Below are positions 1-30,937 of a stretch of DNA of 30,937 bases, one piece after another. How positions within the stretch are numbered: the first letter of the stretch is position 1; every line of letters begins with the position of its first letter. Below the pieces are notes generated by a model. That model searched no databases. It had not been told where the DNA came from and worked only from the letters and a program-made list of their open reading frames with translations. The translations under genes were made by a program, and so were the position numbers. Source of the stretch: a virus; the IMG/VR virus record IMGVR_UViG_3300043466_001016, positions 1 to 30,937 of that record. The stretch is one strand, 5' to 3'.

Positions 1-288
1 TCAATCAGTAAGGAACTAACATCTATGTTCCTTGAACCATTAGAGTTCGACTACTTCACAATACAAAGTTATAAAAAACTCAAAAGAGAGTTCGGTGAAA
101 CAGTAGCACATATATTCCTTACAACATTAGATATGAAACTACAACTCAAGGAAAGGGATATCTATACCTTATCAGTCGAGCAGTACCAATCAGAAATGGA
201 AAACTTTTTAATCACCCTTGAACGATTATACATTACCAAAGTAGATAAGAGGTCAAGTGATGGTGAGATGATGTCCGCTATGGCTTAA
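1..288 (+). CDS. Hypothetical protein, 3' part (C-terminal 95 residues)
   Basis: The window opens exactly at codon 26 of the gene seen complete at 30488-30850, so this is its second, 5'-truncated copy. The frame is open from base 1 to the TAA at 286-288. The two copies differ by one residue (Asn here, Ser in the complete copy, in the motif ME[N/S]FLITL) and by eight synonymous changes. The product is a soluble, helical, charged protein of unknown function with no recognised domain. The gene is followed by a T-rich stretch and a promoter-like site. The truncation comes from where the circular contig was opened and is not a broken gene. Confidence 0.8.
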   Translation, partial: SISKELTSMFLEPLEFDYFTIQSYKKLKREFGETVAHIFLTTLDMKLQLKERDIYTLSVEQYQSEMENFLITLERLYITKVDKRSSDGEMMSAMA

Positions 289-315
289 TTTTTTTTTCTT
301 TTTTTTATTGTAGTA

Positions 316-346
316 TTTGACTTTTGTAGATGTTGTGTTATATTTA
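316..346 (+). promoter_or_regulatory. Promoter-like site upstream of the early gene cluster
   Basis: TTTG at 316-319 and TATATTTA at 339-346 are separated by 19 bases, close to the Bacteroidota consensus TTTG-N19/20-TAnnTTTG. The same bases also read as TTGACT-N16-TATATT. The site lies downstream of a T-rich tract that follows the preceding stop codon, and about 25 bases before the ATG at 371. It shares TTGACTTTTG and TATTTATT with the site at 29741-29771. The promoter assignment is inferred from sequence only. Confidence 0.5.
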
Positions 347-370
347 TTATTATAGAAAACAAAATAGAAT

Positions 371-556
371 ATGAAAAAGAACAAACAAAAAAACTTTATT
401 ATTGTAAGAGTTATGGAAAATGGTAAATGTATCCACGCTCACGAAATCACCAATCTTTATGGTGAATTAGCAAAATATACCAAGAGCTCATATCCAAATG
501 AAGCTGGTGGTTATACAACCATAGTAGAAATCCCTGTAAACCCTATTCAACTATGA
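371..556 (+). CDS. Hypothetical protein, 61 aa
   Basis: This is the first gene after the promoter-like site at 316-346. The leader is A-rich with no Shine-Dalgarno. The N-terminus is lysine/asparagine-rich (MKKNKQKN), followed by a short strand (FIIVRVMENGK) and a C-terminal strand (YTTIVEIPVNP), suggesting a small alpha/beta or beta fold. I do not recognise the family. The stop overlaps the next start as ATGA (553-556), so the two are probably translationally coupled. By position it is probably an early gene. Confidence 0.65.
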   Translation: MKKNKQKNFIIVRVMENGKCIHAHEITNLYGELAKYTKSSYPNEAGGYTTIVEIPVNPIQL

Positions 557-750
557 AAACATTATTAGTAAGCGGAAACACATTAGAGGAATGGGATATA
601 GACCAAATCCTCACAGACAAGGTTAAATCAAAGGACAGAGAAATCTGTGATATGCTACAATACGAGTGGGACAATACAATAGGCAAATGTTGTGATGGTC
701 TTACTTACCTTGAGATAGAACAATTAGATAATCAATTCAACAATAGATAA
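553..750 (+). CDS. Hypothetical protein, 65 aa
   Basis: A small acidic protein beginning MKTLLVSGNTLEEW, with charged helical stretches and two cysteines (ICDML, KCCDG). There is no membrane segment and no domain I recognise. Its ATG overlaps the previous stop by 4 nt and its own stop lies 2 nt before the next ATG, so it sits in a tight early operon. Function unknown. Confidence 0.6.
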   Translation: MKTLLVSGNTLEEWDIDQILTDKVKSKDREICDMLQYEWDNTIGKCCDGLTYLEIEQLDNQFNNR

Positions 751-752
751 AA

Positions 753-971
753 ATGGAAAAGAAAACACTACAAAAATTAATTGAATGGAATGAAGTTATG
801 GTTTCATTACACAGAAAAGAAATTGAAAACAGGTATAAAGATATACAGGAAATAGAGATTGAAAGACAAAAACTCAACGATAAAGTATTAGACATACAAA
901 GAAGTATGGCTCCTTACTATGTGGAGATAAGTAAATTGGAAGGTGTATTAGAAGAACTAAAAAAAGGATAA
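753..971 (+). CDS. Small coiled-coil protein, 72 aa
   Basis: Almost the whole protein is charged and helical, with heptad-like spacing of Leu/Ile in segments such as IQEIEIERQKLNDKVLDIQ and ISKLEGVLEELKKG. It is probably a small coiled coil. There are no cysteines, no membrane segment and no catalytic motif. It starts 2 nt after the preceding stop. Function unknown; it may be a small regulatory or binding protein of the early region. Confidence 0.55.
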   Translation: MEKKTLQKLIEWNEVMVSLHRKEIENRYKDIQEIEIERQKLNDKVLDIQRSMAPYYVEISKLEGVLEELKKG

Positions 972-973
972 AT

Positions 974-1141
974 ATGGGAGCGATGAAAGAATACTACCAC
1001 GAGTACCTAACAGACACAGAGTTTGACCTTATGTTTGACGATGAGTATGAAATGTGGTTAGAGAATAAACAAATAGAAAAAGAAGAATATGAGCAAGCCA
1101 TCGGGGATGGTATAAATCAAAATTATTGTAGTTATGAGTAA
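974..1141 (+). CDS. Hypothetical acidic protein, 55 aa
   Basis: A short open frame starts at ATG 974, 2 nt after the previous stop, and ends at TAA 1139-1141. The product is very acidic and rich in Tyr, Glu and Asp (MKEYYHEYLTDTEFDLMFDD). An alternative in-frame ATG is at 983. The next gene starts inside it at 1134 in the arrangement ATGAGTAA, an 8-nt overlap used elsewhere in this genome, and the spacing matches its neighbours; both support a real gene. No family is recognised. Acidic small phage proteins can be DNA mimics or inhibitors, but nothing here shows that. Confidence 0.55.
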   Translation: MGAMKEYYHEYLTDTEFDLMFDDEYEMWLENKQIEKEEYEQAIGDGINQNYCSYE

Positions 1142-1658
1142 TCAAGAAATCTGGAAACAAATACCGATGTTTCCAACCTATGCGGCATCAAATCTCGGTA
1201 GAATAAAGAACATCAAGAGAAATACAATTATGGCTCAAAGTGATTTTGATAATAGACATTATCAAAAGGTGGGCATTTCATATAAGAACAAGAAATACAC
1301 CAAGAAGGTTTCAAGGTTGGTATGGGCAGCATTCAACGAATGTGATTGTCCCCAAACAATAGACCATATTGATGGAGATGTTCTCAACAACAAGATTGAG
1401 AATCTGGCTTGTATATCCAATAAAGAAAATTGTATGAAGAAGAATATTTATAATAAAAAAATAAACAAATACAATTTGGATGATGATAAGAGAAGAGATA
1501 TACTAACCAAAAGATTAAATGGTGTATCTGTATGGAAATTATCTTATGAATACCAAATACCTACTAACTATCTTTATACAACATTCAAAAGAGGTAGTTG
1601 GAACCACTTATGTTGGAACAACGATACAAACAATACAGAGACCTCGCTTGGAAACTAA
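1134..1658 (+). CDS. NUMOD4/HNH homing endonuclease
   Basis: The N-terminus has the NUMOD4 pattern (W..IPMFPTYAASNLGRIKN, about residues 7-26), a DNA-binding module of homing endonucleases. It is followed by VSRLVWAAFN and the HNH core: IDHIDGD with its His near residue 77, then NNKIENLACISNKENC. The C-terminal part (KRRDILTKRLNGVSVWKL..YQIP) reads as a helix-turn-helix. Known members nick or cut DNA to spread themselves. The C-terminal 49 nt overlap the next gene's start, as expected for a selfish gene wedged into an operon. No intron boundary is evident, so it looks free-standing. Confidence 0.85.
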   Translation: MSNQEIWKQIPMFPTYAASNLGRIKNIKRNTIMAQSDFDNRHYQKVGISYKNKKYTKKVSRLVWAAFNECDCPQTIDHIDGDVLNNKIENLACISNKENCMKKNIYNKKINKYNLDDDKRRDILTKRLNGVSVWKLSYEYQIPTNYLYTTFKRGSWNHLCWNNDTNNTETSLGN

Positions 1659-2101
1659 CCAAAGGGGATGAACGACACATAGACCTATTACACGACATTC
1701 TTATTCAACTTGAAACGAACGAGAAATGGAATAACCTACAGACACCACAAGAACAAATGTATTTCTTAACCAGAACCATATACAATCAATACTATTCCAA
1801 TAACTCAAAGTTCCAAAGAACATACAGAAGATTTAGTAGTGAATGGATTGATATACCTGATACGATAGATGAACCATACCAAGAAACACCAAGTGTGGAA
1901 TGGTTAAACAATCTACTCGAAGAAGAACTAAAAAACAATCCAGACAACTGGTACAACATAGGTTTATTCAAATTGTATATGGAACATAGGAAGATTGAAC
2001 CAATACATAAAAAAACTAAAATCCCAAGATATTCAATAAGAAAAACAATAAATGAAATGAAAGATTGGGTGAAACAAAAATGGGAGGAAAAATGGCAATA
2101 A
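1610..2101 (+). CDS. Sigma-70-like transcription factor, putative
   Basis: I place the start at ATG 1610; a TTG at 1598 in the same frame is less likely. The product has 163 residues. The N-terminal helical region (RHIDLLHDILIQLETN, then YFLTRTIYNQYYSNNSKF) resembles the region 2 layout of small sigma-like proteins of Bacteroidota phages. The C-terminus (IGLFKLYMEHRKIEPIHKKTKIPRYSIRKTINEMKDWVK, split here by position 1940-2090) has the spacing of a region 4 helix-turn-helix. If real it would redirect host RNA polymerase to phage promoters such as the repeated boxes in this window. Alternative: a generic HTH regulator. The family call is from memory, not a search. Confidence 0.55.
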   Translation: MLEQRYKQYRDLAWKLTKGDERHIDLLHDILIQLETNEKWNNLQTPQEQMYFLTRTIYNQYYSNNSKFQRTYRRFSSEWIDIPDTIDEPYQETPSVEWLNNLLEEELKNNPDNWYNIGLFKLYMEHRKIEPIHKKTKIPRYSIRKTINEMKDWVKQKWEEKWQ

Positions 2102-2307
2102 AATTAGACAAAAACGATGTTAAACTTATCAAGGACTTATGTGAGAATACCACACTATTTGATAGGGAAATAGCACAGATGTTCGGTGTATCGAGAGGAC
2201 ACATAACAAAAATAAAAAACAAAAAAAGATGGAACTATGAGTACGGAGCAGACACAGACACAGCAAACAGAACTGAAATTGAACGAAGAACTATCCTTCA
2301 CAGATAA
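2092..2307 (+). CDS. Small helix-turn-helix DNA-binding protein, 71 aa
   Basis: ATG 2092 overlaps the previous stop by 10 nt. Longer forms from ATG 2080 or TTG 2065 are possible. The core (LIKDLCENTTLFDREIAQMF, then GVSRGHITKIKNKKRW) is a classic helix-turn-helix: a tight turn at FGVSR followed by a recognition helix and a Lys/Arg-rich end. This type of domain also occurs attached to homing endonucleases, so a detached endonuclease domain is possible. More likely it is a phage regulator or DNA-binding accessory. The C-terminal tail (TANRTEIERRTILHR) overlaps the next gene. Confidence 0.6.
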   Translation: MAIKLDKNDVKLIKDLCENTTLFDREIAQMFGVSRGHITKIKNKKRWNYEYGADTDTANRTEIERRTILHR

Positions 2308-2563
2308 AGAAAAAGATTGTGAGGAGTGTGAAAAAGAAAAAGAGATTCAACTATCATTTGGATTATCAACCAGAGAAGAATGGGATAATGTAATCAAGTT
2401 GATAAAGAAATATGGACTATCAAGAGAGGAAATAAATTACATATATGGTTTTTATAACAGAGAATTGAAACAAAAAAAGACACCTGGTTGTGGTAAATGT
2501 TTTTATAATATCTGTAAAAACCTTGAAAAAAGATATTCTACCCTATTAAATGAGGGTAATTAA
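2237..2563 (+). CDS. Cys-containing hypothetical protein, 108 aa
   Basis: The N-terminus is Gln/Thr/Glu-rich and low in complexity (MSTEQTQTQQTELKLNEE). It is followed by CEECEKEKE and a charged helical middle, then GCGKCFYNICKNLEKRY. The four cysteines arranged C-x2-C and C-x2-C suggest a possible zinc-binding pair, though the spacing between them is long. No known family is recognised. It starts 71 nt inside the previous gene in another frame and is the last gene before the 2564-2721 intergenic region. Confidence 0.55.
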   Translation: MSTEQTQTQQTELKLNEELSFTDKEKDCEECEKEKEIQLSFGLSTREEWDNVIKLIKKYGLSREEINYIYGFYNRELKQKKTPGCGKCFYNICKNLEKRYSTLLNEGN

Positions 2564-2609
2564 TGGTTGAAAGATTGTTCGGGTTTTTGTTTTTCTATGC
2601 TGAAAATTG

Positions 2610-2639
2610 GGGGAGTTGTAATTTTTTTACTTCTTCCCC
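2610..2639 (+). other. Intergenic hairpin, possible terminator or attenuator
   Basis: GGGGA (2610-2614) pairs with TCCCC (2635-2639), and inside it GTAA (2618-2621) pairs with TTAC (2627-2630) around a five-T loop. A TATTTATTTATAGG stretch at 2641-2654, like that of the other promoter-like sites, follows directly in place of a U-tract. The hairpin could end the early unit or act on transcription from the packaging promoter. No test of its stability was possible here. Confidence 0.35.
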
Positions 2640-2640
2640 A

Positions 2641-2680
2641 TATTTATTTATAGGATATTGATATTATTTTTAATTTATAG
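2641..2680 (+). promoter_or_regulatory. Promoter-like region before the packaging genes
   Basis: TATTTATTTATAGG at 2641-2654 matches the downstream box at 341-355 (TATTTATTATTATAG) and 29764-29777 (TATTTATTGTATAG). A TTG lies 25 nt upstream at 2616. A second TTGATATTATTTTT follows at about 2658. It lies in the 158-nt gap ahead of the gene at 2722. Inference from motif repetition only. Confidence 0.35.
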
Positions 2681-2721
2681 AACATTATTTAATACCCTAA
2701 CTAATAAAATACAAATGGAAT

Positions 2722-2928
2722 ATGGCAAAAAGTAAATTACGAGGAGGCAAAAAAGAACATAACAAGAGAGTTGCCAAGAGAAACGAACAACTAAAGAAGG
2801 GGAATTGGGAACTTGAGATGTTGAAAAGAAAGATATACGAAGAAGCCAAGCAGAGATACTTGGAAGAACAACAGAATAAACCAACAGAAATCAAAATAAA
2901 AACAAATGACGGACATAATAATTCCTGA
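2722..2928 (+). CDS. Small basic helical protein, 68 aa
   Basis: The N-terminus is strongly basic (MAKSKLRGGKKEHNKRVAKR) and is followed by a long charged helix (LEMLKRKIYEEAKQRYLEE). The shape fits a small nucleic-acid-binding protein. It starts the packaging cluster and overlaps the probable small terminase gene by 23 nt, so a role near packaging is possible, but no function is known to me. The leader is A/T-rich with no Shine-Dalgarno. Confidence 0.6.
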   Translation: MAKSKLRGGKKEHNKRVAKRNEQLKKGNWELEMLKRKIYEEAKQRYLEEQQNKPTEIKIKTNDGHNNS

Positions 2929-3376
2929 TGATGACTTACCACTAACCCCATTAGCACCAAGACCAGCGGGGAGACCAAAGGGTTCCTTTGCAAAGAGAAT
3001 GACCGATGTGGAGAAAAGAACATTCATCAACAACGCAGCAAGAGAAATCTTGGAACACCACTTATCCTATAATGAGTTTGTGAAATATTGTAAGGACACA
3101 GCAAATATGTCTAAATCACAAGCAAACGAATACTGGACTAAAGTGTGGGTACTACTCAAGAAAAAGTTTGAGTTAGAGAAGGACAAACTAATCCTGAAAC
3201 ATACACAGAAGTATTGGGACATATACGAACAATCCTTAATCAATAATGACTATACCAACGCAAGACAATCACTTAATGACCTTGCTAAATTACAGGGGTT
3301 GACACAACCAGAAAAAATAGAAATAACAACTAAAACCATTAAATTAAACTTCGGTAATGAAGAAGAAGGAAATTAA
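2906..3376 (+). CDS. terS: Terminase small subunit, probable
   Basis: The protein would bind the phage DNA at packaging start sites and hand it to the large subunit. An AT-hook-like GRPKGS lies at the N-terminus, followed by a helical DNA-binding region. The C-terminal end (LNDLAKLQGLTQPEKIEITT and IKLNFG) matches a pattern I know from small terminases of Bacteroidota phages. Its 156 residues are typical. It lies upstream of the large terminase but is separated from it by an endonuclease, a methyltransferase and two small genes, which is unusual. Its last 20 nt overlap the endonuclease gene. Confidence 0.6.
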   Translation: MTDIIIPDDDLPLTPLAPRPAGRPKGSFAKRMTDVEKRTFINNAAREILEHHLSYNEFVKYCKDTANMSKSQANEYWTKVWVLLKKKFELEKDKLILKHTQKYWDIYEQSLINNDYTNARQSLNDLAKLQGLTQPEKIEITTKTIKLNFGNEEEGN

Positions 3377-3869
3377 AGAAGACGATAATTGGGGAAGACT
3401 GACTATAATTGAGGAAGTAGAACCATATAGGAAACCTTCAGGACAAACTCAAAGACAATTTAAATGTAGATGTGAATGTGGTAATGAGATTACCACTAAA
3501 CTATTTTATCTTACAAAAGGTCAAACCAAAAGTTGTGGTTGTCTAAATCTTGAACTTGTAAAATCAAGACCAATAACTCATAATCATTCAAGAACGAAGG
3601 AGTATAAGGCTTGGCTTCATATGAAAGAAAGATGTTATAATCCTAATACAACACAATACAAATATTGGGGTGGTAGAGGTATTAAAGTTTGTGATAGATG
3701 GAAACATTCATTCCAAAACTTCTTAGAGGATATGGGGTACAAACCAAGTAATGAATACTCATTAGATAGAATAAATTTTGATGGTGATTATGAACCATCA
3801 AATGTAAGATGGGCAACACCACTACAACAATCAAATAATAGGAGAAATATATGGAACAAGAAACAATAA
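3357..3869 (+). CDS. Zinc-ribbon HNH-like (homing) endonuclease, copy 1
   Basis: The N-terminus opens with WGRLTIIEEVEPYRKPSGQ and a zinc-ribbon pattern (CRCECGNE ... SCGCLN). It is followed by the block KAWLHMKERCYNP, YWGGRGIKVCDRW, F.NFLEDMG and SLDRINFDGDYEPSNVRWAT, ending QQSNNRR. This block is common in phage proteins annotated as HNH or homing endonucleases and ends in an HNH-like Asn/Arg core. It overlaps the preceding gene by 20 nt and the methyltransferase start by 19 nt. A paralogue lies at 6916-7464. Nuclease activity is inferred from the family. Confidence 0.7.
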   Translation: MKKKEIKEDDNWGRLTIIEEVEPYRKPSGQTQRQFKCRCECGNEITTKLFYLTKGQTKSCGCLNLELVKSRPITHNHSRTKEYKAWLHMKERCYNPNTTQYKYWGGRGIKVCDRWKHSFQNFLEDMGYKPSNEYSLDRINFDGDYEPSNVRWATPLQQSNNRRNIWNKKQ

Positions 3870-4906
3870 TGATGTGCGGGGACTCCGCAGAAAAACTAAA
3901 AGAACTACAAGATAACTCAGTTGATATGTTATGTACTGACCCCCCGTATGGATATTCATTTATGAATAAGGGATGGGATAAAGTATTACCTGATACTGAA
4001 ATATGGAGACAATGTTTTAGGGTATTAAAGCCAGGTGCATTCATTACAGTTATGGCAGCACCAAGAACAGATGTATTATGGAGAATAAGTAGAGACCTTG
4101 AAGAAGCAGGGTTTGACTTATCATTCAGTAATATAGAATGGGTTTATCATTCAGGGTTTCCAAAGGCGTCAGATGTTAGCAAGATGATTGATAAGAGGTT
4201 CAATGCTGAGAGAGAGGTTGTTGATAAAGTAGTTCAACCATACACTAATGGAAAACCGAATGTTTTGGGTGGAGGTAAAGGGATGGGAGAACATATTGAA
4301 TATGATGAGAATGGATATAAGATTTATACTATTACAGCACCAGCAACTGACATAGCAAAGAAATACGAAGGTAGTAAGGCAGGGTTCCAACCTAAACCAG
4401 CAAGAGAAATAATCATCGTTGGAATGAAACCTTTTAGTGAAGGTTCTTATATTGATAAGGTATTAAACTTTGAGGCATTACCTGATAATATCAAGATGAC
4501 TTATCCACTAATACAAACACCGAAACCAGCAAAGAAGGAGAAGGACTTTGGATTGAGTGGTGAGGAACAGAAGAAACCACAGAGGGACGAAGGACAAGAG
4601 AAGTTTAATGTTCCACAAAAGAATAGACCAACGACAGCAAAGAATATTCACCCAACGGTTAAACCAATTAAGTTGATGTCTTATCTTATCACCTTATTTA
4701 CAAGACCTGGTGATTGGATTTTAGACCCCTTTGGTGGAAGTGGAACAACAGGACTGGCTTGTAAATTGTTAGACAGAAACCATATCTACATAGATTTCAC
4801 ACAGGAGTATTACGACATAGCGGAGGAGAGGTTCCAAGTATCAAAACAAGACCTTAAAAAGTTATTGAAGGAAAAGATTAGTAATGGGCAGCAAGAGTTA
4901 TTCTAA
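3851..4906 (+). CDS. Beta-class DNA methyltransferase (N6-adenine or N4-cytosine), lacking the internal variable segment
   Basis: Transfers a methyl group from S-adenosylmethionine to a base in DNA, probably protecting phage DNA from host restriction. Catalytic motif IV DPPY is at residues 30-33 and the SAM-binding FGGSGTTG at 294-301, the order of beta-class enzymes. HPTVKPIKLMSYLITL precedes it. WVYHSGFPKASDVSKMI and FQPKPAREIIIVGMKPFSE are typical of a phage family in which an internal segment (GI.WLDDCRIP ... GRFPANLLVSDD ... RY.D.DKW) normally follows SYIDxxL. Here SYIDKVL (about 199-205) runs within about 13 residues to YPLIQTPKPAKKEK, so that segment is absent. It occurs instead as two downstream genes. 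The gene overlaps both neighbours. Confidence 0.85.
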   Translation: MEQETIMMCGDSAEKLKELQDNSVDMLCTDPPYGYSFMNKGWDKVLPDTEIWRQCFRVLKPGAFITVMAAPRTDVLWRISRDLEEAGFDLSFSNIEWVYHSGFPKASDVSKMIDKRFNAEREVVDKVVQPYTNGKPNVLGGGKGMGEHIEYDENGYKIYTITAPATDIAKKYEGSKAGFQPKPAREIIIVGMKPFSEGSYIDKVLNFEALPDNIKMTYPLIQTPKPAKKEKDFGLSGEEQKKPQRDEGQEKFNVPQKNRPTTAKNIHPTVKPIKLMSYLITLFTRPGDWILDPFGGSGTTGLACKLLDRNHIYIDFTQEYYDIAEERFQVSKQDLKKLLKEKISNGQQELF

Positions 4907-5306
4907 AGGTATAAGTTGGATAGATGATTGTAGGATACCTTTTGTAGATGAGAAAGACAAAGAAAAGAATACCGATGGTTTATCAAGATTTAATGACTAT
5001 AGAGGAAAAAGAATTGATTTAGGTTATGGATTTACTGGTGGGGAAAGTTATGAAATAAACACTCAAGGTCGTTTCCCCGCTAATCTACTTGTAAGTGATA
5101 ATATGTTGAATGATGGTATAATTTATAGTAGTGGAAGTGGTGATGGAAAAATGGAAATGATAAACATAAATGACGCACACCATTTTAATTTTATAGAAAA
5201 GAACAGAAAAGTTGTTAAAATGAAAGGGGTTCAGTATAACGACAAGGGTTCTAATTCAAGATACTACGACATAGATAAATGGTTTGATAATTTAATAGAT
5301 GTATAG
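4884..5306 (+). CDS. Free-standing methyltransferase internal segment, copy 1 (putative specificity subunit)
   Basis: The 140-residue product starts SKGISWIDDCRIPF, contains QGRFPANLLVSDNMLNDG and ends SNSRYYDIDKWFDNLI. These motifs, in this order, are those of the internal segment of phage beta-class methyltransferases, which the upstream enzyme lacks. No DPPY or FGGSG motif is present, so it is not catalytic alone. Its ATG lies inside the methyltransferase gene (23-nt overlap), implying coupled translation. The ends are nearly identical to those of copy 2 while the middle differs strongly. It may supply target recognition in trans; that is inference. Alternative: a decaying fragment, but the frame is fully open. 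Confidence 0.6.
   Translation: MGSKSYSKGISWIDDCRIPFVDEKDKEKNTDGLSRFNDYRGKRIDLGYGFTGGESYEINTQGRFPANLLVSDNMLNDGIIYSSGSGDGKMEMININDAHHFNFIEKNRKVVKMKGVQYNDKGSNSRYYDIDKWFDNLIDV
4904..4933 (+). repeat. Direct repeat at 5' ends of the two methyltransferase-segment genes (also 5307-5336)
   Basis: A 30-base stretch encoding the KGISWIDDC region is identical at 4904-4933 and 5307-5336. A second identical pair of 33 bases, encoding the RYYDIDKWFDN region, is at 5259-5291 and 5629-5661. Identical ends around divergent cores would allow homologous recombination to delete, duplicate or swap a cassette. Confidence 0.8.
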
Positions 5307-5676
5307 TAAAGGTATAAGTTGGATAGATGATTGTAGAATACCATTCGAGAGTGGTATTGTATTAGGAAAAAAATTACCAATACAAACAGGTGGAACAATA
5401 TATGGTGGAGGTAAAGGATTTCATAGAACAACAGAATTGGAAGAATATAAAGATGGTGGTAGATTTCCCGCCAATATACTAGTCTGTGATGATATGTTGA
5501 ATGATGGTGTTGTTAGTAAAGGTGGAACAGGAAAAAAATATCCACCACAATATGAAGATAAATTGCACGGATTAGGTGTTAGAAAAACATTACAAGTATC
5601 ATCTTTCAACGACAAAGGAACAAACAGTAGATACTACGACATAGATAAATGGTTTGATAATATAATAAGTGAATAA
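5299..5676 (+). CDS. Free-standing methyltransferase internal segment, copy 2 (putative specificity subunit)
   Basis: A 125-residue paralogue of the gene before it: YSKGISWIDDCRIPFESG at the start, GGRFPANILVCDDMLNDGVV in the middle, and NSRYYDIDKWFDNIISE at the end. The segment between is different (GGTIYGGGKGFHRT, KYPPQYEDKLHGLGVRKTL). It overlaps the preceding gene by 8 nt (ATGTATAG) and the terminase gene by 8 nt (GTGAATAA). Intact frames, coupling and conserved ends with a divergent core fit an exchangeable specificity part better than a relic, but no partner interaction can be seen in sequence. Confidence 0.6.
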   Translation: MYSKGISWIDDCRIPFESGIVLGKKLPIQTGGTIYGGGKGFHRTTELEEYKDGGRFPANILVCDDMLNDGVVSKGGTGKKYPPQYEDKLHGLGVRKTLQVSSFNDKGTNSRYYDIDKWFDNIISE

Positions 5677-6907
5677 AGAAATAACAGTTCAGGGATTTAC
5701 CCCCACCAAAAAACAGAAAGAGATTATTGATGCTTGTTTATCAAAGAACATCAAGTATATCGTAGGATGTTTCGGAAGACAAGCAGGTAAATCATTTACA
5801 GCGATGAACCTATTACTCAAGTGGGCACTCGAAGATAATAACTCTGTGTCTATGTGGGTATCACCAGTTTATTCACAAGCAAAAAAAGTATTCACAGAAC
5901 TAACGAATACAATAGCAGGAACAGGACTCACCAAGGCAATCAACAAGAGCGAACTAACAATCACCTTTATCAACGGGTCAGTAATCTATTTCAGGTCAGG
6001 AGAACGAGAAGATACATTAAGAGGATACACACTCAATTATCTTGTTGTAGATGAAGCAGCATACATCAAAGACGAAGTATGGAACACAGTATTAAGACCA
6101 ACAGTATTGGTGAATGGTAAGAAGGTTTTATTCATCTCAACACCAAAGGGAAGGAACTGGTTTTACAATCTGGCTATGAGAGGTATGAGTGATGAATACC
6201 CCCAATACAAAACATTCTACGCAACATCGTTCGATACACCATTCATCACAGCAGAAGAGTTGGAAGAAGCAAAGTTGTCCTTACCTGAAACAATATACAA
6301 ACAGGAGATACTGGCAGAGTTCATAGATGATGGTGGGGAAGTATTCGGTTCATTAAAGAATTGTTGTGTATTAGGTTCGTATCCAAATAAAGAAGATAAT
6401 GATAGATATTACGCAGGACTTGATATTGGTAGGGCAAATGACTATACTGTTTTAACAATATTAAATAGTAAAGGTGAAGTTGTTAGAATATTTAAGGACA
6501 GACAGAATAGTTGGAATGTAATCGTAAGTGAAATAGTAAAACATTTAAGAGAGTTTAACGCAAGAAGTATTATAGAAATAAATGGAATTGGAGACCCCAT
6601 ATTTGAGCAGATAAAAAAACAATACTCGAACATAGAACCATTCATCACCACAAATGATACGAAACAGAATCTAATTGAAGAATTGATTTTATCTCTAAAT
6701 GAAATGAAATTGAAACTACCATCACCAGAGTTAAATACAGACCTATACAAGGAACTATCTGTTTTCACCTATGAATATTCACCAAAGAGTAGAAGAGTGA
6801 AATATGGAAGTCCTGCGGGGTTTCACGATGATATGGTTATGAGTTTAGCACTCGCTAATGAATGTCTTAAAAAGAAAATCAATTATGGTAAATATGTTGT
6901 TAGATAA
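5669..6907 (+). CDS. terL: Terminase large subunit
   Basis: The DNA-packaging motor: an N-terminal ATPase and a C-terminal RNase H-like nuclease that cuts concatemers. Walker A is GRQAGKS (36-42), Walker B is VVDEA (about 126-130), and STPKGRNWFYNL follows as the coupling motif. Nuclease acidic residues are in AGLDIGRANDYT (Asp near 252) and HDDMVMSLAL (386-388). The length of 412 aa is typical. The start must be GTG 5669: a TAA precedes it in frame at 5666-5668, and the first in-frame ATG lies after Walker A. GTG overlaps the previous stop by 8 nt, so translation is probably coupled. Confidence 0.95.
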   Translation: MNKEITVQGFTPTKKQKEIIDACLSKNIKYIVGCFGRQAGKSFTAMNLLLKWALEDNNSVSMWVSPVYSQAKKVFTELTNTIAGTGLTKAINKSELTITFINGSVIYFRSGEREDTLRGYTLNYLVVDEAAYIKDEVWNTVLRPTVLVNGKKVLFISTPKGRNWFYNLAMRGMSDEYPQYKTFYATSFDTPFITAEELEEAKLSLPETIYKQEILAEFIDDGGEVFGSLKNCCVLGSYPNKEDNDRYYAGLDIGRANDYTVLTILNSKGEVVRIFKDRQNSWNVIVSEIVKHLREFNARSIIEINGIGDPIFEQIKKQYSNIEPFITTNDTKQNLIEELILSLNEMKLKLPSPELNTDLYKELSVFTYEYSPKSRRVKYGSPAGFHDDMVMSLALANECLKKKINYGKYVVR

Positions 6908-6915
6908 TTTTAGTT

Positions 6916-7464
6916 ATGAGTAAAAAAAGAATAGTCCAAATTGGAGAACAATTCAATAAGTTAAAAATTGCTTATGAAACAGAACCTTACCAACAACCAA
7001 GCGGACAAAAAAAAAGAGCCTTTGTTTGTAAGTGTGAATGTGGTAATGAACTCAAAGTGAGTTTAACCCACCTAATCACAAATCATACTGTAAGTTGTGG
7101 GTGCCACAAATACAATTTGATTAGACAAAATCAACCCCAAAGAAAACACGGACATACCACTAATGCTGGTTATAGAAGTCCTGAATATATCTCTTGGAGA
7201 TGTATGAAAGATAGATGTTTATATGAGACATCACAAAACTACTCATTATACGGTGGTCGTGGAATTACTGTATGTGATAGATGGTTAAACTCATTCAATA
7301 ACTTTTTACAAGATATGGGAAATAGACCAAAAGGTTTTACTCTTGATAGGATAAATCCTGACGGAAATTATGAACCTACAAATTGTAGATGGGCAGATAA
7401 GAAAACACAAAGACATAACCAAAGAGTTGTGAATAAAAAAAACAAAAATGATATTTTTATATGA
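6916..7464 (+). CDS. Zinc-ribbon HNH-like (homing) endonuclease, copy 2
   Basis: A paralogue of the gene at 3357: FNKLKIAYETEPYQQPSGQ, zinc ribbon CKCECGNELK ... SCGCHK, then YISWRCMKDRCLYE, YGGRGITVCDRW, FNNFLQDMGNRP and LDRINPDGNYEPTNCRWA, ending QRHNQR. It lies between the large terminase (8-nt gap) and the tail chaperone (4-nt overlap ATGA). The two copies bracket the methyltransferase-terminase block, which fits repeated invasion of this region by related selfish endonucleases. DNA cleavage is a family inference. Confidence 0.7.
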   Translation: MSKKRIVQIGEQFNKLKIAYETEPYQQPSGQKKRAFVCKCECGNELKVSLTHLITNHTVSCGCHKYNLIRQNQPQRKHGHTTNAGYRSPEYISWRCMKDRCLYETSQNYSLYGGRGITVCDRWLNSFNNFLQDMGNRPKGFTLDRINPDGNYEPTNCRWADKKTQRHNQRVVNKKNKNDIFI

Positions 7465-8153
7465 TGAAGTTTAACTATAAAGGAAAACAATACGAGATTG
7501 AAGAACCCACAGTAGAGATGTGGTCTAAACTTATTCTATTACAAGAATGGACTGATGAGCGTGAGTTCTGTGTAAAGTTATTATCATTCATAACTGGTCT
7601 TACAGAAGAAGATATTGAGAATAGTGATTATATGGAGGTTGTTAAATTATCTAACGAAATCTCCGTTTTTTTAACTCAAGATGGGGACAAGTTCTATAAC
7701 GAGTTCAGTTTCAACAATAAAAACTACAGATTTCTTGATTTACCAAATCTAACATTCGGTGAGTTCATAGACATAGATACATACCTAACAAAGGAACCCC
7801 ACGAAAAGAAAAAGGAAATGCCATTACTAATGGCTATGTTATATCGTGAGTTAGACGAGAACGGAAACTATAAACCATACAACTCAAAGGAATTACAACT
7901 CAAAGCAGAGGAGTTCAAGAAACTCCCTGTGAAATATGTTCGTGGTTCTACCAATTTTTTTTTTCATTTAGGCAAAACCTTATCAGGCAATTTTCAGGCC
8001 TCTTTTTGGGTCAGGTTGAAACTGATGGCAAAGATGATTTGGATACTCGTGAAGTTCGTTCCTTTGATAAGTTTTGGGGTTGGTTCGGTACTCTTGTTTC
8101 GTTGGCGGGGGAAGATATTACGAAGATTGAAGAGATTACTAAATATCCGTTAG
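7461..8153 (+). CDS. Tail assembly chaperone, short form (gpG-like)
   Basis: A cytoplasmic chaperone that would coat the tape measure during tail assembly. The N-terminal part (FNYKGKQYEIEEPTVEMWSK ... LLSFITGLTEEDIEN ... YRFLDLPNLTFGEFIDIDTYL) matches the chaperone family of Bacteroidota phages as I know it. After the T10 run at 7955-7964 this frame yields 62 residues with no Asp or Glu and many Lys/Arg (FRWRGKILRRLKRLLNIR), unlike the first part. A -1 shift there or at 8001-8007 enters the frame that ends at 8248. Which product dominates cannot be told from sequence. Confidence 0.7.
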   Translation: MMKFNYKGKQYEIEEPTVEMWSKLILLQEWTDEREFCVKLLSFITGLTEEDIENSDYMEVVKLSNEISVFLTQDGDKFYNEFSFNNKNYRFLDLPNLTFGEFIDIDTYLTKEPHEKKKEMPLLMAMLYRELDENGNYKPYNSKELQLKAEEFKKLPVKYVRGSTNFFFHLGKTLSGNFQASFWVRLKLMAKMIWILVKFVPLISFGVGSVLLFRWRGKILRRLKRLLNIR

Positions 8154-8248
8154 TGTTTGTCCTCAACTATTTATCATATAGTAAGGACATCAACGACATA
8201 AGAAAAAGGGAACAACAGAAAGTTCAACAACAAATGAAAAACAGATAA
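7461..8248 (+). CDS. Tail assembly chaperone, -1 frameshifted long form (gpGT-like)
   Basis: The -1 frame is open from the T10 run through to TGA/TAA at 8246-8248 and encodes FLGQVETDGKDDLDTREV, FDKFWGWFGTLVSLAGEDI and KIEEITKYPLVFVLNYLSY. This is acidic, well-composed sequence and a typical C-terminal half for this family. There is no ATG near its beginning, only a TTG at 8006. Slippage at the T10 run (N-T-TTT-TTT, perfect re-pairing) gives a fusion of about 262 residues. A second candidate is TCT TTT TGG at 8001-8009. Long/short tail chaperones made by frameshift are well established in lambda-like phages. A base-count error in the T run is the alternative. Confidence 0.65.
7955..7964 (+). 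promoter_or_regulatory. Candidate -1 frameshift slippery site (T10)
   Basis: Ten consecutive T residues, read AAT TTT TTT TTT CAT in the zero frame, allow full codon-anticodon re-pairing after a -1 slip. The downstream -1 frame is open to 8248. A weaker alternative is the TTTTT at 8003-8007. Confidence 0.5.
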
Positions 8249-8249
8249 T

Positions 8250-8798
8250 ATGGCAAACGCAGTAGGATACTATAACTATAAAAAGATAATGGACTTGTTA
8301 AGACAATTAGCCGATTATCACGAACAAATACAATCTTGGGGATTTGGTGATGTAGAACAACTTATCTACAATACAGAGATGAGATTGAAGCAGGACAATG
8401 TGCAATCCAATTTAGCCCCCTTCTATCCTGCTATGTGGGTTATACCTGAACTGGCAAGAACTGATGGTAAGGAAACCACCTATGAGTTCAATATCTTAAT
8501 AATGGATATACAGAACACCAAAAACTTTGATAACGAGTTGGATACATATAGTGATACATTAGACATTTTGAAGGATGTAATTGCTCAACTAAAATACGCA
8601 ACAGGAATGGAATGTTATTGCCAGTTGGATATAGATTATCCTATTGATATGACCCCATTTGGTGAGGCCTACGACGACTATGTAAATGGTTGGACTGGTA
8701 AGATTAGATTGAGAGTACCTGACGCAATAAACAGGTGTATAGCACCATACGCAGAGTTTCCACCTTGCGACAATAATAGCGACGGAGTAAGTGAGTAA
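8250..8798 (+). CDS. Tail terminator-like protein, putative
   Basis: A 182-residue protein beginning MANAVGYYNYKKIMDLLRQL. The middle (ETTYEFNILIMDIQNTKNFD) and helix (YSDTLDILKDVIAQLKYA) followed by strand-rich C-terminal residues (WTGKIRLRVPDAINRC) fit the tail-terminator type fold in which a ring caps the tail tube. The assignment rests on remembered similarity to proteins at this position in Bacteroidota phages and on the next gene being neck-like. ATG follows the previous stop by 1 nt. Alternative: another connector component. Confidence 0.45.
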   Translation: MANAVGYYNYKKIMDLLRQLADYHEQIQSWGFGDVEQLIYNTEMRLKQDNVQSNLAPFYPAMWVIPELARTDGKETTYEFNILIMDIQNTKNFDNELDTYSDTLDILKDVIAQLKYATGMECYCQLDIDYPIDMTPFGEAYDDYVNGWTGKIRLRVPDAINRCIAPYAEFPPCDNNSDGVSE

Positions 8799-9351
8799 TT
8801 ATCAATTCTATTCGTTTCAAGCAATACCACAACCGAACTTTGATGCGGCTATGGAGGAACTTGCTGCCAAGTTTCAAGAAGCACTAAAAAGTAATTTAGC
8901 AAAACCTTATCCATACGCACCAGGATACTTCGGTCAAAAGGCGTCATCAGGTAAGAGGGATATGAAAAAGAAAACAGGTAATCTATACAACTCTATAAAT
9001 GTTTCATTTGACCCACAGACAAATAGAATGAAGGTCAGTATGTTAGAATATTGGAAGTTTGTAAATGATGGAAGACAACCAGGTAAATATGTTCCACTAA
9101 AACCTTTGATGGATTGGATGAGAAAAAAGGGAATGAATAGAGACCCTAAAGGTAGATTCAAGAAGTTCAATATTAAAGGAGTGGCATTCGCAATATCCAA
9201 ATCAATACAGAAGTTTGGTATTCAACCAACAAACTTCTATGACGATAGTTTTGATGTATTCATCAAGGAGTTCAATAAACCTAATGGGCCTGCTTCACAA
9301 CTTGGAATGGACTTACAAACCTTCCTAACAAAAATAATTCAAGAACCATAA
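8791..9351 (+). CDS. HK97 gp10-like neck / tail completion protein
   Basis: Would sit at the head-tail junction. KKKTGNLYNSINV, EYWKFVNDGRQPGK, PLKPLMDWMRKKG and FAISKSIQKFGIQPTNFYDD are the order and wording expected in the HK97 gp10-like family. The length of 186 aa fits. The start is GTG 8791, overlapping the preceding stop as GTGAGTAA; no ATG occurs until about residue 21. The same 8-nt start-stop geometry is used for the large terminase. Confidence 0.7.
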   Translation: MSNYQFYSFQAIPQPNFDAAMEELAAKFQEALKSNLAKPYPYAPGYFGQKASSGKRDMKKKTGNLYNSINVSFDPQTNRMKVSMLEYWKFVNDGRQPGKYVPLKPLMDWMRKKGMNRDPKGRFKKFNIKGVAFAISKSIQKFGIQPTNFYDDSFDVFIKEFNKPNGPASQLGMDLQTFLTKIIQEP

Positions 9352-9355
9352 TAAT

Positions 9356-10966
9356 ATGAGCGTAATAATAAATGTAGAACAATCACCTCTAACTATTACC
9401 CCGAGTAATGGTGAGCACATCTACACAATATCATCGACAGGATATACATTACAGAACTTCAAGTTTGTAATTGATGTCTATTTTAGACCAGATAGTATAA
9501 ACTTTTCAGGTAATCCTCAACCAACAGCAAGATTAAAGGTTCGTCCTAATTCTTATGGTAAAGCAATCGTTGAGTTGGAAGAAATAGTTAGAACATTCCT
9601 TAAAGCCAATCCAAGATTTTCGGGGACAACATACCCGTACTTGAACTTTGTTGCAGAGGAAAACTCTGTATTGACGATGAGTGATGCTAAAGAAACAAGG
9701 ACACTAAATGCGTTCAACATCTATGGTGGTAATAACTTGAGTGCTACTGTTCCTGTGTTATGGCATGCAGAACAATACATCGTAAAGGTGGGGTGTGAAT
9801 ACGAAGACACTACAACAAATTCAATCATATTGGATATGGACTTATTAGGTTCATATCAACCAGCAGCAATCAACATATTTCCTGGTGTGGATAATAAACT
9901 TATCCCATCACCTTTTCTATCAGGAGCAACATTAGGTTCGGGTTATACACAATCCCCTAACTTTTTCCAAGTAGATAATCAGTCGTGGTATTACTATGAT
10001 TTGTTTAGACACATATACACTACTGGTCCTGATACAACTTGTGGGCCTCGTGAGTTTCTAAATGCTGGTGGAAGAGAATACAAGACAATATCACAAGATG
10101 GTTTCGTATCACAAAGGGTTAGAAGAAGACAACATCACCCCGATTGTCCTATCATCATTTCATTTTTGGACGGACAAAACGACTATTTTAACAACCAAAC
10201 TACAAGGGTAGTGGTGAGAGGTGCTGATTTACAAGGTCAAAACTACACTTATTCCGCATATACTGCTAATGTATCAACAGGATTTACCAACAACTATGAT
10301 ATATGGAAGAATGCTGTATTCTATATGCCGTGGAACATAACTCAATCAGGAACGAATGTAATACCACAGGACTCACAGAAATTATGTTTCTATCTAACAT
10401 CAGGTAGTGATATGAACTTTTCAGCAAGAACAAGTGAGATACTTGAGTTCTATATGGAAGACCCTGATTGTATTAACCAACCTATTCATCTATTGTTCTT
10501 GAATGGTAGAGGTATGTGGGACACTTATACATTCGGTAAGAAATCAAGCAAGACATTTGAGGTAGAAAGAAAACAATACAGACAAGAAAGTTCATTAGAC
10601 AAGTCATTTTATTCAATGGGGTCATCACAAAGAGGTATAACAATTTACGACCAACTTGCTACTTACAAGATAGAATGTATGTCTAACTTTATGACTGACG
10701 AAGACACAGTAGTTGTGGAGGAAATATTCAACTCACCTGAAGTGTATATCATAGAAGGAACAACAGAAATGATTGACCCTTGTGCTCAACCTGATATTGA
10801 TAATTGTGAGAGTTGTTTAGGTGAGATAAGACAATACCAATACCTATTACCAGTTGTGTTGGAAAACAGAGAATTAAAAAAGTTCCAAAGACAATACCAA
10901 AAGATATTTCAATACACATTTGACTTGAGATATGCTGATGTTAAACGCTATAGAACACAAGGATAA
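9356..10966 (+). CDS. Large minor tail protein, 536 aa (distal tail)
   Basis: The N-terminus (FKFVIDVYFRPDSINF, RLKVRPNSYGKAIVELEEIV, FLKANPRFSGTTYPYLNF) resembles a tail protein found next to the hub gene in Bacteroidota phages. The remainder is strand-rich with Tyr and Asn, and ends in KKFQRQYQKIFQYTFDLRYADV. A Cys cluster (DPCAQPDIDNCESCLGEIRQ) lies near residue 490 and may be structural. It is followed 3 nt later by the 1089-residue protein. I infer a structural role in the tail tip; the exact position is unknown. Confidence 0.6.
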   Translation: MSVIINVEQSPLTITPSNGEHIYTISSTGYTLQNFKFVIDVYFRPDSINFSGNPQPTARLKVRPNSYGKAIVELEEIVRTFLKANPRFSGTTYPYLNFVAEENSVLTMSDAKETRTLNAFNIYGGNNLSATVPVLWHAEQYIVKVGCEYEDTTTNSIILDMDLLGSYQPAAINIFPGVDNKLIPSPFLSGATLGSGYTQSPNFFQVDNQSWYYYDLFRHIYTTGPDTTCGPREFLNAGGREYKTISQDGFVSQRVRRRQHHPDCPIIISFLDGQNDYFNNQTTRVVVRGADLQGQNYTYSAYTANVSTGFTNNYDIWKNAVFYMPWNITQSGTNVIPQDSQKLCFYLTSGSDMNFSARTSEILEFYMEDPDCINQPIHLLFLNGRGMWDTYTFGKKSSKTFEVERKQYRQESSLDKSFYSMGSSQRGITIYDQLATYKIECMSNFMTDEDTVVVEEIFNSPEVYIIEGTTEMIDPCAQPDIDNCESCLGEIRQYQYLLPVVLENRELKKFQRQYQKIFQYTFDLRYADVKRYRTQG

Positions 10967-10969
10967 TAT

Positions 10970-13900
10970 ATGGGATTACAAATACGAACTTATGTAAATG
11001 GGAACCAAGAGTTTATTGAACTCTATGGTAATGAAGATATTGATATGGAAGTATCCTTTGCGGAGATACAGGACATAACAAAAAAGAATAGTGCCTTCAC
11101 AAAAGAGTTCAAGGTGCCAGGTAGTAAGAACAATAACTACATCTTCAATTACTTCTTTGATATTAACCAAGTATTCACAGATTGGAACCCCAAGAAAAAG
11201 TTTGAAGCAGACCTCATCTATGATGGATACGAACTCTATAACGGGTATGTAAGATTGAATAGTGTATCTATCAACAAGATTGAAAAGACCTATTCTATAA
11301 CCTTCTATTCAGCTGTGGGAGACCTTGTAGCGAACATCGGTGATAAAGCATTATGTAATGTTGATACGAGTTCCTTGAACCACTCATTATACAATACAAA
11401 TATAACAGAAACTTTATTTTTCGACCCATCATTACACAATCCATATTCATATAATCTTGCTAATCCATCTGCTCCAATAACACCAAATCCAGTTAATACA
11501 GGAGAAGTTCAATATGTTTTAGGACAAAGGGGTTATGACTATACTGGTTCAACCTTTAGAGATATCAGGGACATCAACACCAAGAATACCCCACTTCTTG
11601 ATTTTTCAGGAACAACAGGTTTCTTTGACTTTTCAGGTAGTCCTGTTATTTCATCGTATCTTATTCCTTCTGTGAGAACGAGAACATTATATGAATTGAT
11701 TGTGAATCAAGCAGGATATTATTTGGAAAGTTCCTTTTTTGATACTGACTATTTTGGTAGATATTACATACCACTTTCTTTCAATACAGAGCAACCATTT
11801 ATGGCTCAAGCCACGGACTACAAATATAAATGGGTTAATACTTCAGGTTATACTTCACAACTACCCATTAATTTTTTTGATATAGGAGGTTCGAGTGTTT
11901 TTGCGTTGGATATGTTAAAACCATTCAATATTGTTGAGGAAAACTTGGGATTCAATCCATTAGATTATGCTGAATATTCTGGTATTGCTCCACAAATATC
12001 AGCATATACACAATACTTTTTCGCTTTACCATATTCTAATGGTAATCCTATCACTTACGAAATGAGTATAACAAATGTTTATACTGGTTCTACTTATTGT
12101 TCTAATCCTCCGAGTTGTGGTGATTTTATCGGTGATATGTGGTTAGTCAGATATACGGCTAATTCTGGTTCAACTATTGTAGGTCAAACCATATCATCAG
12201 TTCCATTTTTCGGTTTCGATTCAGGCCCAAATGCAACAAATACCTATTATTTTACGGGTTCAACTACACCATTAGGTAGTTTCAACGGAACAGATTTATA
12301 CTTCTTTGCATATACAATCAATCAACCTGGTTGGATTATAACGGGTGCTTCATTCAATACTTTATCTTATCCTAATGTTCTACCGTATGAAATTGAACTT
12401 CATAAGGAGATGTCCTGCGACCAAAAACAAATTGATTTCATACAAAATATAAATAAGACATTCAATCTTGTTGTTGTAGAACATCCTACAAAAACAAAGA
12501 CACTAATAGTTGAACCTATTAACGATTATATTGGTAAAGGTCAATTATTAGATTGGACTGATAAAGTAGATTATGATGCTACACAAAATCTTTATCCGAC
12601 CACGAATCTAATCAACGGTACAATCTTTGCTTCTAATAAAGCAGACAAGGATTATATTAACATAGAATACACAAAGAGAAGTAATAAAACCTTCGGTCAA
12701 AACCAATTTGATTTAGATATTGATTACAAAAATCAAACAACAAATCTAACACAAACATTAGGACAGAATACCGATTATTATTTGAATGCTTCAGGTGATA
12801 CGAATATTGCTTTACCTTGTTATTTCATCACCAAAGAGAATAACAATAATGGTATTTCTACATTCGAGTATAGACCATTTCGTTCTATACCAAGACAGAC
12901 ATTCAAGTCAGTATCTATACCAACAGGTAATACATCATCAAATCCATTTTTTTACAGATACGCTGGAACGAATAGTCCATTTACAAATATTGGTTTAACA
13001 AGTATGGGAACATTCCCAAATTACAATCGTAATACAACATATCCATATGCTATTGATGGTTTTTCACATTATACAATTTATGATAGTAGTAATACATTCA
13101 CACCTGATGAATTAGTATATCCAACTATAGAAAACCAATACGATAGATATTACAAAGATTATATTGATGATTTGACTGATGATGAAAATAAGATTTATCA
13201 GGTACAAATGTATCTAACGCCTTGGGAAGTTGCGGGACTGTACTTTAATGAAACGATAATGATAAAGAATACAAAGTTCAGGATAAATAAAATATCAGGA
13301 CTTTCACTTCTTACACCTGGTATGTGTAGTGTTGAGTTAGTAAAACTAACAAGAGATTATACATCAACACCAGTTTTATTTTACGATTTAATAAACTGTA
13401 GCGACCCTTGTGATGTAATACATACACACACGGATATTGTATATCCTGTATGGGCCTTTGAAGGTCAATATGTGGATGTTTATACGGGCCCGTTAGATTA
13501 TGAACCTTTTGAAAATATAAAAAGATATAAAGTTGTTAGAACAGAATACAACGAAGCATATACCTACACCATTCCGTATTTTGATATTTATAGAACACAG
13601 ACCTTCAATTATTACATCTTTTGGGATTATGCTACTTATAGTAGTTGTTCCGCAACAACCCCAAGTTTTGATTTGAGAATAACAGATGAAACAACAACAC
13701 CATATACTGGTGATTGTGTTTCTATGACGATTACCAATACAGGAATTACACAGAGCACATTTAATTTTAAGTATTGTGATAAAATTGATGGTACTTGGAC
13801 GCTTGACCCATTAAGTTCAATAACGATATGTGGTCTGTATAGTTCATTTCAAGATACAGGATTTACCTATTGTGTAAGTTCATTCACACCTTGTGTTAGT

Positions 13901-14239
13901 TGGACTCCTTTACCTACACCCACTCCTACGAACACACCAAATCTATCACCTTCACCAACGAGGACACCCACTCCAACCCCTGGCATATCACCAAGCCCGA
14001 CCAACACACCTTCACCAACCCCTTCAGGTGTTGCTTGTAGAGTGAATACAACATTAAACATAACTGATACAGGGTGGATAAAATATAATTTATGTAATGG
14101 AAATATACAATATGAGTTTGTTAGTTCATTAGGTAGTTATACAATTACGGATTGTATTCAATTAGGTTCAGTACAACCAGGTATTCCATACGCTGACTTG
14201 GCTGTATTCACCATAATCACAAGTGGAACTCCTTGTTAA
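10970..14239 (+). CDS. Tail hub/baseplate-like protein with C-terminal Thr-Pro linker and Cys modules, 1089 aa
   Basis: The N-terminal 130 residues (RTYVNGNQEFIELYGNEDID, SFAEIQDITKKNSAFTKEFK, VPGSKNNNYIFNYFF) match the large tail protein typical of Bacteroidota phages, likely the hub or baseplate. A strand-rich middle follows. The C-terminal 350 residues are different: small Cys-containing segments (FKYCDKIDG..., SITICGLY), a Thr-Pro linker at about 13912-14022, then a terminal module with YNLCNGNIQYEF and ITDCIQLG. The linker and modules are like those of the next genes, so the C-terminus seems a grafted surface tail. Host contact is a reasonable guess. Confidence 0.65.
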   Translation: MGLQIRTYVNGNQEFIELYGNEDIDMEVSFAEIQDITKKNSAFTKEFKVPGSKNNNYIFNYFFDINQVFTDWNPKKKFEADLIYDGYELYNGYVRLNSVSINKIEKTYSITFYSAVGDLVANIGDKALCNVDTSSLNHSLYNTNITETLFFDPSLHNPYSYNLANPSAPITPNPVNTGEVQYVLGQRGYDYTGSTFRDIRDINTKNTPLLDFSGTTGFFDFSGSPVISSYLIPSVRTRTLYELIVNQAGYYLESSFFDTDYFGRYYIPLSFNTEQPFMAQATDYKYKWVNTSGYTSQLPINFFDIGGSSVFALDMLKPFNIVEENLGFNPLDYAEYSGIAPQISAYTQYFFALPYSNGNPITYEMSITNVYTGSTYCSNPPSCGDFIGDMWLVRYTANSGSTIVGQTISSVPFFGFDSGPNATNTYYFTGSTTPLGSFNGTDLYFFAYTINQPGWIITGASFNTLSYPNVLPYEIELHKEMSCDQKQIDFIQNINKTFNLVVVEHPTKTKTLIVEPINDYIGKGQLLDWTDKVDYDATQNLYPTTNLINGTIFASNKADKDYINIEYTKRSNKTFGQNQFDLDIDYKNQTTNLTQTLGQNTDYYLNASGDTNIALPCYFITKENNNNGISTFEYRPFRSIPRQTFKSVSIPTGNTSSNPFFYRYAGTNSPFTNIGLTSMGTFPNYNRNTTYPYAIDGFSHYTIYDSSNTFTPDELVYPTIENQYDRYYKDYIDDLTDDENKIYQVQMYLTPWEVAGLYFNETIMIKNTKFRINKISGLSLLTPGMCSVELVKLTRDYTSTPVLFYDLINCSDPCDVIHTHTDIVYPVWAFEGQYVDVYTGPLDYEPFENIKRYKVVRTEYNEAYTYTIPYFDIYRTQTFNYYIFWDYATYSSCSATTPSFDLRITDETTTPYTGDCVSMTITNTGITQSTFNFKYCDKIDGTWTLDPLSSITICGLYSSFQDTGFTYCVSSFTPCVSWTPLPTPTPTNTPNLSPSPTRTPTPTPGISPSPTNTPSPTPSGVACRVNTTLNITDTGWIKYNLCNGNIQYEFVSSLGSYTITDCIQLGSVQPGIPYADLAVFTIITSGTPC
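13912..14022 (+). repeat. Thr-Pro coding repeat in the hub-like gene
   Basis: A short-period coding repeat (TPTPTNTP, SPSPTRTPTPTPG) joining two Cys-bounded modules. Its opposite strand is open and reads as Val-Gly repeats, which is a shadow. Confidence 0.8.
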
Positions 14240-14242
14240 AAA

Positions 14243-14260
14243 TGATATTTATAAGTAATG
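14243..14260 (+). promoter_or_regulatory. TGATATTTAT(A/T)A box before the start codon
   Basis: TGATATTTATAAGTAATG at 14243-14260 ends in the start codon of the next gene. Related boxes lie at 17496, 19953, 26738 and 30165, each 14-16 nt before an ATG. It could be a phage promoter giving very short leaders, or a translation enhancer. Confidence 0.45.
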
Positions 14261-14704
14261 GCATTTAGATACACACCCACTCCAACCCCGAGTGTTAGTC
14301 CAACGATAAGTTTAACCCCTTCAATCACACCGACTTTAACACCTACGGGTACAGTATGTCCTGGTGCTACACCAACGATGACGAATACACCAACGATGAC
14401 GAGCAGTCCAACAGGAACAATCAATCCCACCCCTACACAAACGAGCAGTCCAACAGGAACAATTGCTGAAACACCTACGATGACACCCACTCCTTCATCA
14501 ACACCACCTGCTGAAACTTGTACCAACTGGCAAATTACTAATGATACATTCTTTGATGTGAATTGGTCTGGTATTGTTTGTGGAACGGAAACATCAACAG
14601 GTGGTTTGATATTAGTAGGTCAAACAATCTTTACTGGATGTATTAAAGATGGAACATTAGGTTATACAGGTACTCCAACCATAACTGTTGCTGCGATATG
14701 TTAA
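14258..14704 (+). CDS. Thr-Pro-rich single-module virion protein, 148 aa
   Basis: About 80 N-terminal residues are nearly all Thr, Pro and Ser (YTPTPTPSVSPTISLTPS onward). A C-terminal module bounded by cysteines follows: CTNWQITNDTFFDVNWSGI, VCGTETSTGG, TIFTGCIKDG and a terminal Cys. The module has the same strand pattern as those in the neighbouring proteins. There is no signal peptide or membrane segment. It lies between two tail proteins and starts behind a TGATATTTAT box, so it may be expressed separately as a fibre or decoration. A 23-base direct repeat inside the linker region suggests growth by slippage. Function unknown. Confidence 0.6.
   Translation: MAFRYTPTPTPSVSPTISLTPSITPTLTPTGTVCPGATPTMTNTPTMTSSPTGTINPTPTQTSSPTGTIAETPTMTPTPSSTPPAETCTNWQITNDTFFDVNWSGIVCGTETSTGGLILVGQTIFTGCIKDGTLGYTGTPTITVAAIC
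14399..14463 (+). repeat. Pair of 23-base direct repeats in a Thr-Pro linker
   Basis: The segment starting ACGAGCAGTCCAACAGGAAC is identical at 14399-14421 and 14441-14463 and encodes SSPTGTI both times. Identical codons in a family where most linker repeats use varied codons point to a recent duplication. Confidence 0.75.
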
Positions 14705-14715
14705 TGATATAGAAT

Positions 14716-17457
14716 ATGATTATAAATAAATTGAGAATAACACCAACTCCAAGCAATACTGCTACGATTACTCCGTCATTAACACCAACTATAACGGAAT
14801 GTCCTGGTCTTTGTTTAGATTTGGGTTCAGGGTTTAATAATAGAGCATTAACATTAATTTTACAACCAGATGGGAAGTTTTATGTTTCAGGTTCTTTTAC
14901 CCAATATCAAGGATTAAGTACAATCAATTTTATAAAGTTAAATTATGATGGTAGTAAAGATATTACATTTAGTGGTTTAACTACATTTGGGTCTGGATTT
15001 TTTGAAGATGGTTTAGTACAACCAGATGGTAAATTAATAGTTGTTGGTGATTTCACACAAATTAATTCTGTATCTCGTGGTAGAGTTGCCAGATTAAACA
15101 CAAATGGTAGTTTAGATACTACGATTTTTACAGGAACAGGTGCGAATAACACAATAGAAACAGTTGTAGTACAGCCTGACGGAAAAATATTATTAGGGGG
15201 TACTTTCACAACATATAGTGGTGTATCAAGAAATCGTATTGTTAGATTAAATAGTGATGGTAGTATTGATACTTCATTTACAATAGGAACTGGTTTTAAC
15301 TCTTCAGTACTTGATATAGAATTACAAGCGGATGGAAAAATATTATGTGGTGGTGATTTTATATCATATAATGGAGTTTCTGCTCGTAAAATAATAAGAT
15401 TAAATACCGATGGAACCCGTGATACTTCATTTATTCCTTCAGGTATAGGATTTGGTGGAGGTCAAGTTCATAGGATTTTAGTACAACCCGACGGAAAAAT
15501 AATTTGCGGTGGCGACTTTACTAATTATGATGGATTTACAACAAATAATATTTTAAGGTTAAATACTAATGCCACTTATGATACTTCATTTATAATAGGA
15601 ACAGGGTTCGACACGGATTTTGGCTCAAGTGTTAGAAGTATGGATTTACAACCAGATGGAAAAATATTAGTTGGTGGATTATTCACAACTTATAATGGTA
15701 TATCAACCTCTCGTATTGCCAGATTAAATACTGATGGTTCTTATGATACTTCGTTTAATGTGGGTTCAGGTTTTAATTTACAAGTAGGAGATGTAAAATA
15801 TGATTATAATGGTTATATTTTAGTTGTTGGTTATTTCACAAATTATCAAGGGGTTATAAGTCCATATATTACTCGTTTAAATCAAGATGGTAGTATAAAG
15901 ATTTGCGACCCTATTTTAATCACACCCACGCCAACCGCAACACCAACGAGAACACCAACAGGTACTATTGTAGCAACACAAACCGCTACTCCTACGAATA
16001 CTGCCACACCAACCATAACACCAACCATAACACAAACAACAACACAAACAAACACGCCTACCCCAACTTGTGCTTGTCGTAAATATCTATTATCAACATC
16101 ATTTACAAATCCAGTTTATACCTATACGGGTTGTGATGGAATAGTTAGAAATATACAAATAGGCTTCTTCTCGACATTTGAAATATGTGCTTTAGATGTT
16201 CCAACAGGAGGGTTTAGTACTTTAGAAGGATGTTGTACGATTGTACCTACTCCGCCACCAACAGGTTCCCCTACAAGAACTCCAACGAATACCGCAACAC
16301 CTACCTTAACACCAACCCAAACCATCACCCCAACTTGTTCTACCTTTACTACGCAATATATGAGAACAAGATTATTAGGTTGTTCTAATTTTGATTTAGG
16401 TTTATTTGATAATCCAGACTTTACGGGTAATGCTAATGCTGTTTGTGATTATGTTGTTTCGGGAACCGCTTATGGTGATTTAGGAACAATTTTTTCGGGA
16501 ACAGAAACTATATCGTCAGGAGACCACATACATACATTTAATTTAAGTTCGGTATTATTACCTGGTGAGTGTGTTAGTGGCTTTACAGTTAATTCTGTTG
16601 TCCCTGTTTGTCCTTGTGTTAATGTTATATTCCAATTTATCACACCAACCCCGAGTGCTACTCCTACTTTAACTCCTACGACTACTCCTACGATTACAAG
16701 CACTCCTACGGGAACTGAAACCACGCCTACCCCTACGAGCACCCCTACGGCATCACCTCAAAATTGTAGTTGTTATGAATTAACATACGAAATGGACGAT
16801 GTTGAAGGTATAAGTGTTAGATGGAGAGATTGTAGTACAGATACAATAACAACAACAAACATATCATCACTTGAATCAATAGACAATAACGATGGTACTT
16901 TCACAACTTATATTTGTGTTAAACAAGGTTCAAGTTATAATACACCTATTTGTGTTGAAGATGACCTTGAAATACTTTGTCCTACAGGTGTAGATTGGAT
17001 ATTAGGGGGAACTTGTGGAAATGGTATAGATTGTTTCCCACCAGTTGTGAGTCCATCAAACACACCGACTCAAACACAGACTGGTACTATTGTAGCAACA
17101 CCAACACAGACAAGCACACCAACGGGAACACAGACCACACCTACCCCCACGCAAACACCAACGGGAACTCCTCCTTGTACGAACACAATTTATACACACG
17201 GAGCATTAAGAGGTACTTGTAGCGATTATTGTAATACAAACTACTTGATACAAACTACGGATTGTACCAGCGAACCTTATGGGACTTTAAGTATTGGTGA
17301 TTTCATTTACGGATATGCAGGACAGACTGGTTATTTAGCGTATTCTAATGTTTCAACAGATACTAATACAGGCCCATTCCGTATAGCAGACCTTGATGGT
17401 TCAGGAGAGATACTTGGAATATATGTTTGTTCGGGAGGAAGTTGTATACCTCTATAA
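14716..17457 (+). CDS. Delta-60 beta-propeller and Thr-Pro/Cys-module tail protein, 913 aa
   Basis: After a short Thr-Pro N-terminus, residues about 32-400 hold seven or so repeats of the pattern LQPDGKILxGGxFTxYxG ... RIxRLNxDGSxDTSF. These are delta-60 (DUF5122) repeats, known to build beta-propellers in bacterial surface proteins. Four Thr-Pro linkers follow (near residues 402-452, 511-540, 642-681 and 779-820), each leading into a 60-100 residue module flanked by cysteines (CACRKYLL..., CSTFTTQYMR..., CSCYELTYEM..., CTNTIYTHGA...). The layout is beads on a string. A receptor-binding or surface-adhesion role is likely by architecture, not proven. Its start is ATG 14716, 11 nt after the previous stop. 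Confidence 0.7.
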   Translation: MIINKLRITPTPSNTATITPSLTPTITECPGLCLDLGSGFNNRALTLILQPDGKFYVSGSFTQYQGLSTINFIKLNYDGSKDITFSGLTTFGSGFFEDGLVQPDGKLIVVGDFTQINSVSRGRVARLNTNGSLDTTIFTGTGANNTIETVVVQPDGKILLGGTFTTYSGVSRNRIVRLNSDGSIDTSFTIGTGFNSSVLDIELQADGKILCGGDFISYNGVSARKIIRLNTDGTRDTSFIPSGIGFGGGQVHRILVQPDGKIICGGDFTNYDGFTTNNILRLNTNATYDTSFIIGTGFDTDFGSSVRSMDLQPDGKILVGGLFTTYNGISTSRIARLNTDGSYDTSFNVGSGFNLQVGDVKYDYNGYILVVGYFTNYQGVISPYITRLNQDGSIKICDPILITPTPTATPTRTPTGTIVATQTATPTNTATPTITPTITQTTTQTNTPTPTCACRKYLLSTSFTNPVYTYTGCDGIVRNIQIGFFSTFEICALDVPTGGFSTLEGCCTIVPTPPPTGSPTRTPTNTATPTLTPTQTITPTCSTFTTQYMRTRLLGCSNFDLGLFDNPDFTGNANAVCDYVVSGTAYGDLGTIFSGTETISSGDHIHTFNLSSVLLPGECVSGFTVNSVVPVCPCVNVIFQFITPTPSATPTLTPTTTPTITSTPTGTETTPTPTSTPTASPQNCSCYELTYEMDDVEGISVRWRDCSTDTITTTNISSLESIDNNDGTFTTYICVKQGSSYNTPICVEDDLEILCPTGVDWILGGTCGNGIDCFPPVVSPSNTPTQTQTGTIVATPTQTSTPTGTQTTPTPTQTPTGTPPCTNTIYTHGALRGTCSDYCNTNYLIQTTDCTSEPYGTLSIGDFIYGYAGQTGYLAYSNVSTDTNTGPFRIADLDGSGEILGIYVCSGGSCIPL
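15920..17175 (+). repeat. Thr-Pro linker repeats in the propeller protein
   Basis: Four coding repeats lie at roughly 15920-16070, 16246-16335, 16640-16757 and 17050-17175. A 19-base stretch (GGTACTATTGTAGCAACAC) is identical at 15961-15979 and 17083-17101, encoding GTIVAT in two different linkers. This suggests exchange or duplication between linkers. Confidence 0.75.
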
Positions 17458-17509
17458 AGCAATTAGAGACGAATTATGACCGAATAAATCAAAAATGATA
17501 TTTCATATT

Positions 17510-17686
17510 ATGAAGACAGAGATAGTTGAAAAAACAGAAGATATTGAGTTCATAGACCCAATAGGAGATTTAAGAAGAGCCTTGAACCAAGAATTACCTG
17601 AAAGGGATAAGTTCCATAGGTTCTATAATCAATTAAAAAACTTACCCGAGTTTTTTGAGATTGCTAAAAAGAGAACGAATAAGTAA
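17510..17686 (+). CDS. Small acidic/helical protein before the tape measure, 58 aa
   Basis: I choose ATG 17510 (MKTEIVEKTEDIEF). An in-frame ATG at 17495 lies within the TGATATTTCATATT box and would add five residues. The product is helical and charged (DLRRALNQELPERDKFHRF, LKNLPEFFEIAKKRTNK). It ends as TAATG, sharing one base with the tape-measure start, so the two are coupled. Small proteins here may assist tail assembly, but the frameshifted chaperone lies elsewhere (7461), so no role is assigned. Confidence 0.55.
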   Translation: MKTEIVEKTEDIEFIDPIGDLRRALNQELPERDKFHRFYNQLKNLPEFFEIAKKRTNK

Positions 17687-19929
17687 TGGCACAAACACAA
17701 ACTTTACAGGTTAGAATTGACGCAGCAATAAATGCTGAAGGAACACTCAAAACTCTTCGTGAGTTAAAGAAACTCCAAAGGGAAACAGTTGCTGGTAGTG
17801 CGGAATACAAACTAATACAAAGTAGAATAAATGATATTGGTGATGCCGCTAAAACAGCAAAAGGACAGAGTGAGGATTGGATTGACGCATTAGCAGGTGC
17901 TGGTGGGCCTATTGGTATGTTAGGTCGTGGATTAGACACCATTACATCATCAACTAATAAGTTCGGTCTTGCTCTCAAAGCCACAGGTATTGGACTTGTT
18001 GTAAGTTTAGTTGGCATGTTAGTAAAAGCTTTTAGTGAAAACGAAAAAGCGATGAAGAAACTTGAACCTATAATGATTGCCTTCGAGCAGATTTTAGGTG
18101 GTATATTTGCAGCACTTGAACCTGTATTTGACGCATTCGTTGGTTTAGCCGTTAAAGCTATGCCATTAGTTACCAGTGCTATTAAAGTCGTTTATGTTAG
18201 TATATCAACTTTATTACAATCAATAGGTAAATTAGCGTCATCAATAAAAAAATTATTTTCAGGTGATTTTGCGGGTGCTTGGGAAGATGCGAAGTCATCA
18301 GTAATGGACTTCGGTAAGACATACACAGAGACCGCCAAAAAGTTCGACGAAGGGGCTTCTCAAACAACGAAGACACAAAAGAAAAATCTTGAAGACCAAG
18401 CGAACGACAGACAAAAAGCATTAGACAAACAGAAGGCACAATTAGAGAGTGCTGAAAAAGCGAGACAAGCAGATTTAGACAAGGCTAAAGCCATCGCATT
18501 AGCAGGTGCTAAAACAGAAGAAGAAAAATTAGCGATAGAGAAAAAGTATGCTCAAGACACTTACAACTCAAAGAAAAAATTATTAGAAGACCAAGCAAAA
18601 CTATATCCTAAATCATCAAAAGAATATAAGGACTTTCAATCACAACTTACAGCACTTGACGCTGATTACATCAATAAGAAGACAGAGTTTAGAAACAAAG
18701 ATAAAGAACAAGAGAAGAAAGATTTTGATGAGAGTGTTAAAGACGCACAGGCAGCAAATAAAAGAAAACTTGATGACCTTACCGCAACATTCAACTTACA
18801 AAAAGAAAAGTATGGTGAGAACTCGAAAGAGGCAAGAGCAGCACAAGATGCTATTTTTGCGGCACAGGCACAAGGATTAGAAAATGAGTTGAAACTTTAT
18901 GAAGGTAAGAAGGAACTTACCAAAGAAGAAAAGGCAAGAATTGAAGACATAAAGCTTGCTCAAACAAATCTTACCACAGCGGTTGAAACAGAGAACGCAA
19001 AAAGATTAAAGAGCGATGTTGATACATTCTTGAAAACTGCTGAAGAAGGTAAGAAGGCAAAAGACCAAGAGTTCGCTGATAGGATGGCAGCAGCTGGTGA
19101 GGACTTCAATTTACAACAACAGATATTAGACCAAAAGTTAGAACAAGATAAGATATACTACGAAAAGTTATTAGCACAAGAAAATCTAACTGCGGAACAA
19201 AGAAAAAAGATACAGGACGACCAAACAGCAAACGCTCAAAAGAACGCTGAAGCACAAATAACAATAGAACAAAAGAAGTTTGACGCTCAACAGAAGTTAT
19301 TGATGGCTGTTGGAAACGCTCTTAACGCAGTTGCCGATATAGCAGGTAAGAATACCGTAGCGGGTAAAGCATTAGCCGTAGCAGCAACTTTAATCAATAC
19401 CTATGCGGCAATTGCGGGTCAGTTAAGAGCATTCGCTGGTGTTCCTGTTCCTGGTTATGCGATAGTTCAAGCAGTAGCGACAGGACTTGTTGGTTTCAAG
19501 GCAGTAGCAGATATTATCAAGACACCCGTGCCAGGAGCAGGTGGAGGTGGCGGAGGTTCAACACCACAATCATCAGGCACAGCAGTTCCAAGACCAAGAG
19601 GAATGGCAACAGGAGGATTGGTACAAGGAATAGGAGGCCCAAAAAGTGATTTAATACCTGCTATGTTGAGTAATGGAGAGAGTGTGATAAACGCACAATC
19701 AACAGCGATGTTTAGACCATTACTATCTTCAATCAACGCTATAGGTGGAGGAAAAAGATTTGCTGATGGAGGACTTGCTGTAGGTTCATTCTCACAAGAC
19801 CAAGCATTAACACAACTACAAAACTCTTTAACTTTCCAACAAGCACCAATCAAAACTTATGTGGTCGCGAGTGATATGACTAACCAACAAATGTTAGATA
19901 GAAATATAAAAACCCGTTCAACACTATAA
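17686..19929 (+). CDS. Tail tape measure protein, 747 aa
   Basis: Sets tail length and occupies the tail lumen. The N-terminus (TLQVRIDAAINAEGTLKTLR) is followed by a hydrophobic stretch near residues 103-121 (ATGIGLVVSLVGMLVKAF) and another helical hydrophobic region. Long Lys/Glu/Ala/Gln coiled coils span about 230-545, then a second hydrophobic region (NAVADIAGKNTVAGKALAVA) and a Gly-rich end (GAGGGGGGS, GMATGGLVQGIGGPKSDLIP). The GGLVxGxGG..D.IPA..S.GE motif is common at tape-measure C-termini. A length of 747 aa implies a tail of roughly 110 nm by the usual 1.5 A per residue rule. Confidence 0.85.
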   Translation: MAQTQTLQVRIDAAINAEGTLKTLRELKKLQRETVAGSAEYKLIQSRINDIGDAAKTAKGQSEDWIDALAGAGGPIGMLGRGLDTITSSTNKFGLALKATGIGLVVSLVGMLVKAFSENEKAMKKLEPIMIAFEQILGGIFAALEPVFDAFVGLAVKAMPLVTSAIKVVYVSISTLLQSIGKLASSIKKLFSGDFAGAWEDAKSSVMDFGKTYTETAKKFDEGASQTTKTQKKNLEDQANDRQKALDKQKAQLESAEKARQADLDKAKAIALAGAKTEEEKLAIEKKYAQDTYNSKKKLLEDQAKLYPKSSKEYKDFQSQLTALDADYINKKTEFRNKDKEQEKKDFDESVKDAQAANKRKLDDLTATFNLQKEKYGENSKEARAAQDAIFAAQAQGLENELKLYEGKKELTKEEKARIEDIKLAQTNLTTAVETENAKRLKSDVDTFLKTAEEGKKAKDQEFADRMAAAGEDFNLQQQILDQKLEQDKIYYEKLLAQENLTAEQRKKIQDDQTANAQKNAEAQITIEQKKFDAQQKLLMAVGNALNAVADIAGKNTVAGKALAVAATLINTYAAIAGQLRAFAGVPVPGYAIVQAVATGLVGFKAVADIIKTPVPGAGGGGGGSTPQSSGTAVPRPRGMATGGLVQGIGGPKSDLIPAMLSNGESVINAQSTAMFRPLLSSINAIGGGKRFADGGLAVGSFSQDQALTQLQNSLTFQQAPIKTYVVASDMTNQQMLDRNIKTRSTL

Positions 19930-19952
19930 AGAATTGAAATAATTGAAAAAAT

Positions 19953-19971
19953 TGATATTTATTAGTATATG
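19953..19971 (+). promoter_or_regulatory. TGATATTTATTAG box before the head region
   Basis: TTGATATTTATTAGTATATG at 19952-19971 ends in the start codon of the head maturation gene, after a run of repeated TTGAAA-type units. The same box precedes the portal gene at 26738. Placement at the head of the head-gene cluster favours a promoter role. Confidence 0.5.
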
Positions 19972-22209
19972 ACTCCAAAAATAATAGAGTTGATTATTCA
20001 AGACGGGGATGACGAAGCAGGTCTTGATGGTATTGCGTTGGTAGAGATGCCAGCACACGAAGCAAACTTTGAGTATTTTAATCAAGAACAAGAAACACCT
20101 TGTGAGGACGGAAAATGTTCTCACTATATTCTTGCTGATGAAAAAATACCACAAGTAATTCAAATGTTTCACGCTTATGGTGAGCCACAAGGATTTCTTG
20201 AAAAAGAAGGTTGGGAAATAACTGCCGTAAAGGTGGTTGGAAAACAAGAGTTTCAAATAATCTCTAATCCTAATATACCATCAGCACAAGACACTCCTGA
20301 TGTTAGATTTAGATACAAGTATGTAGGCCCGAAGGATGACTTAAACAGAACCTTCTGTGCTGAAATGATGAGTGCTCGTAGAGTATTCCGTATTGAAGAC
20401 ATTATGGAAATGAGTAATCGTTCTGTAAATGAAGTAGGCCCTGATGGGTACGACATCTTTACTTGGAGGGGTTCATATAACTGTCGTCATAGATGGGTAC
20501 AACTTATGTATCAAAGAACAGGTAGAATTGTTAATAACGATAGAGTTGAAACAGGTGTAGAAGATGAAGACGATATGCCAGGACCAGATACAAGAACAAC
20601 TGCCACAATCGCAGCAGGTAATACTCCACCAAGAGTAGGGTTCGCAGCATCAAATCCTGATGTAAGTGCTTTATCACCTTATGTAGACCAAATCAAGAAA
20701 CCAGTTAAAAAACCTGTACTTGCTTCATTACCTTTATTTGAAAAACAAGAAGATGCTGAAGCAATTGCTATGTTGATTGGTTGTGAGGGTTCCCATCCCC
20801 ACACTTACGGAGGAAAAACTTTGTTTATGCCTTGTAAGACACATCCAAAAGAAGATACTGATTATATCACAGACGAAGATGAAGACCCTGATGATGTAGG
20901 TGGAAGTGATAATCCTATGGAAAACTTTGCTGAAGTAGGCCCAAGAGGTGGTATAAATCCAAGTGATAAAGCCCCAAAGAGTGGAACCCCTAATCCTAAT
21001 CCAAAAGGTGAAGGAACAGCAAAGGGTGATGCGAGTGGTAAGAGAGGAGCGAAGGTTTCAGCAGAACAAGAAAAAACTTTACAGAAAAAAGTTGATGACT
21101 TCAACGAAAAAGAGAATAATACCAAAAATGGTAGAGCAACTTTAGGAGCATTAAAATCTGTATTCCAAAGAGGATTAGGAGCGTTTAATGTATCACACTC
21201 ACCAAAGGTGAGGTCAAGCGAACAGTGGGCTTATGCTCGTGTAAATGCGTTTCTTTATTTATTAAAGAACGGAAGACCACAGAACAAGAAATATACAACT
21301 GACTATGACCTATTACCAAAAGACCATCCAAAGTATAATATGTCTTCAATAGAAGAAGATTTTAGTTGGGAAGGTTATATCGATGATAAGGAACAATTAG
21401 AGATGATGAGACAAGAGTTTCAATCATACGATGACTACCCCGCTTCAGTTAGAAATAACGCTTGTAAAGTAATCAAGTGGAAGGAAGAATATGGTAGTGA
21501 TGAGGTGGATGGTATGACTCAAGTAGGTTGGATAAGAGCCAATCAATTATGTAATGGTGAAAAGATAAGTGAGGAAACAATAGCCAGAATGTCTGGTTTT
21601 GAGAGACATAAAAAGAATAGTGAAGTATCACCTGAATACAAAGACACACCTTGGAAGGATAGAGGTTATGTTGCTTGGTTAGGATGGGGTGGAACAACAG
21701 GAATTAATTGGGCTAAAGACAAATTAAAATCTATAAGAAACGAGATGAGTTTTTCTGTGTTTTCTATGGAAGAGAAAATGGTTGTAGGTCCAGCTATGGT
21801 TCCTGATAAGATGATTATTAGAAGAAATGAAATAACAGGTGAGATATACTATGTGTATTTTACTGAAGAAACTATAAAGAAACTTCAACAGAAGTTTATG
21901 ATTGAGAAGTTGTTAGACAAAACAAATATCGAGCACGGACGAAAGTTTCTTAATGGAGTATCTGTGGTTGAAAGTTGGATAGTTGATGACCCACAGCACG
22001 ATAAACAACAGGTATTCGGTATGAATTATCCTAAAGGAACTTGGATGGTTTCTATGAAGATAGAAGACGATGCTATATGGAACAAGATAAAGGAAGGTAA
22101 ATTGAATGGATATTCCGTTCAAGGTTATTTCCTTGAGAAGGCAAAGTTTATGAAGGACAACACCGCAATAGTTGAAAAAATTAAAGATATCCTAAAACAA
22201 TTTGTATGA
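19969..22209 (+). CDS. Composite head maturation protein with XkdF-like prohead protease domain, 746 aa
   Basis: The N-terminus has DGIALVEMPAHEANFEYF. Around residues 124-175 there is a MuF-like Cys/His arrangement (DDLNRTFCAEMM ... YNCRHRW). Residues about 394-447 resemble a DUF5824-type domain (LKSVFQRGLGAFNVSHSPK, QWAYARVNAFLYLL). Residues 491-584 carry a Trp/Cys-rich domain (KWKEEYGS, ANQLCNGEKIS, YVAWLGWGGTTGINWAKDKL). The last 140 residues (VVESWIVDDPQHDK, PKGTWMVSMKIEDDAIW, KLNGYSVQGYF) are XkdF-like, a putative serine protease of phage heads. It is followed by scaffold and capsid genes, the usual order. Five domains in one chain is unusually elaborate. Cleavage may separate them. Confidence 0.75.
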   Translation: MTPKIIELIIQDGDDEAGLDGIALVEMPAHEANFEYFNQEQETPCEDGKCSHYILADEKIPQVIQMFHAYGEPQGFLEKEGWEITAVKVVGKQEFQIISNPNIPSAQDTPDVRFRYKYVGPKDDLNRTFCAEMMSARRVFRIEDIMEMSNRSVNEVGPDGYDIFTWRGSYNCRHRWVQLMYQRTGRIVNNDRVETGVEDEDDMPGPDTRTTATIAAGNTPPRVGFAASNPDVSALSPYVDQIKKPVKKPVLASLPLFEKQEDAEAIAMLIGCEGSHPHTYGGKTLFMPCKTHPKEDTDYITDEDEDPDDVGGSDNPMENFAEVGPRGGINPSDKAPKSGTPNPNPKGEGTAKGDASGKRGAKVSAEQEKTLQKKVDDFNEKENNTKNGRATLGALKSVFQRGLGAFNVSHSPKVRSSEQWAYARVNAFLYLLKNGRPQNKKYTTDYDLLPKDHPKYNMSSIEEDFSWEGYIDDKEQLEMMRQEFQSYDDYPASVRNNACKVIKWKEEYGSDEVDGMTQVGWIRANQLCNGEKISEETIARMSGFERHKKNSEVSPEYKDTPWKDRGYVAWLGWGGTTGINWAKDKLKSIRNEMSFSVFSMEEKMVVGPAMVPDKMIIRRNEITGEIYYVYFTEETIKKLQQKFMIEKLLDKTNIEHGRKFLNGVSVVESWIVDDPQHDKQQVFGMNYPKGTWMVSMKIEDDAIWNKIKEGKLNGYSVQGYFLEKAKFMKDNTAIVEKIKDILKQFV

Positions 22210-22988
22210 CGAATTACCAAGATGCTATACGCAAAATTAATAAACTACTTGGCTTGTATAAGTTCAACTCCTATAAAATCAAAGAAAATGGTAATGAAAT
22301 CATTACTGAAGGTGATTTGACGGTAGGGGAGCCTATTTATATTATCAATAAAGACGGACAAATCCCTGCACCTGATGGTGAGTTTGAGTTAGATGATACA
22401 ACCAAAATAACAATCAAGGACGGAAAAGTCCAAAAAATAAATTACGACAATATGGAAAAGAATGAAAACTTCGTAGAAGCGATGCTAAAGGATGGTACTG
22501 TAGTAAAATCCCCAACATTTGATGTCGGTGAAGAAGTTAAAGTTGTAAGTCCTGATGGAGCAGAACAACCAGCACCCGATGGTGAGCATGAGTTAAAACT
22601 CAAAGACACAGAAGGTAAGGAAGTCCTCATCAAGATTATGACTAAAGACGGAAAAATCACCGAAAGAGAAAATGTTGAAATGAAAGCTGAAGATAAAAAA
22701 TCAGTTGAAGAAGAAATGGGAATGACTACACCTGCTTTATCTCAAGGCAACGACAATATGGAAGGCTTTAAGAAAGAACTTATGGCTGTATTAGGAGAAA
22801 TCAAAGAAAAAATTGATAGTATCGTAGCAGACCAAGAGGAAATGAAAAAGAAGGTCTCCAAGTTCGCTAAAGAACCAGCGGGAGAACCATTAAGAATGGG
22901 TAAAAACCAAATCCAAACTGAATTAAACCAAGCGAAAGATGATTACATCTCTCAATTAGTTTCTATCAGACAAGGTTCTAAAAAATAA
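22206..22988 (+). CDS. Scaffold-like capsid assembly protein, 260 aa
   Basis: Two copies of a small strand-rich motif: VGEPIYIINKDGQIPAPDGE then VGEEVKVVSPDGAEQPAPDG, each followed by an acidic DGK(V/I) end. A charged coiled coil then follows (FKKELMAVLGEIKEKIDSI, ADQEEMKKKVSKF) and a basic C-terminus. Coiled-coil proteins between the protease and the major capsid protein are typically scaffolds. ATG overlaps the protease stop by 4 nt (ATGA), implying coupling. The duplicated N-terminal motif may be a decoration or targeting part; no direct evidence for either. Confidence 0.6.
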   Translation: MTNYQDAIRKINKLLGLYKFNSYKIKENGNEIITEGDLTVGEPIYIINKDGQIPAPDGEFELDDTTKITIKDGKVQKINYDNMEKNENFVEAMLKDGTVVKSPTFDVGEEVKVVSPDGAEQPAPDGEHELKLKDTEGKEVLIKIMTKDGKITERENVEMKAEDKKSVEEEMGMTTPALSQGNDNMEGFKKELMAVLGEIKEKIDSIVADQEEMKKKVSKFAKEPAGEPLRMGKNQIQTELNQAKDDYISQLVSIRQGSKK

Positions 22989-23015
22989 ATTAAATTAAAA
23001 AAAATAACAAAAGTT

Positions 23016-23960
23016 ATGGCAAACAAAAAGTATGACTTCAATTTTAATTTATCATCTTTATCTACTTACACAGATGAGGTTGGTGGTGAATTGATTAGAA
23101 GAGCAATTTTGGAATCAGAAACTATCCGTCTAATAAAAGTCCAACCAGGGGTTAAGGGTAGTCAAGCGATTAATCTATTGAACTCTAATCTTGAAGTTCA
23201 AGAGGGTCAATGCGGATGGAGTCCATCGGGCTCAACAATCTACACACAGAGAGATATTACTGTGTGTCAATATAAAGTTAACGAGACATTATGTCCTGCT
23301 GACTTGAATAACTACTGGTTAGGTCAATTATTGACTCCTGGTTCAACTCCAGAGACAGTGCCCTTCGAGCAGCAAATTTCAGAGCTCAAGGTGGCACAGA
23401 TATCCCAGTATGTGGAGAACCAAATTTGGGGTGCTTCTTCAGCAACAACTTGTTTCTCTGGTTTCAAGGAATTAGTAAGACAACAAGGTTCAGGAACTAC
23501 AACAGTTACTGGTGGTATTGTTGTGACTGGGCAAACTCCAATCGCTTCAACTACAGCATTAGCACAAGTTGATAGTTTGATTGAGCAAATCCCTGATGAT
23601 GTTGTAAACAGAACTGACTGGGTTGTGTTTATGAGTCATGCGAATTATCGTAAGTACCTTATTAACTACAGAACTGCAAATTATTATCACTTCAATCCTG
23701 AAGGTTCTTATGAGGAGTTCAAAACATTCCATCCAGCTACGAACATTTTAGTTCATCCAGTAGGAGGTTTATTAAACTCTAACCTTATTATGTTAGCACC
23801 AGCTGGCTATTTAGTAGCAGGTGTGGATTTAATGAGTGATATGGATAATCTAAAAATGTTCTACTCAGTTGATTTTGACGAGGTTCGCCTACGTTCGAAT
23901 TTTAAAATCGGCGTACAAATCGCGTGGCCGAACTTCGTAATCACTAACGGATTAACCTAA
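23016..23960 (+). CDS. Major capsid protein (HK97-type fold), 314 aa
   Basis: Forms the icosahedral shell. The order protease, scaffold, this gene, tail tube fits. Motifs familiar from Bacteroidota phage capsids include AILESETIRLIKVQPGVKGS, CGWSPSGSTIYTQRDI, VCQYKVNETLCPADLNNYWL, a dimer-like DWVVFMSHANYRKYL and HPVGGLLNSNLIMLAPAGYL. The leader AAAAATAACAAAAGTTATG is A-rich and is shared with the tail tube gene (AACAAAAGTTATG at 23992-24007), as expected for strong Bacteroidota translation starts. The 27-nt leader has no Shine-Dalgarno. Confidence 0.8.
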   Translation: MANKKYDFNFNLSSLSTYTDEVGGELIRRAILESETIRLIKVQPGVKGSQAINLLNSNLEVQEGQCGWSPSGSTIYTQRDITVCQYKVNETLCPADLNNYWLGQLLTPGSTPETVPFEQQISELKVAQISQYVENQIWGASSATTCFSGFKELVRQQGSGTTTVTGGIVVTGQTPIASTTALAQVDSLIEQIPDDVVNRTDWVVFMSHANYRKYLINYRTANYYHFNPEGSYEEFKTFHPATNILVHPVGGLLNSNLIMLAPAGYLVAGVDLMSDMDNLKMFYSVDFDEVRLRSNFKIGVQIAWPNFVITNGLT

Positions 23961-24004
23961 AAATAAACGGACTTGAAAAGTCAAAAAATTAAAAAACAAA
24001 AGTT

Positions 24005-24550
24005 ATGAGTTTTTCATCTTGTTTTACAAGTGCTAACATATGTAAAGGGTGTCGTGATTCTGTAGGTGGTATTAAATCTGCTTATGTCGTTGCTGGTTGC
24101 GTTACTGGAACTACCGAGAACGGAGACCAAGAAATCCTTACAGTTGGTGCTTTAAGTGGAACTGTATATCAGTTCCAAGTTGAAAAGAATACATCAAACT
24201 TTGTTGAGACAATCCAAGCGAGTTTAGAAAATGGTACTGTAGTTTATAATCAAGTTGTTAATTTAGTATTCCTAAAATTACAACAATCTACAAGAAACCA
24301 AATCAAACTCTTGGCTCAAAATACCAACTTAAAGGTATTTGTTGAGACAAATGAAGGTGATATATTCTATTTGGGTGAGGACTTCGGTCTCGCACTCCAA
24401 ACAGGTACAGCGGAAACTGGTACTGCTTTCGCAGACAGATACGGATACACAGTCGTGTTAGAAGGTTTTGAGAAGGAACCAGCAAAGAAATTAGCAGGTT
24501 CTCTACAATCTACATTAGTAGGACTTTCTTTAACGGCTTGTGCTTGTTAA
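24005..24550 (+). CDS. Major tail tube protein, putative, 181 aa
   Basis: The pattern YQFQVEKNTSNFVETIQAS, ENGTVVYNQVVNLVFLKLQ, QIKLLAQNTNLKVFVETN, GDIFYLGEDFGLALQTGT and a strand-rich GYTVVLEGFE match what I know of tail tube proteins in Bacteroidota phages. The N- and C-termini are Cys-rich (CFTSANICKGC, LTACAC). It shares the AACAAAAGTTATG leader of the capsid gene and is followed by a strong hairpin, as expected for an abundant late protein. Alternative: a head decoration protein. Confidence 0.65.
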   Translation: MSFSSCFTSANICKGCRDSVGGIKSAYVVAGCVTGTTENGDQEILTVGALSGTVYQFQVEKNTSNFVETIQASLENGTVVYNQVVNLVFLKLQQSTRNQIKLLAQNTNLKVFVETNEGDIFYLGEDFGLALQTGTAETGTAFADRYGYTVVLEGFEKEPAKKLAGSLQSTLVGLSLTACAC

Positions 24551-24564
24551 ATAATATGAGGTTC

Positions 24565-24585
24565 GGGGGAGATACGCTCTCCCCC
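24565..24585 (+). terminator. Strong hairpin after the tail tube gene
   Basis: GGGGGAGA (24565-24572) pairs perfectly with TCTCCCCC (24578-24585) around a TACGC loop. It lies 15 nt after the tail tube stop and 24 nt before the next ATG. Only a short T-rich stretch (CTTCTTTAG) follows, so it may be a partial terminator, an attenuator or an mRNA stabiliser separating abundant capsid and tube genes from the adhesin gene. Confidence 0.6.
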
Positions 24586-24608
24586 AACTTCTTTAGCCAA
24601 AAAAAACT

Positions 24609-25775
24609 ATGAGCAGGAATATAGATAAAAGAACTTGGGGTGTATTAGGAAAACAACAAACCTATTTTTCACCACAAAAACAAGTTGAAGGAAAAACTAA
24701 AACACCTCTCAACGCTAATGCGTTTGATAGTTGGGATGCCAAGAGGTCAAGATTTAAGAGAGTTGATGGTTTCGAGAATGCCATTCAACAAGGAGGAACT
24801 GTTATAGGTCAACAGACACCAGCACCTGATGTGAGCCCGACACCCACGCCAAGTTTTACACCAACACAAACTAACACACCAACGCAGACCTTAACACCAA
24901 CGCCAAGTTCTACCCCTTATATTTTACCTGAAACACCTGCTTTATGGTATGATGCCACAAACTTGGGTTCAATAGATTACATCAGTTCAGGTGGAACCGA
25001 TTATGTATCAACTTGGAGGTCAATAGGAACTTATCAAAAAGCCGTTAGTGGTACAACTACCAACACGATGCCTATTTGGTCTGGTTCAAGTCAAATGCCA
25101 GGTTCCCCTCGTATTGTTAGATGGAACAAATCAACCAACACTGCATTAAGACAATTCTTAACACAGCGTTTTGATATGACACCAATACCACAATCAGGTA
25201 TAACAACTTTTGTGGTGTTTGCTAATCCTGGTTATACCTATGGTGGCTCGGGAGACCCGAATGGTTTGGCATTCAATTTATTTATTGTGTCGGGTAATAC
25301 CACAGGAGGATTTAACACACCTGCTACGTTGAATTATAATATGTTCATCGGTGCTACTTCAAATAATGCACAATTAACCACCGCTATTAATGGTATACAA
25401 ACTGCTAATCCAATAAATGGTTTTTCTGCAACATCGTTGAATAACAAGTTTTTATACACACAAGTGAGTGAGTTTAGTAATAACAGACCTTATTTTGAGT
25501 TGAACCAATCAGGTGGAACACAACCAAACCTTATTACTGGTACCACAGTTAGTCCTATTAACTCAATTGCTTTAGGTATTTCATTTAGTAATGCTGGTGT
25601 TATTTCAACAAGTACTGTTAATCCAGGTATTGAAATAGGTGAAATTATGGTCTTCAATAGAACATTAAGCCCAAGTGAGCAAGAACAAGTACAGGATTAT
25701 TTGAGGGACAAATGGAGATATGATGAGTGGAATAGTCCATTACCTGTTCCCACCCCCACCCCAACGAGACCATAA
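24609..25775 (+). CDS. LamG-like lectin-fold virion protein with Thr-Pro linker, 388 aa
   Basis: An N-terminal 75-residue unique part (MSRNIDKRTWGVLGKQQTYF, FDSWDAKRSRFKRVDGFEN) may anchor it to the virion. A Thr-Pro linker at 24830-24920 follows. The rest is a strand-rich domain starting PALWYDATNLGSIDYIS and ending IEIGEIMVFNRTLSPSEQEQ plus QDYLRDKWRY. That ending is characteristic of concanavalin A/LamG-type domains, which often bind carbohydrates. A short Thr-Pro tail closes it. I infer receptor or polysaccharide binding. The gene lies outside the tail cluster, just after the tail tube gene. Confidence 0.6.
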   Translation: MSRNIDKRTWGVLGKQQTYFSPQKQVEGKTKTPLNANAFDSWDAKRSRFKRVDGFENAIQQGGTVIGQQTPAPDVSPTPTPSFTPTQTNTPTQTLTPTPSSTPYILPETPALWYDATNLGSIDYISSGGTDYVSTWRSIGTYQKAVSGTTTNTMPIWSGSSQMPGSPRIVRWNKSTNTALRQFLTQRFDMTPIPQSGITTFVVFANPGYTYGGSGDPNGLAFNLFIVSGNTTGGFNTPATLNYNMFIGATSNNAQLTTAINGIQTANPINGFSATSLNNKFLYTQVSEFSNNRPYFELNQSGGTQPNLITGTTVSPINSIALGISFSNAGVISTSTVNPGIEIGEIMVFNRTLSPSEQEQVQDYLRDKWRYDEWNSPLPVPTPTPTRP

Positions 25776-25776
25776 T

Positions 25777-25869
25777 ATGAATGTACTATTTATTTTAATA
25801 GACGATAAACTTGACGCACACTACATAATAAGCGAAGATGTTAATAATAAGGAAGAACGAGGTAAATAA
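25777..25869 (+). CDS. Possible 30-residue peptide
   Basis: ATG 25777 directly follows the adhesin stop in the arrangement TAATATG seen before other genes here. It encodes MNVLFILIDDKLDAHYIISE and ten more residues, ending at TAA 25867-25869 and overlapping the next gene by 32 nt. It may be a real small gene or only a way to couple translation into the next start at 25838. Nothing else supports it. Confidence 0.3.
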   Translation: MNVLFILIDDKLDAHYIISEDVNNKEERGK

Positions 25870-26713
25870 TTTGATTGCAACTGTGTCTATGAATAAGACC
25901 TTGCCAAACCCTTATTATCTTTTTTCGTTCCAACACATAGCCTCAAAGGAAAGAACAAGTTTTTATCCACAGGTAATCACAAGTAATGTTCGTTATGATA
26001 AGTTTAGGTTTGTGGAATCACCGACAACAAACTTGTCTCTTGTCCCACCTCAAGTTAATTTTGAATACTTGGGACAGTATTACTATTCCATCTATGAGAA
26101 CATAACCTCTGCTTCAACCGACCCGTCATTATCCTATAACAAATTGGAGAGTGGAAGAGCGTGGGTAATAGTTGGTGATGATAATACACAAGAATGTTTC
26201 TTTGAACCTTATATCTCGAATGATGAGGATTTCTCACAAGTTATTTATGTAAGTGAAGAGGAGGAAGCTTGCCAACAACCACTAACACCGAGTATTACAC
26301 CATCTAACACTCCGACCCCAAGTATTACTCCAAGCAACACGGCTACACCTACAAGAACTCCTACGAACACCCCGACGAACACAGCCACACCTACTATCAC
26401 ACCAACTAATACGGCTACACCGACAACCACACCAACTCCGAGTGCTACTGGTGGATTACCTCCAGGTGTTTATGCTTTCCCTGTTTCAACGGGTTCAACT
26501 CAAGGAAACGCTTGTATCAACACAAATATTGATGTTGTATTATATGGTAATAAACAACTTTGGTTTGACTATAACCCAACAGATACTTTTTATCTAAATA
26601 CAGGTTTAACAATATTAGCAGGAACATATTACGCAAAGTATGCTCCAATAAACTCAACTTGGAATTTAGTTAGTGGAATGCCACAATCAGCAGGATATAT
26701 GGGTTGTCCTTAA
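25838..26713 (+). CDS. Minor virion protein with Thr-Pro linker, 291 aa
   Basis: The N-terminal 140 residues (PYYLFSFQHIASKERTSFYP, GQYYYSIYENITSASTDPSL, SGRAWVIVGDD) resemble a small structural protein family of Bacteroidota phages, of unknown position. An acidic, Cys-containing hinge (YVSEEEEACQQP) leads into a Thr-Pro linker at 26276-26450 and a C-terminal strand-rich module (LPPGVYAFPVSTGS ... LAGTYYAKYAPINSTWNLVS). The linker uses the same SNTPTPSITPSNTATPT vocabulary as the tail proteins. It lies before the portal gene. Confidence 0.55.
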   Translation: MLIIRKNEVNNLIATVSMNKTLPNPYYLFSFQHIASKERTSFYPQVITSNVRYDKFRFVESPTTNLSLVPPQVNFEYLGQYYYSIYENITSASTDPSLSYNKLESGRAWVIVGDDNTQECFFEPYISNDEDFSQVIYVSEEEEACQQPLTPSITPSNTPTPSITPSNTATPTRTPTNTPTNTATPTITPTNTATPTTTPTPSATGGLPPGVYAFPVSTGSTQGNACINTNIDVVLYGNKQLWFDYNPTDTFYLNTGLTILAGTYYAKYAPINSTWNLVSGMPQSAGYMGCP

Positions 26714-26737
26714 TAATATGGATAAAAAGAAAAAAAT

Positions 26738-26755
26738 TGATATTTATTAGTAATG
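26738..26755 (+). promoter_or_regulatory. TGATATTTATTAG box before the portal gene
   Basis: TTGATATTTATTAGTAATG at 26737-26755 ends in the portal start codon, behind an A-rich stretch. It is nearly identical to the box at 19952-19971. Confidence 0.5.
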
Positions 26756-27898
26756 AACGATAAAAACAAAATGGGACTACATATTCAGGAGTTTAATGCT
26801 GCTTATGTACCACAATTCCAAGAGGTAATCAAAAACAAGCCTTGGGTGTTCTACGGGGACGATAATATGTTTCCAAATCACCTTCTAACAAACTATCAAT
26901 ACTCACCAATCACTCGTGCTTGTGCTAATGCTACTATGTATGGTGTTAAGGGTAAAGACCTTATTGTAAAGGAAGGAGACCCTAATGCTATTGGAATGGC
27001 AAACAGAAGTGAGACCTTATATGAGGTCTATGAGAAATGTGTTGTCGACCGAATTATCTTTGGAGGTTATGCGTTAAATATCGTAAAGTCAAATGACGGA
27101 GGAATTGCTGAAATATACCATACTGACTTCTCAAGATTGAGAGCAGGTAAAGAAGATATGTTCGGTAATGTGGATACTTACTTCTATTCTGTAGATTGGA
27201 AGGGAACACAAATCAATCCTCAAAAATGGAAGCCAGTTGAAATGCCATCGTTTAATATGGTTAGTGAAGACGCACCGAGTATGATTTACTATGTAAAGAA
27301 ATACCAACCGATGATGTCTTATTATCCAGCTCCTGATTGGATTGCTTCTTTGACTACAAGTCAATTAGATATTGAAATTAGAAACTTCCACTTGAATAAC
27401 ACTCAAAACTCTATGATGCCGAGTATGTCTGTGAGTTTCACAAATGGTGTTCCAAGTGAAGAAGAGAGAGATATTTTGATGAGACAATTAGAATCCAAAT
27501 ATACCTCAAGTAATAACGCAGGCAAGATTTTCCTATTCTTTAGTGAGAATCCTGAAACTGCCCCTATCATAAGTCCAATACCGAACAACGCAAGTGATGC
27601 TTGGTATTCACAAATGGCTCCACAGATAGACCAAACAATCTTAACTGCTTGGGGTATATCATCACCGATGTTATTAGGAATCAAAACATCAGGACAATTA
27701 GGAGGCAGAGCAGAAATGTTAGACGCTTACAATCTATTCTTACAGACAAGGATTATTCCTATTCAAGAGGATATGTTAAAGACATTTGAGAAACTCCTGT
27801 TCTTAAAAACTAAACAAATAATCAAATTGGGTATTGAGCAAAACCAAATCTTACCAGAAGAGGTTCAAGAACAAATTGATATAGCAAAAGGAATATAA
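26753..27898 (+). CDS. Portal protein, 381 aa
   Basis: Forms the dodecameric DNA gate at one capsid vertex. Recognisable segments are PWVFYGDDNMFPNHLLTNYQ, YSPITRACANATMYGVKG, ETLYEVYEKCVVDRIIFGGY with ALNIV, DFSRLRAGK and, near the C-terminus, AWGISSPMLLGIKTSGQLGG with RAEMLDAYNLFLQTRIIPIQ. The last is the usual portal clip/crown helix region. It is followed 3 nt later by a connector-like gene. The position late in the head cluster, well away from the terminase, is unusual compared with lambda-like phages but fits some Bacteroidota phages. Confidence 0.85.
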   Translation: MNDKNKMGLHIQEFNAAYVPQFQEVIKNKPWVFYGDDNMFPNHLLTNYQYSPITRACANATMYGVKGKDLIVKEGDPNAIGMANRSETLYEVYEKCVVDRIIFGGYALNIVKSNDGGIAEIYHTDFSRLRAGKEDMFGNVDTYFYSVDWKGTQINPQKWKPVEMPSFNMVSEDAPSMIYYVKKYQPMMSYYPAPDWIASLTTSQLDIEIRNFHLNNTQNSMMPSMSVSFTNGVPSEEERDILMRQLESKYTSSNNAGKIFLFFSENPETAPIISPIPNNASDAWYSQMAPQIDQTILTAWGISSPMLLGIKTSGQLGGRAEMLDAYNLFLQTRIIPIQEDMLKTFEKLLFLKTKQIIKLGIEQNQILPEEVQEQIDIAKGI

Positions 27899-27901
27899 CA
27901 A

Positions 27902-28516
27902 ATGGCTACAGTACTTTTAATTTCAGAGACAAAGCTCAAGGCGTATTCGACCTTAAATCAAAATATAGATATGGCTTTGCTAACAAGCACAATCTATATG
28001 GCGCAAGAATTAGGCCTCCAAACCCTCATAGGAAGCAAAGGCTACGACTACTATATGGAGTTGGTAAAGTCGGTTCAATTATCAGGTGGGACTATGTCCC
28101 AAGCAGATAGTATTATGTTGAACGAATACATCGCACCTTACCTAATTCATCGTAGTTTCTACGAAGCCATGCCTGAAGTATTTGCTCGTAAGATGAATAA
28201 AGCCATCACAATAGGTAATACAGACCAAGGCACATCAATAGACATTAAAGGTATGTCTTACTTGAGAGAAATAGAACAGGGACGCTACGAGTTTTATGCT
28301 CAAAGATTATTAGACAGAGTACAAGCATTTCCAAGTGATTATCCGTGGTATTATTCTTATACCGACAAAGATGGTATGCCATCATCATCTCAAACATACT
28401 TTGCTGGTATTCATATTGCTCCTGGTATGAGAAAACCACCAAGAAGAAATGACTGGTATAGAAACCTACCATATTATCAAGGACCAGAATATGGTGCATG
28501 TGTAAATTGTGATTAA
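27902..28516 (+). CDS. Head-tail connector protein, putative, 204 aa
   Basis: ISETKLKAYSTLNQNIDMAL, IYMAQELGLQTLIGSKGYDY, LLNEYIAPYLIHRSFYEAMP-like helices and AITIGNTDQG fit the helical connector family (gp6-like, DUF6712-type) that joins portal to tail in Bacteroidota phages. The C-terminus is aromatic and Pro-rich (DYPWYYSYTDKDGMPSSSQT, RRNDWYRNLPYYQGPEYGAC). It sits immediately after the portal gene, as expected. Confidence 0.7.
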   Translation: MATVLLISETKLKAYSTLNQNIDMALLTSTIYMAQELGLQTLIGSKGYDYYMELVKSVQLSGGTMSQADSIMLNEYIAPYLIHRSFYEAMPEVFARKMNKAITIGNTDQGTSIDIKGMSYLREIEQGRYEFYAQRLLDRVQAFPSDYPWYYSYTDKDGMPSSSQTYFAGIHIAPGMRKPPRRNDWYRNLPYYQGPEYGACVNCD

Positions 28517-28517
28517 T

Positions 28518-28775
28518 ATGAACGAAACAATATTACTTTTTATATCTAATGCTATTACAGGTTTTGCTGGTTGGTTTGTAGGTCGTAAGAGACAACAAGC
28601 CGATACGGACAATCAAGTCCTTCGCAACCTTGAACTTGCTATTGGATTATACAACAATATAATTGAGGACTTAAAACAAGAGATACACCAATTAAACATC
28701 AAGATACAGGATTTAGAAAAGAAGGTAGATGAACTACATGCCGAAAATATAAAATTAAAGAAAAACTCACTATAG
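28518..28775 (+). CDS. Membrane-anchored coiled-coil protein, 85 aa (possible lysis or structural role)
   Basis: I choose ATG 28518, directly after the connector stop; a GTG at 28509 in frame would overlap it. The N-terminus ETILLFISNAITGFAGWFVG is a single membrane segment followed by RKRQQ, giving a positive inside edge. The rest is a coiled coil (YNNIIEDLKQEIHQLNIKIQ and DLEKKVDELHAENIKL). This shape occurs in spanin-like inner-membrane proteins and some holin-like proteins. It is a lysis candidate because no other lysis gene is seen, but a virion-assembly role is equally open. Confidence 0.6.
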   Translation: MNETILLFISNAITGFAGWFVGRKRQQADTDNQVLRNLELAIGLYNNIIEDLKQEIHQLNIKIQDLEKKVDELHAENIKLKKNSL

Positions 28776-28776
28776 A

Positions 28777-29316
28777 ATGCCTATCAAACCTCAATCAAAC
28801 GAAACCGAACAAGAGTTCATATCAAGATGTATGAATGTTGAAAAAGATGCTTTACCAGAACAAGACCAAAGATTAGCCGTGTGTTATTCTTATTGGGACA
28901 AGATGTCCTCAACAGAAGACATTACAGACGATATGGACGACCTTGAAACAGAAGTATCACAAGGGTTCAATTATGCCACAAAAGAGAGTGAGGAGTTTGC
29001 CACATTACCTACAACCGATTGTATGGAGAAACACCAGTCAGCAGGATACACAAAGAAATATGCTAAAGATGCTTGTTCTCCAAGAAAACCTAATGACGGA
29101 CAACAAGGTGGAGTAGTCGCTATGAGTGAAGAGTTCGGTAGAAAAAAGTTTGAATACTCACCAAAATCCAAAGAATCACTTAATGAGTTTATGGGAAGAT
29201 GTATGGGTGATGATATGGTTCGTGAAAAAAAGAAAGACAGAGGTGTTCGTGCTGGTTTCTGCTACAGTCAATATCAACAAAGATATATTGCTTCATTAGC
29301 ACAGGGTTGGAAATAG
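28777..29316 (+). CDS. Protein with duplicated RCM/CYS motif, 179 aa
   Basis: The motif EFISRCM ... RLAVCYSYWDK near the N-terminus is repeated as EFMGRCM ... RAGFCYSQYQQ near the C-terminus, with a third Cys pair (DCMEKHQSAGYTKKYAKDAC) between. This RCM...R.AVC pattern is common in phage head maturation and structural proteins, where it occurs as an accessory zinc-knuckle-like unit. Gln/Glu-rich linkers separate the units. The last gene of the late cluster, it starts 1 nt after the previous stop. Structural or maturation role inferred. Confidence 0.55.
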   Translation: MPIKPQSNETEQEFISRCMNVEKDALPEQDQRLAVCYSYWDKMSSTEDITDDMDDLETEVSQGFNYATKESEEFATLPTTDCMEKHQSAGYTKKYAKDACSPRKPNDGQQGGVVAMSEEFGRKKFEYSPKSKESLNEFMGRCMGDDMVREKKKDRGVRAGFCYSQYQQRYIASLAQGWK

Positions 29317-29363
29317 TCCTAATTCTTATTTTAACACCCCTTCCTTGAGTTATTTTATTCTTT

Positions 29364-29384
29364 TGATATACTTATATCATTATG
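29364..29384 (+). promoter_or_regulatory. TGATATAC-type box before the zinc-ribbon gene
   Basis: TTTTGATATACTTATATCATT at 29361-29381 precedes ATG 29382 and contains GATATA/TATATC as an imperfect inverted repeat. It is a looser relative of the TGATATTTATTAG boxes. It could be a promoter or an operator. Confidence 0.3.
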
Positions 29385-29744
29385 AATATAGAACCCGAAA
29401 TAACGAAATTATGCAGAGCTTGTAATAAAGAAAAGAAGGTGAGTCAATTTCACAAACAGAATGCTGCTGATGGTTATACTGCTCGTTGCAAAATGTGCCA
29501 GAATAGTGGTATTTTAATTCCAAAACATAAGATAATCAAAAACGAAATAATACCTTTGACTTTAACAGGATTGAAGGAAGGTGATTATGTTGATATGTAT
29601 AAGTTTCTAAATGCTGTGGGTTATTCCCTGAATGATGAAAATGATATACACGAACAATTCTGTATCAAGTATGGTCTAAAACCATCTAATCCCAAACAAA
29701 CATTTAATTATCATTTTTCTCCAAAAGATTTGGGGTTGATTTGA
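29382..29744 (+). CDS. Zinc-ribbon protein, 120 aa
   Basis: Four cysteines at residues 11, 14, 36 and 39 (CRACNKEKKVSQFHKQN ... ARCKMC) form a zinc-ribbon of the kind found in phage HNH and recombination-endonuclease VII relatives. No HNH core follows here. The C-terminal half (LKEGDYVDMYKFLNAVGYSL, FCIKYGLKPSNPKQTFNYHF) is unfamiliar. It may bind DNA or be a detached endonuclease domain. It is the first gene after the structural cluster. Confidence 0.6.
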   Translation: MNIEPEITKLCRACNKEKKVSQFHKQNAADGYTARCKMCQNSGILIPKHKIIKNEIIPLTLTGLKEGDYVDMYKFLNAVGYSLNDENDIHEQFCIKYGLKPSNPKQTFNYHFSPKDLGLI

Positions 29745-29777
29745 CTTTTGATAATTTATCAACTATTTATTGTATAG
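29741..29777 (+). promoter_or_regulatory. Promoter-like site before the small ORF and structured RNA
   Basis: TTGACTTTTG at 29741-29750 and TATTTATTGTATAG at 29764-29777 repeat the two parts of the site at 317-355. A start site near 29778 would leave only a few bases before the ATG at 29782. Inference from motif sharing. Confidence 0.45.
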
Positions 29778-29781
29778 GATA

Positions 29782-29886
29782 ATGGGCGGAAACATAACAC
29801 TTGCGTTATTCTATTACGACTTACAAGGGGATAATTTACATTACAAGTCAGCACCAGCACAAAGGAAGAAGGTGTATAGTAAATAG
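29782..29886 (+). CDS. Possible 34-residue peptide
   Basis: ATG 29782 to TAG 29884-29886 encodes a short basic-ended peptide (MGGNITLALFYYDLQGDNLH, ending AQRKKVYSK). It starts a few bases after the promoter-like site and ends exactly where the structured RNA begins. It could be a real small protein or a leader peptide whose translation affects the RNA fold. No family is recognised. Confidence 0.35.
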   Translation: MGGNITLALFYYDLQGDNLHYKSAPAQRKKVYSK

Positions 29887-30064
29887 GTTGAAGGGTCAAT
29901 CTAAAGTTGCTTCCAAGTTATAGTTTCCCTTGATACTATAATACTCCCAGTCAAGTAAGTAATGACTACGAGTGTGTTATTCTATAGTGAAAACTATGGG
30001 ATAAGCACTCACATATCAACCCGTAAGTAAGAAACCTTCGGTTAAAGGAATTAGAATAGCAACT
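29886..30064 (+). ncRNA. Structured RNA, multi-hairpin with possible pseudoknot
   Basis: Helices seen by eye: TTATAGT (29918-29924) with ACTATAA (29935-29941); AGTCA (29949-29953) with TGACT (29963-29967); and a long hairpin with GAGTG (29970-29974)/CACTC (30006-30010) plus 12 continuous pairs 29977-29988/29993-30004 closed by a GAAA tetraloop. AACC/GGTT flank a TTC loop at 30033-30043. They can be enclosed by GGTTGA (29886-29891)/TCAACC (30016-30021) or by AGTTGCT (29905-29911)/AGCAACT (30058-30064). These two cross, so they are alternatives or a pseudoknot. AAGGG (29891-29895) can also pair with CCCTT in the first loop. I see no tRNA, tmRNA, RNase P or group I signature. Confidence 0.55.
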
Positions 30065-30067
30065 GGT

Positions 30068-30148
30068 ATGAAAGTAGATATATTAGCATTACAAATATTA
30101 TTAGGATATATTATTGCTCTTTTCATTATTAGAAAAAGAAGGAGTTGA
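30068..30148 (+). CDS. Single-span membrane peptide, 26 aa
   Basis: ATG 30068 to TGA 30146-30148 encodes MKVDILALQILLGYIIALFI followed by IRKRRS: one hydrophobic span then a strongly basic end. Despite its size the composition is far from random, and it lies alone between the structured RNA and the next gene. Very small membrane peptides can be holin-like, toxic or regulatory; any of these is inference. No Shine-Dalgarno is present. Confidence 0.4.
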   Translation: MKVDILALQILLGYIIALFIIRKRRS

Positions 30149-30164
30149 TTTTTTTTATATTATT

Positions 30165-30181
30165 TGATATTTATTTATATG
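30165..30181 (+). promoter_or_regulatory. TGATATTTATTT box before a start codon
   Basis: TTTGATATTTATTTATATG ends in ATG 30179. It is the fifth copy of the TGATATTTAT box and decides the start of the following gene. An in-frame TTG at 30164 lies within the box itself. Confidence 0.45.
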
Positions 30182-30403
30182 AAGAATAAGGAACACAAGA
30201 TTTTAGATTTGAAATTAATTAAAGTTGAGAAACTTTATAATCAAGTTAGACCAAGTAGATTATTCTACAATCTTATCCTTGAAGGAATTGATGAACCTTT
30301 ATTGATAGAAACAGAAAAAGAAATACAGCCAGGCCTTATAGGTCAGACAATAAAATACAAACTCAATTCAGACAACGAAGTTAGTTCGTTTGAGTTCAGT
30401 TAA
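30179..30403 (+). CDS. Hypothetical protein, 74 aa
   Basis: The start is ATG 30179 (MKNKEHKILDLKLIKVEKLY). The protein alternates strands and turns (LFYNLILEGIDEPLLIE, GLIGQTIKYKLNSDNEVSSF), which suggests a small beta-barrel, possibly OB-like, but no family is recognised. It has no cysteines and no membrane span. It is followed by a long-stem hairpin with a T-tract. Confidence 0.55.
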   Translation: MKNKEHKILDLKLIKVEKLYNQVRPSRLFYNLILEGIDEPLLIETEKEIQPGLIGQTIKYKLNSDNEVSSFEFS

Positions 30404-30409
30404 AGATAT

Positions 30410-30485
30410 AGAGGGGAGGTTTTTTAACTATTCTAATAGTGCTTCCATTATCCATTTTTATTCTATTTTACCTCCCCTCTTTTTT
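30410..30485 (+). terminator. Long-loop hairpin with T-tract
   Basis: AGAGGGGAGGT (30410-30420) pairs perfectly with ACCTCCCCTCT (30470-30480), an 11-bp GC-rich stem, with TTTTTT at 30480-30485. That is the layout of an intrinsic terminator. Unusual points are the 49-nt AT-rich loop and the next ATG only 3 nt after the T-tract. The loop may hold the next gene's promoter, or the hairpin may regulate that gene by attenuation. Confidence 0.6.
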
Positions 30486-30487
30486 AT

Positions 30488-30850
30488 ATGGAACAACAAG
30501 CCTTAATACCATTATTGGAAAGTGTTGTTAAAGACAATACCACATTCAAGTTTCCTATTGAATCAATCAGTAAGGAACTAACATCTATGTTCCTTGAACC
30601 ATTAGAGTTCGACTACTTCACAATACAAAGTTATAAAAAACTCAAGAGAGAGTTTGGTGAAACAGTAGCACATATATTCCTCACAACATTAGATATGAAA
30701 CTACAACTCAAGGAGAGGGATATCTATACCTTATCAGTCGAGCAGTACCAGTCAGAAATGGAAAGTTTCTTAATCACCCTTGAACGATTATACATTACCA
30801 AAGTAGATAAGAGGTCAAGTGATGGTGAGATGATGTCTGCTATGGCTTAA
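30488..30850 (+). CDS. Hypothetical protein, 120 aa
   Basis: The complete copy of the gene whose 3' part opens the window. It begins MEQQALIPLLESVVKDNTTF and continues through FLEPLEFDYFTIQSYKKLKR to a basic end (LYITKVDKRSSDGEMMSAMA). It is all-helical by appearance, with no Cys motif or membrane span, and no family is recognised. Between the variants at the two ends of the window, eight of nine changes are synonymous or third-position, so the protein is under purifying selection and very likely expressed. In the circular genome it precedes the early operon at 371. Confidence 0.75.
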   Translation: MEQQALIPLLESVVKDNTTFKFPIESISKELTSMFLEPLEFDYFTIQSYKKLKREFGETVAHIFLTTLDMKLQLKERDIYTLSVEQYQSEMESFLITLERLYITKVDKRSSDGEMMSAMA

Positions 30851-30937
30851 TTTTTTTTTCTTTTTTTTATTGTAGTATTTGACTTTTGTAGATGTTGTGT
30901 TATATTTATTATTATAGAAAACAAAATAGAATATGAA
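30563..30937 (+). repeat. Terminal direct repeat, copy B
   Basis: This is the second copy of the 375-base terminal repeat. It runs from codon 26 of the 120-residue gene through the T-rich region and promoter-like site to the first bases of the next gene, whose ATG is at 30933. That continuation into the start of the gene found at 371 supports circular closure over a local gene duplication. Confidence 0.85.
30933..30937 (+). CDS. Start of the 61-aa gene (second copy, cut by window end)
   Basis: ATGAA at 30933-30937 corresponds to the first bases of the gene at 371. It is cut by the window end and belongs to the terminal overlap. Confidence 0.7.

Follow-up and report, generated by a model that had tools for sequence, protein, structure and literature searches.

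The window analyzed here, which is the whole 30,937-nt stretch of the virus record IMGVR_UViG_3300043466_001016, carries near its end a predicted structured RNA of ~270 nt, named family A, that extends on the plus strand from 29774 to ~30045. Directly 5′ of it lies the promoter-like sequence TTTGACTTTT..TATATTTATT, which resembles what we take to be Bacteroidota-type −33/−7 boxes; going by promoter type only, the host of the window's phage group probably belongs to the Bacteroidota. The strict form of the pattern, TTTGA(C/T)TTTT..TATTTAT, occurs on the plus strand of the window only at 316, 29740, and 30878. The features of the locus are as follows:

29740..29771, plus strand: promoter-like element TTTGACTTTT ... 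TATTTATT, conserved upstream of nearly all family members
29774..30045, plus strand: whole structured RNA (family A), delimited by homologues, fold (z = −3.1), and covariation
29774-29782 / 29806-29814, plus strand: P1 hairpin, 8 of 9 pairs changed on both sides, 77% of cells paired
29783..29805, plus strand: P1 loop motif UGGGCGGA-n-AAC-n-GCG, common to RF02932
29818-29822 / 29845-29849, plus strand: P2, 100% paired, 2 of 5 pairs compensatory
29822-29833, plus strand: P2 loop motif UAC-nnn-GGGAUA, common to RF02932
29834-29839 / 29879-29884, plus strand: P3 pseudoknot, crossing P2, 5 of 6 pairs compensatory, 100% paired
29851-29855 / 29871-29875, plus strand: P4 hairpin, 100% paired, 1 compensatory pair
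29864-29868 (GGAAG) / 29910-29914 (CUUCC), plus strand: PK4, P4 loop with a 3′ strand, compensated in homologues
29886-29890 / 29897-29901, plus strand: P5 hairpin, 3 of 5 pairs compensatory, 100% paired
29891-29895 (AAGGG) / 29927-29931 (CCCUU), plus strand: P5 loop–P6 loop contact, 3 of 5 pairs compensatory, 96% paired
29917-29924 / 29935-29942, plus strand: P6 hairpin, 3 of 8 pairs compensatory, 100% paired
29949-29953 / 29963-29967, plus strand: P7 hairpin, 94.5% paired, 1 compensatory pair
29970..30010, plus strand: P8, long hairpin with GAAA tetraloop at 29989-29992, 18 pairs, 2 compensatory, 90% of cells paired
30011..30045, plus strand: 3′ tail (CAACCCGUAAGUAA), conserved in sequence
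30068..30148, plus strand: 26-codon ORF for a small membrane-type protein (MKVDILALQILLGYIIALFIIRKRRS), read from the sequence; a neighbor outside the RNA

Two further regions of the window deserve mention. At 30411-30485, an inverted repeat with the arms GAGGGGAGG/CCTCCCCTC encloses a 51-nt loop, and its T-run stops just before the start codon of the gene at 30488; the repeat is kept in relatives and may act as terminator or attenuator, or else represent a different RNA. At 3851-5676, two overlapping ORFs that begin almost identically (SKGISWIDDCRIPF) lie behind an N6/N4 DNA methylase gene and resemble broken or duplicated methylase parts.

The extent of the RNA was defined by comparison with related viral contigs, where conservation begins at ~29774 and stops near 30045, and the sequence diverges directly past this 3′ end. 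Homologues in other contigs are ~78–96% identical, to which the sequence in contig L111 has to be added. A first-pass annotation, made from the letters of the window, had placed a strongly foldable RNA at 29886-30064, a span that lacks the 5′ third and does not match the conserved unit. The foldability itself was correctly recognized, since this stretch reaches −48.6 kcal/mol as compared to −32.3 ± 3.9 kcal/mol for shuffled sequences (z = −4.18; 0 of 200 as good), with a weaker signal on the minus strand (z = −2.5). The full RNA at 29774-30045 likewise folds better than each of 200 shuffles (z = −3.12), so that the shuffled-control test proposed in the annotation turned out positive for both spans. 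The local hairpins it described are present as well, the long one with the GAAA loop being P8 (29970-30010). It had also seen no tRNA, tmRNA, or intron signature. Consistently, ARAGORN detected neither tRNA nor tmRNA in the window, and Rfam 15 yielded nothing at gathering score there, including group I and II introns, GOLLD, ROOL, and HEARO.

Covariation, the second check that had been suggested, was assessed in alignment A9, which comprises 11 sequences (the window and 10 homologues, L111 included) and contains 71 pairs in 11 helices with 93.9% standard pairs. Both sides had changed at 30 of these 71 pairs, compared to 10.9 ± 2.3 in shuffled alignments (0 of 500), in a count for which the same sequences served to draw the structure and the shuffles ignore relatedness. 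The covariation score amounted to 0.263 versus 0.127 for shuffled alignments and 0.05–0.08 when the partners were slid, and after omission of L111, 20 of 68 pairs were still compensatory (8.3 ± 1.9 expected). When all possible helices were scanned, P3 came out on top and PK4 was recovered as well. Only P1 is paired in as few as 77% of cells, because the automatic alignment mis-registers some rows, and the weak ACC/GGU hairpin in the tail (30034-30042) shows no compensatory changes. A chance fold was rejected on the basis of both the shuffle energies and the covariation counts. A helix favored by the energy model, ACUUAC 29819-24/GUAAGU 30023-28, was discarded too, as it is broken in 4 of 11 sequences without compensation. 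The same applies to a protein-coding reading of the 5′ part: a 34-codon ORF (MGGNITLALFYY...) is open in the window and in L012, but in the remaining homologues stop codons or frame shifts interrupt it.

The element is thus, as far as comparative sequence analysis tells, a structured RNA of ~270 nt with the predicted helices P1–P8 and three crossing interactions, namely P3, PK4, and the P5–P6 loop–loop contact. PK4 is preserved as GAAAG/CUUUC in L048 and GGAAA/UUUCC in L111, the loop–loop contact reads AAUGC/GCAUU in L048, and P8 is shorter in L038. The first-pass annotation had also predicted a pseudoknot. Crossing helices do exist, but they are not the ones it named: the proposed closing helices GGUUGA 29886-91/UCAACC 30016-21 and AGUUGC 29905-10/GCAACU 30059-64 have no compensatory pair, and each is disrupted in related sequences. 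In P5, the GGUUG strand has a local partner instead, and compensations are found there. A cis-regulatory switch between two exclusive folds, which the annotation had derived from these helices, is left unsupported by their lack of covariation.

The window contains no match to the Rfam family RF02932 (Betaproteobacteria-1), and all family A members score below its gathering threshold of 49.4 bits. At relaxed thresholds, however, L048, the most divergent homologue before L111 came to light, is matched by the RF02932 model from end to end (positions 4600-4699; 26.3 bits, E = 0.003). In the reciprocal search, model R3, which represents the 5′ domain of family A and includes no RF02932 sequence, was run over the 18.7 kb of six loci with RF02932 hits taken from Pseudomonadota genomes, and three of its four best matches fell on those hits (L096, E = 0.005; L094; L093). 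The pattern of shared elements, UGGnCGG..RAC..GCG..UACnnnGGGAUA, retrieves 61 viral contigs, ~12 with family A and ~48 others. Among ten contigs of the latter kind checked with RF02932, nine exceed the gathering score. The tenth, L111, remains under it (33.5 bits, E = 1.6e-6) and aligns to family A along its entire length; its RNA has a zinc-ribbon gene before it and early genes and the terminase behind it, the same kind of place as in family A. Judged by these alignments, L111 is a bridge between both branches.

The two branches also have the same predicted core. In 27 distinct sequences from both, the strands that follow GGGAUA and P4 are complementary to each other, with a mean helix score of 5.28 as compared to a maximum of 4.20 in 500 permutations, and the P4 loop is complementary to a strand further on (0 of 500 permutations in either case). 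Therefore, P3 and PK4 appear to be common to the class, and both were found here in true RF02932 members. Family A has the P1 loop UGGnCGG..AC..GCG, the P2 loop ACnnnGGGAUA, P3, and the P4-loop pseudoknot, and we regard it as very probably a distant relative of the RF02932 class, while by curated score it is not a member.

Several other searches for relatives were negative. The family A and B models (for family B see below) had no match in 395 Bacteroidota genomes, in a search run without positive control, and nothing of use came from comparing family A, family B, and two RF02932 sequences with named phages and plasmids. A weak RF02932 hit in a Bacteroidota genome (L099) lies inside an apparent cysteine-synthase gene and was dismissed as chance. 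Hits that the 5′ pattern gave in bacterial genomes (L050-L059) were set aside as coding coincidence, with L055, the one that was read, encoding the hydrolase-like GHSMGGYITL; the pattern hits L131 and L082 look like coding DNA. As to the RF02932 members themselves, genome G737 holds three hits (L093, L097, L098), two of them above gathering score and one near arsenic-related and polymerase-like genes, which we read as multicopy spread. In L102, the RNA at 1834-1951 lies ~1.3 kb from a large AAA_13 ATPase gene (3220-5868), a kind of ATPase found in some defence proteins.

In all contexts examined, the RNA and the genes following it are on the same strand. In betaproteobacterial phages and prophages (L107, L109, L145, L152) it comes directly after genes for helicase and primase. 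In Acidovorax phage AP1, the RNA (11867-12045 of the record) occupies the unannotated gap between the primase end at 11821 and the next gene start at 12115. Such positions would suit a replication-linked RNA, which could act as a primer or be transcribed as a structured RNA at the phage origin. In the window's group, however, the RNA is not adjoined by recognized replication genes but sits ahead of genes leading to the terminase, and we consider a replication role unlikely. In prophage-like regions, the RNA is found beside repressor or integrase genes; in L118, it is near a repressor-like gene.

Among relatives of the window's phage, which are metagenomic, the slot that follows the promoter and precedes the small ORF is occupied by family A, by an RNA of family B (L080, L085, and others), by a noncoding stretch designated C (L070, L033), by short RNAs, by an ORF (L040, L039), or by nothing (L064), and neither family A nor B is present elsewhere in the 32-kb record of L040. 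Because of this variation, the RNA looks dispensable in this phage group and would represent optional cargo. Family B (L080:9375-9594, L085:10634-10891, and 14 more in alignment A5) comprises RNAs of 214–271 nt; compensatory changes affect 13 of their 42 predicted pairs, and L061 gave no Rfam match. In a wider phage group, these RNAs lie in the same slot or ahead of early or terminase genes, and they are followed by separate promoter-like boxes. Homology of families A and B, suggested by their common CUUACARGKGGAUAA motif, was rejected, since neither model finds the other and the local alignment is not significant. The C stretches (L070 ~2300-2650, L033 ~550-920) resemble each other and lack a credible Rfam match. 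Directly behind the promoter, L036, L044, L066, L043, L061, L062, and L033 have short, pseudoknot-like RNAs of ~95 nt, in which complementary arms cross, such as CUCUUCAC/GUGAAGAG with CCCUUGU/ACAGGGG, and a U-run is present. This diversity suggests that the slot is a place where the window's relatives exchange RNA genes.

The variable slot also bears on two more specific roles. One is that of a packaging RNA like the phi29 pRNA, which the first-pass annotation had offered as one option and for which the loop–loop contact and the position between late genes and terminase genes might be cited. We judge it highly improbable: the element is missing or replaced in related phages, in other phages it adjoins the primase and not the terminase, and the TerL is of ordinary type (Terminase_6N, weak Terminase_6C). 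The other is regulation of the 26-codon membrane ORF, as a riboswitch or translation leader; the start codon of this ORF follows the RNA in the window by ~20 nt. Short ORFs similar to this one are found at the same place in most relatives, several of which carry other RNAs. Since the ORF stays where other RNAs replace the RNA (L061, L068, L070, L033), and the RNA occurs without the ORF in L111 and Acidovorax phage AP1, we find this role improbable.

The promoter-like element upstream, the covariation, and the kinship to a phage-borne class speak for a phage noncoding RNA transcribed from ~29741, as the first-pass annotation had supposed. For its function, the most informative feature is what has been conserved across two phage groups: sequence is maintained only in the loop motifs UGGnCGG..AAC..GCG (P1) and ACnnnGGGAUA (P2), whereas in the helices only pairing is. 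This points to binding of a conserved component, and as that component has to be unchanging from phage to phage, it might be sought in the host. The best explanation as a whole, to which we give slightly better than even chances, is therefore an RNA made early by the phage and working in trans, with a target that both host groups have in conserved form; that it acts in trans on a host component is, taken by itself, a tentative proposal falling somewhat short of even chances. The RNA would be transcribed from the promoter directly upstream, and the compact structure would serve as a scaffold presenting the two invariant loops, which in turn could bind a component conserved across both host groups. 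The function would be an accessory one in early infection, because related phages have other RNAs, an ORF, or nothing in the slot. Action in trans is preferred because of the own promoter in family A, the separate promoter-like boxes after family B, and the varied gene settings. On the other hand, no terminator was detected right after the RNA, so that a longer mRNA might begin with it, which would favor action in cis; the RNA is located inside an operon in the helicase-primase phages, and no partner protein was found.

The main rival, to our mind doubtful, would accordingly be a cis-acting leader of the early operon, for instance an RNA-only antiterminator analogous to HK022 put or Bacillus EAR, where the nascent RNA would bind RNA polymerase and cause it to read through later terminators. 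Family A RNA would form the very 5′ end of its transcript on the strand of the following genes, the RNA is part of early operons in the helicase-primase phages, no terminator was found directly behind it, and expression of the gene at 30488 would need readthrough of the U-run hairpin at 30411-30485. This hairpin is, however, also present in relatives without the RNA (L064, L043), the downstream genes appear to own promoter-like boxes, and the RNA is missing or swapped for unrelated RNAs in relatives. RNAs derived from RAGATH-18, another motif of the same discovery series, are reported to have turned out to be guide or scaffold RNAs (PMC11061315). The architecture with several pseudoknots and the divergence right past the conserved 3′ end would also fit an RNA that guides or scaffolds an RNA-guided nuclease or regulator. 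Yet no TnpB, IscB, or Cas-like protein is encoded among the scanned window proteins or the scanned neighbors of RF02932 loci, and such a role seems improbable. Overall, the guide, replication, small-ORF leader, and packaging roles are less likely than trans action and cis antitermination. RF02932 and family A could also form one old phage RNA class that has spread through phages from two or more phyla. Its crossing interactions would expose two loops of invariant sequence, and early in infection these would engage conserved host machinery such as RNA polymerase or the ribosome. Such an RNA-only takeover factor is a speculative idea that we would not expect to hold in full.

RF02932 is an orphan Rfam entry typed as sRNA gene and little studied. 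The present analysis extends it to a second phage group, with a longer structure and two class-wide pseudoknots, and places the class in phage early regions; with Acidovorax phage AP1 as a named carrier, the function of the RNA becomes directly testable. Our literature search retrieved no paper on the Betaproteobacteria-1 RNA, and the original RF02932 description, which was outside its scope, may already note parts of what is reported here. As far as the literature searched shows, the kind of RNA was already known, and new are the branch in the window's group, the full-length architecture, with its two class-wide pseudoknots and the additional contact seen in family A, as well as the phage setting.

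Among known systems, HK022 put RNA and Bacillus EAR are RNA-only elements near the operon start. Family A resembles them in this position and possibly in its way of working, but is larger and has no family match. The phi29 pRNA is a phage RNA with a loop–loop contact; in contrast to it, family A has no Rfam match, is optional in relatives, and coexists with an ordinary terminase. GOLLD and ROOL are, similarly, large ornate phage RNAs with pseudoknots and loop–loop contacts whose function is not known, ROOL being non-essential in one strain (PMC12286853); family A is less than half as long, was not matched to them in the Rfam scan, and has no tRNA nearby. The closest likeness is to RF02932, which is borne by phages and prophages as well and shares the P1 and P2 loop motifs, P4, and the two predicted pseudoknots P3 and PK4 at matching places. 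The Rfam model of this family covers 120 positions only and displays a structure line without pseudoknot. The RNA of the window differs in scoring under the gathering threshold, in belonging to a different phage group, probably of Bacteroidota, and in possessing its own 3′ domain, composed of the P5–P6 loop–loop contact, P7, and P8.
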